Source: Microbulbifer litoralis
Lineage (GTDB): Bacteria > Pseudomonadota > Gammaproteobacteria > Pseudomonadales > Cellvibrionaceae
Direction: 5' to 3'
NCBI RefSeq assembly: GCF_023634065.1
Contig: NZ_JALKCV010000001.1
Coordinates: 310,001 to 374,000 of the forward strand
Length of the DNA: 64,000 bases
A model generated the notes under the pieces. The model worked only from the letters and a program-made list of their open reading frames with translations, was not told where the DNA came from and made no database searches. The number at the start of each line of letters is the position of its first letter. The first letter of the stretch is position 1. Made by a program: the position numbers and the translations under genes. Below, piece after piece: positions 1-64,000 of the stretch.

Positions 1-870
1 GGGCTGACGTCGCTGGGCCAGGTGGTGGACAAGGACCAGTCGCTGGCACTGTTCGCATTCCTGGAGCAGTTCCCACTCTCCGGGCTGTTTTCATTCGTCG
101 CCGTGATCATGGTGATCGTCTTCTTTGTCACCTCGGCGGACTCCGGGGCCATGGTAGTGAATATGCTGGCATCCCATGGCCGCGACGACACCCCCATGTG
201 GCAGCGCATTTTCTGGTGTGCCCTGATCGGGGTCGTGGCCATCGCGCTACTGCTGGCCGGCGGGCTCGCCTCCCTGCAGACAGCCGCCATCGCCAGTGCA
301 CTGCCCTTCTCGGTCATCCTGATGATCGCCATCTACGGGCTGATCTCCGCCCTGCGCACCGATACCGTCAAGCGGCTGTCGCAGTCGGCACCGGTCGCGC
401 CGGTCACCGCGCGCAACCCGGTGGGCTGGCGGCGGCGGCTCCGAAACCTGATCGAGCTGCCATCGCTGGAAGAAGTGCGGGAGTATATCCGCGATGTGGG
501 CGAGCCGGCACTGCGGGAGTTCGCCGAGGAAATGGACAGGAGTGGCTATACCACCGAGATCGTCCACGGCGACAACAGCTATGTTTTCCTGCGGGTGTTC
601 CAGGGCGACGAAGTGGATTTCCTGTACGGCCTCCACCCCAAGGCGCACCTGAAACCCAGTGCCGTACTGCCGGAACACGCGGACTTTTCCGACCAGAAAC
701 TGGACGACACCACCGACGACGGCAGCGAGGAAAAATACTTCCGCGCGGAAGTGCACCTGCACGAGGGTGGGCAGGATTACGATGTGATGGGCTGGACCGA
801 TGACCAGCTGCTCACGGATATCCTGTCCCAGTACGAACGCCACCTGCAGTTCCTGCACACGCTGCGCTGA
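1..870 (+). CDS. BCCT-family transporter, C-terminal part (truncated by window start)
   Basis: The reading frame is open from the first base and ends in TGA, so only the last ~289 residues are present. It aligns by eye with the last ~290 residues of the complete neighbour at 1090-3078: shared blocks include KDQSLALF, FVTSADSGAMV, MLASHGRDDTP and GEVDFLY-type segments in the soluble tail. BCCT proteins are 12-helix Na+- or H+-coupled importers of betaine, choline or carnitine; the long soluble C-terminal tail (from about residue 125 of this fragment) is typical of the BetT-like subgroup, where it takes part in osmosensing. The two genes are tandem paralogues, not an assembly duplicate, because the tails differ at many positions. 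Substrate cannot be told from the sequence. Confidence 0.9.
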   Translation, partial: GLTSLGQVVDKDQSLALFAFLEQFPLSGLFSFVAVIMVIVFFVTSADSGAMVVNMLASHGRDDTPMWQRIFWCALIGVVAIALLLAGGLASLQTAAIASALPFSVILMIAIYGLISALRTDTVKRLSQSAPVAPVTARNPVGWRRRLRNLIELPSLEEVREYIRDVGEPALREFAEEMDRSGYTTEIVHGDNSYVFLRVFQGDEVDFLYGLHPKAHLKPSAVLPEHADFSDQKLDDTTDDGSEEKYFRAEVHLHEGGQDYDVMGWTDDQLLTDILSQYERHLQFLHTLR

Positions 871-1089
871 TCATCCGCAATGGCCGGCGGCCGCCATGCG
901 CGGTCTCCGGCTCCCTTCCCTACCGTCGACCCAGCGGCAACATTGTTGCAACAACGCCCGCAACAAATGGCCAGCCAGCTCAGGTAACTAATCCACCAGC
1001 GGCGCCTGTTTCGACTACCCTGAAAATGTCAGCATTTTATTCCGGCGGATTCCGCGCCGGATATCGGTATTTTCAGCCCGGGCGACGCG

Positions 1090-3078
1090 ATGAAACTGCG
1101 AACGACAGACGACGGGAAGGCCAAACTCGACCCACCGGTTTTCTACACTTCCACCGGCCTGCTGCTGTTGCTGGTGGCCTACGCGGTCTTTTTCCCCGAA
1201 GACGCGACACAACGCTTCCAGAGCCTGCAGAACGCCATCGTCGACTATATGGGCTGGTACTACGTACTGATCGTGGCCGTGCTGCTGGTAACGGTGGTGG
1301 TCATCAGCCTGTCCCGTTTCGGCGATATCAAGCTGGGCCCCGAACACGAGAAACCCGAGTACAGCTACGGCTCCTGGATCGCCATGCTGTTTTCCGCCGG
1401 TATCGGTATCGGGCTGCTGTTTTTCGGCGTGGCCGAACCGGTAATGCACTACCTGAACCCGCCGGACGCGCAGGCCGGCAGCGTCGAGGCGGCGCGCGAG
1501 GCGATGGTACTCAGCATCTTCCACTGGGGCTTCCATGTCTGGGCCATCTTCGCCGGCGTGGCGCTGATCCTCGGCTACTTCAGCTATCGCCACAACCTGC
1601 CGCTCACACTGCGCTCGGCGCTCTACCCGATTATCGGCGAACGTATCCACGGCCCCATCGGTCATGCGGTCGACGTCTTCGCCATTGTCAGTACCGTCTG
1701 TGGTACCGCCACGACACTGGGCTTCGGTGTCCTGCAGATGAATTCCGGTCTCAACCACCTGTTCGGCATTCCGGTGAGCAATATCACCCAGGTCATACTG
1801 ATCGCGGTAACCACCTCGGTGGCGACAGTCTCGGTGGTGGTCGGCCTGGATGCCGGCATCAAGCGCTTGTCACAACTGAATATGAGCCTGGCGGCCATCC
1901 TGTGCCTGACCATCCTGGTACTCGGCAGCACCGTGTTCCTGTTCCAGGCATTCGTGCAGAATGTCGGCAGCTACCTGTCGGTGCTGGTCAACCGCACCTT
2001 CAACCTCTACGCCTACGCCCCCACCGACTGGATCGGTGGCTGGACCATTTTTTACTGGGGCTGGTGCCTGAGCTGGTCGCCATTCGTGGGGTTGTTCATC
2101 GCGCGCATTTCCCGCGGCCGCACCATCCGTGAATTTATCGTCGGCACGCTACTGATGCCGACCCTGATCACCATTGTCTGGCTGACGGTGTTCGGCAATT
2201 CGGCACTCCGTTTTATCCGCGAGGAGGGCCTGCAGTCCCTGGCCGATATCATCGAGAAAGACCAGTCGCTGGCCCTGTTCCAGTTTCTCGAGCAGTTTCC
2301 CTTCTCGGGCGTACTGTCGCTGCTGGCCATTGTGCTGGTGGTGATATTCTTCGTCACCTCGGCGGATTCCGGCGCGATGGTGATGAATATGCTCGCCTCC
2401 CACGGCCGCGACGATACACCGGTGTGGCAGAGGATCTTCTGGGCCGCCATCATCGGCGTGGTGGCCATCGCGCTGCTGCTGGCCGGCGGGCTGGCCTCGC
2501 TGCAGACCGCGGCGATTACCAGTGCCCTGCCCTTCTCACTGATACTGCTGGTGGCCATCTACGGGCTGATCAAGGCGTTGCGAACGGATTCCGCCAAGCG
2601 CGATGCCCAGAGTGCGCCGGTGGCGCCGGTCAGCGCGCGCAACCCGGTGTCCTGGGAGCGGCGTCTCAGGAACCTGGTGCAACTGCCATCCCTGGCGGAG
2701 GTACACGACTATATCGAGAGCACTGGCCTTCCCGCCATGCGCGATTTCGCCGCGCAGATGGAGAAAAACGGCTTCCAGGCCGAGGTCAGCGAAGGGGAAA
2801 ACTCGGTGGTGAGCCTGAATGTATTCCAGGGCGATGAGGTCGACTTCCTCTACAGCATTCACCCCAAGGCGCACCTGAAGCCCAACGCCAGCAACCCCGA
2901 TGCAGAGCTGGACGACACCTACGACGACGGCTCGCCGGACAAATACTTCCGCGCCGAGGTGCACCTGAGCGAAGGTGGCCAGGACTACGATGTCATGGGC
3001 TGGACCCGGGACCAGTTGCTGACGGATATCCTGTCGCAGTATGAGCGGCACCTGCAGTTTCTGCACAGCCTGCGCTGA
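1090..3078 (+). CDS. BCCT-family (BetT-like) transporter
   Basis: Full-length 662-residue inner-membrane transporter of the betaine/choline/carnitine family. Visible family marks are the GIGIGLLFFGVAEPVMHY stretch in the Na+/substrate core (about residues 100-120), the tryptophan-rich WTIFYWGWCLSWSPFVG segment near residue 320 and FVTSADSGAMV near residue 420, followed by a long soluble C-terminal domain (about residues 500-662) found in BetT-type members. The ATG at 1090 gives a short charged N-terminus before the first helix, as usual for the family. It follows a close paralogue with a 219-bp gap. The pair probably imports compatible solutes for osmoprotection; choline or betaine is the likeliest substrate class, but this is family inference. 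Confidence 0.93.
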   Translation: MKLRTTDDGKAKLDPPVFYTSTGLLLLLVAYAVFFPEDATQRFQSLQNAIVDYMGWYYVLIVAVLLVTVVVISLSRFGDIKLGPEHEKPEYSYGSWIAMLFSAGIGIGLLFFGVAEPVMHYLNPPDAQAGSVEAAREAMVLSIFHWGFHVWAIFAGVALILGYFSYRHNLPLTLRSALYPIIGERIHGPIGHAVDVFAIVSTVCGTATTLGFGVLQMNSGLNHLFGIPVSNITQVILIAVTTSVATVSVVVGLDAGIKRLSQLNMSLAAILCLTILVLGSTVFLFQAFVQNVGSYLSVLVNRTFNLYAYAPTDWIGGWTIFYWGWCLSWSPFVGLFIARISRGRTIREFIVGTLLMPTLITIVWLTVFGNSALRFIREEGLQSLADIIEKDQSLALFQFLEQFPFSGVLSLLAIVLVVIFFVTSADSGAMVMNMLASHGRDDTPVWQRIFWAAIIGVVAIALLLAGGLASLQTAAITSALPFSLILLVAIYGLIKALRTDSAKRDAQSAPVAPVSARNPVSWERRLRNLVQLPSLAEVHDYIESTGLPAMRDFAAQMEKNGFQAEVSEGENSVVSLNVFQGDEVDFLYSIHPKAHLKPNASNPDAELDDTYDDGSPDKYFRAEVHLSEGGQDYDVMGWTRDQLLTDILSQYERHLQFLHSLR

Positions 3079-3127
3079 CAGGTCGGCGCCACTTGTGCAG
3101 AATAGCGTTTTTTGCGAGTAACGCCCC

Positions 3128-3664
3128 ATGACCCTGCTACAGACACCGCGACTGAATCTGCGCGAGCTCGACAAGAACGACGCACCGCTGCTGCTGGCAG
3201 TGCTGACCGACCCGGACTTCCTGCGCAATGTCGGCGACCGCGGCGTACATACCGAGGAAGATGCCCGCCGCTACATCATCGACGGCCCCCTGGCCATGTA
3301 TCATCAGCACCGGTTCGGCATGTACAAGGTCGAACTGAAAGACGGCACCGCTATCGGCCTCTGCGGGCTGGTCAAGCGCGACGGGCTGGACGACGTGGAT
3401 ATCGGTTTCGCCTTCCTGCCGGCTTACCGCGGCCAGGGCTATGCGTTCGAGGCCGCCGAAGCGGTGATGCACTATGGCCGCGAGACCATCGGCCTGAAAC
3501 GCATCGTCGCCATCGCCCAACCCACCAACGAAGCCTCCGTCAACCTGCTGAGGAAACTCGGTCTGCACGCCGAGAAAACCATCAAGTTGCCGAAGGACGA
3601 TGAAGAGTTGCTGTTGATGGCCTGGAGTGCCGCTGAAAATCGCACGCCGCAGGAACAGGGCTGA
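3128..3664 (+). CDS. GNAT-family N-acetyltransferase (RimJ/RimL-like)
   Basis: A 178-residue protein with the layout of the RimJ/RimL branch of GNAT enzymes: the opening TPRLNLREL strand, an IGLCGLVKRDGLDDVDIGFAF core, and the acetyl-CoA loop PAYRGQGYAFEA at about residues 98-109. The NEASVNLLRKLG motif near residue 140 is the usual helix that closes the acetyl-CoA site. Such proteins acetylate protein N-termini or small amines; the substrate here is unknown. It starts 49 bp after the BCCT gene and could share its transcript, though no functional link is obvious. The ATG at 3128 lies a suitable distance from a weak GAGTAACG ribosome-binding region. Confidence 0.85.
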   Translation: MTLLQTPRLNLRELDKNDAPLLLAVLTDPDFLRNVGDRGVHTEEDARRYIIDGPLAMYHQHRFGMYKVELKDGTAIGLCGLVKRDGLDDVDIGFAFLPAYRGQGYAFEAAEAVMHYGRETIGLKRIVAIAQPTNEASVNLLRKLGLHAEKTIKLPKDDEELLLMAWSAAENRTPQEQG

Positions 3665-3667
3665 CAG

Positions 3668-3704
3668 AAAAAAGGCGAGCACTCCTGGGGGAGAGCGCCT
3701 CGCC
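3668..3704 (-). terminator. Rho-independent terminator for the sodium:solute symporter gene
   Basis: On the minus strand a GGCGAG...CTCGCC stem with an inner CTC/GAG-type pairing is followed by six T residues. It lies 27 bp beyond the stop codon of the symporter gene at 3731, and also sits just after the plus-strand acetyltransferase, so it may insulate the two convergent units. Confidence 0.7.
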
Positions 3705-3730
3705 AAGGATGGTAGGGGGTTGGATCTACA

Positions 3731-5437
3731 TCAGTGCGCAGTGGCCTCGCCGGCTCCTTTGGGGAAGCGGATATCCGCCACCATGTCCTGCACATGCTTC
3801 GGCGCGTCGCTGGTCATACGCGCGACCCCGACGGCCACAGCAAAGTTCAGCAGCATGCCCAGCGTACCGATGCCCTCCGGCGAAATACCGAACCACCAGT
3901 TGTCCGGCGTATTCGCGGCCGGGTTGATGAACTTGAAGTAGATGATGTAGGCCGCGGTAAAGGTGATACCGGACAGCATGCCTGCAATCGCCCCCTCCTT
4001 GTTCATACGCTTGCTGAAAATCCCCATGATGATCGCCGGGAAGAAGGAGGACGCGGCCAGCCCGAAGGCGAACGCCACCACCTGTGCGACAAAGCCCGGT
4101 GGATTGATCCCCAGGTAACCGGCGATACAGATGGCCACCGCCGAGGCGATGCGGGCGTAGCCGAGCTCCTGCTTCTCGGAGATATTCGGCATCAGGTTGC
4201 GTTTCAGCAGGTCGTGGGAAATGGACGTCGATATCACCAGCAACAGGCCCGCTGAAGTGGACAGCGCCGCGGCCACCCCGCCGGCGGCGACCAACGCGAT
4301 GACCCAGGCCGGCAGGTCGGCGATCTCCGGGTTTGCCAGCACCATGATATCGCGGTCGATATCCATCTCGTTGCGCTCATCGCCGGAGTAGAACATCTTG
4401 CCGTCACCGTTCTTGTCCTCCCAGCTGATCAGGCCGGTACTCTCCCAATTGCCGATCCAGCTCGGCGCCTTTTCGTAGGCGGTACCCTGCGCATCCGGGC
4501 CGTTGATGGTATCGATCATATTGACCCGCGCAAAAGTCGCGATGGCCGGTGCGGTGGTGTACAGCAGCGCGATAAACAGCAGTGCCCAGCCGGCGGACTT
4601 GCGCGCGTCCCGTACCTTGGGCACGGTAAAGAAGCGCACGATCACGTGCGGCAGGCCGGCGGTGCCCACCATCAGCGCGGCGGTGATGAAAAATACATCG
4701 ATGGTACTTTTCGTCCCCGACGTGTACTCGGCAAAGCCCAGTTCCGCCGACAATCCATCGAGCTTGTCCAGCAGGTAGGTACCGGAACCGTCGTTCAGCT
4801 CACCGCCGAAGCCGATCTGCGGAATCACGTGGCCGGTCATCATGATGGAGATGAAAATCGCCGGCACCAGGTAGGCGCAGATCAATACGCAGTACTGGGC
4901 CACCTGGGTATAGGTAATGCCCTTCATGCCGCCGAGCACCGCGTAGAAGAACACGATCCCCATACCGATGATCACGCCCCAGGTGATATCCACCTCGAGG
5001 AAACGCGAGAAGACCACGCCCACGCCGCGCATCTGCCCCGCCACATAGGTAAAGCAGACGAAAATCGCGCAGATTACCGCCACGGTGCGCGCCGTCTGCG
5101 AGTAGTAGCGGTCGCCGATAAAGGCCGGTACCGTGAACTTGCCGAACTTGCGCAGGTAGGGCGCCAGGCAGAGCGCCAGCAGCACATAGCCGCCGGTCCA
5201 GCCCATCAGGTAGACGGCGCCATCGTAGCCCATGAACGAGATCAGGCCGGCCATGGAAATGAACGAGGCCGCCGACATCCAGTCCGCGGCCGTGGCCATG
5301 CCGTTGGCCACCGGGTGCACACCGCCGCCGGCCACGTAGAAGTCGTTGGTGGAACCGGCGCGGGCCCAGAGGGCAATGCCGATATAGAGCGCGAAGGTCG
5401 CACCGACGATCAGGAACGTAAGTGTCTGAATATCCAT
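3731..5437 (-). CDS. Sodium:solute symporter (ActP-like, DUF4212-partnered type)
   Basis: A 568-residue protein of the SSS family, with about 13 membrane segments. Landmarks are the N-terminal helix followed by [15 protein letters not shown], the core [26 protein letters not shown] region near residues 48-72, and [26 protein letters not shown] in the later half. An aqueous loop (about residues 300-365, with [18 protein letters not shown]) is an insertion seen in the bacterial symporters that are paired with a small DUF4212 protein. That partner ends 9 bp upstream. These transporters are usually annotated as acetate/monocarboxylate importers. The nearby acetyl-CoA synthetase and CrbS/CrbR-type regulators support acetate uptake here. 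A terminator follows the gene at 3668-3704. Confidence 0.9.
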
Positions 5438-5446
5438 GATGCGCTC

Positions 5447-5767
5447 CTATTGACCGAATTCTTCGACGGGTTGCGGCTGCGCCGGTGCTTCCGGCGCCTC
5501 GTCATCCTCGTGCACGCTGTACTTTCGGTCCAGCTTGTTCATCTGCACCACATAGACCGCGATCAGGGCCAGGAATATATAGATGGATCCCTGCTGCGCA
5601 AACCAGAAGCCGAGCTTGAAGCCGCCCAGGCGGATCGCATTCAGCTGTTCGACAAATAAAATACCGCAGCAGAAAGACGCGACAAACCAGACACCGAGCA
5701 GTATCAGCATCAGGCGTATGTTTTCTTTCCAGTAATCGTCTGCGTGTTGTTCGCTTTCAAAACTCAT
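5447..5767 (-). CDS. DUF4212 domain-containing membrane protein, symporter small subunit
   Basis: A 106-residue protein with two predicted membrane helices (about residues 20-45 and 55-80), starting MSFESEQHADDYWKENIRLM. The DUF4212 family (sometimes called 'sodium/substrate symporter small subunit') is nearly always encoded directly upstream of an SSS symporter, as here with a 9-bp spacer. I chose the ATG at 5767, which has a GGAG ribosome-binding sequence 8 bases away; an in-frame ATG three codons further upstream is also possible. Its exact role is not established; co-transcription with the 3731-5437 symporter is clear from the spacing. The acidic, proline-rich tail (EDDEAPEAPAQPQ) is low complexity. 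Confidence 0.88.
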   Translation of the reverse strand: MSFESEQHADDYWKENIRLMLILLGVWFVASFCCGILFVEQLNAIRLGGFKLGFWFAQQGSIYIFLALIAVYVVQMNKLDRKYSVHEDDEAPEAPAQPQPVEEFGQ

Positions 5768-5890
5768 TGTTATCACTCCGTACTTATTATCGGTTATCGG
5801 AACTCTCGATCATGCAGTCATACAGTCATGCTGTCATGCCCTTGTGTCATCAACGCTCCACCCATCTTGCGAAGCGCCGGACAAACTCAC

Positions 5891-7207
5891 TCAGAACACA
5901 TATTTCACAGAAAACTGCAGCCGTTGCAACTCCCCCTCGTCATCCGCCAGCGACCCGCTGGTGTTCTCCACCTCCTTGTTTGCCAGGATATATTCGCCCC
6001 CCAGGGTCATTTTCGGTATCGGTGAATAGAGCAGGTTCAGGTGCATACTGCGGTAGGCGGAGGCGGTGGTGTCGGACACGGTGTCCGGGTTATCCGCCCG
6101 CGACGCGGACAGCACCAGGTTGCTGCGCCAGGTCTCACTCCAGAAATGGCGCAGCGCGACGAAGCCGCCGCTCTGGTCGATCAGGTCGATATTCCCGTCC
6201 GCCTCGATAATGCCGGCGCGGTAGCCGTTCAGGCCCATATAGCGGCCCAGCGCGTTGCCGCTGCTCAGCATAAAGCGGATGTCGTCGCGGCCGAACTGGT
6301 ATTTGCCCGAAACGCTGATGGCGTGGCCGCGCACGGATTCATTGTCGGCACCGTCGTCGTAGCTCAGCTCGCGGCTCAGGGACGCCACCGAGTAGCTGAA
6401 ATCCCCGGCGCTGTTGTTGTAGCGCAAGACCAGGTCCGGTGTACCGCTGTCGTCGTAGGGATTTTCCGTACCGTTGTACAGGGTTGTGGCCGGGTTCTCC
6501 GCGGCCAGTTGCAGGCTGCCGTTGCCTATCTTGTGGCTGTAGCGCAACTGCGGCTGGCGCTCGAAAATGGTACCCACCGGGCCGACAAAGTCCATCCCCT
6601 CCGGCAGCGCGCCGACGTTGAAAAAAGTCGACCAGGTCTGGCCCGCCAACAGGCTGCGGCGGTCGTCCATCTGCCAGTCCACATAGGCATGGCGCAGGCG
6701 CTGGGCGTAGGAATTGCTGATGCGTTCATCGCCCTGGCCTCCGGCCATGGCATCTATCTCGAGATGGGTCCGCACCTCGCCGCCGGCCACCGCTGTGCGA
6801 CTCTTGATAAACAGGCGCGAGGACTTGGCGTGGGAATTGAACTTGGTGTCACCGCCCTCACCACCGACGGGAATCGTCGAAGGCACCAGGAAATCCTCGC
6901 CCACGCCGGCGGTGGCGGCATTGCCGTCGGAGTAGTCGCTGAACTCGCTGTCCAGCTTCATGAAACCACCGATCTCGATCTGCGTACCCTGCTGTGGCTG
7001 CTCCGGCTCCGGGTTCTCCACCACGGTGCGGCGCTGCTGCTCCGCCTCCGCGGCCAGCCGGTTCACCTGTGCCTGCAGTTCCTCGATACGCAGCTGCAAC
7101 TCCTCGTTACTGCTCTGGGCCAGGGCCGCCTGCGACACCGGGCCAATCATCATCGCCGACGCCAGGCCTGCGGACAGGCCGGCGGTTTTTATTCTTGTAA
7201 ACGACAT
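5891..7207 (-). CDS. DcaP-like trimeric outer-membrane porin
   Basis: A 438-residue secreted protein. It has a signal peptide (about residues 1-30, ending AALAQ), then a periplasmic coiled coil (EELQLRIEELQAQVNRLAAEAEQQRR), a proline-rich linker and a beta-barrel that ends in phenylalanine (VKYVF), the outer-membrane assembly signal. Blocks such as GGFMKLDSEFSDYSDG, RSRLFIKSRT-like and GQTWSTFF are typical of DcaP-type porins, which take up dicarboxylates or other organic acids. It starts after a strong GGAGGGAG site and is divergent from acetyl-CoA synthetase, with the symporter pair downstream, so it plausibly provides outer-membrane entry for the same organic-acid substrates. The substrate itself is inference. 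Confidence 0.85.
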   Translation of the reverse strand: MSFTRIKTAGLSAGLASAMMIGPVSQAALAQSSNEELQLRIEELQAQVNRLAAEAEQQRRTVVENPEPEQPQQGTQIEIGGFMKLDSEFSDYSDGNAATAGVGEDFLVPSTIPVGGEGGDTKFNSHAKSSRLFIKSRTAVAGGEVRTHLEIDAMAGGQGDERISNSYAQRLRHAYVDWQMDDRRSLLAGQTWSTFFNVGALPEGMDFVGPVGTIFERQPQLRYSHKIGNGSLQLAAENPATTLYNGTENPYDDSGTPDLVLRYNNSAGDFSYSVASLSRELSYDDGADNESVRGHAISVSGKYQFGRDDIRFMLSSGNALGRYMGLNGYRAGIIEADGNIDLIDQSGGFVALRHFWSETWRSNLVLSASRADNPDTVSDTTASAYRSMHLNLLYSPIPKMTLGGEYILANKEVENTSGSLADDEGELQRLQFSVKYVF

Positions 7208-7383
7208 AAGCTCCCTCCGAGCGCGGGTTGTCGAAATACTGCCTTGTCACCGACGATGGAAACCTGTCTGCGCCGCTTTGGGTATTAACCATTGGTCTAA
7301 ACCTCCCTGCGCCTTCGACTTATGTCTAATACGCCCGCTCGCCAGGCCGATGCAGAATGCGGGCAATAAGAACAGGCAAGATG

Positions 7384-9354
7384 ATGAGGTGCACTGTGCC
7401 CGAGGAAACCGTCTACCCCGTACCGGCGGCCTACGCCGGCCGCTCCCTGCTGAATGAAAGCGCCTATTTCGAACTCTACAACCGCTCCATCGAGGACAGC
7501 GAGGGCTTCTGGCGCGAACAGGGCCGGCGGCTCGACTGGATCCGGCCCTACACCCGGGTCAAGGACGTATCCTTCGCCAGGGACGACCTGCATATCCGCT
7601 GGTACGCCGACGGCACCCTGAACGTGGCCGCCAACTGCCTCGACCGCCACCTGGATGAACACGGCGACGATACCGCCATCCTGTGGATCGGCGATGAACC
7701 GGGCGTCTCCCGGGAAATCAGCTACCGCGAACTGCACCGGGATGTGTGCCGCTTCGCCAACGGACTCAAGTCCCTCGGCGTGCGCAGGGGAGATGTGGTC
7801 ACCATCTACATGCCGATGATCCCGGAGGCCGCGGTGGCCATGCTGGCCTGTGCGCGCATCGGCGCGGTGCACTCGGTGGTCTTTGCCGGCTTCTCTCCGG
7901 AGGCGCTGGCCGGGCGCATGGACGACGGCAGGTCGCACACGCTGATCACCGCCAACGCCGGCGTGCGCGGCGGCAGGCCGGTGCCGCTGAAAGACAATGT
8001 CGACAAAGCCGTGGCCCTGTGCCGGGAAACCTGCGTCGACAACGTGGTGGTAGTGAATGACACCAGCGACAAGATCCAGTGGCACGAAGGGCGCGACCGC
8101 GACTACGGCGAACTGGTCGCGCAGCAGGACGACGACTGCCCGCCGGAGGAAATGAATGCGGAGGACCCGCTGTTTATCCTCTACACCTCCGGCTCCACCG
8201 GCAAACCCAAGGGCGTGCTGCACACCGGCGGCGGCTACCTGGCCTACACCGCCCTGACTCACGAATACGTATTCGACTACCGCCGCGGCGAACGCTACTG
8301 GTGCGCGGCCGATATCGGCTGGATCACCGGCCACTCCTACATTCTCTACGGCCCACTCGCAAATGGCGCCACCACAGTGATGTACGAGGGCGTGCCCAAC
8401 TACCCGGATGTGACGCGTGTGGCGCAGATCATCGACGACCACCGCATCAATATCCTGTATATCGCCCCCACCGCGATTCGCGCGCTGATGGCCGAGGGCG
8501 ACAAACCCGTGGCCGGCGCCGACCTGTCCAGCCTGCGGCTGCTGGGTACCGTGGGCGAACCGATCAACCCACAAGCCTGGAAGTGGTATCACCGCACCTT
8601 CGGCCGCGGCCAGTGCCCGATCGTCGACACCTGGTGGCAGACGGAAACCGGCGGCGCCATGCTCACGCCGCTGCCCGGCGCCACCGCGCTGAAACCCGGT
8701 TCCGCCACCCGCCCCTTCTTCGGCGTGCGGCCGGCGCTGGTGGACAACGACGGCAAACTTCTCGACGGCGCCGCCGAGGGCAACCTGGTGCTGCTGGACA
8801 GCTGGCCCGGGCAGATGCGCACCGTGTTCGGCGACCACCAACGCTTTGTGGACACCTACTTCAGCACCTTCGACGGCATGTACTTCAGCGGCGACGGCGC
8901 GCGCCGCGATGCCGACGGTTACTACTGGATCACCGGCCGCGTGGACGACGTGCTCAACGTCTCCGGCCACCGCATGGGCACCGCCGAACTGGAGAGCGCG
9001 CTGGTGGCCCACGAGGCGGTGGCGGAGGCGGCGGTGGTCGGCTTCCCACACGAACTGAAGGGCCAGGGCATCTATATCTACGTGACCCTGAACAGCGGCC
9101 TGGAGCCGGACGAGAAGATGCGCATGGAACTGCGCGGCTGGCTGCGCAGCGAGATAGGCCCCATCGCCACGCCGGACGTGATCCAGTGGGCCCCGGGCCT
9201 GCCGAAAACCCGCTCCGGCAAGATCATGCGCCGCATACTGCGCAAGATCGCCGCCGGCGAATGCGACCAGTTGGGAGACATTTCCACCCTGGCGGATCCA
9301 TCCGTGGTGCAACAGTTGATCGAGGAACACGCGGCGCTGGCGCAGAGCGCCTGA
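7384..9354 (+). CDS. acs: Acetyl-coenzyme A synthetase
   Basis: An AMP-forming acyl-CoA ligase of 656 residues, the usual Acs length. It activates acetate to acetyl-AMP and then acetyl-CoA in the cytosol. The sequence shows the N-terminal Acs domain ([16 protein letters not shown]), the ATP/phosphate loop [11 protein letters not shown] (about residue 265), the acetate-pocket motif WWQTETGG with the tryptophan that restricts acyl size, and the C-terminal [13 protein letters not shown] containing the lysine commonly controlled by acetylation. The start is uncertain among ATG 7357, 7381 and 7384; I prefer 7384 for its spacing from an AGG-containing site. Together with the adjacent symporter and two-component system it forms an acetate scavenging module. 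Confidence 0.95.
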
Positions 9355-9505
9355 CACGGGGCCCTCGAATCCCCCGCAGGCAGGCCCCGGCAAAAGTGAA
9401 GTACCCCAGAGCTGTACCCGATAGTTATAAATAATAAGAAAGCGGCGGACCGCCGCCGTAAACTGATGTGCCCTCCCCGGAGGGCCCGTTGACGATGAGG
9501 GAGCG

Positions 9506-10216
9506 ATGGGTATGCACTCGAATACCGATAATACGGTGCGTAAATTCATTATCGCCGATGACCACCCGCTGTTCCGCAGCGCGCTGCGCCAGTCCATTGC
9601 CAGCGCCTTTCCCGAAGCCGAGCTGCACGAGGCGGAGGATATGGAGAGCCTGCAGCGCTGCGCGGCCGAACACGGCGATTGCGACCTGCTGTTGCTGGAC
9701 CTGCACATGCCGGGTGCGCGCGGCTTCAGCGGCCTGATTTTTCTCAGCGGCCAGTACCCGGAACTGCCGGTGATGGTGGTGTCCGCCAACGAGAAGCCGG
9801 AAGTCATGTGCCGCGCGATCGACTACGGCGCCTGCGGTTTCCTGCCCAAATCGGCGCCGGTGGAAACCATCAGTGCGGCGCTGCGGCAGGCACTGGCGGG
9901 CGACATCTGGCTGCCCGACGGCGTGGCCGCACAGTGCGCCGGCGAATCCCCGGAGCTGGCCGTGGCGGATGTGGTCGCATCGCTGACGCCGCAGCAGTTC
10001 CGCGTCGCCACCATGCTCGCCGAGGGCCTGCTGAACAAGCAGATCGCCTACGAAATGCACGTCACCGAAGCTACCGTCAAGGCGCACCTGACGGCGCTGT
10101 TCCGCAAACTGGACGTCAACTCCCGCACCCAGGCGGTGCTGGCGCTGGGCAGCCTGGATGTGGAGCCACCGGGGCAGTTCACCCCGCCGCCGAAACATTC
10201 GCCGGCCTTGGCCTGA
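9506..10216 (+). CDS. LuxR-type response regulator, CrbR/ErdR-like
   Basis: A 236-residue two-component regulator. The receiver domain covers about residues 10-125, with the acidic pocket DDHP near the N-terminus and the phospho-acceptor aspartate (about D65) in LLLLDLHMP. The C-terminal LuxR/NarL helix-turn-helix (about residues 160-215) contains LTPQQFRVATMLAEG and NKQIAYEMHVTEATVKAHL. It lies between acs and a convergent SSS-type hybrid kinase. In Vibrio and Pseudomonas the equivalent pair CrbS/CrbR (MxtR/ErdR) turns on acs and the acetate symporter when acetate must be reused, so this protein probably controls the same genes here. An in-frame ATG two codons downstream is an equally good start. 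A 7-bp repeat array begins 4 bp after the stop. Confidence 0.9.
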   Translation: MGMHSNTDNTVRKFIIADDHPLFRSALRQSIASAFPEAELHEAEDMESLQRCAAEHGDCDLLLLDLHMPGARGFSGLIFLSGQYPELPVMVVSANEKPEVMCRAIDYGACGFLPKSAPVETISAALRQALAGDIWLPDGVAAQCAGESPELAVADVVASLTPQQFRVATMLAEGLLNKQIAYEMHVTEATVKAHLTALFRKLDVNSRTQAVLALGSLDVEPPGQFTPPPKHSPALA

Positions 10217-10220
10217 AGGC

Positions 10221-10261
10221 TCGGGACTCGGGACTCGGGACTCGGGACTCGGGACTCGGGA
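10221..10261 (+). repeat. Tandem 7-bp repeat array (TCGGGAC), about 6 copies
   Basis: Five perfect copies and one partial copy of TCGGGAC begin 4 bp after the stop codon of the response regulator gene. The same heptamer occurs in arrays at 29924-30000 and 32247-32309, each time reading GGGACTC in the sense direction of the gene that has just ended. Confidence 0.95.
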
Positions 10262-10265
10262 AATC

Positions 10266-10319
10266 GTAGGGTGTACTGTGTGCACCATCCAACCCCGCGG
10301 TGCGCACGGCGCACCCTAC
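10266..10319. repeat. REP-like imperfect palindrome
   Basis: GTAGGGTG...GTGCACC on the left faces GGTGCGCACGGCGCACCCTAC on the right, an imperfect inverted repeat of about 20 bp arms in the convergent gap between the response regulator and the sensor kinase. A half-site of the same type (GCGGTGCGCGCGGCGCAC) recurs near 27759-27776. It could act as a bidirectional terminator or be a REP element. Confidence 0.6.
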
Positions 10320-10323
10320 CTGT

Positions 10324-13300
10324 CTACGTTCTGGTGTGAACCGGGGGCCGGCGCCGGGCCAGCCGGCGCACCAGGTTGCGCAGCGCGGCGGGTTTGACCG
10401 GTTTGGACAGGTAGAGACAGCCGCACTCCGCGGCCGCGGCGCGCACCTGTTCGGAAATGTCGGCACTGATCAGGATACCCGGCAGCGACCGCCGCCAGTG
10501 TGTATTCAGGGCCTGCAACGCGCCGATCCCGGTCTCGTCCCGGTCCAGGTGGTAGTCGACAATCACCAGTTGCGGCGGCCGCTCGCCGGGCCAGGCCGCC
10601 AGGGCCTCGCGCAGCGAGCGCGCGGCCGTCACCCGGCAGCCCCAGCCGCTCAGCAGGCTGTGCATACCGCGCAGGATCGAGGACTCGTTGTCGATGCACA
10701 GCACGCGGATTCCGGACAGGTCGGCACCCGCCGGCTGTGGCTGCGGGCGCGGCCGCCGGGCGCTATCGGCCGCGCCCAGCGGCACGCGGATACAGAACAT
10801 GGCACCGCGCCCGGGGCGGGATTGCACGCCGATCGGGTGCTGCAACAATTCCGCGCTGCGCCGCGCGATCGCCAGCCCCAGGCCCAGCCCCTTGTCCGAC
10901 GGCCGCTCGGAGGCAGAGAGCCGTACAAATTCGTCGAAGATCTGCGCCTGCGCCTCCGGCGCTATGCCCGGCCCCGTGTCCCACACCTGGATTTCCAGCT
11001 CATCGCCGCGCCTGCGCGCGCCCAGCAGCACCCGGCCGCGGCCGGTGTAGTGCAGCGCGTTGCTGAGGAAGTTCTGCAGTATGCGGCGCAGCAGGTGCCG
11101 GTCGCTGTGCACCCACAGCCGGCTGGGCCGGTAGCGCAGCCGCAGGCCGCGGCTGGCGGCGATGGCCTGGAACTCCACCGTCAGCGCGTCGAGCAACTCG
11201 CCGATGGGGAAATGTTCGCGCTTCGGCGTCAGGTTGCCGGCGTCCAGGCGACTGATCTCGCGCAGCGCGCCGATCAGTTGCTCGGCGGTATTGAGCGCGC
11301 TGTCGACGTGCCCCATATCCTCCAGGGTCTGCTCCCAGTCGCTGCGCGCGGCCTTCTGCTGCGCCGAGGCGATAAACAGGCGCGCGGCATTGATCGGCTG
11401 CAGCAGATCGTGGCTGGTATGCGCCAGGAAGCGGGTCTTGGCCCCGTGCAGCTCGCGTATCTGCGCCTCCACTTCGGCGCGGCGGAGGTTCTCCGCCTGC
11501 AGTGCCTCGTTGCTGGCCTGCAGCTCCGAGGTGCGCTGCGCCACCCGCTCTTCCAGCGTGCGCTGGTTTTCCTCCAGCGCATCCACCGCGGCGCGGTAGT
11601 CGCTGATATCGGTAAAGGTGGTTACGAAGCCGCCACCGGGCATGGGCGTGCCACGCACCTCGACGATAGTGCCGTTCGGCAGCCGCCGCTCGAAGCGGTG
11701 CGCACTGCCGTGGCGCAGTAATTCCAGGCGCCGCTCGATCTGGGCCTCCAGGTCGACGCCCCCACCGTAGAGTCCGCGCTCGGCGTTGTGGCGATAGAGT
11801 TTTTCCACCGGGCAGCCGATATACAGCAGCCGCTCCGGGTAGTCGAACAGCTCGATATAGTGGCGGTTCCAGGCCACCAGCCGCAGCTCCGCATCCACCA
11901 CGCTGATGCCCTGGCCCACGGTTTCCACCGTGGTCTGCAGCAGCTCCTGGGAAAAGCGCAGCTTCTGCGAAGTGCCGTCCACCAACCGCGCGATATCCTC
12001 CAGCTGGAAGGGGCGATTGACCCGCAGCAGGTCCATCACCTGGTGCGCGGTGGCGGAGCCGACGATACCGGCCAGCGTGCTCTCCGCCTCCTGCACCGCA
12101 AAGCGCGGCGCCGCATCGTCCGCCAGCAGCCGCTGCTGGCTGCGGCGCTCGAAGCCGTTCCAGATCTGCTCCAGGCGTTTGCGGCCGACGAACGGCTGCA
12201 TCAGGCTTTTCAGCTGCCCCACCTGGATGTCGCTCAGGTCCAGGTCCTCGCCCTTATCGACCTCCGACAGTTCGACAAACGCCTCCGCCTGGCGCCGGTC
12301 CCGCGCCAGCGGCCGGCACAGCAGCGACACCGCCACAAACAGCAGCAGGTTGACCAGCAGGCTCCAGAAGACCCCGTGGCTGAGCGGGTCCAGCCCCTCC
12401 AGGCCGAACAGCTGCTGCGGCCGCAGCCAGTCCTGCCCGAACAGCCCCTCGCTCAGCAGCCGGTGCCCGGGGTAGACCGCCGGCAGCACCAGGCAGTAGA
12501 ACCAGAGGCCGTAGCCGGCCACCAGCCCCGCCAGCACACCGAGCCGGTGCGCACGGCGCCAGTAGAGGGCGCCGGCCAGCGCCGGTGCCAGCTGCGCGGC
12601 GGCGGCGAAGGACAACAGGCCGATGGAGGCCAGCGGCGCCACGCCGGTGATGGCCCGGTGCATACCCCAACTGAGCAGCAGCAACAACAGGATACTGAGC
12701 CGCCGGATCAGGCGCAGGTGGTTGCCGAGCGACGCCGCCGACAGCGGTGTAAAGCGGCTGAGGAACAGCCACAGCGGCGCCACCAGTTCGTTGGAAATCA
12801 TCACCGCCAGGGTCACCGCGGCCACGATCACCATGCCCGTGGCAGCGGAAAATCCGCCGATATAGGCCAGCAGTGTCAGCACGCTGCTGCCGCTTTCCAT
12901 CGGCAGCATCAACACCAGGCCGTCCGGCTCCGGCAACCCCTGCGCCAGCAGCGGCTGCCCGGCCAGGGCGATGGGCAGGATCAGCAGCGAGAAGAGCCCC
13001 AGGTACAGCGGCAGCAACCAGCGCGCGCTCTTCAGGTCGCGGCGGTCCTGGAACTCCACCACCGCCATATGGAACTGGCGCGGCAGGCAGATGATGGCCG
13101 CCGTGGCCAGCAGTGTCTGGGTGAGGAAATTGGCATCGGGCACCAGCGGGTCCAGGCGCAATTCGATATCGGCGTAGCGCTCGCCGCCGAACAACAGCCC
13201 GGTGGCCAACACCGCCACCGCGGCAAAAGCCAGCAGCTTGACCACCGATTCCAGCGCAATGGCCGCCACCACACCGCGGTTGCGCTCGCGCCCCTCCAGA

Positions 13301-13830
13301 TGGCGGGTGCCGAACAGCATCGCGAAGACGCCCATCAGCAGCGCGGTGACGAAGGCGGTATCCAGATTGATCAGGCTGCCGGATTCCGGCCCGGCGCCGA
13401 CCGTATCCCAGGCCATGGTCACCGCGCGCAGCTGCAGCGCGATATACGGCAGGCTCCCGACGATCGCCAGCAGCGTCACCAGTGCCGACAACCCCTGGCT
13501 CTTGCCATAGCGCGAGCCGATGAAGTCGGCGATGGAGGTCACCTTCTGCCGCTCGCTCACCAGCATCAGCTTGCGCAGGAAGGCGCCGCCGAACAGGAAC
13601 AGCAGCATCGGCCCCAGGTAGATCGGCAGGTAGTCCCAGGTGCTGGTGGCCGACTGGCCGACCGCGCCGAAGAAGGTCCAGGAACTGCAGTAAACCGCGA
13701 GCGTCAGCGCATAGATCAGCGGCCGGTAGCGCAGCAGCCACTGCTTGCGGTGCTCGGCGCGCCAGGCCACCACGAACAGCAGCGCCACATAGACCAGGGC
13801 AAAAAACAGCAGGTAGGGCTTGCCGATCAT
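10324..13830 (-). CDS. SSS-domain hybrid sensor histidine kinase/response regulator, CrbS/MxtR-like
   Basis: A 1168-residue inner-membrane sensor. The N-terminal ~500 residues form a sodium:solute symporter-like module with many helices (YCSSWTFFGAVGQSATSTWDYLP near residue 48, VTSIADFIGSRYGKSQG near residue 95). A PAS domain with a short coiled coil follows (about residues 610-780), then HisKA with the phospho-accepting histidine in AHTSHDLLQPINA (about residue 803), an ATPase domain with DTGPGI and GLGLGLAIARR, and a C-terminal receiver with its aspartate in IVDYHLD (about residue 1090). This is the CrbS/MxtR architecture, and the cognate-type LuxR regulator is convergent to it. I chose the ATG at 13830 (MIGKPYLL); longer upstream readings add an unlikely N-terminus. 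It probably senses acetate or a related cue; the ligand is inferred only. Confidence 0.92.
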   Translation of the reverse strand: MIGKPYLLFFALVYVALLFVVAWRAEHRKQWLLRYRPLIYALTLAVYCSSWTFFGAVGQSATSTWDYLPIYLGPMLLFLFGGAFLRKLMLVSERQKVTSIADFIGSRYGKSQGLSALVTLLAIVGSLPYIALQLRAVTMAWDTVGAGPESGSLINLDTAFVTALLMGVFAMLFGTRHLEGRERNRGVVAAIALESVVKLLAFAAVAVLATGLLFGGERYADIELRLDPLVPDANFLTQTLLATAAIICLPRQFHMAVVEFQDRRDLKSARWLLPLYLGLFSLLILPIALAGQPLLAQGLPEPDGLVLMLPMESGSSVLTLLAYIGGFSAATGMVIVAAVTLAVMISNELVAPLWLFLSRFTPLSAASLGNHLRLIRRLSILLLLLLSWGMHRAITGVAPLASIGLLSFAAAAQLAPALAGALYWRRAHRLGVLAGLVAGYGLWFYCLVLPAVYPGHRLLSEGLFGQDWLRPQQLFGLEGLDPLSHGVFWSLLVNLLLFVAVSLLCRPLARDRRQAEAFVELSEVDKGEDLDLSDIQVGQLKSLMQPFVGRKRLEQIWNGFERRSQQRLLADDAAPRFAVQEAESTLAGIVGSATAHQVMDLLRVNRPFQLEDIARLVDGTSQKLRFSQELLQTTVETVGQGISVVDAELRLVAWNRHYIELFDYPERLLYIGCPVEKLYRHNAERGLYGGGVDLEAQIERRLELLRHGSAHRFERRLPNGTIVEVRGTPMPGGGFVTTFTDISDYRAAVDALEENQRTLEERVAQRTSELQASNEALQAENLRRAEVEAQIRELHGAKTRFLAHTSHDLLQPINAARLFIASAQQKAARSDWEQTLEDMGHVDSALNTAEQLIGALREISRLDAGNLTPKREHFPIGELLDALTVEFQAIAASRGLRLRYRPSRLWVHSDRHLLRRILQNFLSNALHYTGRGRVLLGARRRGDELEIQVWDTGPGIAPEAQAQIFDEFVRLSASERPSDKGLGLGLAIARRSAELLQHPIGVQSRPGRGAMFCIRVPLGAADSARRPRPQPQPAGADLSGIRVLCIDNESSILRGMHSLLSGWGCRVTAARSLREALAAWPGERPPQLVIVDYHLDRDETGIGALQALNTHWRRSLPGILISADISEQVRAAAAECGCLYLSKPVKPAALRNLVRRLARRRPPVHTRT

Positions 13831-13987
13831 CCGCGCACTCCGGCTTGTTGTTCTGACGCGTGAGTGATCTTTATAACCGATCGGCCGGTCGGGCCGCCAT
13901 TGGCAATTGGTCGAGATGGCAGGGCCAATGCCGGCCGGGCCGGCTGCTAAACTCGAACGTAAAAGCCCCAGCAGAGAGAGCAAAGCC

Positions 13988-14281
13988 ATGATCATCGCGA
14001 CCGATATGCCCGAAGTCGCCAAGTGCGTCATCAGCCAGTGCGCCTACAACGCCGACGATGCCTGCCACGCGCGCGCCATCACCATCGGCGACGGCGACGA
14101 CCCGGACTGCGACACTTTCTTCGACAGCAACAAACACACCCACAGCGGCCGCACGGCCGGCGTGGGTGCCTGCAAGATCGAGGACTGTACCCACAATCGG
14201 GACTTCGAGTGCACCGCCGACAGTATCCAGGTGGGCAACCGGGGCAGCGAAGCCAACTGCCTGACCTATACGACGCACTGA
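13988..14281 (+). CDS. DUF1540-like cysteine-rich protein, copy 1
   Basis: A 97-residue soluble protein starting MIIATDMPEV. It has two cysteine-patterned halves: CVISQCAYNADDACHARAI and, after about 45 residues, CKIEDCTHNRDFECTADSI. The pattern C-x4-C-x6/7-C, followed by A-x-x-I, recalls DUF1540, a small putative metal-binding domain. A near relative lies 156 bp downstream (14438-14731), so the pair arose by tandem duplication. The ATG at 13988 follows a GAGAGAGCAAAG purine-rich site. The function is unknown; a metal- or redox-binding role is only suggested by the spaced cysteines and histidines (THS, ACH). Confidence 0.8.
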   Translation: MIIATDMPEVAKCVISQCAYNADDACHARAITIGDGDDPDCDTFFDSNKHTHSGRTAGVGACKIEDCTHNRDFECTADSIQVGNRGSEANCLTYTTH

Positions 14282-14437
14282 GCCGGACTTCGGCGCAACA
14301 CCATCCCGGGCCCTGACCCGGAATCCAGTGCTGCGCCCCGCTGGCCTGTTGACGGAATCGATCCGGCAAAGCCCTTTCGCCGGAGCCCGCTCCCGGCACT
14401 AAGCTATTGGGAGGCAACCCAGTCAGCGAGGTTCGCT

Positions 14438-14731
14438 ATGATTATTGCCACCGATATGCCGGAAGTCGCCCACTGCACCGTGGCCAGCTGCGCCTACAAC
14501 ACCGATGACAGCTGTCACGCCCGCGCCATCACCATCGGCGATGGCGACAACCCCGGATGCGACACCTACTTCACCAACGACACCCACACCCGCAGCCACC
14601 GCGCCGCCGGCGTCGGCGCCTGCAAGGTGGCGGACTGCAGCTTCAACGACGATTTCGAGTGCTCCGCGGACGGCATCGATGTCGGCAGGCAGGGCGAATC
14701 CCCCAAGTGCCTGACCTGTACCTGCCACTGA
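14438..14731 (+). CDS. DUF1540-like cysteine-rich protein, copy 2
   Basis: Same length (97 residues) and architecture as the protein at 13988-14281: MIIATDMPEVAHC start, CTVASCAYNTDDSCHARAI in the first half and CKVADCSFNDDFECSADGI in the second. It gains two extra cysteines in its C-terminal tail (CLTCTCH, where copy 1 has CLTYTTH). Conservation of cysteine spacing despite divergence elsewhere argues that both copies are functional. A strong bidirectional terminator follows at 14751-14789. No specific role can be assigned. Confidence 0.8.
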   Translation: MIIATDMPEVAHCTVASCAYNTDDSCHARAITIGDGDNPGCDTYFTNDTHTRSHRAAGVGACKVADCSFNDDFECSADGIDVGRQGESPKCLTCTCH

Positions 14732-14750
14732 GCCGGCCAGTTACGCAATA

Positions 14751-14789
14751 AAAAAGCGGGTGTGAGGTCCGGCCCCACACCCGCTTTTT
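14751..14789. terminator. Bidirectional rho-independent terminator
   Basis: AAAAAGCGGGTGTG pairs perfectly with CACACCCGCTTTTT around an 11-base loop. It serves the DUF1540-like gene on the plus strand and probably the sugar permease on the minus strand. Almost the same stem recurs after xylA at 27701-27740. Confidence 0.85.
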
Positions 14790-14823
14790 GTCCAATCCAA
14801 ATACTACCAAGTCAGGCAACACC

Positions 14824-14897
14824 CGTAGGAGCCTGCCTTACAGGCGATAAAGAGCGATGTCTTCTATTCACATTCGCCTGCACGGCAGCCTCCTACG
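14824..14897. repeat. REP-like inverted repeat (GTAGGAGCCTGCC family)
   Basis: CGTAGGAGCCTGCC-TACAGGCGA on the left is mirrored by TTCGCCTGCACGGCAGCCTCCTACG on the right. A second member of the family lies at 27613-27684. Both are intergenic, close to gene 3' ends, and both sit beside the same terminator stem. Confidence 0.75.
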
Positions 14898-14943
14898 AGA
14901 AGGCTTTCCTTCGCTCTACAGCACTGCTTCCAAGCCCCCGGCG

Positions 14944-16209
14944 CTACTTCGCGACCACCTCGGACCCCTTCAGGCCGTAGAAGGCGATATACACATAGCA
15001 GACAATCGGCACCAGGAAGGACAACTGCAGACCGGCGCTATCCGCCACCACACCCTGCAACAGCGGCACCAGCGCGCCGCCGACGATCGCCAGGCACAGG
15101 ATGCCGGACGCCTGGCCGGTCTGCCGGCCCAGGTCCTTCAGCGCCAGGCTGAAGATGGTCGGGAACATGATCGAATTGAACAGCCCCACCAGCAGGATGG
15201 CCCACATGGCCAGCGCGCCGGAACCGGCGATGGCCGCCGCCACCAGCAGGATCGCCGCAACGGCGTTGAACGCCAGCACCGTGCCCGGATTGACGCTGCG
15301 CATCACCGCGGCGCCGATAAAGCGCCCCACCATGGCACCGCCCCAGTAGTAGGCGATGTAGTGCGCCGCCCGGGCCTCTTCCAGCGCGGCGATACTGTCC
15401 AGCCCGAGAAAGTTCACCAGGAAACTGCCGATGGACACCTCGGCCCCCACGTAGACGAAAATACCCACGGCACCCAGCACCAGGTGGCGGTGGCTCCAGG
15501 CCGGCGCATCGGCAACCGCTTCACCGGCGCCCTCCTCCTGCGAGGCGATGACCGGCAGTTTCAGGCGGCTGAAAATCACCGCCAGCAGCGCCAGTACACC
15601 GGCCAGCATCAGATAGGGCATCTTCACCGCCGCGGCCTCCGCCTGCGGGCTCATGGAGTCCACCGCCACCGTGGCCGCGGACAGGATCAACATCCCGCCG
15701 AAGAAAGGCGCCACCGTGGTCCCCAGGGAATTGAACGCCTGGGTCATGGTCAGGCGGCTGGAGGCCGTGGCCGGATCGCCGAGCGCGGTCACATAAGGGT
15801 TGGCGGATACCTGCAGCAGCGTGATGCCGGAGGCCAGTACAAACAGCGCCCCCAGGAACAGCGGGTAGGAATGGTAATCCGCCGCCGGATAGAACAGCAG
15901 GCAACCCACACTGGCCACCAGCAGGCCGCCGACGATGCCTTTCTGGTAGCCGATACGCTTGACCAGCGCGCCGGCCGGCAGCGAGACCGTGAAGTAGGCA
16001 CCGAAGAAACAGAACTGGATCAGCATCGCCTGGGTGTAGCTCAGGTCGAAGACCGCCTTCAGGTGCGGAATCAGAATATCGTTGAGGCAGGTAAGGAAGC
16101 CCCACATAAAGAACAGAACAGTCAACGCAGTCAGCGCAAAGCGGAAATTGCCCCCCGCCTCACCGGCGGACGCACGCACATCACTGACGGGAACCTGGAC
16201 CCCGGCCAT
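14944..16209 (-). CDS. FHS-family sugar MFS transporter (FucP/GluP-like)
   Basis: A 421-residue, 12-helix transporter of the fucose:H+ symporter branch of the major facilitator superfamily. Recognisable blocks are [19 protein letters not shown] in helix 1, QFCFFGAYF in helix 2, the GYQKGI loop and [14 protein letters not shown] near residue 125, which are hallmarks of FucP/GluP/NagP permeases for fucose, glucose/galactose or N-acetylglucosamine. It stands alone; no sugar-catabolic gene is adjacent, so the sugar is not determined. The xylose operon lies 7.5 kb away across the cassette island. Upstream, near 16388-16407, an imperfect palindrome ATGTTAGCAT...CTTACAT overlaps a TATGCTAACAT promoter-like sequence on the minus strand and might be an operator. 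Confidence 0.9.
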
Positions 16210-17082
16210 AGATCACCTCGTTATGCTTATTGTCTCGTTTCATCAACATCGCTGGGCGGGGTGGCGCCCGGCACCGAAACGGAGACTACCACGGAGACGG
16301 CGCCGGAGGTGATTACCAGATTCCCCGGCCCGGTTCCCACTTTGCATTTCGAAAACTGGCACGGGCGCAACCCGCGCGGGAAACGGATGTTAGCATACAC
16401 TTACATCAGGCAGCTGCTTCCGGGCGCGACGCGGGGCGACTGTTCAGTCTCAGCCTTGTTGCATGGGGGCGGGAAGTGGGCAAGTGACAAGCGGGCTGGC
16501 GCATCAGTGCCGGGAAGGTGAACCGAATCAAAGCGTGGCCGATGCCAGGCTCCAGATCACACTCGACCGATGCCGGACCACTTATTCCTCCACCGGGTCC
16601 TCCACCGGGTCCTCCAACCTGGACGTCCAGCTCAGAGATTACCGACAACAACCTCGCCCAGCGCCGACAATATCCTGGAAACTCTCAAGCCGCTTTCGGC
16701 GTTGCCACAGCGAGCAACTACTCCCCCCTGCAGTTACAAGACTACAAGTAAAAACCCCAGCTCTACCCCAATAAGCCAGGACAGAAAGCTGAAAAAATGT
16801 ACAGCCAAAATTGGACAAGTGAACCACTTTGGCGGGATCAGAAGCCGCGTGCTTCTATCTACTGAGATCGCTCCGTAAGTGATTGACTTTTAAGGAGCAC
16901 TCAATAGGATCAATAGCCAAACAAGGAATAAAGCGGCCGGCGGCTTCGCCTTATATCTCTGTATAAAAATCAGGCAGGAAATTCAAATTTTGCTGATTGT
17001 TACCAGGTTTTAAGCTTTTTGAATTTCTTTCGGTTGTAGATAGAAGCTTGGGGGATATGCAGCGGTGGCTTTTGAATTAACT
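16210..17082. other. Intergenic region at the left edge of the cassette island; no gene seen
   Basis: No convincing coding region. It holds the promoter side of the sugar permease (16210-16430), a 12-bp direct repeat TCCTCCACCGGG present 2.6 times at 16586-16618, and a marked drop in GC after about 16780. From about 16910 the sequence looks like a degenerate attC (CCAAACAAGG... through AACTGTTAGGTG at 17081-17090). There is not enough room or open frame for an integron integrase. Confidence 0.6.
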
Positions 17083-17090
17083 GTTAGGTG
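17083..17090 (+). other. attC core (GTTAGGTG) at the 5' edge of the first cassette
   Basis: GTTAGGTG matches the integron core GTTRRRY and lies immediately before the barstar-like gene. The end of that same gene carries ACACCTAA (17374-17381), its reverse complement, which is what a circularised cassette junction predicts. The rest of the upstream attC is degenerate. Confidence 0.65.
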
Positions 17091-17093
17091 TGT

Positions 17094-17381
17094 ATGGATA
17101 CCATAATCATCGACTGCCAGGATGTCAGAGACGAGAGCGATTTCTGGCAATTATACATAGATATAGTGCGTCCTGAAGGTGCGGATTTCTTCGGTAGAAA
17201 CGCCTCTGCCTTCTTGGATGCGATTTCCGGGGGCGGGCCAGGGTGGCCCGGCGATGTGAAGTTGCTGTTCGTCCATGCCGAGTCTCTTTCGGCAATCAAT
17301 AGCGGTAGTCTCCTCCGCCGATTGCAAGAGATACAGCTCCATTCAAAGCGGGTTCGGGTGGAACTTGGAGCGGACACCTAA
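17094..17381 (+). CDS. Barstar-like ribonuclease inhibitor family protein (integron cassette)
   Basis: A 95-residue protein. The stretch DFFGRNASAFLDAISGGGPGWPG matches the conserved centre of the barstar family (FGRN-x-DAF-x-DAL-x-GG), which inhibits barnase-type ribonucleases by covering their active site. The N-terminus IIIDCQDVRDESDFWQLY also fits the first barstar helix. No ribonuclease gene is nearby. Orphan immunity or antitoxin-like genes are common integron cassette cargo, where they may protect against toxins of competitors. The start codon lies 11 bp after the GTTAGGTG core and the stop codon overlaps the cassette's own 3' core, so the gene fills the cassette completely. Confidence 0.75.
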   Translation: MDTIIIDCQDVRDESDFWQLYIDIVRPEGADFFGRNASAFLDAISGGGPGWPGDVKLLFVHAESLSAINSGSLLRRLQEIQLHSKRVRVELGADT

Positions 17382-17545
17382 TCGGGTAAGGGCGGGTGTT
17401 TAGCCCGTCCTCCCCACAACACCCTGCATGCGGGTCCGCACAGGGCGTTTCAATCAGAGTAGTGAAGCTTGATCCATCCGTCGCGCAGTGTCGCCAACCC
17501 GACCTTCTTCAGGTTGACGTTAAATTGTCATTTAACGGTGATCTT
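17382..17545 (-). mobile_element. Group II intron 3' remnant (maturase C-terminus plus domain V/VI)
   Basis: On the minus strand, 17526-17455 encodes NVNLKKVGLATLRDGWIKLH followed by YSD and a stop, resembling the extreme C-terminus of group II intron reverse transcriptases. Upstream of it the frame is broken by TGA. Downstream comes a hairpin-rich segment with TGCGGACCCGCATG (loop and inner stem) and GGGCGG/CCGCCC-type pairing, ending ACCCGATT, as at the 3' end of class C introns. The remnant abuts the ACACCTAA core of the barstar cassette. Class IIC-attC introns are known to insert into attC sites in the orientation opposite to the cassette genes, as seen here. The 5' part and most of the maturase are missing. 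Confidence 0.65.
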
Positions 17546-17665
17546 CCTACAGGGGACTCTCACACCATTAGTTCATGCCCATGCTGGGCGTACACAAGGC
17601 CAGGCACAGCGACGGCTTTTACGTTGCGGCTTCGCCTCCACTACAAAGCTTCGCGTGCTGGCGGC

Positions 17666-17674
17666 GTTAAGTGC
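17666..17674 (+). other. attC core (GTTAAGTGC) opening a cassette
   Basis: GTTAAGTGC precedes the 92-residue gene at 17677. The same cassette ends with GCACTTAAT (17948-17956), the reverse complement except for the last base. The attC arm to the left (about 17590-17665) is attached to the intron remnant. Confidence 0.75.
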
Positions 17675-17676
17675 TT

Positions 17677-17955
17677 ATGAACTACGAATCGGGTGAGCGA
17701 GTATTGTTGGGCGACACGGTCAGGTTTGATTCTGGTCCAGATCAATATGTATCGGCCAAAGTGGTAATGCTCGGTGAAGATTATTCTCACCTTCAATTGG
17801 AGCAAAAATTCCTAGATTGGGTTGTCGCAGACAAGGTTCTAGATAGTGAAGGGGTGTTGGTAGAGGTGGCCTCCGAAACAGGGCGCTATATGTTTACCAC
17901 TCTGTGCTGCGTAGAACTTATTCAGAGGTTGAGTGCTGGCTCAGAAGGCACTTAA
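17677..17955 (+). CDS. Hypothetical cassette protein, 92 aa
   Basis: A small soluble protein (MNYESGERVLLGDTVRF... ) rich in beta-type sequence. I do not recognise a specific family with certainty. The pattern 'GERVLLGDTVRFDSGPDQYVSAKVV...EGVLVE' resembles short SH3-like barrel domains found in cassette and immunity-type proteins. ATG 17677 is preferred to an in-frame GTG two codons upstream, which lies inside the attC core. The stop codon overlaps the 3' core GCACTTAAT. Base composition is AT-richer than the flanking chromosome. Confidence 0.7.
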   Translation: MNYESGERVLLGDTVRFDSGPDQYVSAKVVMLGEDYSHLQLEQKFLDWVVADKVLDSEGVLVEVASETGRYMFTTLCCVELIQRLSAGSEGT

Positions 17956-18000
17956 TAAGAAGGTGCGCGCGACGAGCCCGTGACCAGGGCGTTATGTGCC
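17948..18000 (+). other. attC recombination site between cassettes
   Basis: About 53 bp running from GCACTTAAT to GTTATGTGCC with an internal partly self-complementary GTGCGCGCG...GAGCCCGTG section. The left half belongs to the cassette ending here (complement of GTTAAGTGC at 17666) and the right half opens the next cassette (complement GCACATAAC at 18431). Confidence 0.8.
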
Positions 18001-18025
18001 AGAGTACTGAAGGAACATTATTCGT

Positions 18026-18424
18026 ATGAAAGGAAGCTGTTTGTGTGGTCAGGTTCAGTATCAAATAGAAAAGCTAGAAAGCCCAATTCAACATTGCTCC
18101 TGCAAAACGTGTAGAAAGGCGCATTCAGCTGCATTTAATACAGCTGCTGCTGTTTCAAAGAAGAGTTTTAGGTGGGTAAAGGGCGAGGATAAAATTTCAG
18201 GTTATGAATCTTCGCCTGGAAAAGTTCGGTACTTTTGCTCAAATTGCGGATCTCAGCTAATCGCTGAAAAAGAAGGAAGTCCAAATTACGTTCTTCGTGT
18301 AGCTACTTTAGATGATGATCCTGGGGTTAAGGCAGAGTTTGGTATCTGGAAATCCCATGAGATTTCTTGGTTGGAGTACGGTGACCATATTCACGCGCAC
18401 CCAGAGTGGCAACCAGGCCGGTAA
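18026..18424 (+). CDS. GFA-domain (glutathione-dependent formaldehyde-activating enzyme-like) protein
   Basis: A 132-residue zinc protein of the GFA/CENP-V family. The full set of metal ligands is visible: C-x-C in GSCLCGQVQYQI near the N-terminus, CSCKTCRKAHSAAF at about residues 29-42 and YFCSNCGSQL at about residues 74-83, then the usual HI-x-x-HP near the end (DHIHAHPEW). Family members bind zinc and were first linked to glutathione-formaldehyde adduct formation; most relatives have no proven reaction. It is an integron cassette gene: its cassette opens with GTTATGTGC (17991) and closes with GCACATAAC (18431), an exact complementary pair. The ribosome-binding site is GAAGGAAC. Confidence 0.88.
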   Translation: MKGSCLCGQVQYQIEKLESPIQHCSCKTCRKAHSAAFNTAAAVSKKSFRWVKGEDKISGYESSPGKVRYFCSNCGSQLIAEKEGSPNYVLRVATLDDDPGVKAEFGIWKSHEISWLEYGDHIHAHPEWQPGR

Positions 18425-18430
18425 TCCGTA

Positions 18431-18480
18431 GCACATAACAAACAGCGGCAGAGCGACAGCCAACGCTGGGCGTTCAGGCT
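18431..18480 (+). other. attC recombination site after the GFA cassette
   Basis: GCACATAAC at the left, AACAGCGGCAGAGCGACAGC in the middle and GCGTTCAGGC at the right, about 50 bp. Its central part is identical to the attC at 19401-19448. The paired CAGCG/CGCTG segments provide the stem of the bottom-strand hairpin recognised by integron integrases. Confidence 0.85.
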
Positions 18481-18647
18481 GTAGAAAAACTCGAGTAATT
18501 CTGGAGCATGTTAATTTCTCGTGCGGAGAGCGCCCTGAAATGCTTTTCGTCATGGAGAACAGGTGCAGAATTCACGTAGAAGCGCGATTTTGATTAAAAT
18601 ATGAACAGCAAGGAGGGGCTGGAGCTTTTCTACAGCCTCGTTAGATG
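18472..18647 (+). other. Gene-less cassette or long attC with 17-bp inverted repeat
   Basis: Between core GTTCAGGC (18472) and core GTTAGATG (18640) there is no open frame. AGGCTGTAGAAAAACTC (18476-18492) and GAGCTTTTCTACAGCCT (18622-18638) are inverted repeats with one mismatch, so the whole stretch can fold into one large hairpin. It is either an ORF-less cassette or an extended attC. Confidence 0.55.
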
Positions 18648-19397
18648 AAATCAAACCAAACCATGTACTGGACTGATGAAAAGAAAGAAGTAGCAAAGGC
18701 TTTCGCCATAGCTCCAGCAATTCCGATAGGTATTGCGAGCCTACTAGCGCTGCCTGCAGGGATATTCGTCTTCATCATTGGAGCGCCTGTCGCCTATGCT
18801 TGTGCTGCCATCATTGGTATTCCCCTTTACCTTATTCTAAATAAATTTAGAATCTACGGCTGGCCATATTTTGCTCTGGGCGGCGCCTTATGTGCCACTC
18901 CAGGAGTTTTGCTGTTTACGAAGCACAACGTGCCTATAGTTTATAGCCTTCAATCGATTAGCAGTTTTACTCTTATTGGTGCCGTAGGTGGCTTCGCTTT
19001 TTGGTGGCTTTATCCTAGAAAAAAATGCAATGAAAGCAGCGTTACCAATCTGACAGGGATATTTTTATTGGCTGTGATCGGTAGTTTTTTGACCTATGTT
19101 TACATGCTTGGCGAGTTCCACTATATCGATGGGAAAACTCTGTCAGTTAAACACCCTTTTGTAAGCCAATCCGATATAGTAGTTAATATCGAAGCTGATG
19201 GACAAATTGTAGAGGCTCGGATACCAAAGGGAGTGCCCTATCGAAAAAATTGTAAAATAGGTGTGGTTGTCTGGCGCGAATTTTTTAGCCATAAGAAAGT
19301 GTACTCATTAAGCCACTATCCTGACTATCCGCAGGCACATCACTACCAGTGGTTAACGAAAGAGGCTCAAAATGGCATTAGTAAGTCATGCAACTAA
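18645..19397 (+). CDS. Hypothetical multi-pass membrane protein (cassette)
   Basis: A 250-residue protein with about five hydrophobic helices in the first 165 residues (for example AIAPAIPIGIASLLALPAG, GAPVAYACAAIIGIPLYLIL, YFALGGALCATPGVLLF, and one near GIFLLAVIGSFLTYVYML) and a C-terminal soluble domain of about 80 residues containing WREFFSHKKVYSLSHYPDYP. No family is recognised. The ATG overlaps the attC core (GTTAGATG), leaving no leader, and the cassette closes with CATCTAAC (19401), the exact complement of its opening. Translation must rely on a ribosome-binding site upstream of the junction (AAGGAGGGG at 18610-18618 is rather far away). Confidence 0.8.
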   Translation: MKSNQTMYWTDEKKEVAKAFAIAPAIPIGIASLLALPAGIFVFIIGAPVAYACAAIIGIPLYLILNKFRIYGWPYFALGGALCATPGVLLFTKHNVPIVYSLQSISSFTLIGAVGGFAFWWLYPRKKCNESSVTNLTGIFLLAVIGSFLTYVYMLGEFHYIDGKTLSVKHPFVSQSDIVVNIEADGQIVEARIPKGVPYRKNCKIGVVVWREFFSHKKVYSLSHYPDYPQAHHYQWLTKEAQNGISKSCN

Positions 19398-19400
19398 TAT

Positions 19401-19448
19401 CATCTAACAAACAGCGGCAGAGCGACAGCCAACGCTAAGCGTTAAATT
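19401..19448 (+). other. attC recombination site
   Basis: CATCTAAC to GCGTTAAATT, about 48 bp. CATCTAAC complements GTTAGATG at the start of the membrane-protein cassette, and GTTAAATTAT complements ATAATTTAAC at the end of the next cassette. The 30-odd central bases are the same as in the attC at 18431-18480, showing that the two sites share recent ancestry. Confidence 0.88.
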
Positions 19449-19868
19449 ATGATGCCGAGATTCGTACTTATCGCTAGTATTTTTATGCTCTCTGGCTGTG
19501 CAACCAGAGTAACTTGGGATGGATTAACTCCCTCAAAGAGCTACCAAATTATTTTTAAAAATCAAGACGCAGATCCCGTTTCTGGAGTAAGTGCCAGTTG
19601 TAACGGAAATGGAATATGGCCAAGTGATAAAATTGCCCAAGAAATAAATGAAGCCCATGAAAAATCTGACTCAAGTGGATTACTAAAGTTATCGCATAGT
19701 GGGTACGAGGTGGGCGGGACCTATAAAAAACTCGGGCCATTTACCTGGGGAGGTAGCGAGCAATGGAAGGTGTATTGCACATTCATACATCGTGGTTCAA
19801 TTATCGAGTCCGGTAAATTGGCTAAGTTCAATCAGCCAGTGGAAATCACAGTGCCAAAAATAATTTAA
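19449..19868 (+). CDS. Hypothetical lipoprotein (cassette)
   Basis: A 139-residue secreted protein with a clear lipoprotein signal: MMPRFVLIASIFMLSGCATR, where LSGC is the lipobox and C17 would be lipidated. The mature part has two further cysteines (SASCNGNGIW and VYCTFI) that could form a disulfide. No family is recognised. The start codon lies 8 bp inside the cassette, directly after the GTTAAATT core, and the stop codon overlaps the 3' core ATAATTTAAC. The cassette's attC to the right is interrupted by an IS630-family element. Confidence 0.82.
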   Translation: MMPRFVLIASIFMLSGCATRVTWDGLTPSKSYQIIFKNQDADPVSGVSASCNGNGIWPSDKIAQEINEAHEKSDSSGLLKLSHSGYEVGGTYKKLGPFTWGGSEQWKVYCTFIHRGSIIESGKLAKFNQPVEITVPKII

Positions 19869-19939
19869 CGAAATAAGGATAGATCACACGCGAAAGACGC
19901 ACATTGGATAGCCTACGCTACGCTTCGGCTGCCGGTTAC
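19860..19939 (+). other. attC left part, interrupted by IS630 insertion
   Basis: Begins with ATAATTTAAC, complementary to GTTAAATTAT at 19441, and continues through GACGCACATTGGATAGCC and GGCTGCCGGTTAC up to the insertion sequence. The right part of the site (about 21086-21100, GTGTTACAAG) lies beyond the element. Confidence 0.65.
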
Positions 19940-21087
19940 TAGTGGTCCATGCGGAAAATAGTGTAACTTATGGGCAAGTGAGCGTATCATCTATTTATGC
20001 GCACACCAAAACCTTTTCAAATTTCCAGCGAAACCACGGACGCCCTGAATGAACTATGCCGTTCGACGACTCTGCCGCATGGGCAGATTATGCGGGCGAA
20101 GATTATTCTGCAGCTCAGCGAAGGCATGACTCCCACTGAAGTCGCCGAAGCGCAACGAACTTCGCCCAAGACAGTTCACCGTTGGCGAAATCGGTTTGAG
20201 GAGGAAGGTCTTAATGGGTTACTTGAGCGTCCTCGTAGCGGCCGACCAACTGTACTCGATAAAGAGGTCGTAGATCGGGTACTGTACCTGACAACAAAAC
20301 GTATTCCTGAAGAAGCTACACATTGGAGCGTTGAGTTGATGGCCAAATACGCGGAAATAACACCTTGGCAAGTTCGGCAGATCTGGGCAGCCGCAGATTT
20401 ACGTCCACACCGATTAAAAACGTTCAAGATCAGCAATGATCCAGAGTTCTCTGATAAGGTCGTAGACATCGTGGGTTTGTATATGAATCCACCAGAAAAC
20501 GCCATTATTCTAAGTGTTGATGAAAAAACACAGATTCAAGCTTTGGATCGAACGCAACCAGGTCTCCCGCTCAATCCAAGCCGAATTGGCAGCCGGACGC
20601 ACGATTATAAAAGGCACGGAACGGCCAGTTTGTACGCAGCTTTTAATACTTTGACGGGCAAAGTGATTGGGAAAGTGGCAGCGCGGACGAACAGCAAGGA
20701 ATTCTTATCCTTCTTGAAGTTGATTGATCGACGTACAAATTCGGATAAGGATCTCCACATCATTTTGGACAATCTCAGCGCGCACAAAACAAAAGAAATT
20801 CGGGAATGGGTCGATACTCATCCTCGCATCCATTTACACTTCACTCCAACCAGCTCTTCTTGCCTGAATGCTGTGGAGGGCTGGTTTTCTCAATTGGAGC
20901 GTCGAGCATTGTATCGTGGAGTATTCACCAGTGTTTCAGACTTAAAGGTGAAGCTGGAGAACTTTATCAAAGCCCATAACGCGGAGAGCGCAAAGCCGTT
21001 CAAATGGACAAAGCCCGCCAGCCAAATTTTGGCTTCGGTCGAACGCGCAAAACAATCGTTACAGAATTAACCGCATGGCCCACTAGA
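19938..21087 (+). mobile_element. IS630-family insertion sequence
   Basis: About 1.15 kb with 16-bp terminal inverted repeats: CTAGTGGTCCATGCGG at 19938 and CCGCATGGCCCACTAG at 21071-21086, one mismatch apart. The TA dinucleotides at the outer ends are the typical duplicated IS630/Tc1 target. It carries one intact transposase gene and has landed in the attC of the lipoprotein cassette. The same terminal repeat bounds a small non-autonomous element at 53406-53568. Confidence 0.88.
19997..21070 (+). CDS. IS630-family transposase
   Basis: A 357-residue DDE transposase. The N-terminal DNA-binding part has a helix-turn-helix (MTPTEVAEAQRTSPKTVHRW, about residues 39-58) followed by the linker RPRSGRPTVLD. 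The catalytic triad is visible as D in LSVDEKTQIQAL (about residue 175), D in HIILDNLSAHKT (about residue 257) and E in LNAVEGWFSQLERRAL (about residue 293), as in IS630/Tc1-mariner enzymes that insert at TA. The frame is complete with no disruption, so the element may be active. It is transcribed in the same direction as the cassettes. Confidence 0.93.
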   Translation: MRTPKPFQISSETTDALNELCRSTTLPHGQIMRAKIILQLSEGMTPTEVAEAQRTSPKTVHRWRNRFEEEGLNGLLERPRSGRPTVLDKEVVDRVLYLTTKRIPEEATHWSVELMAKYAEITPWQVRQIWAAADLRPHRLKTFKISNDPEFSDKVVDIVGLYMNPPENAIILSVDEKTQIQALDRTQPGLPLNPSRIGSRTHDYKRHGTASLYAAFNTLTGKVIGKVAARTNSKEFLSFLKLIDRRTNSDKDLHIILDNLSAHKTKEIREWVDTHPRIHLHFTPTSSSCLNAVEGWFSQLERRALYRGVFTSVSDLKVKLENFIKAHNAESAKPFKWTKPASQILASVERAKQSLQN

Positions 21088-21236
21088 GTGTTACAAGCCG
21101 CATACAAGGAGATTTAAATTTTCCTACTGACATTAAAAAAGCAGCAGTTGCGTTAATTGTTTCATGCTTCTCGACGCTAACTGCTGTCTATTTTGATGGA
21201 ATAGAATTTGAAGAGGCGGGCTTTGGAGACCCATTT

Positions 21237-21455
21237 ATGCTCGGAATTAACGCAGTTTGGGTTCTAGCTATAGCCTGGATAATTTGGGATTTGCTTAAGG
21301 GGAAAAACATAAGAGTTACATTTTTTGTGATTGGCGCCATTATGCTGGCATCATTGTTTTGGGATCTTGTCGAGTTCGGCTTTGGTATTTCTCAAATATT
21401 CTATGCAGTGGAAATTATTATGTTTTCATTGGCTTATTTCTTGATCAGCACATGA
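21237..21455 (+). CDS. Hypothetical small membrane protein (cassette), start uncertain
   Basis: The frame encodes at least three hydrophobic helices. From the first ATG at 21237 the product is 72 residues (NAVWVLAIAWIIWDLLKG, then two more helices), but the frame stays open upstream and would add a convincing extra helix (KKAAVALIVSCFSTLTAVYF at about 21135-21194). An AAGGAG site at 21106-21111 sits just before that extension, yet no ATG, GTG or TTG follows it in frame, so the original start may have been lost by mutation. The cassette opens with GTTACAAG beside the IS630 right end. No family is recognised. Confidence 0.6.
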   Translation: MLGINAVWVLAIAWIIWDLLKGKNIRVTFFVIGAIMLASLFWDLVEFGFGISQIFYAVEIIMFSLAYFLIST

Positions 21456-21536
21456 AAGAGCAAAAATTGGTATGTTGCAAAGAGTTTATAAAAAGGCCTG
21501 GCTTCACCGCTCCCACTGGCAACGTTATAGTGCACC

Positions 21537-21836
21537 ATGAATCAGCCAAGTATAATTAAAATCGCAGTTTATGCAGGTATCGGAGCAGTACTTGTTGGAC
21601 TAATTGTATTTATCGTAAATTGGACTGTGTGGGGTGGAGGCATGCCTGGGTATAGATTTTTTCTATTCCCCGGAAACTTGACGCTCATTTACATCTGGCA
21701 TCCTTTGTTTACTGAAGAAATAGATTTCTGGCCAAAACTCGCTATTCACATGCTAGGCCAATTTACTGTAACTTCGCTTTTTGTCACATTAATTGCTACT
21801 GGATTAAGGAGGCTGCCGCTTGCCCCTGCCCTATAA
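21537..21836 (+). CDS. Hypothetical membrane protein, 99 aa (cassette)
   Basis: A 99-residue protein with two or three hydrophobic helices (IKIAVYAGIGAVLVGLIVFI near residues 5-25, and AIHMLGQFTVTSLFVTLIATGL near the C-terminus). No family is recognised. The ATG follows the core GTTATAGTGC (21524) by a few bases, and the stop codon overlaps GCCCTATAAC (21828), which complements the opening core at nine of ten positions. It therefore fills its cassette entirely and has no upstream leader. Confidence 0.7.
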   Translation: MNQPSIIKIAVYAGIGAVLVGLIVFIVNWTVWGGGMPGYRFFLFPGNLTLIYIWHPLFTEEIDFWPKLAIHMLGQFTVTSLFVTLIATGLRRLPLAPAL

Positions 21837-21929
21837 CCAGACCATGTTGACGGACGGCCTACGCAACGCGCTTCTTCTGCCAGTTTCTGCGTCCTCGTTC
21901 TCTGTCGAGTGTGGTCGAGTTAACTAAAG
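21828..21929 (+). other. attC recombination site, long type (~100 bp)
   Basis: Runs from GCCCTATAAC to GTTAACTAAAG. It contains an interior AACGCGCTTCTTCTGCC...GTTTCTGCGTCC segment. The left end complements the opening core of the preceding cassette. The right end opens the last recognisable cassette, whose own 3' core I could not find. Confidence 0.6.
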
Positions 21930-21945
21930 AGATGGGCTTAAAAGC

Positions 21946-22206
21946 ATGATTACTTTCGGATCAGTACGAGAATTATTTGAGCAGCGAGCAACTTCTTGCC
22001 CACATTGTGATCATGTAGTTAAACATAACGAGATTGTCTGCCCAGGATGCGAGACGGTCTACTCAAAGGAAGAAAGAGCATTTATTGAGAGTCAAGCTAA
22101 TCGTACATTCAAATTTGGTATAGCTATTGGTTTGGTATTTATTCCTATATTTTTAGCAGCATTTATCTTCGCTTTCGTTATCTTAAATAATTTGGATTAT
22201 TTATGA
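21946..22206 (+). CDS. Zinc-ribbon membrane protein, 86 aa (cassette)
   Basis: An 86-residue protein with a four-cysteine zinc ribbon (CPHCDHVVKHNEIVCPGC, about residues 18-36) and one C-terminal transmembrane helix (FGIAIGLVFIPIFLAAFIFAFVIL). Such zinc-ribbon plus helix proteins are common but functionally unassigned. It overlaps the next gene by 4 bp (ATGA), so the two are translationally coupled and the unit is a two-gene cassette, which is less usual for integrons. Confidence 0.75.
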   Translation: MITFGSVRELFEQRATSCPHCDHVVKHNEIVCPGCETVYSKEERAFIESQANRTFKFGIAIGLVFIPIFLAAFIFAFVILNNLDYL

Positions 22207-22637
22207 AGAATCTGAATATTTTTATCATTCTTCTGACATTTAGTATTTCTTCAAGTGTTGGAGCAGGAACTACTTCCTCAATCGACATCGAAAAGGCAGT
22301 AAAATCTGTAAATAAAGCACAAAACAGAGCAATGCTTGCCACTGCATCTATCAATGACCTGGATACATTGTTTGATATGTATACGGATGATTTTGTTTAT
22401 GTGCATAAAATTTATGGCGGCACCTACACAAGAGAAGAACTTTATGACAATGCCGCTAAGTATATTACCACCAAACATTACAAGCTGACTGAAGGCAGAT
22501 ATAAAGTACTTAGGATTTTACCAGGGTCAGACGCTGCAGCGGTAGAAAGGCTAGAGGTTGCCAGCGGAAATATTCACCTATCAGTTTTTGAGTTTGAAGG
22601 CGATAAGGTTTCAAAAATCATTGAATACTGGGAATGA
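22203..22637 (+). CDS. Secreted NTF2-like (DUF4440/SnoaL-type) protein
   Basis: A 144-residue protein with a signal peptide (MKNLNIFIILLTFSISSSVGAG, cleavage near residue 22) and an NTF2-like fold: AMLATASINDLDTLFDMYTDDFVYVH followed by YTREELYDNA and paired C-terminal strands ending KIIEYWE. DUF4440/SnoaL-like proteins form cone-shaped pockets; a few act as isomerases or cyclases but most secreted ones are uncharacterised. It is coupled to the zinc-ribbon gene by the ATGA overlap. It is the last gene of the AT-rich cassette island; no closing attC is evident after it. Confidence 0.75.
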   Translation: MKNLNIFIILLTFSISSSVGAGTTSSIDIEKAVKSVNKAQNRAMLATASINDLDTLFDMYTDDFVYVHKIYGGTYTREELYDNAAKYITTKHYKLTEGRYKVLRILPGSDAAAVERLEVASGNIHLSVFEFEGDKVSKIIEYWE

Positions 22638-22860
22638 TAATTTTCTGCTTCCGTCATTGATATCACTCAAGTAAAAATCACATATTTAGACGGAATTTTT
22701 CGACGGTTCCGAGAAAATCGGGATGTTCATCAACATCAACTGACGCAAACAACCGCATCATGCCACAGACTCTGGCGAATAACGTAAGCCCATGAAGACC
22801 AGAAAAACCAAATATACTACTCCTTATAAACTGTAGATGTAAAAAACGGGAGCAAAACTG

Positions 22861-23476
22861 ATGAGCAACACGGCAACCCACGACCCATCGAACGGCTACG
22901 ATGCCGCCGCCGCAGAGTTCATGCGCCACCGTGAGCAGTCGAGCGTCGGTACCGCGACGGTTCGGATATGGGCCCGTGCCCTCCCCAAAAATGGTACCGT
23001 TCTGGATCTCGGCTGTGGATCGGGAGTGCCGATCTCAACGGTATTATCCGAGGAGGGGCTTGCCGTGTATGGCATAGACGCTTCGGAAAGTCTCATTGCC
23101 GCATTTCGCCGCCACTTACCCCATGCACAGGTTGCCTGTGAGGCTATCGAGGACTCGCGCTTCTTCGACGTTCGATGGCGTGATCGCGATAGGCGTGATG
23201 TTTCTATTGCCTGCGAAAGTACAACGGGACCTCATTTTCAAGGCCGCCGCGGCATTGAACCCGGGCGGCCGGTTTCTGTTCACCTCCCCGGCACAGACAT
23301 GTGTATGGGCAGACGTGTTGACGGGCAGAAGATCACACTCCCTGGGAGCCGAGGAGTACAGAGCCGCATTGTCGGATGCCGGGCTCTCACAGGTTGACGA
23401 GTACCGGGATGAAGGCGGGAACCACTACTACGATACCCACCTTTCACCTTCCCCGGGCGCAATGCAGCAGCAGTGA
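22861..23476 (+). pseudogene. Class I SAM-dependent methyltransferase, frameshifted
   Basis: Two overlapping frames together encode one methyltransferase. The first frame (22861 to about 23165) has the SAM motif TVLDLGCGSGVPIS and YGIDASESLIAAF. The second frame (about 23165-23476) continues with FDGVIAIGVMFLLP and LNPGGRFLFTSP, the later methyltransferase motifs, ending at TGA 23476. The switch occurs at TTCGACGTTCGATGGCG, where a near-duplicated TTCGACG/TTCGATG suggests a 7-bp duplication (or any +1 change) shifted the frame. The substrate is unknown. If the frame is not restored in vivo the gene is inactive; a sequencing error is the alternative. Confidence 0.75.
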
Positions 23477-23684
23477 ACGAAGATCACAGTCGATACTCCA
23501 GTCACGAGGTGACTTCCCGGCAGCGGAACCCAGGCTGGGACCTGGCGATCGTCGAGCCTGGCGTGGATCACCATTCCACAAACGAGCGCGCCCCCTCCCG
23601 CCCCTTTTTCACCCATTGCCACGACGACACTAAAAAGTCGCGTATTTCCCCTAGAAGTCTCCGTTAACCTCAGGCACACTTAGC

Positions 23685-23710
23685 TGAAAATGTAAACGTT
23701 TACATTTTCA
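23685..23710. promoter_or_regulatory. LacI-family operator upstream of the xylose operon
   Basis: A perfect 26-bp palindrome centred on AAACGTTT with inner arms TGTAAACGTTTACA, the classic LacI/GalR-type operator with a central CG. It lies 51 bp upstream of the transaldolase start, so a LacI-family repressor (XylR-like) most likely binds here. The regulator gene is not in the window. Confidence 0.85.
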
Positions 23711-23760
23711 GTCCAACAGCGGCAGATGTACCGCCAGACCGACCTCGGCAGGGAACAACA

Positions 23761-24732
23761 ATGGATAAACTCAGCCAGCTCAGAACCATGACCGATGTAG
23801 TGGCCGATACCGGCGATATCGCCGCGATCCGCCGCTATCGCCCCATCGACGCCACCACCAACCCCTCGTTGCTGCTGAAGGCAGCGGCGCTGGAGGAGTA
23901 TCGCCCGCTGGTGGCGTCTGCACAGGCCTGGGCCGCACGCCAGCCCGGCGACGGCAACACACGGATGGCGCTCTGTTGCGACCACCTGGCGGTGGCAATC
24001 GGCAGTGAAATACTGCAGATCATCGACGGCCGTATCTCCACGGAAGTAGACGCGCGCCTGTCCTTCGACACCGGGGCCACCGTGGCGCGGGCGCGGCGGT
24101 TGATCGGGCTCTACGGGCAGCAGGGGGTGTCGACGGAGCGGGTGCTGATCAAGATCGCCGCCACCTGGGAGGGCATTCGCGCGGCGGAAATCCTCGAGCG
24201 CGATGGCATTCACTGTAACCTGACACTGCTGTTCAGTTTCGCCCAGGCGCGCGCCTGTGCCGACGCCGGCGTCACGCTGATCTCACCGTTTGTCGGCCGC
24301 ATACTCGACTGGCACCTGAAGAACGGCGACCGCGACCACTACGCCCCGGCGGAAGATCCGGGTGTGCAGTCGGTGCGCCGCATCTACCACTACTACAAGG
24401 AGCATGGCTACGACACCACGGTCATGGGGGCCAGCTTCCGCAACTGCGGCCAGATCGAGGCGCTGGCGGGCTGCGACAGCCTCACCATCAGCCCACAGCT
24501 GCTGGGTGAACTGGCGGAGGATTCCGGCTCCCTGCCCCGCGCCCTGACACCGGGCGGGGCGAGCGCCCCGGCCGAGGCCGGGCTCGGCGAGAGCGATTTC
24601 CGCCTCGAGCACAACGGCGACGCCATGGCCCACGAGAAGCTCGGTGAAGGTATCCGCAAGTTCGTGCAGGACCAACGGGCATTGGAGGAACAGCTGTCGG
24701 CCGGCGCACCGGTGCGGGAGGCGGCATCATGA
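23761..24732 (+). CDS. tal: Transaldolase
   Basis: A 323-residue enzyme of the TalB type. It transfers a dihydroxyacetone unit between sugar phosphates in the non-oxidative pentose phosphate pathway in the cytosol. Visible signatures are [13 protein letters not shown] near residue 31, the Schiff-base lysine in [12 protein letters not shown] (about residue 133), [15 protein letters not shown] and [11 protein letters not shown]. It is the first gene of the xylose operon, overlaps xylulokinase by 4 bp (ATGA) and lies just downstream of the LacI-type operator. Its place here fits the need to process xylulose 5-phosphate made by the next two enzymes. Confidence 0.95.
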
Positions 24733-26249
24733 GTGTATTCCTCGGCATAGACGCCGGCACCCAGAGCGTCAAACTGCTCGCCTTCGACGCGGACCGCGGT
24801 GAGGTGGCCCATGTCAGCAGCACAGCACTGGAACTGGACAGCCGCGCCGATGGCAGCCGCGAGCAGCGCGCCGAGTGGTGGCTTGCGGCGCTGCGGCAGT
24901 GTATGGCGAAACTGCCCGGCGATTTGCGCAAGCGCGTCGCCGGCATCGGCGTATCCGGCCAGCAGCACGGCTTCGTACCGCTCGGTGACGGCGGCCGGGT
25001 ACTGGCGCCGGTCAAGCTCTGGTGCGATACCAGCACCGCGACCGAGTGCGACGAGATCACCGCGCGCTTCGGCGGCGAAGCGCGCTGTGTCGATATGGTC
25101 GGCAACCCGATACTGCCCGGTTACACCGCCTCCAAGATCGCCTGGCTGAAAAAACACAACGCTGAAGCCTACGATGCACTGCGGCATATCCTGCTGCCCC
25201 ACGACTACCTCAACTTCTATCTGACCGGCGAGATTTTCACCGAGTGCGGCGATGCCTCCGGCACCGGCTACCTGAATATTTTCCGGCGTCGGTACGATGC
25301 CGGGATGTTGGGCGCGATAGATCCGGACAGGGACCTGTCGCCACTGCTGCCACCGATCCTCGAAGCCGGCGACAGCGTGCCCCTGGGCGAAGCGGCCAGG
25401 GCCGAATTCGATCTGCCGGCCGGTGTGCGCGTGTCCGTCGGCGGCGGCGACAATATGATGTCGGCGCTGGCCACCGGCTCGGTGGAGCCCGGTGTACTGA
25501 CACTGAGTCTCGGCACCTCCGGCACCCTGTTCGCCCACAGCGACAACGCGGCGCTGGATCCGGGCGGCGAACTGGCCGCTTTCTGTTCCTCCAGCGGCGG
25601 CTGGCTGCCACTGCTGTGCACCATGAACTGCACCCTGTCCACGGATCTGACCCGCGGCTATCTGGGGCGGGACCTGGACGCCTGCGAACAGCTGCTGTCG
25701 GAATCGAAGCCCGGTGCCGACGGCCTGGTCACCCTGCCCTTTTTCAGCGGCGAGCGGGCCCCCAATTTGCCCGATGCCCGCGCCAGCCTGCTGGGCATGA
25801 ACAACGACAACACCACACCCGCCAACCTCTACCGCTCCGCGATGGAGGGGGCCAGTTTTGCACTGCGCCGCGGCCTGGATGCCTTCGCCCGCGCCGGGCA
25901 GCGTTTTTCCGCTGTCCGACTGACCGGTGGTGGCGCCGCCAGCCCCGGCTGGCGGCAGATGATTGCGGATATCTTCGAGCTGCCGGTGCAGCCGCTGCGC
26001 AACAACCAGGGCGCCGCCCTGGGCGCAGCGCTGCAGTCAGTCTGGGCCCTGCAGCGTCATGCAGGCGAGGATATCTCCCTCGCCGACACCATCGCCCGTC
26101 ACCTGGAAATAGACGGCGAGGCCTGCTGTAACCCGGATCCCGACACCGCGGCCGAATACCGCGAACACTACCGCCACTTCATCGACACCCTGCAGCAACT
26201 GCACCCGCAGGTCGGCGAAGCGGTATGCACCGAAAGCGACAACAGATAA
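24729..26249 (+). CDS. xylB: Xylulokinase
   Basis: A 506-residue FGGY-family sugar kinase that phosphorylates D-xylulose to xylulose 5-phosphate using ATP. The N-terminus [17 protein letters not shown] holds the first phosphate loop, [12 protein letters not shown] the substrate region, [14 protein letters not shown] the catalytic aspartate, and [13 protein letters not shown] the second phosphate loop; [18 protein letters not shown] is the adenosine motif. It sits between transaldolase (4-bp overlap) and xylose isomerase (21-bp gap), forming a clear catabolic operon. Confidence 0.95.
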
Positions 26250-26270
26250 TAAAACCGAGGAGAAAAGAAG

Positions 26271-27608
26271 ATGAGCAGATCCGTTTTTACCGGCGAGCGG
26301 GCCTATTTTCCCGATATCGACGCCATTCCGTTCGAAGGCCGCGAATCCGACAACCCACTGGCATTCAAATTCTACGAGCCGAATAAAGTGGTCGGCGGCA
26401 AGACCATGGAAGAGCATTTGCGCTTCGCCGTCTGCTACTGGCACACCTTCTGCGGCAAGGGCGCCGATCCTTTCGGACGCGACACCCAGGTATTCGCCTG
26501 GGACGATGCCCCGGACGCAATGACCGCGGCGCGCCAGCGCATGGACGCCGCGTTTGAGTTCGCCAGCAAACTGGGCGTGCCCTACTACTGCTTTCACGAC
26601 ATCGATATGTCCCCCGAGGGCGCCGATGCGCGCGAGAGCGAGCGCAACCTGCAAACCATGGTGGAACTCGCCGCGGAACGCCAGAGGAGCAGCGGCCTCA
26701 AGCTGCTGTGGGGTACCTCCAACCTGTTCACCAACCCGCGCTATATGAACGGCGCCGCCACCAACCCGGACTTCAAGGTAGTGGCCCGGGCCGGCGCCCA
26801 GGTGAAGGCCGCGCTGGACGCCACCGTCGCCCTCGGCGGCGAGAACTATGTGTTCTGGGGCGGCCGCGAAGGCTATATGTGCCTGCAGAACAGCGATACG
26901 CGCATGGAACAGGAAAACCTCGCGCGCTTCCTGAGCATGGCGCGGGACTACGGCCGCTCCATCGGCTTCAAGGGCACTTTCCTGATCGAACCCAAACCCA
27001 TGGAACCCACCAAGCACCAGTACGATTTCGATGCGCAGACGGTGATCGGCTTCCTGCGCCACTACGGCCTGGACAGCGACTTCAAGCTCAATATCGAGGC
27101 CAACCACGCCACCCTGGCCGGCCACACCTTTGCGCACGAACTGCAGATGTGCACCGACGCCGGCCTGTTGGGCTCCATCGACGCCAACCGCGGCGATTAC
27201 CAGAACGGCTGGGACACGGACCAGTTCCCCACCGACCTGTACGATGCGGTAACGGCGATGATGGTGGTACTGGCCGACGGCGGCTTCAGCAGCGGCGGCC
27301 TGAACTTCGATGCCAAGGTGCGGCGCGAATCCGTGGATATGGAGGATATTTTCCTGGGCCATATCGGCGGCATGGACACCTTCGCCCGCGGCCTGGAAAT
27401 CGCCCACCGGTTGCTGCAGGAATCTCCCTATAAAACATGGAAGGCGGAACGCTACCAGAGTTTCCGCGACGGCAAGGGCCAGGCCTTCCGCAACGGCGAA
27501 CTGGGCCTGGCGGCACTGGCCGAACTGGCGCAGGAGTACGGCGAGCCGGCGGCGACCAGTGGCAAGCAGGAACTGTTCGAGAACCTGATCAATCAGTATA
27601 TCCGCTGA
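26271..27608 (+). CDS. xylA: Xylose isomerase
   Basis: A 445-residue class II xylose isomerase that interconverts D-xylose and D-xylulose with two divalent metals. The catalytic histidine and aspartate are in [13 protein letters not shown] (about residue 104), and metal ligands lie in [20 protein letters not shown] and [18 protein letters not shown], with [20 protein letters not shown] near residue 305. It has a strong GAGGAGAAAAG ribosome-binding site. As the last gene of the tal-xylB-xylA operon it is followed by a REP-like repeat and a strong terminator. No xylose transporter is attached to the operon. Confidence 0.96.
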
Positions 27609-27612
27609 AGCG

Positions 27613-27684
27613 TTGTAGGAGCCTGCCTGCAGGCGAATGGTTAACCGGCCACGATGCTGTTCGCCTGCAAGGCAGGCTCCTACA
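27613..27684. repeat. REP-like inverted repeat (GTAGGAGCCTGCC family)
   Basis: TTGTAGGAGCCTGCC... TGCAGGCGAA on the left and TTCGCCTGCAAGGCAGGCTC plus CTACA on the right, near-perfect arms of about 25 bp around a 22-bp loop. It is the same family as 14824-14897 and lies just after the xylA stop. Confidence 0.8.
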
Positions 27685-27700
27685 GAGGGGCACTGCCCGT

Positions 27701-27740
27701 AAAAAAGCGGGTGTGGAATGGCTTCCGCACCCGCTTTTTT
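27701..27740. terminator. Bidirectional rho-independent terminator between xylA and lipA
   Basis: AAAAAAGCGGGTG and CACCCGCTTTTTT form a perfect 13-bp stem around a 14-base loop in the convergent gap. The stem is essentially the one at 14751-14789. Confidence 0.85.
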
Positions 27741-27783
27741 GTATTCGGCAGTGTCTTGCGGTGCGCGCGGCGCACTCTACCGA

Positions 27784-28767
27784 TCACCCCACCTTTTCCC
27801 CGTGCGCCTGCTTGTCGGCATGATAGGAGGAGCGCACCAGCGGTCCGCAGGCGGCGTGCTTGAAACCGATCTGTTCGGCGTAGCGGCGGTACTCCTCGAA
27901 CTCGTCCGGGTGTACGTAGCGCTGTACCGGCAGGTGTTCCTTGCTCGGCTGCAGGTACTGACCGATGGTCAGCATGTCGATATCGTGTTCGCGCATATCG
28001 TCGAGCACGGCGAAGATTTCTTCTTTCTCCTCACCCAGGCCCACCATCAGGCCGGATTTGGTCAGCACGTCCGGGCGGCGCTTCTTGTATTCCTGCAGCA
28101 GTTTCAGCGACCACTTGTAGTTGGCGCCGGGGCGGGATTCGCGGTACAGGCGCGGCACCGTCTCCAGGTTGTGGTTGAACACGTCCGGGGCCTCGGCCTC
28201 GAGAATGTCCAGCGCCGTATCCATGCGGCCGCGGAAATCCGGTGTCAGGATTTCCACCTGCAGGTCCGGTGAATGCTCGCGGGAGGTGCGGATACAGTCG
28301 GCGAAATGCTGGGCGCCGCCGTCGCGCAGGTCGTCGCGGTCCACCGAGGTAATGACAACGTAGCGCAGGCTCATGGCGGCGATGGCTTCTGCCAGGTGCT
28401 TGGGTTCTTCCGGGTCCAGCGGCAGCGGCTTGCCGTGGCCCACGTCGCAGAAGGGGCAGCGGCGGGTGCAGATCTCGCCCATGATCATGAAGGTGGCGGT
28501 GCCGCCGCTGAAGCACTCGTGCAGGTTCGGACAGCTGGCCTCTTCGCACACGGTGGACAGTTTCTGCGAGCGCAGGATTTTCTTGATGCGCTCCACTTCC
28601 CTGGAAGCGGGTACCTTGACGCGGATCCAGTCTGGCTTGCGCAATACATTGTCGCTGGCGATTACCTTGACCGGGATGCGCTCCACCTTGTCGCCGTCGC
28701 GGAGCTTTTCGCCCTGTTGCAGGCGGCGGGTGCGTTTTACCGGTACCAGGTCGGGTTTGTCAGCCAT
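27784..28767 (-). CDS. lipA: Lipoyl synthase
   Basis: A 327-residue radical-SAM enzyme that inserts two sulfur atoms into protein-bound octanoate to make lipoate. The radical-SAM cluster motif is CTRRCPFC (about residues 96-103), and the auxiliary cluster cysteines lie in [12 protein letters not shown] (about residues 71-82). [10 protein letters not shown] and the C-terminal VRSSYHAD (with the conserved RSSY) complete the signature. It overlaps lipB by 8 bp, giving the usual lipB-lipA operon with ybeD upstream. Confidence 0.97.
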
Positions 28768-29464
28768 TGCTCGTCTCTATCCTCTGCGCCAATCGGGAAA
28801 ACAGGTTTTCGTCCAGGGGTTGCCAGTTAGACTCGGGCAGTGCGAGCGCGCGCTGTAGTGCGCGCACATAGATTTCGGCCACCGGCAGCCACTCGGGGGG
28901 CGATTCCAGCAGCTCCGCCATTTGCACCATCTGCATGCCCGCGTAGCCGCAGGGGTTGATGCGCAGGAAAGGCGCCAGGTCCATATCGAGATTGATGGCG
29001 ATGCCGTGGAAACTGCAACCGCGGCGCACGCGCAAACCGATGGAGGCGATCTTGTGGCCCGCCCGCGGGCCCCCGGTCAGGTAGACACCGGGGGCGTCGG
29101 GGCGCGGCGCGGCGGCGATGTCGTACTTTTTCAGCATCTCCACGGTGGCGGTTTCCAGCGCCGTAACCAGGTCGCGCACACCCACCTTGCAGCGCCGCAG
29201 GTCCAGCAGCGGGTAGACCACCAACTGGCCGGGGCCGTGGTAGGTCACCTGGCCGCCGCGGTCCACCTGCACCACCGGGATATCGCCGGTATCCAGCAGG
29301 TGCTCGGCCTTGCCCGCCTGGCCCTGGGTAAATACCGGCTCGTGCTCCACGCACCAGATCTCGTCGGTGCTGTCGCCATCGCGGGTGTCGGTGTAGTGGG
29401 CCATCGCGTGCCAGACGGATTCATAGTCGCGGCGGCCCAGGTTCCTGACGACGGCCACGCTCAC
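28760..29464 (-). CDS. lipB: Octanoyl-[acyl-carrier-protein]:protein N-octanoyltransferase
   Basis: A 234-residue cytosolic transferase that moves octanoyl groups from acyl carrier protein to lipoyl domains, the step before LipA. Signatures include [21 protein letters not shown] (about residues 68-88), the lysine in [11 protein letters not shown] and the catalytic cysteine in [10 protein letters not shown] (about residue 172). It overlaps ybeD by 4 bp upstream and lipA by 8 bp downstream, so the three are one operon. Confidence 0.96.
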
Positions 29465-29745
29465 ATCACCATATGTACTGAGGGATGGGCCTTCAACTCC
29501 TCGAACAGCGCCCGCAGCTGCGGCTCGCCGGTGGCGACGATATAGAAGGTCATGGAGGTGAAACGGCCGTTGCGACTGTCGCGCAGGGTGACCCGCTCCT
29601 CGTCCAGGTCCGGGGCGTGGCGGCGCATCACTTCCAGAACAAACTCATGCACCTGGTCATCGGCGTCGCGGACGACCTTGACCATATAGTCTTCACAGGG
29701 GAATTCGATCTTGGAAGGCTGCTGCTGGTTGGGATCTTGACTCAT
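29461..29745 (-). CDS. ybeD: DUF493 family protein YbeD
   Basis: A 94-residue member of the DUF493/YbeD family: [20 protein letters not shown] near the N-terminus and [21 protein letters not shown] in the middle. These proteins have an ACT-like alpha/beta fold of unknown role and are found beside lipB and dacA in gammaproteobacteria, exactly as here. It overlaps lipB by 4 bp. Confidence 0.93.
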
Positions 29746-29923
29746 ACCACTCTCCGGGGCCGCGCGGATGGAGATGGATCGGGCTGCGGCCGGGGCGGGA
29801 TTATACAGGGGTGCTGGTTATGTGGACAGGGAGGGCGAGGTGGAATGGCCGGGGGGCGCGGCAGCTTGGCCAGTGCCGGGATCGGGCGGGCCTGTGGCCC
29901 GCTGGCCGAGCTGGGGCTCCGCG

Positions 29924-30000
29924 GTCCCGAGTCCCGAGTCCCGAGTCCCGAGTCCCGAGTCCCGAGTCCCGAGTCCCGAGTCCCGAGTCCCGAGTCCCGG
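29924..30000 (-). repeat. Tandem 7-bp repeat array (GGGACTC), 11 copies
   Basis: Eleven nearly perfect copies of GTCCCGA (minus strand TCGGGAC) lie between ybeD and dacA, starting 4 bp after the dacA stop codon and reading GGGACTC in the dacA sense direction. It is the longest of three such arrays in the window. Confidence 0.95.
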
Positions 30001-30004
30001 CAGT

Positions 30005-31153
30005 TTACTGAAAGAATCCCATGATAAAGCGCTTCAGGGCATCCCACATACGCTTGAAGAAACCGGCCTTCTCGACATCTTCGGCGGCGACGGCCTTGAT
30101 GTCGGCGACGGTTTCACCGTCCAGGGTGACGACCACCTTGCCCACCGGCTGGCCCTTCTCCAGCGGCGCTTCGAGTTCGCCGTCGATGATCAGGTCCGCC
30201 TTGATGCTGTCCTCACCGCCGCGGGGAATGGTGACATAGACATCCTCGGCCACGGCGATACCCACTTCCGGCGCCTTGCCGCCCCAGACGCGCTCGGTCT
30301 GCAGTACGTCGCTGCTGCTGTAGACCTTGTGGGTCTGGTAGTAGCGGAAGCCGTAGGCCAGCAGTTTCTGGGATTCTGCGGCACGATTTTCATCACTTTT
30401 GGTGCCTACCACAACGGAAATCAGGCGCATGCCGCGCTTCACGGCGGAGGCCACCAGGCAGTAGCCGGCTTCTTCGGTGTGGCCGGTCTTGATGCCGTCC
30501 ACGGCCGGATCGCGCCACAGCAGGCGGTTGCGGTTTGGCTGGTTGATGCCGGCGTAGCTGAAATACTTCTCGGAGTAGATATCGTAGTGATCCGGGTGGT
30601 CTGCGATCACTGCGCGGGCGAGAGTGCCCAGGTCGCGCGCGGTGGTCAGGTGCCCATCCGCCGGCCAGCCGGTGGCGTTGACAAAGTGGGTGTTCTCCAT
30701 GCCCAACAGTTCCGCCTGCTGGTTCATGACCTCGGCAAAGACGGACTCACTGCCGGAGACATACTCCGCCAGCGCGATACTGGCATCGTTGCCGGATTGC
30801 ACGATCACACCGCGCAGCAGGTCGATGACCGGCACCTTGTCGCCGACTTTGACGAACATCTTGGAGCCGCCCTTTTTCCAGGCCTTCTCCGAGATGCGCA
30901 CCGGGTCGTCCTCCTTGATGCTGCCATTCTCGATCTCCTCGGAGACGATGTAGGCAGTCATCATCTTGGTCAGGCTCGCCGGCGGAATCTGCTCGTCGGC
31001 GTTGTGCTCCACCAGCACCTGGCCGGTGTGGGCATCGAGCAAAAGATAGGCTGTGGCGGCCAGTTGCGGCGGCGCCGGAATCAGCGGCTTTTCGGCGTGC
31101 GCGAGTGCGGTACCGAGTAACAGGATTAAGCAGGCAGCGATGCGTTTGATCAT
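30005..31153 (-). CDS. dacA: D-alanyl-D-alanine carboxypeptidase (PBP5/6 type)
   Basis: A 382-residue periplasmic penicillin-binding protein that trims the terminal D-alanine of peptidoglycan stem peptides. It has a signal peptide ending ALAHA, the three active-site motifs SLTK (about residue 61), SGN (about residue 121) and KTG (in GIKTGHTEE), and a C-terminal amphipathic anchor (FFKRMWDALKRFIMGFF) that holds it to the inner membrane. It sits between rlpA and ybeD in the cell-elongation cluster. A 7-bp repeat array follows the stop. Confidence 0.96.
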   Translation of the reverse strand: MIKRIAACLILLLGTALAHAEKPLIPAPPQLAATAYLLLDAHTGQVLVEHNADEQIPPASLTKMMTAYIVSEEIENGSIKEDDPVRISEKAWKKGGSKMFVKVGDKVPVIDLLRGVIVQSGNDASIALAEYVSGSESVFAEVMNQQAELLGMENTHFVNATGWPADGHLTTARDLGTLARAVIADHPDHYDIYSEKYFSYAGINQPNRNRLLWRDPAVDGIKTGHTEEAGYCLVASAVKRGMRLISVVVGTKSDENRAAESQKLLAYGFRYYQTHKVYSSSDVLQTERVWGGKAPEVGIAVAEDVYVTIPRGGEDSIKADLIIDGELEAPLEKGQPVGKVVVTLDGETVADIKAVAAEDVEKAGFFKRMWDALKRFIMGFFQ

Positions 31154-31210
31154 GGGAGAACTTCTCTTTTCCTCGTGTTCTTTAATTTCCTGACAGCGGA
31201 CGCTGTTCGA

Positions 31211-32074
31211 TTACTCGTAAACCACTTGCGGTTCGCCCAGACGGTTCTCCTGGACCGATTCGCGCGCCGCAACCAACGCGCGCTGCTGACTCAACGGCCC
31301 GATACGCACGCGGTAGAGCCTCGCCCCGCCACGCGCCACAGAACTGACGGATACAGGATAGTCGACCAGCGCCGCAACCTGTGCCCGTATCTGCTCGGCC
31401 TTGTCGGCGTTGCCGTAGGCGCCGACCTGCAGGAACGTATTGGCGGGCAGTTTGAAGCTCGCATCCTGCGCCAGCACCTCGCGCGCGGCAACATCTTTTT
31501 CCACCGCCAGGGTTTCATTGGCCGACGGCAGGGTATCCGGGTCCAGGGCCACCACCTCGACCCGCGCCACGCCCTTGTTGATATACCCCAGCTTCTGCGC
31601 GGCAGTGTAACTCAAATCGATGATGCGTCCGGGCACGAAGGGGCCGCGGTCATTGACACGGACGATCACACTGCGGCCGTTTTCCAGGTTGGTGACCTTG
31701 GCGTAGCTGGGCAATGGCAGGGTTTTATGCGCTGCCGACATGGCGTACATATTGTAGACCTCGCCATTGGCGGTGCGCCTTCCGTGAAATTTTGTGCCAT
31801 ACCAGGAGGCATGCCCTTTCTCGCGATAGCCTTTGACGCCCTTGCGTACACGGTAGGTGACGCCGTCGACCCGGTAGGGGGACTTGTTGCCGGCCTTGCC
31901 GATGGGTTCGCGTACCGGGGTAGGCTCGGGCGTAGCCAGCATATCCACCGGCTGCGGCGGACCGCTGTCTTTCACCGGATCCGGCGTTTTTGCCGGCCTG
32001 CCCGGCTGGCCGCTACAGGCCGCCAGCACCAGAGCGGCCAATGCCACTCCCAGTCGCGCTTTGCACTGAAACAT
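31211..32074 (-). CDS. rlpA: RlpA family septal-ring lytic transglycosylase
   Basis: A 287-residue outer-membrane lipoprotein. The lipobox is LAACSGQ near residue 19; then a proline-rich linker, the double-psi beta-barrel domain (GHASWYGTKFHGRRTANGEVYNM, with HKTLPLPS and VRVNDRGPFVPGRIIDLS), and a C-terminal SPOR domain (about residues 210-287, FLQVGAYGNADKAEQ) that binds denuded peptidoglycan at division sites. In Pseudomonas, RlpA cleaves glycan strands lacking stem peptides. Its position between mltB and dacA is the conserved order. Confidence 0.94.
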   Translation of the reverse strand: MFQCKARLGVALAALVLAACSGQPGRPAKTPDPVKDSGPPQPVDMLATPEPTPVREPIGKAGNKSPYRVDGVTYRVRKGVKGYREKGHASWYGTKFHGRRTANGEVYNMYAMSAAHKTLPLPSYAKVTNLENGRSVIVRVNDRGPFVPGRIIDLSYTAAQKLGYINKGVARVEVVALDPDTLPSANETLAVEKDVAAREVLAQDASFKLPANTFLQVGAYGNADKAEQIRAQVAALVDYPVSVSSVARGGARLYRVRIGPLSQQRALVAARESVQENRLGEPQVVYE

Positions 32075-32246
32075 GATTCCCCCCGGCGTGCGGCGAAATT
32101 ACCGCCCCCAAGCCACTTTATTGGTAGATGTTTGATTAAATTGAATTGGTTCGATTAGTGGTTTTGTTTTTGGTTCCCCGGGTGCTTCGGCCGCCCCCTC
32201 TCCCACAGGGAGTGGGGGCAATACTTCCCAATTGGGGCTCGCTCAA

Positions 32247-32309
32247 GTCCCGAGTCCCGAGTCCCGAGTCCCGAGTCCCGAGTCCCGAGTCCCGAGTCCC
32301 GAGTCCCGA
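32247..32309 (-). repeat. Tandem 7-bp repeat array (GGGACTC), 9 copies
   Basis: Nine perfect copies of GTCCCGA on the plus strand, starting 2 bp after the mltB stop codon and reading GGGACTC in the mltB sense direction. Same unit as at 10221-10261 and 29924-30000. Confidence 0.95.
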
Positions 32310-32311
32310 TA

Positions 32312-33322
32312 TTATGACCTGCCGCCCCGCGCCTTGACGATCTCCTGGGACAGGTCGTAGGCCGCCATGGCGTACAGGCGGCTGCGATTGTAGCGGGTGA
32401 TGACCGAGAAGTTGTTCAACCCGATCCAGTACTGTTTGCCATTCTCCGTCTGCAGGGAGAATACATTGGCAGGCATATCCGGCGACACCTGGGCGGTGGT
32501 GGTGAAGCCCTTTTCCGCCAGTTCGCCGACGGTCCATTTGGGATCGAGGGAATCGTTGACCACGGTCATGTCCGCATTGGGGCGCGGCGTCGCCAGCACC
32601 GCTACCGGCTCGCCGCGTTTCCAGCCGTGTTCGGCGAAGTAGTTGGCCACACTGCCGATGGCGTCTTCGGTGTCCTCCCAGATATCCACGTGGCCGTCGC
32701 CGTTGAAATCCACCGCATAGGCGCGGTAGCTGGATGGCATGAACTGGCCGTAGCCCATGGCGCCGGCATAGGAGCCCTTCAGCGCAGTGGGATCCACGCC
32801 CTCGTCGCGGGTCAGCAGCAGGTAGTTTTCCAGTTCCTTGGTAAAGAACTTGGAGCGGCGGGGATAGTTGAAGGCCAGGGTCGCCAGTGCATCCAGCACG
32901 CGGTAGCCGCCCATGTTGCCGCCGTAGCGGGTCTCGATGCCGATGATGGCGACGATCATCTCCGCCGGTACGCCGTATTTTTCCGAGGCTTCCGCCAGGG
33001 CCTGGGCATTCTTGTCCCAGAAATCCACACCGCCGGCGATGCTGGCCGGGGTCAGGAACAGGTTGCGGTACTCATACCAGGGCTTGGCCTTCTCCGCGGG
33101 GCGCTTGATCGCCTTGAGGATGGAGTCCTTGCGCTTGGCCTCGCGCATCAGCACCATCATGTCATCGCGGTCGAAGTCGTGTTTCTCCACCATATAATCG
33201 ACGAAGATTTTGGCATTGGCATTGTCGCCGTGGCCGGTTTCCTGAGCGCAGGCGGCGAGCATCATGCCCATTCCAGCCAAAAGTCCCGTGGTCCACTTCA
33301 AAACAACCGCTCCTGTTCTCAT
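32312..33322 (-). CDS. mltB: Membrane-bound lytic murein transglycosylase B
   Basis: A 336-residue lipoprotein enzyme that cleaves glycan strands to 1,6-anhydro products. The N-terminal signal carries a lipobox (MLAACAQ, cysteine near residue 25). The catalytic glutamate is in IVAIIGIETRYGGNMG (about residue 121), followed by DEGVDPTALKGSYAGAMGYG and FMPSSYRAYAVDFNGDGHVD, all standard for MltB. It lies between rodA and rlpA. Confidence 0.95.
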   Translation of the reverse strand: MRTGAVVLKWTTGLLAGMGMMLAACAQETGHGDNANAKIFVDYMVEKHDFDRDDMMVLMREAKRKDSILKAIKRPAEKAKPWYEYRNLFLTPASIAGGVDFWDKNAQALAEASEKYGVPAEMIVAIIGIETRYGGNMGGYRVLDALATLAFNYPRRSKFFTKELENYLLLTRDEGVDPTALKGSYAGAMGYGQFMPSSYRAYAVDFNGDGHVDIWEDTEDAIGSVANYFAEHGWKRGEPVAVLATPRPNADMTVVNDSLDPKWTVGELAEKGFTTTAQVSPDMPANVFSLQTENGKQYWIGLNNFSVITRYNRSRLYAMAAYDLSQEIVKARGGRS

Positions 33323-33372
33323 ATCCTACTTCTCTACGTCCAAGTTCTTATACTGCCCGAATGGCGGCTCCC

Positions 33373-34500
33373 CTAGAAGGATACCCGGCGCCGCTCGGTG
33401 CCTATGGCCATCAGGATGCCGAAACCCGCCATCAGGGTGACGACAGAGGTGCCGCCGTGGCTGACCAGCGGCAGGGGCACCCCCACCACCGGCAGCAGGC
33501 CACTCACCATCCCGATGTTCACAAACACATAGACAAAAAATGTCAGCGTAATACTCCCCGCCAGCAGGCGACCGAATACATGCTGGGCCATAAAACTAAT
33601 ATAGATGCCCCGGGCAATGATCAGCACATACAGCAGCAGCAGCAACAGCGCACCGCGCAGGCCCCACTCCTCCGACAGCACCGCGATAATAAAATCCGTG
33701 TGACTTTCAGGCAAAAAATCCAGTTGCGACTGGGTGCCCTGCATGTAGCCCTTGCCGTAGAGGCCGCCGGAACCGATCGCCGCCTTGGACTGGAAGATAT
33801 TCCAGCCGGCGCCGAGGCGATCCGCTTCCGGGTCGAACAGGGTCAGGACACGCTGGCGCTGGTAGTCGCGCATGCCCCACTCCCACATCGGGTAGGCGGC
33901 GGCGGCCAGGGCCAGCAGGGCCCCGCCGATCAGCTTCCAGCTGAGCCCGGCCAGATAGAGGGCGAAAATCCCCGATGCCGCGATCAGGATAGCGGTGCCG
34001 AGATCCGGTTGGCGCACGATCAGTGCCGCCGGCACCCCGACTATCGCCAGGGCGCCCAGCACCGTGAAGAAGGACGGCGGCAGGTTGCGCTTGTGCAGGA
34101 AGGCCGCCACCGACATGGGGACCGCCAGTTTCAGTGCCTCGGACGGCTGGAAGCGGAAACCGCCGATCTCCAGCCAGCGCTGCGCGCCCTTGGCGCCAAC
34201 CCCGAAGAACAGCACCGCCACCAGCAGCCCGCAACCGCCGACATAGAGCCACGGCGACCAGCGCCGGTACATATCCAGCGGAATCTGCGCCGCCACCAGC
34301 ATCACTACCAGCGCCAGGCCGAGGAATACCGACTGGCGGCGCACATAGTGCACTTCACCGCCGGAGGCACTGTAGAGCACCACCAGCCCCACACCGGCCA
34401 GCACCAGCAACAGTACCAGCAACGGCACATCGATATGCCAGCGCCGGGAGAAACTCACCGGCCGGCTGAGGCCGCCGTGGGAATCCGGCAGCCGGTGCAT
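33373..34500 (-). CDS. rodA: Rod shape-determining protein RodA (peptidoglycan glycosyltransferase)
   Basis: A 375-residue SEDS-family membrane protein that polymerises peptidoglycan during elongation with its partner PBP2. Ten helices are visible, with the conserved RRWSPWLY, GWKR-like QRWLEIGGFRFQPSEALKLAVP block, LIVRQPDLGTAILIAASG and the late loop LPLVSHGGTSVVT. I chose ATG 34500 (MHRLPDSHGG); an alternative GTG six codons upstream at 34518 overlaps the end of mrdA. Either way it is translationally linked to mrdA upstream. Confidence 0.94.
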   Translation of the reverse strand: MHRLPDSHGGLSRPVSFSRRWHIDVPLLVLLLVLAGVGLVVLYSASGGEVHYVRRQSVFLGLALVVMLVAAQIPLDMYRRWSPWLYVGGCGLLVAVLFFGVGAKGAQRWLEIGGFRFQPSEALKLAVPMSVAAFLHKRNLPPSFFTVLGALAIVGVPAALIVRQPDLGTAILIAASGIFALYLAGLSWKLIGGALLALAAAAYPMWEWGMRDYQRQRVLTLFDPEADRLGAGWNIFQSKAAIGSGGLYGKGYMQGTQSQLDFLPESHTDFIIAVLSEEWGLRGALLLLLLYVLIIARGIYISFMAQHVFGRLLAGSITLTFFVYVFVNIGMVSGLLPVVGVPLPLVSHGGTSVVTLMAGFGILMAIGTERRRVSF

Positions 34501-34510
34501 GTAATCGCGG

Positions 34511-36403
34511 CTAGCCACGTGTCCCCTCCCCGTTGCTGTCTGTATTGCCCGCGTCGGCGGTCTCCTCCAGCGGCCGCGACATCCAGTCGCGGAACACTTC
34601 CCGCGCCACCGGCTGGGCCACCTCGCTACTGTGCTCGCCGTTCTCCACCAGCACCGACACTGCGATCTGCGGATCGTCCAGCGGCGCGAAGGCCACGAAC
34701 AGGGCGTGGTCGCGGTGGCGCTCCTTGAGCGCCTCCGAGTCGTACCGTTCGCCCTGGGCGATACCCACCACCTGGGCGGTGCCGGTCTTGCCGGCCACCT
34801 TGAAATCCAGCCCCTTGCCGACGGCCTTGCCGGTACCGCGAATGTTGTAGACCACCTGTTCCATACCCTTGAAGACCAGGTCCCAGTGCTCCGGCCTGGC
34901 TTCCACATGGTGCAGGATTTCCGGCGGCTGTTCCCGGCCGCCCACTGCCTTCACCACCTGTGGCCGGTAGTGGGTGCCGCGGTTGGCGATAGTGGCGGTC
35001 ATCACCGCCAGTTGCAGCGGCGTGGCCAGTACGAACCCCTGCCCCAGCACCGCGTTGAGGCTGTCGCCGGGGAACCAGGGCAGGCCGCGGGCGCCGCGTT
35101 TCCACTCCCGCGATGGAAAGAGACCGGGGCGCTCCACCGGCAGGTCGATACCGGTCTTGGCGCCGAGGCCGAAGCGGGTGGCGACATCGTGCATCTGGTC
35201 GATATTCCAGCGCGCCGCCATATCGTAGAAATAGACGTCACAGCTCTCGGTAATCGCCTGGATCAGGTCCACGTTCTTGCCGTGCCCCCAGCGCTTCCAG
35301 TCGCGGTAGCGGCGGTCGTCGTTGGGCAACACGTAGTAGCCGGGGTCGTTGACGGTGTATTCGGCGTCGACCACACCGTCGGCAAGGCCGCCCAGGGCCA
35401 TCATCGGTTTCAGGGTCGAACCGGCCGGGTACTGCCCCTGCAGGGCGCGGTTGAACAGCGGCACGTCGAGGGAATCGGACAGTGCGCGGTAGTCCTGGAA
35501 GCTGATCCCGGTGACGAACAGGTTGGGATCGAACGAGGGCTTACTGACAAACGCCAGCACACCGCCGGTTTTCACATCGATGGCCACGACAGAGCCGCGG
35601 TTGTCGCCCAGTGTCTCTGTCGCCACCTTCTGCAGGCGCGCGTCCAGGTTCAGGGTCAGGCTCTGCCCGGGTTTGGGGTCGTGGCGCTCCAGCACGCGGA
35701 GCACCCGCCCGCGGGCGTTGGTTTCCACATTCTCGTAACCCACCTCGCCCAGCAGCCGGTCCTCATAGGAGCGTTCCAGCCCCACCTTGCCGATACTCTG
35801 GGTGCCCCGGTAGCGGCGCACGTCTTCCTCGGTAAAGCGCCCAAGCTCGCGCTCGTTGATACGCCCCACATAGCCGACGCTGTGGGCAAACAGTTTTTCC
35901 AGCGGGTAGTAGCGCACCAGTTCCGCCTCCACCGATACGCCCGGCAGGCGGAATTCGTTCACGCTGATGCGGGCGATCTCCTCCTCGCTGAGGCGAAAGC
36001 GCAGTGGTATCGGTTCGAACGGGCGGCGGCGCTGCATGCGCTGGCGGAATTTCTGCACGTCGGCGTCGTCGAGCTGGATCAGGCGGCCGATCAGTTCCAG
36101 GGTCGCGTCCATGTCCTGCACCCGCTCGTGCACGATCGACAGGTTGTAGCTGGGGCGGTTGTCCGCCAGCAGGGTGCCGTTGCGGTCGTAGATGAGGCCG
36201 CGGGTGGGCGGTACCGGGCGCACCTGGATGCGGTTTTCGTCGGACTGGGTGCGGTAGTCGTCGTAGTTGACCACCTGCAGGTTGTAGAAACGCGCCACCA
36301 GCACCCCCAGCAATACCGCCACCCCGACGAGCGCCACCAGCATGCGGTTGCGAAACAGCCGCAGTTCGGAGTGGTGATCTTTGAGGTGCAGGTCCTGGGG
36401 CAT
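34511..36403 (-). CDS. mrdA: Penicillin-binding protein 2 (MrdA)
   Basis: A 630-residue class B PBP, the transpeptidase partner of RodA in cell elongation. It has a short cytoplasmic N-terminus, one membrane anchor (about residues 20-42), a pedestal domain with RGLIYDRNGTLLADN, and a transpeptidase domain with the active-site serine in YPAGSTLKPMMALGG (about residue 330), SCDVYFYDMA as the second motif and KTGTAQ near residue 545. The acidic tail DAGNTDSNGEG is short. It forms an operon with rodA. Confidence 0.96.
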   Translation of the reverse strand: MPQDLHLKDHHSELRLFRNRMLVALVGVAVLLGVLVARFYNLQVVNYDDYRTQSDENRIQVRPVPPTRGLIYDRNGTLLADNRPSYNLSIVHERVQDMDATLELIGRLIQLDDADVQKFRQRMQRRRPFEPIPLRFRLSEEEIARISVNEFRLPGVSVEAELVRYYPLEKLFAHSVGYVGRINERELGRFTEEDVRRYRGTQSIGKVGLERSYEDRLLGEVGYENVETNARGRVLRVLERHDPKPGQSLTLNLDARLQKVATETLGDNRGSVVAIDVKTGGVLAFVSKPSFDPNLFVTGISFQDYRALSDSLDVPLFNRALQGQYPAGSTLKPMMALGGLADGVVDAEYTVNDPGYYVLPNDDRRYRDWKRWGHGKNVDLIQAITESCDVYFYDMAARWNIDQMHDVATRFGLGAKTGIDLPVERPGLFPSREWKRGARGLPWFPGDSLNAVLGQGFVLATPLQLAVMTATIANRGTHYRPQVVKAVGGREQPPEILHHVEARPEHWDLVFKGMEQVVYNIRGTGKAVGKGLDFKVAGKTGTAQVVGIAQGERYDSEALKERHRDHALFVAFAPLDDPQIAVSVLVENGEHSSEVAQPVAREVFRDWMSRPLEETADAGNTDSNGEGTRG

Positions 36404-36454
36404 CGGGTGATTCGGTGACTGGCGCGTATTTAATTGACTACTGAGTGTACAGCT

Positions 36455-36614
36455 TTAATGCGGAATGATGAATGCGGAATGCGGAATACGCGAACCAGCG
36501 ACATACCTGGGTCACAAATTGTGGCCGCGCATTCACCTGCTCGCTGGCAAGAAACGCCGGTCGCGGCCCTTGAGCCGTTCCACTGACATGGCATTCATCA
36601 TCCCGTATTCATCA
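36455..36614. repeat. Intergenic ATGCGGAAT repeats with inverted partner
   Basis: Between mrdA and rlmH the sequence ATGCGGAATGATG is followed by two more ATGCGGAAT-like units (36460-36489), and an inverted, degenerate version (GCATTCATCATCCCGTATTC) lies at 36590-36609. It looks like a small decayed palindromic element; no gene is present. Confidence 0.45.
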
Positions 36615-37088
36615 CTTGTGGTAGGGGTGCCCCGCCAGCAGCGTCCAGGCGCGGTAGAGCTGTTCCGCCAGTACCACCCGCACCAGCGGGTGCGGCAGGG
36701 TCAGCGGCGACAGGGACCAGCGCTGCTGCGCCCGCGCCAGGCAGTCCGGCGCCAGGCCGTCGGGCCCGCCGATCAGCAGCGCCACATTGTCGCCCTGCAT
36801 CCGCCAGTGATCGAGTTGCTGCGACAATTGCCCGGTGCCCCAGGGTTTGCCCTGTACATCCAGGGCCACCACATGGTCGCGCGGCGCCAGCGCCGCCAGC
36901 ATGGCCTCGCCCTCTTTCTGGCGGGCCTTCTCGACCAGGGCCGGCGAGTTCTTCTGGCCGCGGTTGCCGAGCGGAATTTCCACCATCTCCAGCGCGATTT
37001 CCCGCGGCAGGCGTTTGGCGTACTCGGCGTAGCCCTGCTGCACCCAGCCGGGCATCCTGCCGCCGGCGGCGAGGATACGGATCTTCAC
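36612..37088 (-). CDS. rlmH: 23S rRNA pseudouridine-1915 N3-methyltransferase RlmH
   Basis: A 158-residue SPOUT methyltransferase that modifies pseudouridine 1915 in helix 69 of 23S rRNA on assembled ribosomes. The knot region is seen as [15 protein letters not shown] (about residues 102-116) and the C-terminal [23 protein letters not shown]. The N-terminus [20 protein letters not shown] fits the family. It follows rsfS by 10 bp, the standard rsfS-rlmH pairing. Confidence 0.95.
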
Positions 37089-37098
37089 AGCGGGCGGC

Positions 37099-37473
37099 TC
37101 AGGAGGTGTGCGGGTCGCTGCCGTCCGCGTCTTCGCGGGTATTCGGCGTCATCGACCAGAGCTTTTCCAGGTCGTAGAAGCTGCGTACATCCGCCAGCAT
37201 CACATGTACCACCAGGTCGCCGTAATCCACCAGCACCCACTCGCCCTGTTCGGTGCCCTCGACCCCGATGGGGCGCTCGCCAACTTTCTTGAGTTCGTCC
37301 ACCACGTTGCTGGCCAGGGACTTCACCTGGCGGTTGGAGGTACCGGTACAGATAACCAGAGTCTCCATCACGTCGGAAAGTTCCGATACATCCAGGGCCA
37401 CGATGTCCTGGCCCTTCAGGTCTTCCAGCGCCTCCACGGCGATTTCTTTGAAATTTTGCATAACCACTTTCAT
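37099..37473 (-). CDS. rsfS: Ribosomal silencing factor RsfS
   Basis: A 124-residue RsfS/YbeB-family protein that binds ribosomal protein uL14 and blocks subunit joining under nutrient limitation. Signatures: [40 protein letters not shown] and [16 protein letters not shown]. The C-terminal tail ([14 protein letters not shown]) is acidic and extra to the core. It begins one base after the nadD stop, so it is coupled to nadD. Confidence 0.95.
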
Positions 37474-38166
37474 TTACTTGCATTCACCGGCCGCGGCGGC
37501 GGCCTGTCGGTAGAGTTGATTGTCTTCAATATATTGCAGTACCGCCGTCGGCAGCAGGAAGCGCGGCGACTGTCCACTGGCGATCAGTTGGCGGATATCG
37601 GTGGCGGAGATCGGCAACAGTGTCTGCTCCCGCACCACCAGCCGCCCGCAGGGCTCGCTGTGCAGCTGCTTTGCCTTGCCGGCGCAGCGCTCCAGCAGCT
37701 CCGCGACCGCCGCTTCGGCGCCGCCGGCATCCCGACGCGGCAACTGCCAGCCGGGCCGGGCGACCACCACCAGGTGCGCCAGTTCCAGCAGCCGCTGCCA
37801 GCGGTGCCAGGCGGGCAGAGTCAGCAGCGAATCGAGCCCCATGCAGAAGCTGATCGAGACATCGCAGCCCAGCTCGCGGCGCAGTTCCTCCAGCGTATCC
37901 ACGGTATAGGTATCGCCGCCGCGCCGCAGCTCGCGGTCGTCCAGCGCCAGCTCGTCGCAGCCGGCCAGCGCCAGCGCCAGCATCTGCCGCCGGTGCTCCG
38001 CGGACACCCCGGGGCTCTCGCGGTGGCGCGGCCGGTGGCTGGGCAGCAGCCGCATCTCGTCGAACCCCAGTGCCTGGCGCAGTTCCAGCGCCATGCGCAG
38101 GTGGCCGAAATGCACCGGGTCGAAGGTGCCGCCGAAGAGGGCGATGGTGTGTCGTGTATGACTCAT
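37474..38166 (-). CDS. nadD: Nicotinate-nucleotide adenylyltransferase
   Basis: A 230-residue nucleotidyltransferase that makes deamido-NAD from nicotinate mononucleotide and ATP. The nucleotide-binding signature is ALFGGTFDPVHFGHL at the N-terminus, with the C-terminal ISATDIRQLIASG. I start it at ATG 38166 (MSHTRHTI); the frame runs on upstream but only through a palindromic repeat that is not coding. It is followed directly by rsfS. Confidence 0.95.
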   Translation of the reverse strand: MSHTRHTIALFGGTFDPVHFGHLRMALELRQALGFDEMRLLPSHRPRHRESPGVSAEHRRQMLALALAGCDELALDDRELRRGGDTYTVDTLEELRRELGCDVSISFCMGLDSLLTLPAWHRWQRLLELAHLVVVARPGWQLPRRDAGGAEAAVAELLERCAGKAKQLHSEPCGRLVVREQTLLPISATDIRQLIASGQSPRFLLPTAVLQYIEDNQLYRQAAAAAGECK

Positions 38167-38199
38167 TTCCAGGCTCCGCCCGGCTTTGATCTGCTCCGC

Positions 38200-38305
38200 G
38201 CCGAGAGCGAGGGCCCTTTCCGGGACACGCTGTGAATACATCCCTGTACGCTCGTAATCGACGTCCCTGTCTCATACGGTCCCGGAAAGGGCCCTCGCTC
38301 TCGGC
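38200..38305. repeat. Large palindromic intergenic repeat, copy A
   Basis: Perfect 27-bp arms (38200-38226 and 38279-38305, containing GAGGGCCCTTTCCGGGAC and its complement) enclose a 52-bp core with GTGAATACATCCCTG and TCGTAATCGACG. It lies just beyond the proA 3' end. Copies B and C are at 45962-46080 and 61319-61458; the core is shared but the arms differ. Confidence 0.85.
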
Positions 38306-38337
38306 ACTCCAGGGCAATCCCCAACCTATTGGCACCT

Positions 38338-39627
38338 TTATTGGCGAATTTGCCCATCGCCCAACACTATCCACTTCTGCGACGTCAGCCCCTCCAGCCC
38401 CACCGGCCCGCGGGCGTGAATCTTGTCGGTGCTGATACCGATTTCGGCACCCAGCCCGTATTCGAAGCCATCGGCAAAGCGGGTGGAGGCGTTGACCATG
38501 ACGGAACTGGAATCCACTTCGCTGAGAAAGCGCCGCGCGCGGGTATAGTCCTCGGTGACGATGGCCTCGGTGTGGCCGGAGCCATAGGCGGCGATGTGGT
38601 CCATGGCCGCGTCCATATCCGCCAGCACACGGATCGCCAACACCGGCGCCAGGTATTCCTCGCTCCAGTCCGCCTCGCTGGCGGCCACGCAATCGCTGAG
38701 GATCTGTTGCGTGCGCTCGCAGCCGCGCAGTTCCACGCCCTTTTCGCGATAGGCCGCGGCCAGGCGCGGCAGGATTTCGTCGGCGATGCCGTCCGCCACC
38801 AGCAGCGTCTCCATCGCATTGCAGACACCGTAGCGGTGCGTCTTGGCGTTCAGCGCAATATTGAACGCCTTTTCGCGATCGGCGCGGTCGTCCAGGTAGA
38901 CGTGGCAGACGCCGTGCAGGTGCTTGATCACCGGCACCCGCGCGTCGCGGCTGACGCGCTCGATCAGGCCGGTACCACCGCGGGGCACGATCACGTCCAC
39001 GTATTCCGGCATGCTGATCATGGCGCCCACGGCCTCGCGGTCGGTGGTGTCCACCACCTGCACCACCTCCTCTGGCAATCCGGCCTCCTTCAGGCCCGCG
39101 GCAATACAGGCGGCGATGGCGCCGTTGGAGTGCAGCGCCTCACTGCCGCCGCGCAGGATGGTCGCATTGCCGGATTTCAGGCACAGGCTGGCGGCGTCGA
39201 TGGTCACATTGGGGCGGGACTCGTAGATGATGCCGACCACGCCCAACGGTACCCGCATCTTGCCCACCTGGATGCCACTGGGGCGGTATTTCAAATCCTC
39301 GATCTCGCCCACCGGATCCGGCAGTTCGGCGATCTGCGCCAGCCCCTCGATCATGCCGTCGATGCGCGCATCGGTCAGTTCCAGCCGGTCCAGCAGCGCC
39401 GCGTCCAGGCCGTTGTCGCGCCCGGCCTGCATATCTTTCCCGTTGGCCCCGGCGATACTGTCGCGCTGTGCGTCCAGCTGCGCGGCGATGGCCTTCAGGG
39501 CGCGGTTCTTGGTGCCGGTGTCCGCGCGGGCAATGGCGCGGGCGGCCGCGCGCGCGGCGCGGCCCATTGCCTCCAGCCGCGCGCGGGTGGATTGCTGGTC
39601 GGCGGTATCGGCGACGGGACTGTTCAC
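38338..39627 (-). CDS. proA: Glutamate-5-semialdehyde dehydrogenase (gamma-glutamyl phosphate reductase)
   Basis: A 429-residue NADPH-dependent enzyme of proline synthesis that reduces gamma-glutamyl phosphate. Visible motifs are [47 protein letters not shown] and the catalytic cysteine in [12 protein letters not shown] (about residue 267). I start it at GTG 39627 ([11 protein letters not shown]), which has a GGAGAG site six bases upstream; a longer ATG reading adds a low-quality N-terminus. It lies upstream of nadD, with palindromic repeat A between them. Confidence 0.95.
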
Positions 39628-39694
39628 TGTGGCTCTCCATGGCTGTATTCGACGGGCCGCGCAGTATACCTGAATCTGCCGCTGCCTGGCGGCC

Positions 39695-42232
39695 CTAGCG
39701 GAGCGGGCTTCGCAGCCGCTGGTGCAGGTAGGCAATCGCCAGCAGCGCCAGCCCCAGGCCCATAAACGAAGCCACCCGCAGCAGCCCCTCCAGGTCCGCC
39801 ATATCCACCATGAACAGCTTCACGATCACCAGCGCCAGCAGCGCCATGCCGCCGCGGTAGCAGTTCTGCCAGCCACGCCAGCTGCCCAGCAGCAGCGCGC
39901 CGGCGGCGAGCAGCAGCCAGACTGCGGAATAAGTGTAGAGCTCGCCGGTGGCAACGCCGCCCCCGAGGCTGACACTGCCCTGCCACAGATGGCGGATCTC
40001 CAGCGAAATCCACACGAAGCCGGCCAGCGCCGCAAACACGCCCGCCGCCCGGCGCAGCGCCGGCTCGTAGTAGCGGCTGGCGAGCCAGCCCAGCAGGGCC
40101 GGCCCGGCGAAGGCGGGCAGTAGCAGGTTGAACAGCGGGCGCCCGGAGATCGACTGCCACACCCAGGGTTCACTGGCCAGGGTGCGGGTGACAATGGCGA
40201 GGTAATTGCCCAGCGCGACCAGCATCAACAGGGCGCCGTAACCGCGGTACAGCGGCGCCAGCCCCTCGCTCACCAGACTGCGGCGGTAGTAGACGATTCC
40301 CAGCGCGGCGAACAGCCACAGGTTGATCACCGCCTCGGCGAGGCCGTAGTGCCCGGCAAAGGCATCGCCGCCGCAGAGCCAGTAGCGGCTCTCCGCCCAC
40401 AGTGTCAGTACCAGCAGGTGCAGCGCCGCGCCCTCGGCCCAGCGCGCCAGGTCCCGGTAGCGGGACAACAGGCGCGCCGCTGCGGCTGCGCACAGGGTGG
40501 CGCCGCCGTAGGTCCACAGGGTCCAGTGGTTGTCGGCCGGATAGCCGGCCAGCCAGGGGTTCAGGGTCAGGCGCAGCAGCACCAGCGCCACCGCGCCTTT
40601 CAGCAGCCAGCCCAGCGCCGGCACCTCGAAACGGCGCACCACCCAGGCCAGGGAAACCACCTGCAACGCCAGTGCCAGGGTCAGCCCGGCCCGCTCCAGC
40701 AGCAGGCAGGCGGCGAGGCTGTAGCCGGCGTGCCCGGCCACGAACAGCCACACCACCACCGGCCGCGGCCACTGCCCGGACGCACCGCGGCCCCCCAGGG
40801 CCAGCGCCACCGCGCCGAAGACAGCGGCGAGCAGGCTCCAGCGCCCGGTGGAGAGGAAATCCCCGGCGAGCGAATAGCCGAGCAGCAGCGCCAGCAGCGG
40901 CGGCATGACTGCCAGCGAGGCCCACCAGTAGGCGGCGCTGCGCGCCTGTGTACGGCGCAGGTTCCACAGCGCAAAGGCGGAAAACAACAGCGCGGTGGCG
41001 CCGGCGAACAGCAGCAAGCCGCCCTGCTCCGCCGCCGGCAGCGGGCGCAGCAACCACTGGCCGTCGACCGGGTGGAGGCGCTGCACAAACAGCGCCAGCC
41101 CCTGCCCCAGCAGCAGCAACCAGGGCGCGAAGGCGATCGGCGGCCGCCGGCGCGCGGCCAGCAACAACAGTACCGCCAGTGGACTCCAGGCCCAGAGGGC
41201 GTTGTCACCGTAACCTTCACGCCACAGGGACAGGCACTGGGCCGCGATCAGCAACAGCAGCGACAGCACCGGGAACAGGTGCGGCCCGCGGCCGGGGCCA
41301 TCGCCGCGCAGCAGCCAGTCGCCGGTCGGGATCGCCATCAGGCCGTAGGCGAACAGGGCCAGGTAGGCACCGCGCCAACCGTGCGCCTGGTCGCCGGCCA
41401 GGGCGATGGCCCACCAGCCGAGACCGCCCGCCAGCAACCCCCACCAGAGCCAGGCCGCAGTCACGGCGCGCAACAGCATCAGCACCGAGGCGCTGATGAT
41501 CAGGCTGTAGACCAGGGCCACCAGCACATTGCCGTCGCCGGTGGACACCAGCAGCGGCACCGAGTAGGCGCCGAGCATGCCGATGGCGGCCAGCACCGGC
41601 CCGTGCTGGCGCGCCATCCACATGGTGACCAGGCCCACCAGCGCCAGCAGCGCAAAGGTCGCGCCCGGGGCGATCATCTGGTAGAGGTGGAGCGCGGACA
41701 ACAGTGCCGCAAAGGCGGTGATGGCTCCGCCGCCGGCCATGGCGGCGAAGGCGGGGTGGGGCGCGCCGGTCTTGCGCCGCAACCACTCGGCACCCGCGGA
41801 CAGCGCCAGTGCGGCAAGCAGGCCGAGCGTCACCCGCGCGCCCGGCCCCAGCAGGCCCTGCTCGATGCCGTAACGGGCCAGGAAGATGCCCGCCAGCGCC
41901 ACGCAGCCGCCACCCAGCCACACCATCCAGTTTTCCCGCAGGCGCAGCCAGAGCCGGGATGGCGGCTTTTTCGGGGCCGGCCGCGGGCGCTCGGGCGCGG
42001 CGGGAGCCGCCCTCTGCCGCTGCGGCGCCTCAGTGGCGGGGGCGGACGGCGGCACCTGCGCCTGTGGCGGCGCGGGCGCTGCGGCGGCGGGCTCGCCCTG
42101 TGACGACAGCCGCGAGAGGCGCTCCCGCAGCCCTTCCACCTCCCTGCGCAGAGTCTGCAACTGGCAAAAGGCCACCAGGCCGAGAATCGATCCCAGCACC
42201 AACAGCAAGCCGAACAAAACCCCCAAAACCAT
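39695..42232 (-). CDS. DUF2339 multi-pass membrane protein
   Basis: An 845-residue inner-membrane protein with more than 20 predicted helices and many alanine, leucine and tryptophan residues. The N-terminus has one helix, then a coiled coil ([20 protein letters not shown]), a long proline/alanine linker (about residues 50-90) and the repeated-helix body with [31 protein letters not shown] near residue 95, the start of the DUF2339 domain. The function of the family is unknown; some members have been proposed to act in envelope or carbohydrate export. I chose ATG 42232 over a TTG two codons earlier because of its spacing from GGGGAAG. Confidence 0.88.
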
Positions 42233-42299
42233 GGACAACTTCCCCAGCGATATTCATTGTTCTCCGCCACCTGAAACCGTGGCTTGAGCCCGACCGAAA

Positions 42300-42875
42300 C
42301 TACTCTTTCGCCCACTCATCCAGATTCGAGGCGATATCCGCCAGGCGCACCAGCGGGTCTTCGATCGACAGCAGCTCCACGCGCACGCGGTCCTCGAGCG
42401 GCAGCAGTTGCGCCAGTTGCCAGGACAGGGCATCGGCGGAATCCACCGGCGCGAACTTCAGCGGCAGCATGGTGGCGTGTTCCTTGAGTTCGTCCAACAC
42501 CGCCAGCAGGCCGTCGCACTCCTGCGGCACCGGCTGCAGGTCCGGCTCCGGCAGCCACTCGATATCGGCCAGCAGCAGGCCGTCGCCGTCGGGGTGGCTG
42601 TCGGTGATGCGGAAGCGGCGACCACCCCGCACCTGCACGTGCAGCAGTCCCTCCTCCCCCTGGCTCCAGTCGACGATTTTCACATGCAGGCCCAGCGGCC
42701 ACACGGACGCGCGCCCCACCTCGCCGCCCTCGCGGATCAGCGCGACACCGAAACCGGAATCCGTCTTCAGCGATTCACTCACCAGGCGCAGGTAGCGCTG
42801 CTCGAAGATGCGCAGCGGCAATGTCACGCCGGGAAACAGCGCCAGGCTCAGGGGAAACAGGGGGATCTGCGGCAA
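42300..42875 (-). CDS. LON peptidase substrate-binding domain-containing protein
   Basis: A protein of about 190 residues containing only the N-terminal (LAN/PUA-like) domain of Lon protease, without ATPase or protease parts. The start IPLFPLSLALFPGVTLPLRIFEQRYLRLV is diagnostic, followed by GFGVALIREG and a helical C-terminal half. Such stand-alone proteins are widespread; substrate or adaptor roles are proposed but unproven. TTG at 42875 fits the family length and follows AGAGG; an ATG at 42941 would add 22 residues. Confidence 0.88.
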   Translation of the reverse strand: MPQIPLFPLSLALFPGVTLPLRIFEQRYLRLVSESLKTDSGFGVALIREGGEVGRASVWPLGLHVKIVDWSQGEEGLLHVQVRGGRRFRITDSHPDGDGLLLADIEWLPEPDLQPVPQECDGLLAVLDELKEHATMLPLKFAPVDSADALSWQLAQLLPLEDRVRVELLSIEDPLVRLADIASNLDEWAKE

Positions 42876-42999
42876 AACACCCTCTTCTGATTGCGGGACC
42901 GATAATTCACAAAGATAACATCTGCGCCCATCCGATCGCACAAAGAATTATGTGCCAACTGGGCTAGACTGATTGGAAACAGGGTTTCGGAGAAGAGCC

Positions 43000-43902
43000 A
43001 TGCGTTGGCGCCAGGGTCGCAGGAGTAGCAATGTCGAGGACCGCCGCGGCGAATCCGGCGGTGGCGGTATGGGCGGGCTGGGCAACCTGCTGGCGCTGGC
43101 GCCACTGCTGCTGCGCAGCAAAAAGGGCTGGCTGATCCTCGCCGCCCTGGCCGCCTTCTACCTCTTCTTCGGCGACAGCCAACTGTTCCGGGGCGGCGCG
43201 CCACAGCCGGCGTCGGTGGACTCGGGACAGGCCGGCCAGGCGGGTGCCGGCGGCGACGAGGTGGCCGACTTTGTCTCGGTGGTGCTGGCGGATACCGAGG
43301 ATACCTGGGGCCAGCTGTTCCAGGCCGCCGGCTCGGAGTATATCCCGCCCAGACTGGTACTCTACAGCGATGCGGTGCGCTCCGCCTGCGGCCTCAACAG
43401 CGCCGCCGTGGGGCCTTTCTACTGCCCGACGGACAGCAAGGTCTACCTGGACCTGAGTTTCCTCAACGACCTCAAGCAACTGGGTGCGCCCGGCGATTTC
43501 GCCTTTGCCTATGTCATTGCCCACGAGGTGGGCCACCATGTGCAGAACCAGATGGGGATATCGCAGAAGGTACAGCAGGCGCGCGCGCAGTCGGACAAGA
43601 TCACCGCCAACCGGCTGTCGGTGATGCTGGAACTGCAGGCGGACTGCTTCGCCGGTGTCTGGGCCTTCTACGCCCACCGCGACCGGCAGATGCTGGAGCC
43701 CGGCGACTTGGAAGAGGGGCTGGCGGCGGCCGCGGCCGTGGGTGACGACCGCCTGCAGCAGCGCTCCGGTCGCGCCGTATCGCCGGACGCCTTCACCCAC
43801 GGCAGCGCAGAGCAACGCGCCTACTGGTTCACGCGCGGCTTCAAGAGCGGTGACGTCAACCAGTGCAATACCTTTGCCGCCCTCGGCGGCCGGGGCCGGT
43901 AG
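43000..43902 (+). CDS. ypfJ: YpfJ-type neutral zinc metallopeptidase
   Basis: A 300-residue membrane-anchored protein of the neutral zinc metallopeptidase (DUF/peptidase UPF0) family. It has a glycine-rich N-terminus (GGGGMGGLGNLL), one helix (WLILAALAAFYLFF, about residues 44-57) and a periplasmic domain with the zinc motif YVIAHEVGHHVQNQMG (about residue 178) and a downstream ELQADCFAGVWA that supplies the third ligand. The N-terminus MRWRQGRRSSNVEDRRG is typical. ATG 43000 is preferred to 42973. Its physiological substrate is unknown. Confidence 0.93.
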   Translation: MRWRQGRRSSNVEDRRGESGGGGMGGLGNLLALAPLLLRSKKGWLILAALAAFYLFFGDSQLFRGGAPQPASVDSGQAGQAGAGGDEVADFVSVVLADTEDTWGQLFQAAGSEYIPPRLVLYSDAVRSACGLNSAAVGPFYCPTDSKVYLDLSFLNDLKQLGAPGDFAFAYVIAHEVGHHVQNQMGISQKVQQARAQSDKITANRLSVMLELQADCFAGVWAFYAHRDRQMLEPGDLEEGLAAAAAVGDDRLQQRSGRAVSPDAFTHGSAEQRAYWFTRGFKSGDVNQCNTFAALGGRGR

Positions 43903-43963
43903 ATCGCTGGCCGCCGGATGCTAAGATCAACAGGTCCCGATACAGTCTCAAGGAGAAGCTCCC

Positions 43964-44245
43964 ATGCCCAAAGCCACAGCGCGCCATATTCTGGTGGACA
44001 GCGAAGAAAAATGCCTGGACCTGAAAAAGCAGATCGACGACGGCGCCGATTTCGGCATCCTGGCGGAAGAGCATTCGCTGTGTCCGTCCGGCCGCTCCGG
44101 CGGCAACCTGGGTGAATTCAGCCAGGGACAGATGGTGCCGGAGTTCGACCAGGCCGTATTTTCCGGCGAAGTGAACAAGGTCCAGGGCCCGATCAAGACC
44201 CAGTTCGGCTACCACCTGCTGGAAGTCACCAGCCGCAGCGACTGA
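43964..44245 (+). CDS. ppiC: Parvulin-type peptidylprolyl isomerase
   Basis: A 93-residue single-domain parvulin that catalyses proline cis-trans isomerisation in the cytosol, the same length as E. coli PpiC. Family blocks: ARHILVDSEEKC, GADFGILAEEHSLCPSGRSGG, NLGEFSQGQMVPEFDQAVF and KTQFGYHLLEVTSR. It stands alone between ypfJ and the cytochrome b gene. Confidence 0.95.
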   Translation: MPKATARHILVDSEEKCLDLKKQIDDGADFGILAEEHSLCPSGRSGGNLGEFSQGQMVPEFDQAVFSGEVNKVQGPIKTQFGYHLLEVTSRSD

Positions 44246-44265
44246 GCACCCGCGGATAAAAAACC

Positions 44266-45114
44266 GTGCGCGACGGCCGGGAAAGCCGCCAACGCTACTA
44301 CCGCCACCCGCTGCCGGTGCGCATCGCCCACTGGCTCAACGCCCTGTGCCTGTTTGTACTGCTGTTGAGCGGCCTGCAAATCTTCAATGCCCACGCGGCG
44401 CTCTACTGGGGCGCCGCGTCGGATTTCGACGATCCCTGGCTCAGCATCGGCGCCACACTGACGCCGGAGGGCCCGCGCGGGCGCACGGAGGTTCTCGGCC
44501 GCTCTTTCGACACCGGCGGCGTGCTCGGCACCTCCGGGGATGCCGCCGCCCCGGAACAGCGCGCCTTCCCCGCCTGGCTGACGATTCCCGGCCCGCGCTG
44601 GCTGGCCATGGGGCGCCGCTGGCACTTCTTCTTCGCCTGGCTGCTGGTGATCAACGCCGCCTTCTACCTGGCCTGGTCCACCGCCAGCGGTCACCTGCGC
44701 CGGCTGTGGCCGGGCCGCGTCGACTGGCGCAGACTGGGCCCGTCGCTGCGCGACCACCTTCTGCTGCGCCACGCCAGCGGCGAGGCCGCCACCCGCTACA
44801 ACATCCTGCAGAAACTGGCCTACCTGGCGGTGATCTTCGGCCTCGGCCCGCTGATCGTGCTGACCGGGTTGTGCATGTCGCCGCGCATAGACACGGTACT
44901 GGAACCATTGCTGGACCTGTTCGGCGGCCGGCAGTCGGCGCGCAGCCTGCACTTCCTGGCCGCGGCGGGGTTCGTGCTGTTTGCGCTGGTACACGTGTTC
45001 CAGGTGCTGGTAAGCGGCCCCTGGAACAACCTGCGCTCGATGATTACCGGCCACTACGACTACCGCGCTGCGCCCGGCAACCGCCGGCGGGAGAATCGCG
45101 ATGACCGACCCTGA
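44266..45114 (+). CDS. Cytochrome b561-type membrane protein (partner of molybdopterin oxidoreductase)
   Basis: A 282-residue inner-membrane diheme cytochrome b. Four main helices carry histidines expected to bind heme: VRIAHWLNALCLFVLLLSG, RWHFFFAWLLVINAAFYL, a middle helix ending VLTGLCMSP, and LHFLAAAGFVLFALVHVFQVL. An extracytoplasmic loop of about 65 residues follows the first helix. It starts with GTG at 44266 and overlaps by 14 bp the molybdopterin oxidoreductase gene, a pairing seen in MsrPQ-like and SorAB-like electron-transfer systems. It would pass electrons between the quinone pool and the molybdoenzyme; direction is not known. Confidence 0.88.
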   Translation: MRDGRESRQRYYRHPLPVRIAHWLNALCLFVLLLSGLQIFNAHAALYWGAASDFDDPWLSIGATLTPEGPRGRTEVLGRSFDTGGVLGTSGDAAAPEQRAFPAWLTIPGPRWLAMGRRWHFFFAWLLVINAAFYLAWSTASGHLRRLWPGRVDWRRLGPSLRDHLLLRHASGEAATRYNILQKLAYLAVIFGLGPLIVLTGLCMSPRIDTVLEPLLDLFGGRQSARSLHFLAAAGFVLFALVHVFQVLVSGPWNNLRSMITGHYDYRAAPGNRRRENRDDRP

Positions 45115-45859
45115 ACGCCGCCGCGCGCTGAAATCCCTGCTCCTGCTGGGCGGCGCATGGCTCGGCGGCTGCGACCGCCTGTCCCGCTCGGACCGCTTTG
45201 TGCGGCTGCTGGAAAGTGTCGAGCCCGTCAATGAAACATTGCAGCGGGCGCTGACCGGGCAGGCGCTGGCCCGGGAATACACGGAAGCCGACATCTCGCC
45301 GGTGTTCCGCCCCAACGGCCAGACGAATCCACAGAATCCCGAATACCGCAAACTGGCCGCGAACCATTTCGCCGACTACCGGCTGCGGATCGGCGGCCTG
45401 GTGAAAAACCCGATGCGCCTCAGCCTGGCGGAGATCCGCGCGCTGCCGGCGCGCAGCCAGATCACCCGCCACGACTGCGTCGAGGGCTGGAGCGCCATCG
45501 GCCAGTGGCGCGGCGCGCGCCTGGGGCCGCTGCTGGAGCGCGTCGAGCCCCTGCCCGGTGCCCGCTTTGTGGTCTTCCACTGCGCGGACCTCTGGGGCCC
45601 GGCGCAGGAGCCCTACTACGAGAGCATCGACCTGGACGAGGCCCACCACCTGCAGACCCTGCTGGCCTACGAACTGAACGGCGCACCGCTGCCGATCGCC
45701 AACGGCGCGCCGCTGCGCCTGCGGCTGGAACGGCAATTGGGTTACAAGATGGCGAAGTACATCATGGCGATCGAGCTGGTAGACAGCTTCGCCCCGATCG
45801 CCGGTGGCCGGGGCGGCTACTGGGAGGATCGGGGTTATGAATGGTATGCGGGTATCTGA
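45101..45859 (+). CDS. Molybdopterin-dependent oxidoreductase (sulfite-oxidase fold), probable lipoprotein or Tat substrate
   Basis: A 252-residue protein of the sulfite oxidase/YedY fold. The Mo-ligating cysteine is in TRHDCVEGWSAIGQWRGARL (about residue 127), followed by FHCADLWG and YELNGAPLPIANGAPLRLRL. The N-terminus RRRALKSLLLLGGAWLGGC combines an arginine-rich start, like a Tat signal, with a lipobox-like LGGC, so it may be exported folded and anchored by lipid. It overlaps the cytochrome b561 gene. The physiological substrate is unknown; sulfite or sulfoxide are family guesses. A strong terminator follows. Confidence 0.87.
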   Translation: MTDPERRRALKSLLLLGGAWLGGCDRLSRSDRFVRLLESVEPVNETLQRALTGQALAREYTEADISPVFRPNGQTNPQNPEYRKLAANHFADYRLRIGGLVKNPMRLSLAEIRALPARSQITRHDCVEGWSAIGQWRGARLGPLLERVEPLPGARFVVFHCADLWGPAQEPYYESIDLDEAHHLQTLLAYELNGAPLPIANGAPLRLRLERQLGYKMAKYIMAIELVDSFAPIAGGRGGYWEDRGYEWYAGI

Positions 45860-45890
45860 ATGATCCCGGTTTCGGGCAGGACAGGCACAG

Positions 45891-45924
45891 ACAGAAAAGC
45901 CGTGGCAGTCCGCGGCTTTTCTGT
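45891..45924. terminator. Rho-independent terminator
   Basis: ACAGAAAAGCCG pairs perfectly with CGGCTTTTCTGT around a 10-base loop, 31 bp beyond the molybdopterin oxidoreductase stop codon. The A- and T-tracts allow function in both directions. Confidence 0.8.
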
Positions 45925-45933
45925 CGATTACTG

Positions 45934-46122
45934 ACTCAAGTTTCGGGGTTCAGATCGGGGCGCCGGGTGGCGTGGCCCTTTGCGGGACACGAGCTAGGCG
46001 CCCCCCAGCAAGTACGTCCCTGTATGCTCTAATCGACATCCCTGTCTCATAAGGTCCCACAAAGGGCCACGCCACCCGGCTTCGTGCCAATTTTCAAGGT
46101 TTCTCAACTCCGAAACTTGAGT
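45934..46122. repeat. Large palindromic intergenic repeat, copy B, with outer stem
   Basis: Inner arms of 27 bp (45962-45988 and 46054-46080, containing GGTGGCGTGGCCCTTTGCGG) have one mismatch and enclose a core with ACGTCCCTGTATGCTC and TCGACATCCCTGTCTC. Outside them a second stem pairs ACTCAAGTTTCGGGGTT (45934-45950) with AACTCCGAAACTTGAGT (46106-46122), one mismatch. It fills the convergent gap between the Mo enzyme and the exporter gene. Confidence 0.85.
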
Positions 46123-46146
46123 TACTGAAAACACCTGCCGCCCGGA

Positions 46147-48738
46147 TCAGGAACTGGCCAGACTCTCCTCTTCCACCGCCACTTCAGACGGCTTTCCCGG
46201 CGCCTCCGGTGCCGGCAGCGGCCTGATCAGCAGCAGCAACAGTGGCAGCAGTGTCAGCGAGCCCAGCAGTGCCGCTGACATGGCCAGGGCGGTCAGCAGG
46301 CCGAAGTAAATCGACGGCACGAACTTGGACAGCGCCAGGATCGAGAAGCCGGCAATGATGGTAATGGCGGTGTAGAACATGGCCCGCCCGATGGTCGCGT
46401 GGCTGCGGTGCATGGTGGCCACATAATCGCCGTCTTTCGCGAACTCGGCGCGGAAGCGATACAGGTAGTGGATCGCGTGGTCGACGCCGATACCGACGGT
46501 GATCGCGGCGATGGTGATGGTCATCATGTCCAGCGGGATACCGGCCAGGCCCATGCCGCCGAGCACGATACAGGCGGCGAGCATGTTCGGCACCAGCGCG
46601 ATCACCGCCAGCCACAGGGAGCGGAACAGCACCAGGAACATCAGCAGGATGCCGACAAACACCGCACCCAGGGTCAGGATCTGCGACTTGAACAGGCTCT
46701 GCAGCATATTGTTGTAGAGCACCAGCAGGCCGGTCAGGTGGATGTTTTCCGGCGCAATGCCCATCTCGTCCTGGGCGTAGTGGTAGATGCGGTTGATCAG
46801 TTCGTCGCGGCGCAGGTTCGGGTCCGTCTCCATCGCCCGCAGCGTAATGCGCGCCTGGCTGTGCTCGATGGACAGGTAGGGATCCACCAGTACCTGGCTG
46901 ATTTCCTCCGGCAGGCTGGTGCGCGCCACCGCCAGCTCGAAGTCGTTCAGCGGGCCGTTGTTCAGGTCTCGCGCCACCTTGTACAGGGTCGCCAGCGACT
47001 GCACCTTGCCGATCTCCGGCTGCTCGTCGAGGTAGTCGTGCAGTTGCTCGATTTTCGCGAGACCGGCAGTGGTGAACCAGTAGCTGTCCTCGACGGCCTC
47101 CTCACCACCGCCGAAGGGATCCGCGCCCGATGCAAAGGGGTCGTCGGCGGCGAAGGGGTCCTCACTACCGCCAGCATCCGCGGCGAACGGATCCTCCCCA
47201 CCCTCGAGCGCCTGCTCCTGCTCTTCCGGTTTGTCGAGAATGATATCCAGCGTCACGGTGCCGCCCAGGCGGCGATCGATCACCAGCATGCCCTGGTAGA
47301 TCTCGGTGGAATCGTCGAAGTAGTCGATAAAGCGGTTTTCCACCTTGAGCTGGGAAATCCCCACGACGCTGGCGATCGCCGCCAGCAGCGACACGCCCAG
47401 CACCACCGCGCGGCGGCGGTGGGCAAAGCGGGAGAACTTCAGCGTGAAGGCACCGGAGTTATCTTCACCACTGCCCCCGGTGCGCTTCGACAGCACCATC
47501 AACGCGGCCGGAATGATCAGGAACGACAGCACCAGCGCCAGGCTCACGCCCATGGTCATCATCCAGCCGAAATCGATCACCGGGCGGATGCCGCTGACCA
47601 CCAGCGACATAAAGGCGACGATGGTGGTCAGGGCCGTGTACAGGCACGGCTTGGCCATAAAGCGCACCGCCGCCAGCGCCAGCTGTTCCCGCGTCCACTC
47701 CGGGTGCTGCGCGGCCAACTCGCGGTAGCGCACCGCCAGGTGAATGGTGATCGCCAGGGTGATGATCAGCAGCAGCGCGACAAAGTTGGCGGAGATCACG
47801 GTCAGGCGCCAGTCGAGCCAGCTGAGCATCCCCAGCATGGTCACCGCCGTCACCACGCAGGTGGTCAGGGGCAACAACACCCAGCGCAGCTGGCGGAAGA
47901 TGATCAGCAGCGTCACGACGATAAAGATCAGGATACCGGCACCGAACACGGCCAGGTCGCTCTTGATGAACGAAATCATATCGGCGGTGATCATCGACAC
48001 ACCGCCGAGGAAGAGTTCCGCCTCGCCGCGGTAGCCGTCGAGAATGCCGCGCACCGTCTCGACCCGCGCCCGCGAGGCCTGCTCCTGGGCAGTGCGGTGC
48101 TGCAGGTAGGTCTGGCTGACCTGCTCCAGGCGCGCGGACTCCTCCGCGCTCAGGCCCTCCTCGTTGCGCTTGCGCCGCAATGCGTCGCGCTCGCGCACCA
48201 GCTCGATACCGCGGCTGTCCAGCGCCAGGTTCACCAGCACCGCGGTGGTCTCGCCGTCCGGACTCAGGATCAATTCGCGGTAGATGGGGCTGGACAGGAA
48301 TTCCTGCCGCGCCAGCTGTTTGTCGGTGCCGGGTGCGGACAGGGTGCGGATGCCGTCGGCCACATCGGTAATCGAAATCTTGGGGCTGTACAGCAGCGGC
48401 ACATCGAGGATCGACTGCACACTGCTGACGCCGTCCACCTGCGCCAGCTCGTCGCGCAGTTCGCGCAGCGTGGCGAGGGAGCGGTCGCTGAACAGGTCGC
48501 CGTCTTTATGGCGGTAGGTCACCACGAGAAAATCGCCGCTGGCGTAGCGCTCGGCGATTTTGCGGTAGTAGTCGAGCGCCTTGTCGGCCTCCAGTGTCAG
48601 CGAGTCCGCCGACGCATCGATCTTGAAGCGCGGCAGCCCCAGTGCCGCGCCCAGCGCGAGCAGGGCCACAAACAGCAGCACCAGTTTCGGGCGCCGGGTG
48701 ATCAGGTTTTCGTAACAGGTCTTGAAAGCTGACAGCAT
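46147..48738 (-). CDS. RND/MMPL-family exporter
   Basis: An 863-residue inner-membrane protein with two six-helix halves of the RND superfamily (MMPL/HpnN-like, no SecD features). The N-terminus YENLITRRPKLVLLFVALLALGAALGL leads into the first porter loop; EDLA-type helices with ITLAITIHLAVRYREL and, in the second half, TITIAAITVGIGVDHAIHYLYRF carry the conserved charged residues of the proton path. I start at ATG 48738 (MLSAFKTCYEN). Residues ~505-550 contain an unusual acidic repeat (EDPFAAD, EDPFAADDPFAS, ADPFGG) in the second periplasmic loop. Such proteins move lipids or hydrophobic compounds; the cargo here is unknown. Confidence 0.88.
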   Translation of the reverse strand: MLSAFKTCYENLITRRPKLVLLFVALLALGAALGLPRFKIDASADSLTLEADKALDYYRKIAERYASGDFLVVTYRHKDGDLFSDRSLATLRELRDELAQVDGVSSVQSILDVPLLYSPKISITDVADGIRTLSAPGTDKQLARQEFLSSPIYRELILSPDGETTAVLVNLALDSRGIELVRERDALRRKRNEEGLSAEESARLEQVSQTYLQHRTAQEQASRARVETVRGILDGYRGEAELFLGGVSMITADMISFIKSDLAVFGAGILIFIVVTLLIIFRQLRWVLLPLTTCVVTAVTMLGMLSWLDWRLTVISANFVALLLIITLAITIHLAVRYRELAAQHPEWTREQLALAAVRFMAKPCLYTALTTIVAFMSLVVSGIRPVIDFGWMMTMGVSLALVLSFLIIPAALMVLSKRTGGSGEDNSGAFTLKFSRFAHRRRAVVLGVSLLAAIASVVGISQLKVENRFIDYFDDSTEIYQGMLVIDRRLGGTVTLDIILDKPEEQEQALEGGEDPFAADAGGSEDPFAADDPFASGADPFGGGEEAVEDSYWFTTAGLAKIEQLHDYLDEQPEIGKVQSLATLYKVARDLNNGPLNDFELAVARTSLPEEISQVLVDPYLSIEHSQARITLRAMETDPNLRRDELINRIYHYAQDEMGIAPENIHLTGLLVLYNNMLQSLFKSQILTLGAVFVGILLMFLVLFRSLWLAVIALVPNMLAACIVLGGMGLAGIPLDMMTITIAAITVGIGVDHAIHYLYRFRAEFAKDGDYVATMHRSHATIGRAMFYTAITIIAGFSILALSKFVPSIYFGLLTALAMSAALLGSLTLLPLLLLLIRPLPAPEAPGKPSEVAVEEESLASS

Positions 48739-48898
48739 AAGTTTTCGCTTAATCTGGTGGGGCCGTATGGGGTTCTGCGCCCTGGCCACTATGGACGCAC
48801 ACAAGGTGCGCCCCTATTGATGTCCTTTCACCGGTAGGACGACTCGATAAAATATCGATTCAGTGAGGTAGTCGCGCGGCTGCTCTACCAATCCGTGT

Positions 48899-49180
48899 TC
48901 ACGGCTTGTCGATATGGCCCAGGTCCCGCTCCGGGAACAGCAGGTCCCGCACCCGCTGCTTGAGCTCCTTCGGGCCCGGGAAGCCGCCGTCGCGCTTGCG
49001 CTCCCAGATCAGCTCCCCGCCGACGCGGATCTCGAACACACCGCCACTGCCCGGCTGCAGCGCCACCTGCCCGAGGTCTTCGGCAAAGGTGTAGAGCAGC
49101 TCCTGGGCCATCCAGGTGGCCCGCAGCATCCAGTTGCACTGGACGCAGTAATGAATGGTCACGCTCGGTTTCACCGGCAT
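48899..49180 (-). CDS. SelT/SelW/SelH (Rdx) family thioredoxin-like protein
   Basis: A 93-residue Rdx-family protein with the redox motif CVQC in VTIHYCVQCNWMLRATWMAQ (about residues 12-15) and the family core PGSGGVFEIRVGGELIWERKRDGGFPGPKELKQRVRDL. Both active-site positions are cysteine, not selenocysteine. The eukaryotic relatives are selenoproteins with redox roles; bacterial members are uncharacterised. It lies just upstream of the MMPL exporter gene on the same strand and downstream of ubiX. Confidence 0.92.
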   Translation of the reverse strand: MPVKPSVTIHYCVQCNWMLRATWMAQELLYTFAEDLGQVALQPGSGGVFEIRVGGELIWERKRDGGFPGPKELKQRVRDLLFPERDLGHIDKP

Positions 49181-49211
49181 CCCCCTCCCTTTGTCATCCC
49201 GGCCCGCGGGA

Positions 49212-49832
49212 CTATTCGCCCCAGCGGGGCAGCAGTTCCTGCTCGACGCCCAACTGGTCCAGCAGCCGCGCGACGATAAAGTCCACCAGGTCCTCGAGAC
49301 TCCGCGGGCGTTGGTAAAAGCCCGGGCTGGCCGGCAGCACCACCGCGCCCATGCGCGTCAGCTTGAGCATATTCTCCAGGTGGATCTCCGAATAGGGCGC
49401 CTCGCGCGGTACCAGGATCAGCTGGCGGCGCTCCTTCAGGGCCACATCCGCGGCGCGCTCGATCAGGTTGTTGGACGCCCCGCAACTGATCGCCGACAGG
49501 GTGCCACCGCTGGCCGGGCAGATCACCATGCTGGCCGGCGCGCCGGTGCCGGACGCCACCGGCGAGAACCAGTCGGTCTTTGCAAACAGCTTCATCTGGC
49601 CCTCGCGCGCGCCGAAGCGGTCGCGCAGGTAGGCCTCCACCGCCGAGTTGTCACCGTCGGGCAGCTGGCAGTCGGTCTCGGTCCCGATCACCACCCGTGC
49701 GGCATCGGACATCAACAGCCACACGCGCACGTCGGCGGCCAGCAGGCACTGCAGCAGGCGCAGGCCGTACTGGGCACCGGAAGCGCCGGTGATGGCGAGA
49801 GTGACAGTTTTAGTGAAGGTGGATTGAACCAA
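49212..49832 (-). CDS. ubiX: Flavin prenyltransferase UbiX
   Basis: A 206-residue enzyme that prenylates FMN to make the cofactor of the UbiD decarboxylase in ubiquinone synthesis. Family blocks: [21 protein letters not shown] at the N-terminus, [37 protein letters not shown], and [21 protein letters not shown]. It follows mpl closely on the same strand. Confidence 0.95.
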
Positions 49833-49856
49833 GATTTCTTCCGAGCCCTGTAAGCC

Positions 49857-51251
49857 TCAATTCCCCGAGTCCCGGCCGTATTTCCCTTCCAGCGCCCCCA
49901 GCAGTCGCTGGTGGATGCCGCCGAAGCCGCCGTTGCTCATGACCACGATATGCGTTCCGGTCCCGGCCAGGTTGACCGCGGATTCTACACCGGCGGCGAT
50001 ATTGTCGAAAATCTTTGCCGGCACGGTCGAGTGGTGCACCACTTCACCCAGGGACCAGTCCATGCCCTCCGGCTGGTACCAGAGCACCATATCGGCCCCG
50101 GCACAGGCCTGCGCCAGCCTGTTCTGGTGGCAGCCCATTCGCATGGTGTTGGAGCGCGGTTCGATCAGGGCGATGATCTTGTCGTCGCCCACCTTGGCCC
50201 GCAGGCCGTTCAGCGTGGATTCGATCGCGGTCGGGTGGTGGGCAAAATCGTCGTAGACGCGGATACCGGCCACCTCGCCCAGGCACTCCATGCGGCGCTT
50301 GACGCCCTCGAAACTGCCCAGCGCCAGGGCCGACAGCTGCGGCTCCACGCCCACGTGGCGCGCCGCCGCGATCGCGGCCAAGCCGTTGCGCACATTGTGC
50401 ATGCCGGTGAGGTCCCACGCCACACGGGCCACCTCGGCGTCGCGGAAGTTCACCGCAAAACTACCGCCGTCCGCGGCGATATCCACCGCCCGCCAGTCGC
50501 CCAGGCGCACCGTGTCCTCGCCCTCGATGGCGAAGCGCTGCACCTCGCTCCAGCAGCCCAGCTCCAGCACTTCCTCCACCGGCTCGTCGGCGGCGGCCAC
50601 AATCAGGCCGTCGCCGGGCACGGTGCGCACCAGGTGGTGGAACTGGCGCTGGATGGCCTTCAGGTCGTCAAAGATGTCCGCGTGGTCGAATTCCAGGTTG
50701 TTGATGATCAGGGTACGGGGGCGGTAGTGGACGAACTTGGAGCGCTTGTCGAAGAAGGCGGTGTCGTACTCGTCCGCCTCCACCACGAAAAACGGTGTCT
50801 CGCCGAGACGCGCGGACACACCAAAATTGCCCGGCACACCGCCGATCAGGAAGCCGGGCTTCATATCCGCCTTCTCCAGGATCCACGCCAGCATCGCGGA
50901 GGTGGTGGTCTTGCCATGGGTACCGGCGACTGCCAGCACCCAGCGGTTGCCGAGGAAATGGTCGCAGAGCCACTGGGCACCGGAGGTATAGGGCAGCCCC
51001 CGCTCCAGCACCGCCTCCACCGCCGGATTGCCGCGGGACAGCGCGTTGCCGATGATCACCAGGTCTGGTGCCGGCTCCAGTTGCACCGGGTCGTACCCCT
51101 CGGTCAGCTGGATTCCCGCCTGCTGCAGCTGGGTGCTCATGGGCGGGTAGACATTGGCGTCCGAGCCGGTCACCTTGTGGCCCTCGGCCACCGCCAGTTG
51201 CGCCAGGCTGCCCATAAAGGTGCCGCAGATACCTAGAATATGAATATGCAT
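49857..51251 (-). CDS. mpl: UDP-N-acetylmuramate:L-alanyl-gamma-D-glutamyl-meso-diaminopimelate ligase
   Basis: A 464-residue Mur-ligase family enzyme that recycles murein tripeptide by joining it to UDP-MurNAc. The start MHIHILGICGTFMGSLAQLA is diagnostic of Mpl, the ATP loop is VAGTHGKTTTSAMLAW (about residue 110), and IRVYDDFAHHPTAIESTLNGL marks the later nucleotide region. I start at ATG 51251; the frame extends upstream without a credible extension. It is upstream of ubiX in the same direction. Confidence 0.96.
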   Translation of the reverse strand: MHIHILGICGTFMGSLAQLAVAEGHKVTGSDANVYPPMSTQLQQAGIQLTEGYDPVQLEPAPDLVIIGNALSRGNPAVEAVLERGLPYTSGAQWLCDHFLGNRWVLAVAGTHGKTTTSAMLAWILEKADMKPGFLIGGVPGNFGVSARLGETPFFVVEADEYDTAFFDKRSKFVHYRPRTLIINNLEFDHADIFDDLKAIQRQFHHLVRTVPGDGLIVAAADEPVEEVLELGCWSEVQRFAIEGEDTVRLGDWRAVDIAADGGSFAVNFRDAEVARVAWDLTGMHNVRNGLAAIAAARHVGVEPQLSALALGSFEGVKRRMECLGEVAGIRVYDDFAHHPTAIESTLNGLRAKVGDDKIIALIEPRSNTMRMGCHQNRLAQACAGADMVLWYQPEGMDWSLGEVVHHSTVPAKIFDNIAAGVESAVNLAGTGTHIVVMSNGGFGGIHQRLLGALEGKYGRDSGN

Positions 51252-51545
51252 GGCGGAAATTTGTACTCCTGCAATGTGCGGCGCAAGCTTATCACGCCCG
51301 TAGTGGCGGGGAATTGCCAAATCCCCCATTTTCGGTGCATTTGCCACGTCATTCCATTAGACTCCGCCCCCAAATTTGCCGGCCTCCGCCCCTGTGGGGG
51401 AGTAGAGCTCTCGATGAAAGAGCCACCGGCACCGCGAGCGCCCCGCCTGCCGGCATGTCACCGCCGGTCGCCGGGGCGCAGTTTTTGCAGGCTTGAACAC
51501 CCGCAAGCGCACCTAGCAGATGACAGATGACGAAACAGGACAACC
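51252..51545. other. Divergent promoter region between mpl and the phosphofructokinase gene
   Basis: About 290 bp with no gene seen. It would hold promoters for both divergent genes. A GC-rich stretch around 51370-51480 has several short inverted segments (for example CCGGC/GCCGG), none strong enough to name. Confidence 0.5.
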
Positions 51546-52808
51546 ATGCCGAAGAAGAATGCCTTTTATGCCCAGTCCGGCGGTGTAACCGCCGTGATCA
51601 ATGCCTCCGCCTGCGGTGTTATCGAGGCCGCCCGCGAACATCGCGATGAAATAGGCACTGTCTACGCCGGGTTGAACGGCATCCTCGGCGCCCTGCGCGA
51701 GGAACTGATCGACGTGAGCCAGGAGAGTGTGGACACGATCGCCGCACTGCGCCACACGCCCTCCGGCGCCTTCGGCTCCTGCCGCTACAAGCTGAAGAGC
51801 CTGGAGCAGAACCGCGCCGAGTACGAGCGCCTGATCGAGGTTTTCAGGGCCCACGATATCGGCTACTTCTTCTATAACGGCGGCGGCGACTCCGCCGACA
51901 CCTGCCTGAAGGTCTCCCAGCTCTCCGAGAAAATGGGCTACCCGATCCAGGCCATCCATATCCCCAAGACGGTCGACAACGACCTGCCGGTCACGGACAA
52001 CTGCCCGGGCTTCGGCTCGGTGGCCAAATATGTGGCCGTCTCCACAAAGGAAGCGGCGCTGGACGTGGCCTCCATGTGTGACACCTCCACCAAGGTATTT
52101 ATCCTCGAGGTCATGGGCCGCCACGCCGGCTGGATTGCCGCCGCCGGCGCCCTGGCCCGGGAAGCGGACGGCGATGCGCCGCATATCATCCTGCTGCCGG
52201 AAGTCGCATTCGACAGAGCGCAGTTCCTGGCGCGGGTACAGAAGACGGTCGATGAAAAAGGTTACTGCGTGATTGTCGCCTCCGAGGGCGCCCAGTATGA
52301 GGACGGCACCTTCCTCGCCGACGCCGGCAGCGTGGACGCTTTCGGCCACAAGCAACTGGGCGGCGTGGCACCGACCCTGGCCAATATGGTGAAGGAGGAG
52401 CTGGGCCTGAAGTACCACTGGGCACTGGCCGACTACCTGCAGCGCGCCGCGCGCCATATCGCCTCCGCCACCGACGTGCAGCAGGCCTACGCCGTGGGCC
52501 GCGCCGCCGTGGAGATGGCGCTATCGGGCAAGAATGCCATCATGCCCACCATCCAGCGCGGCGCCGGCGACAACTACAGCTGGTCTGTGGGCGAAGCGCC
52601 GCTGTCGGAGGTCGCCAACGTCGAGAAGATGATGCCGAAGGAGTACATCAGCGAGGACGGCTTCGATATCACGGCCGCCGGTCGCGACTACCTGCTGCCG
52701 CTGATCCAGGGCGAGGACTACCCGCCCTACAAAGACGGTGTGCCGCAATATGCGAGACTGAAGAAGGTGCTGGTGAAAAAGAAACTCGAGGAAAGCTTCG
52801 ACGTTTGA
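51546..52808 (+). CDS. Pyrophosphate-dependent 6-phosphofructokinase
   Basis: A 420-residue phosphofructokinase of the long PPi-type. It phosphorylates fructose 6-phosphate, probably with pyrophosphate, in glycolysis. YAQSGGVTAVINASACGVI opens the fold; YNGGGDSADTCLKV has aspartate where ATP enzymes carry the GGDGS glycine; IPKTVDNDLPVTDNCPGFGS has the lysine (PKT-x-DND) characteristic of PPi-linked enzymes; and VMGRHAGWIAAAGAL is the substrate motif. PPi use is inferred from these residues. A hairpin terminator follows at 52828-52852. Confidence 0.92.
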   Translation: MPKKNAFYAQSGGVTAVINASACGVIEAAREHRDEIGTVYAGLNGILGALREELIDVSQESVDTIAALRHTPSGAFGSCRYKLKSLEQNRAEYERLIEVFRAHDIGYFFYNGGGDSADTCLKVSQLSEKMGYPIQAIHIPKTVDNDLPVTDNCPGFGSVAKYVAVSTKEAALDVASMCDTSTKVFILEVMGRHAGWIAAAGALAREADGDAPHIILLPEVAFDRAQFLARVQKTVDEKGYCVIVASEGAQYEDGTFLADAGSVDAFGHKQLGGVAPTLANMVKEELGLKYHWALADYLQRAARHIASATDVQQAYAVGRAAVEMALSGKNAIMPTIQRGAGDNYSWSVGEAPLSEVANVEKMMPKEYISEDGFDITAAGRDYLLPLIQGEDYPPYKDGVPQYARLKKVLVKKKLEESFDV

Positions 52809-52827
52809 TACTGCCCCTCTCCTGAAC

Positions 52828-52852
52828 AGCCCCTCGACCTGAGTCGGGGGCT
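52828..52852 (+). terminator. Hairpin terminator after phosphofructokinase
   Basis: AGCCCCTCGAC pairs with GTCGGGGGCT with one bulge around a short loop, 20 bp beyond the stop codon. The downstream CTCTCTGTTG is only weakly T-rich. Confidence 0.5.
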
Positions 52853-53290
52853 CTCTGTTGGCACCCCGGCACCGGGGCTGTCGCGCACAATATTCCCCAC
52901 CTGCCGAATCCGGCAGCTTTCAAGACGAACAGTTCGGCACCCCTGTTAACCAGCTGCCTTCTCACCCACCCGAGCTGTCGTTTGCACTGCCCTGCACAGG
53001 GAAAGTGAAACTGGCACTGTTCCGGGACACTCGCAACGCTGGCATTCCCTGCCACTACGCCCGGCATCACCGATGCAGACACTTCCAAACGGCCTCATAA
53101 AGGAGTCGACGGGATATTTTTAAAATTGAATATTCCAACGACGAAAAGACAACAAAAACGAAAACACTACAATCGCACCGCAAAAAAAGGCGGGGCTTTA
53201 TCTTGTTTTAAACAGGCAGGACTTAGCCAGAATAATTTTCTTGGCTAGCATTTTTACTGAATCATCCCGGCATTTCTCCCTGTAAACCAA
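52853..53290. other. Intergenic region, no gene seen
   Basis: Codon-like structure is absent. GC content falls after about 53100, where A-rich runs (AAAAGACAACAAAAACG) and the inverted TTTTCTTGGCTAGC / GGACTTAGCCAGAATAA segment appear. This drop marks the approach to the IS630-related repeats at 53296-53568. Confidence 0.5.
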
Positions 53291-53295
53291 GAGAC

Positions 53296-53405
53296 CAGGT
53301 CAAGACGAGAAAGCGCTGGAATAGCAGCGTTATTTCAAGCTTTCTCAACGCAGAGCTGGACAATTTGGCGAAGCGAACTGTTACCCAACTTTGCGAGCGG
53401 CCCAC
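53296..53405. repeat. Older, truncated copy of the MITE-like repeat
   Basis: From GTCAAGACGAGAAAGCGCTGG through TTTCAAGCTTTCTCAACGCA to GTTACCCAACTTTGCGAGCG this matches the body of the element at 53455-53568 with scattered differences, but its right end has decayed (GCGAGCGGCCCACTAG) and its left terminus is missing. It directly abuts the intact copy. Confidence 0.75.
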
Positions 53406-53568
53406 TAGTGGTCCATGCGGAAAGTTTGGCGACTAAGGAGCACAGCCAAAGTGTTCAGATCAAGGCGAGAAAGCGCAGGAGTAGTGGTTCTATTTCAAGC
53501 TTTCTCAACGCAGAGCTGGACGCTTTGGCGACGCGAACAGTTACACAACTTTCCGCATGGACCACTAG
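53406..53568. mobile_element. MITE-like element with IS630 terminal repeats
   Basis: About 163 bp bounded by CTAGTGGTCCATGCGGAAAG on the left and CTTTCCGCATGGACCACTAG on the right, a perfect 20-bp inverted repeat. The outer 19 bases match the left end of the IS630 element at 19938. It has no gene. It is probably mobilised in trans by that transposase and lies 39 bp before the diheme peroxidase start. Confidence 0.85.
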
Positions 53569-53607
53569 GCACGAATATTTCCGAAAAAGACGAACCAGGA
53601 GGCAGCT

Positions 53608-55341
53608 GTGAATATTTGGCGTCAGCATGGTGGAGCACACCGGCTACCGTTTTTTATTGCTTTTCACTCGATTTTTATCGCTCTGAGCTTTAGCGTCACG
53701 GCCCAAGACAGTGATAAAAATCCGATTGCGCTACCACTACTCGGGAAAATGCTGTTTTTTGATACGCGACTTTCAGATCCTCCGGTGATGGGCTGTGTCA
53801 CCTGTCACGACCCCATCAGAGGCGGTACCGGCCCGGATTCGGAAGTCAACCTGACGCAGGTGGCCATCACCGGCGCCAACCCGGAAACCGTCGGCAGGCG
53901 CAAACCGCAAACCAACACCTACGCCAGTTTCGCGCCCCCGTTCAGTGCCTGTGATCGCGGCGTTCCGCTGCTCTGTGGCGGCAATTTCTGGGATGGGCGC
54001 GCCCAGGGTCGGGAGCCGGTAACAGACGGCACCTTGCCTGTACCGCCCCTGGCTGCGCCCCACGCCGGCACAGAAATTTTCCACGATATTATCAACCCGA
54101 ACGTGCTGGGATATGAGAGATTTATCTCAGCAATCAGTGACCAGGCGCTGAACCCCTTTCCCAATCCGGTTGAGCAGAATATTTCCCGGCAGGTAGTCTG
54201 TGAACATGTCGCCAGTTCCGAATATGCCTGGCTGTTCCAGCTTTCCTGGGGAGTGAATATCAACTGCAGCACCGAGACCGCGGCGGGCGGGGACACTTTT
54301 ACCGACATCAGTTTCAAACGCCTCGCCATTGCGGTGGGCGCCTACCAGCACTTTGCCGATGTGAACCGCTTTGATTCCAGGCGGGACCGCGCAATCCGAT
54401 CCGAGCTCGCCTGTGTGGACGACAGCTTCAGGGACTATTACAACCCGCAGACTTGCCATCGGGTACGCCAGCTGCAGAACAGCAATCCAGACAAGGAATA
54501 CGGCAGGTTTCCACTGGTCGGATTCACAGCACAGGAAAACCTCGGGCACGACCTGTTCTACAATGTCGACCCGCCATTTGTACCCGGAGATCAACGCACC
54601 CACCCGAATCTACCGGCCTCGCAATGCGCCTTCTGCCACAGCGACGATCCGGACAACGATGATGGGGCCGAGCTCCAGCAGGTATACTCCGATCAGGCTT
54701 TCCATAATATCGGCGTCCCCTCCAATCCGGAGATTCCAAAGCTGCAGGGGATCGACACCGGGCTGAATCAGCATACCGGCGCACTGTTTTCCGGCAATGG
54801 CTTCTTCAAAACACCGACTGTACGCAATGTCACCAAAGGTGCCAGCAACAACTTCGTCAAGGCTTTTATGCATAACGGTTTTCATAAAAGCCTCGAAAGT
54901 GTCGTGCACTGGTACAACACCCGCGATGTACTACCCAAATGCGAGGCAATGCTGGGCGACGAAATTCCTGTGGGTACGGAGTTGACAGAGGCCGTGGCAC
55001 TGGCCAATAACTGCTGGCCCACTGCCGAGTTTCCACAGACGCAGTCACCCTCGCCGCTGGTCGGTAATCTCGGCCTGACCGACGAACACGAAGCCGCACT
55101 CGTCGCCTATATGAAAACACTGTCCGACAGTGGCTCAGCCCAACCTCCGGTCCTGCTGACGGCCAGCGAACCCCAGGTCGATAACTACCTGTCAATTTTC
55201 GAGTTTATCTGCCCGGGCGAATACAGCCTGGTGACCGATGAGAGTCCGGGAGGTTACGACAGGGACGCTTTCAATACCTGTGTAACACTCTACGATGTGG
55301 TGGAGATACTGCAGGAGGACGACTGGCTGCCGAGCAATTAA
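53608..55341 (+). CDS. Secreted diheme cytochrome c peroxidase-like protein
   Basis: A 577-residue exported protein with a signal peptide (hydrophobic residues ~12-31, ending VTAQ) and two c-type heme sites: CVTCH at residues 63-67 and CAFCH near residue 340. Other blocks such as GKMLFFDTRLS, NFWDGRAQG, GFTAQENLGHDLFYN, AFHNIGVPSNPEIP and FKTPTVRNVTKGA (a conserved peroxidase block) place it in the CcpA/MauG superfamily, although it is longer than typical CcpA (~340 residues). It probably acts in the periplasm on peroxide or another oxidant or electron donor; the role is unproven. It starts with GTG after a strong AGGAGG, immediately downstream of the MITE. Confidence 0.87.
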   Translation: MNIWRQHGGAHRLPFFIAFHSIFIALSFSVTAQDSDKNPIALPLLGKMLFFDTRLSDPPVMGCVTCHDPIRGGTGPDSEVNLTQVAITGANPETVGRRKPQTNTYASFAPPFSACDRGVPLLCGGNFWDGRAQGREPVTDGTLPVPPLAAPHAGTEIFHDIINPNVLGYERFISAISDQALNPFPNPVEQNISRQVVCEHVASSEYAWLFQLSWGVNINCSTETAAGGDTFTDISFKRLAIAVGAYQHFADVNRFDSRRDRAIRSELACVDDSFRDYYNPQTCHRVRQLQNSNPDKEYGRFPLVGFTAQENLGHDLFYNVDPPFVPGDQRTHPNLPASQCAFCHSDDPDNDDGAELQQVYSDQAFHNIGVPSNPEIPKLQGIDTGLNQHTGALFSGNGFFKTPTVRNVTKGASNNFVKAFMHNGFHKSLESVVHWYNTRDVLPKCEAMLGDEIPVGTELTEAVALANNCWPTAEFPQTQSPSPLVGNLGLTDEHEAALVAYMKTLSDSGSAQPPVLLTASEPQVDNYLSIFEFICPGEYSLVTDESPGGYDRDAFNTCVTLYDVVEILQEDDWLPSN

Positions 55342-55372
55342 GCCGGCGCGCTAACGAAAGTCCTCAAAAAAT

Positions 55373-55399
55373 AAGCCCCACGTCGACGAAGTGGGGCTT
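55373..55399. terminator. Rho-independent terminator between convergent genes
   Basis: AAGCCCCAC and GTGGGGCTT form a 9-bp stem with a short loop, preceded by AAAAAAT and followed by TCC. It serves the peroxidase gene and, on the minus strand with a stronger T-run, the isomerase gene. Confidence 0.75.
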
Positions 55400-55434
55400 T
55401 CCGGATGACGCGTCCATGCGTCCTTTATCCGGAC

Positions 55435-56073
55435 TCAGGAATCCAGCACCCCGCGCACGAAGTCCGCCAGCGCCTGATCCCGGCAGTTCTCGAAGAAACA
55501 GGCCTGGAAGCGCTCGCCACCCACCGCGGTTTTTACCAGTTCCGGATCGATGGCCTTGAGACCGTCGAGGTAGTTTTTGGCCGTGGCTTCCTTGATGTGA
55601 TTGAGGATACCGGCATTGGCCACCTGGGATTCCTTGCGCTCCGGCGGGTAGCCCTGGCCCTTGACGCCAGTGAAGGCCTTTTCAAACATGTAGCGGATAT
55701 TCAGCTCCGCGCCCCAGCCGAAACCCTTGGCGAACGGAATCGACAGCGCGTTGCCGTTGTTGATCTGCGCAAACAGGAAGGCGTCCGCCGGGTCGATGCA
55801 GTAGCCGCAGTTGACACCCGGGTAGGCGTTCAGCGACATCAGCGCGCCCTGGCCGGTGCCACAGCCGCTGACGACGAAATCCACCGCTTCCGAGTTCAGC
55901 AGCAGGCTGCCCATGATGCCCAAGTGAATGTAGGTGAGGCGGTGGTCGTTATCGTCGCTCATGCCGGTGTTGTACACGGTGTGGCCGAGCTCGCCCGCGA
56001 CATCCTCCAGTTCCTTCAGCACGATAGCGTTCTTGGCGGCCTGGCTGAATTCGTTCATCAATGCAATCTTCAT
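55435..56073 (-). CDS. RpiB/LacA/LacB-family sugar-phosphate isomerase
   Basis: A 212-residue protein. The N-terminal ~140 residues follow the RpiB/LacAB fold: MKIALMNEFSQAAKNAIVLKEL, GIMGSLLLNSEAVDFVVSGCGTGQGALMSLNAYPGV with the catalytic-type cysteine in GCGTGQG, and ALSIPFAKGFGW. It is about 60 residues longer than RpiB, with a C-terminal part (QVANAGILNHIKEATAKNYLD and onward) seen in a subset annotated as RpiB-like isomerases. The sugar phosphate is unknown. It is a single-gene unit convergent to the peroxidase gene. Confidence 0.85.
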   Translation of the reverse strand: MKIALMNEFSQAAKNAIVLKELEDVAGELGHTVYNTGMSDDNDHRLTYIHLGIMGSLLLNSEAVDFVVSGCGTGQGALMSLNAYPGVNCGYCIDPADAFLFAQINNGNALSIPFAKGFGWGAELNIRYMFEKAFTGVKGQGYPPERKESQVANAGILNHIKEATAKNYLDGLKAIDPELVKTAVGGERFQACFFENCRDQALADFVRGVLDS

Positions 56074-56455
56074 TCGATCGGTCTCCTTTCTGTATCCGCT
56101 CTCTTGTCCGAATGCGGGCCACTGCCCGGCTTGCCCCTGTGCAGAAAACGTTCAATCACAGAGATCCACAATCGGGAATCGCTCCGCTGCCGATTATAGG
56201 GATCTGACAGGATATTGAAATTGGTCAGACAGGAAAAGCACTGCACGGCACGGGAACATCACCGGAAACACTTCAGGATCGATCACCTCACCTTCAAAAC
56301 GAACAAATTTCAACCAGCCAGAGGCTGTGCACACAGCTCTCGGAAGACCAATTTTACAATCCGGTTACCACCGGGGGCCCGGCCGATCTCTTCCCGCCGA
56401 GTTTTGCCAAGGGTGACTTTCGATTAGTATCACGCCAATAACAACGGCGGTTCCC
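56074..56455. other. Divergent intergenic region, no gene seen
   Basis: About 380 bp between the isomerase and the AraC-type regulator. It must contain both promoters. I see no strong repeats or operators, only a GGAG-type site before the isomerase start and a GTTTTGCCAAGGGTGACTTT stretch near the regulator. Confidence 0.5.
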
Positions 56456-57634
56456 ATGCAGTTCACTCTCCATCTCTCCAGCCTGCTGATTCTCTTCGGT
56501 GTCGCCACCGGGCTGACGCTGTCGCTACTGCTGTGGATGGCGCCCTGGGGCAACCGCAACGCCAACCAGTGCCTGGCCCTGCTGCTGCTCGTCAGCATCA
56601 TCATTTCCGCCGCGCAGATCCCGATCGCCGAAGAATCCGGGCAGTTGTGGGAATACCACCTGATTTTCTCCCTGCAGTTGCTACAGGGCCCCATGCTGTA
56701 TTTCTACACCCGCGCCCTCACCCGGCCGCAGTTCCACTGGCGCCGGAGCGACATCCGACACCTGCTGCCGGCCCCGGCGATGGCGCTGCTGTGGTATCTG
56801 CAACTGCCGCTGTCCGACGGCGGGCTGCTGAACCTGCCCTGCTTCAGCGGCGCGGGCTGCGATCTCATCTACCGCGCGCGCTTCGTACACCGGATCACGG
56901 CCATGGCCTCGCTGTTCGGTTACGCCACCGCGGCGCTGTGCCTGCTGCGCCCGCACCTGCGCCGTATCAAGGAGAGCTACTCGGCCATCGAGGAGGTGAA
57001 CCTGCACTGGCTCACCACCCTGGTGTATTTCTACCTGGCCGCCACGGCCGTGGCGGTGGCCATCGAGGTGTACGGCATGACCGTCGCCGAGCGCGCGCTG
57101 ACTCCCGGGCAACTGCAGGCCATGGCGCCGCTGTTGCTGAGCCTGCTGCTGGGCTGGTTCGGCCTGCAGCAGCGCAGGATCCATCTGGCGGACAGCGAAG
57201 CGGGCAGTGCGCCGGAAGTCGCCGCGGCGGAGGGGAAAAGCGAAAAGAAATACCAGACCAGCAGCCTGACGGAGGCCCGCGCCGGGGCCATCTGGGCGGC
57301 GCTGCAGCGGGTTATGGCGGAAGACCGGCCGCACCTGGAGCCGGGCCTGAAAATCGCGGACCTGGCAGATACCATGCAGCTACCGGCCCACCACCTGTCC
57401 GAGACCATCAACGGCTTCGCCCGCCAGTCGTTCTATGAATTCATCAACCAGCACCGGGTCGAGGAGGCCGCGCGCCTGCTGGGCGACGATGCGATGGACC
57501 ACCTGTCGGTCACCGATATCGGCCTGCAGGCGGGCTTCAACTCCAACTCGACCTTCTTCAACCACTTCAAGAAGCGCCTGCAGCAGACACCGCGGCAGTT
57601 CCGCCATGCCCGCGCGGCCGGCGACAGTGTTTGA
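56456..57634 (+). CDS. Membrane-anchored AraC-family transcriptional regulator
   Basis: A 392-residue protein with about seven hydrophobic helices in the first ~240 residues (LLILFGVATGLTLSLLLWM, NQCLALLLLVSIIISAAQIPI and more) and a C-terminal AraC DNA-binding domain (about residues 285-390). The latter has LADTMQLPAHHLSETINGFAR as the first helix-turn-helix and LSVTDIGLQAGFNSNSTFFNHFKKRLQQTPRQFR as the second. This 7TM-AraC architecture is common in Bacteroidetes and marine gammaproteobacteria and suggests sensing of an extracellular or membrane signal. Neither ligand nor target is known; the adjacent monooxygenase is convergent. Confidence 0.9.
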   Translation: MQFTLHLSSLLILFGVATGLTLSLLLWMAPWGNRNANQCLALLLLVSIIISAAQIPIAEESGQLWEYHLIFSLQLLQGPMLYFYTRALTRPQFHWRRSDIRHLLPAPAMALLWYLQLPLSDGGLLNLPCFSGAGCDLIYRARFVHRITAMASLFGYATAALCLLRPHLRRIKESYSAIEEVNLHWLTTLVYFYLAATAVAVAIEVYGMTVAERALTPGQLQAMAPLLLSLLLGWFGLQQRRIHLADSEAGSAPEVAAAEGKSEKKYQTSSLTEARAGAIWAALQRVMAEDRPHLEPGLKIADLADTMQLPAHHLSETINGFARQSFYEFINQHRVEEAARLLGDDAMDHLSVTDIGLQAGFNSNSTFFNHFKKRLQQTPRQFRHARAAGDSV

Positions 57635-57687
57635 AGCCACTCGCGATCCGCTTGCCGGTCGGGTCGAGTGTGGCAGGGGGGTAACGC

Positions 57688-57741
57688 CGGAATCCGGGAT
57701 GGCGCGGTAGCGGGCCGACCCGGCCACAATCCCGGATTCCG
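57688..57741. repeat. REP-like inverted repeat
   Basis: CGGAATCCGGGAT and ATCCCGGATTCCG are perfect 13-bp arms around a 28-bp loop, with GCTGCGCTCCATCCGGGCTA following. It sits in the convergent gap between the regulator and the monooxygenase. Confidence 0.75.
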
Positions 57742-57769
57742 CTGCGCTCCATCCGGGCTACACCTCAAG

Positions 57770-58762
57770 CTAACACCGCTCGCGCAGGATCTCGGCCGCG
57801 ATCCGGAAGGACTCGAGGCGCGCGGCGTGATCGTAGATGGCCCCGGTCACGATCACTTCATCCACCGGGTTGCGCTCCAGGAAGCGATCGATCCAGGCCG
57901 CCACCGTATCCCGGGCCCCCACCGCGCTCTCCGCCAGCGCCTGCTGCACCTGCTGGCGCTCGGACGGTGACGCGACACTGCCCATATCGTCTACCGGCGC
58001 CTTCAGCGGGCCCGGCGTACCACGGCGCAGGGCGATAAACTGCTGCTCCAGCGAGGTCATCAGGTAGCGCCCCCGGTCGTCGGAATCCGCGGCAAAGACA
58101 TTGATACCGGCCGCGGCGTAGGGCCTGTCCAGATAGCGCGACGGCTTGAACTGTTCGCGGTAGAGATGCAGTGCCTGGCCCAGCATCTGCGGCGCAAAGT
58201 GCGACGCGAACGCGAACGGCAGCCCCAGAGCTGCAGCCAGCTGGGCGCTGTAGAGGCTGGACCCGAGCAGCCAGATGGGTACTTCCAGCCCCACACCGGG
58301 CACCGCCATCACCCGCTGGCCGGGTTTCTGCGGTTCGAAATAGTGCAGCAGCTCGCGCACATCCTCCGGGAACTGGTCGGCGGCGTGGCGCGGGTCGCGG
58401 CGCAGCGCCATCATGGTGGAACCGTCGGTGCCCGGTGCCCGACCCAGCCCCAGGTCCACCCGCTCCGGATACAGCGCCGCCAGGGTACCGAACTGCTCGG
58501 CGATGACCAGCGGCGCATGGTTGGGCAGCATCACCCCGCCGGCGGCGACGCGGATGCGCTCGGTGCCGGCGGCGATAAAGCCCAGCGCCACCGCCGTCGC
58601 CGCGCTGGCGACACCGGCCATATTGTGGTGTTCGGCCATCCAGAAGCGCCGGTAGCCCCAGCGCTCTGCGTGCTGCGCCAGGTCGCGCGAATTCAGCAGC
58701 GCCCGCCTGGCGTCGCCGTTATCGGTGATGGGGGACAGATCGAGCAGGGAATAAGCGCGCAT
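57770..58762 (-). CDS. LLM-class (luciferase-like) flavin monooxygenase
   Basis: A 330-residue bacterial-luciferase-family protein with the usual TIM-barrel motifs: [15 protein letters not shown] at the start, [47 protein letters not shown] (about residues 45-95), and [23 protein letters not shown]. Proteins of this group (YhbW/'LLM class flavin-dependent oxidoreductase') are reduced-flavin oxidases of unknown substrate. I start at ATG 58762 ([10 protein letters not shown]); the longer upstream reading is not supported. It is divergent from the TonB receptor. Confidence 0.9.
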
Positions 58763-59086
58763 AAAAACTCCATACCGCGGTTTGGTCGCGCAGAGACTAG
58801 CGCAGCCGGGCCCGGTGGCGATAGCCGATTCCTGCAAAAAGGCGCCGCTTTCCCGTTTGCGGCCGCTCCACTGACCGGGCCCAAAAATTCCTGCAAACTG
58901 TTGATTTAAAAGAAAATTTTTATCCCGATTTGCAAACCCGCAATCCGCAATGCAGGGCTTTTCTCCGGGTTTGCAAATCCGGAGGCACTCCGTTCATCGC
59001 CGCGCTATAACCGGTTGCAACGCCGCAGCAACAGCCGGCCAAGCAACACCATTCCCGAAAATAATAACCCCTGTAGGAGAGACTCC
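58763..59086. promoter_or_regulatory. Divergent regulatory region with a 14-bp inverted repeat
   Basis: Between the monooxygenase and the TonB receptor, GATTTGCAAACCCG (58927-58940) and CGGGTTTGCAAATC (58966-58979) are a perfect inverted repeat, each half containing the self-complementary TTTGCAAA. The spacing of about 39 bp between arm centres fits two dimers of a repressor or activator. It lies about 107-160 bp upstream of the receptor start. No matching regulator is known. Confidence 0.55.
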
Positions 59087-61279
59087 ATGAAGGCTCCACG
59101 ATTCCTGCCCCAGGCCCTGGCCGCCGCGGTGGCCGCACAGATGGCACCCTGGGCGGCTGCCGCCGAACTGGAAGAGATCGTCGTCACCGCGCAGAAGCGC
59201 AGCGAGCGCCTGACCGAGGTGCCCATCGCCATCACCAACTTCGGCACTGAGAATATCGAGCAGACCGGCGTGCGCCAGTTGAAGGAGGTGGCCGAATTCG
59301 TGCCCAACCTGCAGATCAGCTCCGGCACCGACTTTAGCTCCAGTGTCAGCATCCGCGGCGTCGGCGCCAACAGCCGCAATATCGGCTTCGACACCCGTGT
59401 GGGTGTCTACCTGGACGGCGTCTACCTGGGCCAGTCCCCGGCGCTGAACCAGGAGCTGCTGGACCTGGAGCGCATCGAGGTACTGCGCGGGCCCCAGGGC
59501 ACCCTGTTCGGCAAAAACACCGTCGCGGGGGCGATCAACATGATCTCCAAACGACCCGACGACACCTTCGGCGGCAGCCTGGGGGTCGAATACGGCAACT
59601 ACAATTCGCGCCAGCTGTCCGCGTCCCTGAACCTGCCGCTGTCCGACAACCTGTTCGGCAAGGTCTCGGTCAACAGCCAGCAGCGCGACGGCCTGGTAGA
59701 AAACCTGGGCACCGGCAACGACCTCAACGAGCAGGACGGCGACTCCTATCGCGCCCAGTTGCTCTACGATGCCGGCGGCGCCTTTACCGCCCACCTGGCT
59801 TTGGATGGCACCGACACGGAGCGCCTCTCCTACACCGGCGACGCCGTCACCGATACCTTCGGCAGTGTGCCGGAGACCGCTTCGCCGGAAGACAATACCG
59901 TGGCCATGAACCTGGACCCGCGCGAGGAGCGGGAAATCCGCGGTGCGGCCCTGACCCTGAACCGGGATTTCGGCAACGGCTATTCCGTAAAATCCATCAC
60001 CGCGTCCCGCGATACCGAGATCTTCTACGCCAACGACGTCGACTATTCCGAGCTGGACCTGGCCGAACTCGCCTACGCGGACAGCTACGAGCAGGTGACC
60101 CAGGAATTCCAGCTGATCTCGCCGGAGAGCGCGGCCATGAAGTATGTGGCCGGCCTCTACTTCTACCAGCAGGAAGGCAACAGCCTGCGCCAGATCAAGA
60201 GTTCCGAACTGGGCGCCATGCTGTTCTACACTGATCCGAACCTGCCGGTGACCACCGATGGCACTGTCGACACCGACAGCTACGCCGCCTTCCTGAACGG
60301 TAGTTACGACCTGTCCGAGCGCTGGAAGCTGGGCTTCGGCTTCCGCTATTCGGAGGAGACCAAGGAGGTGGACTGGCGTATCGACGGCCGCGGTTCCGGC
60401 GCCTTCGGCATGGCCACCGCCAGCGTGCAGGACGAGCGCACCGACGAGAATTTCTCGCCCACGGTCAACCTGAACTACAGCTTCTCCGACGATATCAGCG
60501 GCTACGTCAAGTACAGCAACGGCTTCAAGAGCGGCGGCTTCAACCTGGACTTCATCAGCCAGGGCGACGTGGACGCGGGAATCGATTTCGACAAGGAGAC
60601 GGTGGACAGCTACGAGATCGGCCTGAAGGGCACGCTGCTGGACCGCAGCCTGGGTTTCAACCTGGCAGTCTTCCAGTCCGACTACACCGATTACCAGGTC
60701 AACCAGTTTATCGACCTGGGCGACGGCCGCACCTCCATCAGCATCCGCAACGCCGCCGAAGTGGAGACCCGCGGCCTGGAGGCGGAATTCACCTACCGCC
60801 CCACCGACCGGCTGCAGTTCAATGCCGCCTTCGGCCTGCTGGATGCGGAATTCGCCGACTATCCCGGCGGTGGCGCCAACGGTGCCGATGTGAGCGGCAA
60901 CAAACTGCCGGGCGCATCGGATTATTCCGTCAACCTGGCGGCCAGCTACTATCACCCACTGCCGGCCCTGGGCGCCGAACTGCTGGCGCGGATCGACTAC
61001 TCCTTCCGCGACGACTACTACAACACCGCCGACAATGAGCAGTTCCGCACCCTGGCAACCGGCGATACCGTGCAGTACGGATGGGTGGACGATATCCAGT
61101 TGATCAACGCGCGCCTGGGGCTGGAGAGCGAAGACGGCAGCTGGACCGCCGCCCTCTGGGGCCGCAACCTGGCCGACGAAGATTACCTGACGACCACATC
61201 GCGGGATTTCTTCGGCACCATTACCCACTTCGCGGGCACGCCGCGAACTTACGGTATCGAGTTGGGTTACAACTTTTAG
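59087..61279 (+). CDS. TonB-dependent outer-membrane receptor
   Basis: A 730-residue protein with a signal peptide (residues ~1-26, ending AAAA), the TonB-box-like start ELEEIVVTAQKRSE, a plug domain (TGVRQLKEVAEFVPNLQI; VGVYLDGVYLGQ; EVLRGPQGTLFGKNTVAGAIN near residue 145) and a long barrel ending in phenylalanine (YGIELGYNF). This is the Pfam plug-plus-barrel layout; the pattern resembles receptors of the proteobacterial TonB group that take up siderophores, vitamins or plant-derived sugars. It starts after a GGAGAGA site. The ligand is unknown; a palindromic repeat (copy C) follows the stop. Confidence 0.92.
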   Translation: MKAPRFLPQALAAAVAAQMAPWAAAAELEEIVVTAQKRSERLTEVPIAITNFGTENIEQTGVRQLKEVAEFVPNLQISSGTDFSSSVSIRGVGANSRNIGFDTRVGVYLDGVYLGQSPALNQELLDLERIEVLRGPQGTLFGKNTVAGAINMISKRPDDTFGGSLGVEYGNYNSRQLSASLNLPLSDNLFGKVSVNSQQRDGLVENLGTGNDLNEQDGDSYRAQLLYDAGGAFTAHLALDGTDTERLSYTGDAVTDTFGSVPETASPEDNTVAMNLDPREEREIRGAALTLNRDFGNGYSVKSITASRDTEIFYANDVDYSELDLAELAYADSYEQVTQEFQLISPESAAMKYVAGLYFYQQEGNSLRQIKSSELGAMLFYTDPNLPVTTDGTVDTDSYAAFLNGSYDLSERWKLGFGFRYSEETKEVDWRIDGRGSGAFGMATASVQDERTDENFSPTVNLNYSFSDDISGYVKYSNGFKSGGFNLDFISQGDVDAGIDFDKETVDSYEIGLKGTLLDRSLGFNLAVFQSDYTDYQVNQFIDLGDGRTSISIRNAAEVETRGLEAEFTYRPTDRLQFNAAFGLLDAEFADYPGGGANGADVSGNKLPGASDYSVNLAASYYHPLPALGAELLARIDYSFRDDYYNTADNEQFRTLATGDTVQYGWVDDIQLINARLGLESEDGSWTAALWGRNLADEDYLTTTSRDFFGTITHFAGTPRTYGIELGYNF

Positions 61280-61318
61280 GAGGCCTTTTAAGTCCTCGAA
61301 ACCAGCCTAAGTGCGGGA

Positions 61319-61458
61319 CCGGGTGGGGTATCGCTTTCCGGGACACGCTGTGAATACATCCCTGGACCCAAAGCACTCGCTTCGCTCGCGGGGCCGACCC
61401 TACGCTCGTAATCGACATCCATGTCTCATACGGTCCCGGAAAGCGATACCCCACCCGG
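61319..61458. repeat. Large palindromic intergenic repeat, copy C
   Basis: Perfect 26-bp arms (61319-61344 and 61433-61458, containing GGTGGGGTATCGCTTTCC) enclose a core with the same GTGAATACATCCCTG and TCGTAATCGACATCC as copy A, but with an extra ~37 bp (GACCCAAAGCACTCGCTTCG and onward) inserted between them. It follows the TonB receptor gene. Confidence 0.85.
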
Positions 61459-61625
61459 CCTTTTCGCGTTTCGTGCAAGAGTCCAACAGGTCCAAAAGAT
61501 AGCGAATCGATAGCACGGACCAACATTATGCAATCCACGAAAAAGTCCCCAGCTGAGATTTACCAATGCAGTGGTGACATAAAAAGGCGAGAACATATTT
61601 TCCCGAACACTATCCAGAGGCAACC

Positions 61626-63119
61626 ATGAAAAAACTGTCGATCGGACTCGGCGCAGCACTGTTGTTGCTGGTCGCCGTCGTGCTGGTGCGCACCGCCCTC
61701 TACGCGGCCCCGCCCCAGCCCCAGCTCCCGAAAGAAACCCAGGACCGCGTCGCCGATACGGGGCGGGAAGGCCGCCAACCATCCCGGCACCTGTCGCAAG
61801 CGATCCGTTTCCAGACCGTGTCCGCACAGCTGGGCAAAGCGCAAACGCGGCAGCAGTACGAGCAGTTTATCGACTGGCTCGCCGCCACCTATCCGCAGGT
61901 ACACAGCGCGCTGCCACCGGAGCGGCTGGGCAAAACCCCGGGCCAGGAGTACACGCTGCTGTTTACCTGGCCGGGGAAGAACCGGGAACTGAAACCGGTA
62001 CTGCTGTCCGCCCACTACGACGTGGTACCGGTGATTCCCGGCACGGAAAGCGAATGGGAACACCCTCCCTACAGCGGCGATATCGATGCAACCCATATCT
62101 GGGGTCGCGGTGCACTGGACGACAAGAGCGCCGCCATCGGCCTGATGGAAGCCGCCACGCGGCTGCTGGCAGAGGGATTCCAGCCCGAGCGCACCGTCTA
62201 TATCAGCCTGACCCACGACGAGGAAATCGGCGGCGAGAACGGCGCCCTGGCGGTGGTGGAAAAACTGAAACGGGACGGCGTGCAACTGGCCTGGAGCCTG
62301 GATGAAGGCTCCTTCCTGCTGGATGGATTCATTCCCGGTATCGAGCAGCCGGTGGCCAGTATCAACGTGGCCGAGAAGGGTTACCTGACCGTGGATTTGA
62401 TTGCCCACGGCAAGGGCGGCCACTCGTCCATGCCACCACGGGAAACCGCCGTGGATATCCTCGCCGGGGCCCTGGTGAAACTGCAGAAACACCCGCTGCC
62501 CGGCGGGCTGGAAGGGCTGGGGGCCGACATGTTCGACGCCGTGGCCCCGCACATGCCCTTCGGCCAGCGCGCGCTGTTCGCCAACCGCTGGCTGTTCGGC
62601 GGCCTGATCGACTCGGCGCTCGAAGACAGCCCCAGCACCGCCGCCATGCTGCACACCACTGTCGCGCCGACCATGCTGTCCGCCAGCATCAAGGAAAATG
62701 TACTGCCGATCAGGGCCGTGGCCACGGTCAATTTCCGCGTGCACCCGCGCGACAGTGTCGACGGTATTGTCGAACACCTGCAGACGGTCATCGACGACGA
62801 GCGCGTGGCCATCGAGCGCCACCGCCACCAGCCCGCCTCCCGCGTCTCCAGCAGCGAGTCGGCGGCTTTCCACACCCTGGCGGAAACCGCCCGCCACACT
62901 CACGGCCAGGCGATCGTCGCCCCGGGCCTGACCATTGCCGGCACCGACAGCCGCCACTACGAAACCGTGGCCGACGACAGCTACCGCTTCAACCCGATGG
63001 TGGTCACCAAACAGGATATCAGCGGCTTCCACGGTACCAACGAGCGCATCAGTATCGACAATATGGTCAAGGCGACCCGCTTCTACCGGCAACTGATCAA
63101 CCGCGGCGCGTCGCAGTGA
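61626..63119 (+). CDS. M20-family carboxypeptidase/peptidase, exported or anchored
   Basis: A 497-residue metallopeptidase of the M20 family (CPG2/Pm20D1-like). A hydrophobic N-terminal helix (ALLLLVAVVLVRTALYAA, about residues 10-27) should anchor it or act as a signal. Metal ligands are visible in VLLSAHYDVVP (His), WGRGALDDKS (Asp) and SLTHDEEIGGENG (Glu pair), and the lid domain has GHSSMPP. Family members hydrolyse peptides or N-acyl amino acids; the true substrate is unknown. It stands alone between two palindromic elements. Confidence 0.9.
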   Translation: MKKLSIGLGAALLLLVAVVLVRTALYAAPPQPQLPKETQDRVADTGREGRQPSRHLSQAIRFQTVSAQLGKAQTRQQYEQFIDWLAATYPQVHSALPPERLGKTPGQEYTLLFTWPGKNRELKPVLLSAHYDVVPVIPGTESEWEHPPYSGDIDATHIWGRGALDDKSAAIGLMEAATRLLAEGFQPERTVYISLTHDEEIGGENGALAVVEKLKRDGVQLAWSLDEGSFLLDGFIPGIEQPVASINVAEKGYLTVDLIAHGKGGHSSMPPRETAVDILAGALVKLQKHPLPGGLEGLGADMFDAVAPHMPFGQRALFANRWLFGGLIDSALEDSPSTAAMLHTTVAPTMLSASIKENVLPIRAVATVNFRVHPRDSVDGIVEHLQTVIDDERVAIERHRHQPASRVSSSESAAFHTLAETARHTHGQAIVAPGLTIAGTDSRHYETVADDSYRFNPMVVTKQDISGFHGTNERISIDNMVKATRFYRQLINRGASQ

Positions 63120-63428
63120 GCGGAGACGGCGCAGGGCCCGATCGACGTGGCCATCAGGGGCACTCTTAAAAGTGCCCGCGGCCGCCCTGATAGACAGTCA
63201 GTTCTTAAGGGAGTGATAATTGTTTTAACAACGCGGATTCAACCTTTCAGACTCCCGTATTTCTCTTATACGACCGTCATTCCGGACTCGATCCGGAATC
63301 CAGGCCACCGCGGCACCCTCACTGGATCCCGGATCGAGTCCGGAATGACGGCTCCAAAGAAGGGTTTGGTCAAAATAATTTCCACAGGACTAATACACCA
63401 CCTTGTCGACGCAGAGTCCCCGATGCCG
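63120..63428. other. Convergent intergenic region with hairpins
   Basis: No gene seen. It holds a small hairpin GGGCACTCTTAAAAGTGCCC (63156-63175), which may terminate the peptidase transcript, and the larger REP-like palindrome described separately at 63274-63351. Confidence 0.55.
63274..63351. repeat. REP-like palindrome (CGTCATTCCGGACTCG family)
   Basis: CCGTCATTCCGGACTCGATC and CGGAATCCAG on the left are mirrored at 63322-63351 with one mismatch over 30 bp around an 18-bp loop. Elements of this consensus are widespread between convergent genes in proteobacteria. Confidence 0.8.
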
Positions 63429-63965
63429 TCAGAGCCGCTTGTACATATAGGTGGTCGGCGACAGATGCCGGCGATCCGGGTCCAGGGCGAAGTCCGGGAT
63501 CTCCCCGGCCACCTCGAAGCCCAGGGACTGGTAGAGCTTCTGCGACGGATCCCCGCTGCGGGTATCCAGCGTGACCAGTTTTTTTCCCAGTGCGGATGCC
63601 CGCTCCAGCACCGCTTCCATCAACAGCCTGCCAATCCCCCGGCGACGGGCACGGGACAGCACGACCAACCTGGAGACTTCGCAGCGATGTCGCTGATTGG
63701 GGACGAGACCGGTCACCAACTGCACGGTGCCCACCAGTTCACCTTCCAACACGGCCACAAACAGCAGGCGCTGCCCGCCGATAACACCGGGAAAGACTTC
63801 CTGTCGCCAGTAATCGGTTGCCTGCTCCGCGGAAAAAGGCTGCAGGAAACTGATCGATGCCCCCGAATTGACACCGTCCACCAGAATAGCGGCGAGGCCT
63901 TCAAGATAACCATCCAGACAACCTTCCAGCGAACGGCCCCGCACCAGCTCGATTGACACAGACAT
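63429..63965 (-). CDS. GNAT-family N-acetyltransferase
   Basis: A 178-residue acetyltransferase. The acetyl-CoA site is CEVSRLVVLSRARRRGIGRLLMEAVLERA (about residues 94-122, with the R-x-x-G-x-G/A core as RRRGIG), and LVTLDTRSGDPSQKLYQSLGFEVAG marks the C-terminal helix and strand. The layout suits small-molecule or antibiotic-type acetylation, but no substrate can be named. It starts a few bases after the end of an upstream gene that lies mostly outside the window. Confidence 0.9.
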   Translation of the reverse strand: MSVSIELVRGRSLEGCLDGYLEGLAAILVDGVNSGASISFLQPFSAEQATDYWRQEVFPGVIGGQRLLFVAVLEGELVGTVQLVTGLVPNQRHRCEVSRLVVLSRARRRGIGRLLMEAVLERASALGKKLVTLDTRSGDPSQKLYQSLGFEVAGEIPDFALDPDRRHLSPTTYMYKRL

Positions 63966-63968
63966 GCG

Positions 63969-64000
63969 CTACTCCCCCGCCGCCAGGGCAATGAGATACC
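63969..64000 (-). CDS. 3' end of an upstream gene (partial)
   Basis: On the minus strand the last nine codons read LIALAAGE then TAG, ending 3 bp before the GNAT start codon. This close spacing suggests an operon whose first gene is almost completely outside the window. Too short to identify. Confidence 0.35.
   Translation of the reverse strand, partial: YLIALAAGE

What the first reader, a model, noticed from the sequence alone, without database searches (positions are those of the whole stretch)
17083..22640. Integrase-less integron cassette array (CALIN) with self-complementary cassette ends
Five or more consecutive small forward genes are each bounded by a GTTRRRY-type core whose reverse complement closes the same unit: GTTAGGTG/ACACCTAA, GTTAAGTGC/GCACTTAAT, GTTATGTGC/GCACATAAC, GTTAGATG/CATCTAAC, GTTAAATTAT/ATAATTTAAC, GTTATAGTGC/GCCCTATAAC. 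The complementary ends are what recombination of circular cassettes predicts. The island is AT-richer than its surroundings and no integrase gene is visible, so cassettes here are likely recruited or shuffled in trans.
Basis: partly seen in the sequence, partly recalled or inferred. Interest (0 to 1): 0.85.

Follow-up and report, generated by a model that had tools for sequence, protein, structure and literature searches.

The report
Integron docking site without its integrase
A stretch of captured small genes sits behind a copy of the docking site of an integron (a bacterial gene-capture system) whose enzyme gene lies elsewhere, and related species carry many such detached docking sites, apparently loaded with different genes from a distance.

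Summary
In detail: 16836-22640 holds an integron cassette array. An attC covariance model built without window sequence gives three hits in 64 kb, all inside the island; M. halophilus has the empty site.

It is more than a CALIN. The first cassette follows a 247-bp leader homologous to the intI-attI intergenic region on contig C14, with a sigma-70-like promoter and the attI core CTTTTGAATTAACT|GTT. No intI is adjacent; the genome's only long intI match is split between two frames.

In 30 of 48 genomes of the genus (apparently Microbulbifer) I found 81 such cores: 14 with intI 292-413 bp away, 2 with fragments, 65 without. Many orphan sites share left flanks across species. In 16 of 17 interpretable chosen pairs, similarity falls to the random level just after attI. 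Closed genome G027 has 97.7% identical first cassettes in a linked and an orphan array.

Best reading: dispersed, inherited attI platforms stocked in trans. No recombination was measured; how leaders spread is unknown. The window's copy is decaying.

The parts
16836..17082 (+). attI leader (GATCAG...), homologous to the intI-attI intergenic region on contig C14 and to other genus leaders
   Evidence: (74% identity, E 7.4e-16), (leader HMM E 1.4e-26)
16883..16910 (+). sigma-70-like promoter (Pc-like): TTGACT-N16-TAGGAT, about 186 bp before the attI core
   Evidence: expression not tested
17069..17085 (+). attI core CTTTTGAATTAACTGTT; inferred crossover at G^TT (17083)
   Evidence: core found in 30 of 48 genus genomes; sequences diverge after GTT
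17083..17380 (+). cassette 1 up to the insert; ORF 17094-17381, barstar-like
   Evidence: Pfam PF01337 E 3.5e-5; start GTTAGGTGT complementary to ACACCTAAC once the insert is left out
17381..17593 (-). 213-nt group II intron remnant (domain V/VI kept), inserted in R'' of attC1 at TTGT|T of the bottom strand
   Evidence: Rfam RF00029 44 bits; boundaries; site rule from PMC7923331 passages
17594..17673 (+). rest of attC1
   Evidence: attC model 17586-17673, 25.9 bits, E 1.9e-4
17666..17990 (+). cassette 2 (91-94 aa, no family); attC2 17948-17998 weak
   Evidence: (11.6 bits)
17991..18471 (+). cassette 3: GFA-domain protein 18026-18424; attC3 18431-18480
   Evidence: PF04828 E 2.1e-25; attC 18.2 bits
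18472..18639 (+). ORF-less cassette-like unit with terminal inverted repeat, between GCGTT and CGTTA
   Evidence: of 34 distinct copies, 30 pass a border test, 29 of them reading GTTC|unit|CGTT
18640..19440 (+). cassette 4: 250-aa hydrophobic protein; attC4 19400-19448
   Evidence: no family; attC 18.5 bits
19441..19938 (+). cassette 5: 139-aa lipoprotein-like ORF; its presumed attC region is interrupted by the IS
   Evidence: no attC hit here
19939..21086 (+). IS630-family insertion sequence (transposase 19997-21070), ends CTAGTGG...CCACTAG
   Evidence: NF033545 E 5.2e-81; ends
21087..21523 (+). cassette 6 remnant (hydrophobic ORF); attC-like 21484-21531 very weak (8.1 bits)
21524..21918 (+). 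cassette 7: 99-aa hydrophobic protein; end GCCCTATAAC
   Evidence: no attC hit
21919..22640 (+). last unit: zinc-ribbon-like 86-aa ORF and SnoaL-like 144-aa ORF (both below Pfam cut-offs); no attC detected at its end

Best explanation
The island is a cassette array that starts at an orphan attI: a copy of the integron leader (promoter plus attI) with no integrase gene beside it. Cassette circles entered at G^TT of this attI by attI x attC recombination, carried out by an integron integrase encoded elsewhere in the chromosome. The genus carries many such orphan attI platforms, a good part of them at inherited chromosomal places. Shown by sequence: leader homology, attI core, attC structure, shared flanks of orphan sites between species, change of sequence at the attI junction, shared cassettes between linked and orphan arrays, empty site. 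Inferred: that IntI acts on these sites in trans, and that the leader promoter drives the first cassettes. Not known: how the leader was copied to new loci. In the window's genome the array is probably inactive or nearly so, because the only long integrase match is split in two frames and attC sites are interrupted.
For: attC model hits confined to the island. Leader matches the intI-linked leader of the same genome and an HMM of 14 intI-linked leaders (window E 1.4e-26; 50 of 66 orphans, each with a hit in the last 300 bp; 0 of 66 shuffled; 1 with a hit farther upstream). 81 attI cores: 14 linked, 2 fragments, 65 none. Pattern read backwards: 1 hit in 48 genomes. Own-start complement in 10 of 13 linked and 44 of 65 orphan arrays against 396 of 2293 control pairings. 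49 of 49 attC hits in 64 loci lie downstream of attI in cassette orientation; 6 of these are training sites. 15 orphan groups with a shared left flank. In 16 of 17 interpretable chosen pairs identity falls to 0.43-0.49 after attI (random 0.470 +/- 0.017); G011/G018, 0.97 in flank and 0.99 in leader, falls to 0.48. Same first cassette, 97.7% over 399 bp, in a linked and an orphan array of closed genome G027. No listed full-length intI within 52 kb of the 27 non-linked sites in ten single-contig genomes (coordinates). Empty site in M. halophilus.
Against: No recombination was measured. The window's genome lacks an intact intI as assembled. 16 of the 66 orphan sites tested have no leader hit beyond the 17-nt core, so some may be chance or diverged. 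24 of 78 arrays failed the own-start test, and its control rate is not low, 17%. The link between attI variant and IntI lineage is weak (3 changes; 22-26 of 500 shuffles as low). Some orphan leaders keep a LexA-box-like stretch upstream (box recognised from memory), which points to intI loss at those loci. Two of the 15 flank groups hold two sites of one genome, so there the flank may be a repeat. One pair (G003/G064) kept its first cassette, 0.86, and some syntenic sites share DNA farther downstream. About 470 bp of DNA without match in M. halophilus lies between the ancestral flank and the window leader.
Confidence: 0.8

Rival explanations
1. Ordinary relic: a complete integron stood here, gained its cassettes in cis, then lost intI; nothing acts in trans.
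For: Some orphan leaders keep a LexA-like box. The window array is decaying: intron remnant, IS630, weak attC sites. [quoted passage not shown]
Against: Sites that share a left flank lack a full-length intI upstream (e.g. six genomes with one flank, none with an intI hit within 2.5 kb) yet show five different first cassettes among six. Near-identical G011/G018 sites differ right after attI. At one core-gene locus that carries a leader in several species, none of the 48 genomes has a listed full-length intI within 250 kb on the same contig (coordinates).
Confidence: 0.15
2. The leader is carried by its own mobile element (transposon- or MITE-like) that spreads attI sites; cassettes follow.
For: Many left-flank contexts (41 groups). 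Several leaders start at a similar point, 228-234 bp before the core, in several cases shortly after a terminator-like stretch. Inverted repeat GCTTCTATCTAC...GTAGATAGAAGC in some leaders (15 of 80 with >=8 nt, against 5.6% of cross pairings).
Against: I identified no target duplication or transposase; the repeat is short or absent in most leaders. This concerns origin and does not exclude stocking in trans.
Confidence: 0.2
3. Cassettes inserted at fortuitous chromosomal attG sites, not at an attI.
For: attG insertions exist (mentioned in a passage of PMC12444791).
Against: A leader homologous to intI-linked leaders precedes 50 of 66 orphan cores; the passage describes attG insertions as broadly distributed over numerous loci.
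Confidence: 0.02

Closest known systems
[quoted passage not shown]
   Same: attC-bounded cassettes with no neighbouring intI; CALINs at seven conserved places are described in Xanthomonas (PMC12444791, passages)
   Different: headed by a conserved attI leader with promoter-like element; the passages I saw describe no attI copies at CALINs
Sedentary chromosomal integron (intI-attI-array)
   Same: leader, attI core, attC structure, promoter-like element; in linked sites intI lies 292-301 bp away in 13 of 14 and 413 bp in one
   Different: intI absent from the site; several platforms per chromosome
Delta-attI-type cassettes of mobile integrons (PMC12901181, abstract and outline only)
   Same: attI sequence in an unusual place, reported functional there
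   Different: those are partial attI sites serving as cassette ends; here whole leaders head chromosomal arrays
Group IIC-attC intron
   Same: opposite orientation, TTGT/T position in R'' of attC, D5/D6 kept (PMC7923331 passages)
   Different: 213-nt remnant, too short for the intron protein

Membership tests
Integron (complete) | adjacent intI | tested here: not met
   no intI hit within 2.5 kb upstream of the core; own-genome matches on contigs C14 (frame-split) and C10 (remnant)
Integron (complete) | attI with cassettes inserted at GTT | tested here: met
   by comparison:
Integron (complete) | Pc promoter | tested here: inconclusive
   TTGACT-N16-TAGGAT in the window; score >=9 in 28 of 80 leaders against 10.5% shuffled, C5 leader only 7; no expression data
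CALIN | at least two attC sites, no intI nearby | tested here: met
   three attC hits E<=0.024, two weaker
attC site | R''/R' and L''/L' pairing with bulge | tested here: met
   training set covariation 0.614 against 0.137 shuffled, but I chose the 15 rows partly because their arms fitted; independent support is the window and other hits to that model
Trans-active platform (my own term) | IntI recombines the orphan attI | not testable with these tools
   comparative evidence only
Group IIC-attC intron | inserted at TTGT/T of attC bottom strand, opposite to cassettes | tested here: met
   rule in PMC7923331
IS630 family | DDE transposase of the family | tested here: met
   NF033545 E 5.2e-81

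The most novel reading that the evidence does not exclude
A chromosome-wide integron: one or few integrases serve many inherited, promoter-bearing attI platforms in trans, so cassettes are stocked and expressed at several loci per chromosome (seven non-linked cores in closed genome G064, six in closed genome G033, all far from any listed full-length integrase gene).
Probability: 0.7. Interest if true: 0.85.

Novelty: new variant of a known kind. Interest (0 to 1): 0.72.

Why it matters
Integrons are described as having typically one attI close to the integrase, and CALINs as proposed degraded integrons (PMC9024848, passages). If attI platforms are dispersed and loaded in trans, part of the CALINs are working expression sites, cassettes can sit near several promoters at once, and the cassette-order/expression model changes. 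The same paper states that attI sites outside class 1 integrons are not detected by the standard program, so such platforms may be overlooked elsewhere. The genus offers natural replicate sites, so trans action is directly testable.

Tried and rejected
Simple R''/R' motif scan: not discriminating (that script also stopped on a missing file). RF01725 was a wrong accession taken by guess. Full-length attC alignment of 20 sites by MAFFT misplaced the arms; for the arm model I kept 15 of these 20 and dropped five whose arms did not fit the fixed register, which favours the covariation count. Genome-wide attC search scored only 150 of 3905 candidates and did not list even the window sites, so its two hits (C15, C2) say nothing about absence elsewhere. 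IntI tree: the first try took wrong reading frames; the repeat gave only weak linkage of attI variant and IntI lineage. The 165-bp unit was first taken for a MITE with CGTT duplication; its cassette borders, constant orientation at clear borders and a tandem copy favour an ORF-less cassette, but this is not settled. No plasmid match for it. Literature search was swamped by 'attitude' and is uninformative. Rows dropped: one search used 78 of 81 sites (three with under 300 bp downstream); one search used 66 of 67 non-linked sites; one search left out partial matches to the unit. The 18 pairs were my selection from the flank groups, are not independent (some sites recur), and one (G068_C40) ends at a contig edge and is not interpretable. 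Counts of attI cores are lower bounds: diverged sites, such as those seen by eye at the core-gene locus in G018, G012, G011 and G030, are missed, and so is the own-genome C14 attI, whose core is broken by a short element.
Full report
WHAT WAS CHECKED. The island is AT-rich. A plain motif-pairing scan was not enough: chance pairs in GC-rich DNA scored as well. I therefore built a covariance model from the arms of 15 attC sites found elsewhere in the genus, chosen from 20 because their arms fitted one register. In the 64-kb window it gives three matches at E<=10, all inside the island and in cassette orientation; an unfiltered scan of the island adds two weak ones and a loop-less minus-strand match over the attI.

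THE HEAD OF THE ARRAY. An integron integrase gene exists in this genome but not here. TIGR02249 matches contig C14 in two pieces in different frames (234.9 and 100.9 bits; cut-off 265) and a remnant on C10. Upstream of the C14 gene lies a leader that is also found immediately upstream of the first cassette in the window (74% identity, E 7.4e-16; alignment). A third copy is on C5, with no intI hit upstream. The window leader carries TTGACT-N16-TAGGAT and ends in CTTTTGAATTAACT|GTT.

THE GENUS. Integron integrase over the family cut-off occurs in 42 of 48 genus genomes, the window's own not among them. The attI core (one mismatch allowed) occurs in 30 of 48; the pattern read backwards hits once. 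I fetched sequence around all 81 sites. Fourteen have an integrase match over 200 aa upstream, 292-301 bp away in 13 and 413 bp in one; two have fragments; 65 have none, one of which has only 37 bp of upstream sequence. In the ten single-contig genomes with non-linked sites, these 27 sites lie at least 52 kb from every listed full-length integrase gene (coordinates). A leader model from the 14 linked sites finds the leader at 50 of 66 non-linked sites, in each case in the last 300 bp, and in 0 of 66 shuffled sequences; one site also has a hit farther upstream.

ARE THEY REAL PLATFORMS? Cassettes behind orphan attI sites end in the reverse complement of their own start in 44 of 65 cases, like linked ones (10 of 13), against 396 of 2293 control pairings. 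attC model hits in 64 loci: 49 of 49 lie downstream of attI in cassette orientation, in 28 loci; 6 are training sites. Left flanks of non-linked sites form 41 groups, of which 15 orphan groups hold two to six sites; 13 of the 15 join only different genomes, two hold a pair from one genome. In 18 chosen pairs from these groups the host flank is 0.72-0.97 identical and the leader 0.52-0.99. In the 400 bp after attI, 16 fall to 0.43-0.49, the level of random pairs (0.470 +/- 0.017), one stays at 0.86, and one is cut by a contig end. Farther downstream some of these sites do share DNA. In closed genome G027 the linked array and an orphan array share the first cassette (97.7% over 399 bp); the linked G060 and orphan G063 arrays share 95% over 160 bp. 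At one core-gene locus present in 48 of 48 genomes, I displayed 21: a leader with core follows the gene in G033, G022, G068 and G016, diverged leaders are visible by eye in G018, G012, G011 and G030, and I saw none in the other 13 within the roughly 330 bp shown.

HOW IT LIKELY WORKS. Shown: dispersed attI leaders with shared flanks across species, attC cassettes, change at the attI junction, intI absent from the site. Inferred: an integrase made elsewhere inserts cassettes at the orphan attI, and the leader promoter expresses the first ones. Open: how leaders were copied. Some look like integrons that lost intI (LexA-box-like stretch); others begin shortly after a terminator-like hairpin (read by eye).

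THE WINDOW'S OWN COPY. [quoted passage not shown] PMC7923331, passages). An IS630 element lies in the presumed attC region of cassette 5. A 165-bp unit between cassettes 3 and 4 has 34 distinct copies among held loci; 30 pass a border test, 29 of them reading GTTC|unit|CGTT, and one lies in tandem with another; it occurs in 9 of 48 genomes. It is probably an ORF-less cassette. With intI split, this array is probably frozen.

NOVELTY. CALINs, their mobilisation in trans and conserved CALIN positions are in print (PMC12444791, PMC9668308, passages). I found no paper describing several attI leaders without intI in one chromosome in searches, which cover open-access PMC only and of which I read listings, abstracts and passages, not whole papers; one search failed. 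IntegronFinder 2.0 states that attI sites outside class 1 are poorly described and not detected (PMC9024848, passage), which would explain why they were overlooked.

Noticed in passing
18472-18639; L099, L084, L085, L196, L310: 165-bp ORF-less unit with 17-bp terminal inverted repeat; 30 of 34 distinct copies pass the cassette-border test, one is in tandem; up to 14 matches in one genome.
   Followed up: partly
19939-21086 and L007 about 16665-16830: IS630 in the presumed attC region of cassette 5; a short element with similar CTAGTGG ends breaks the attI core of the C14 integron.
   Followed up: partly
L009 (contig C10 30000-39500): AT-rich, probably a second cassette array beside a degraded intI remnant; an array start reads TAACTGTTAGAG, unlike the main attI (by eye); two strong attC hits.
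   Followed up: partly
16836-17047 and other leaders: Inverted repeat GCTTCTATCTAC...GTAGATAGAAGC about 180 bp apart in a minority of leaders; role unknown.
   Followed up: partly
22861-23476: Methyltransferase-like ORF (read by eye), also absent at the M. halophilus site; weak PADLOC mad2 match (E 1e-7).
   Followed up: no
orphan leaders in several genomes: Several orphan leaders begin some 20-35 bp after a terminator-like hairpin of a host gene (by eye, not counted).
   Followed up: partly
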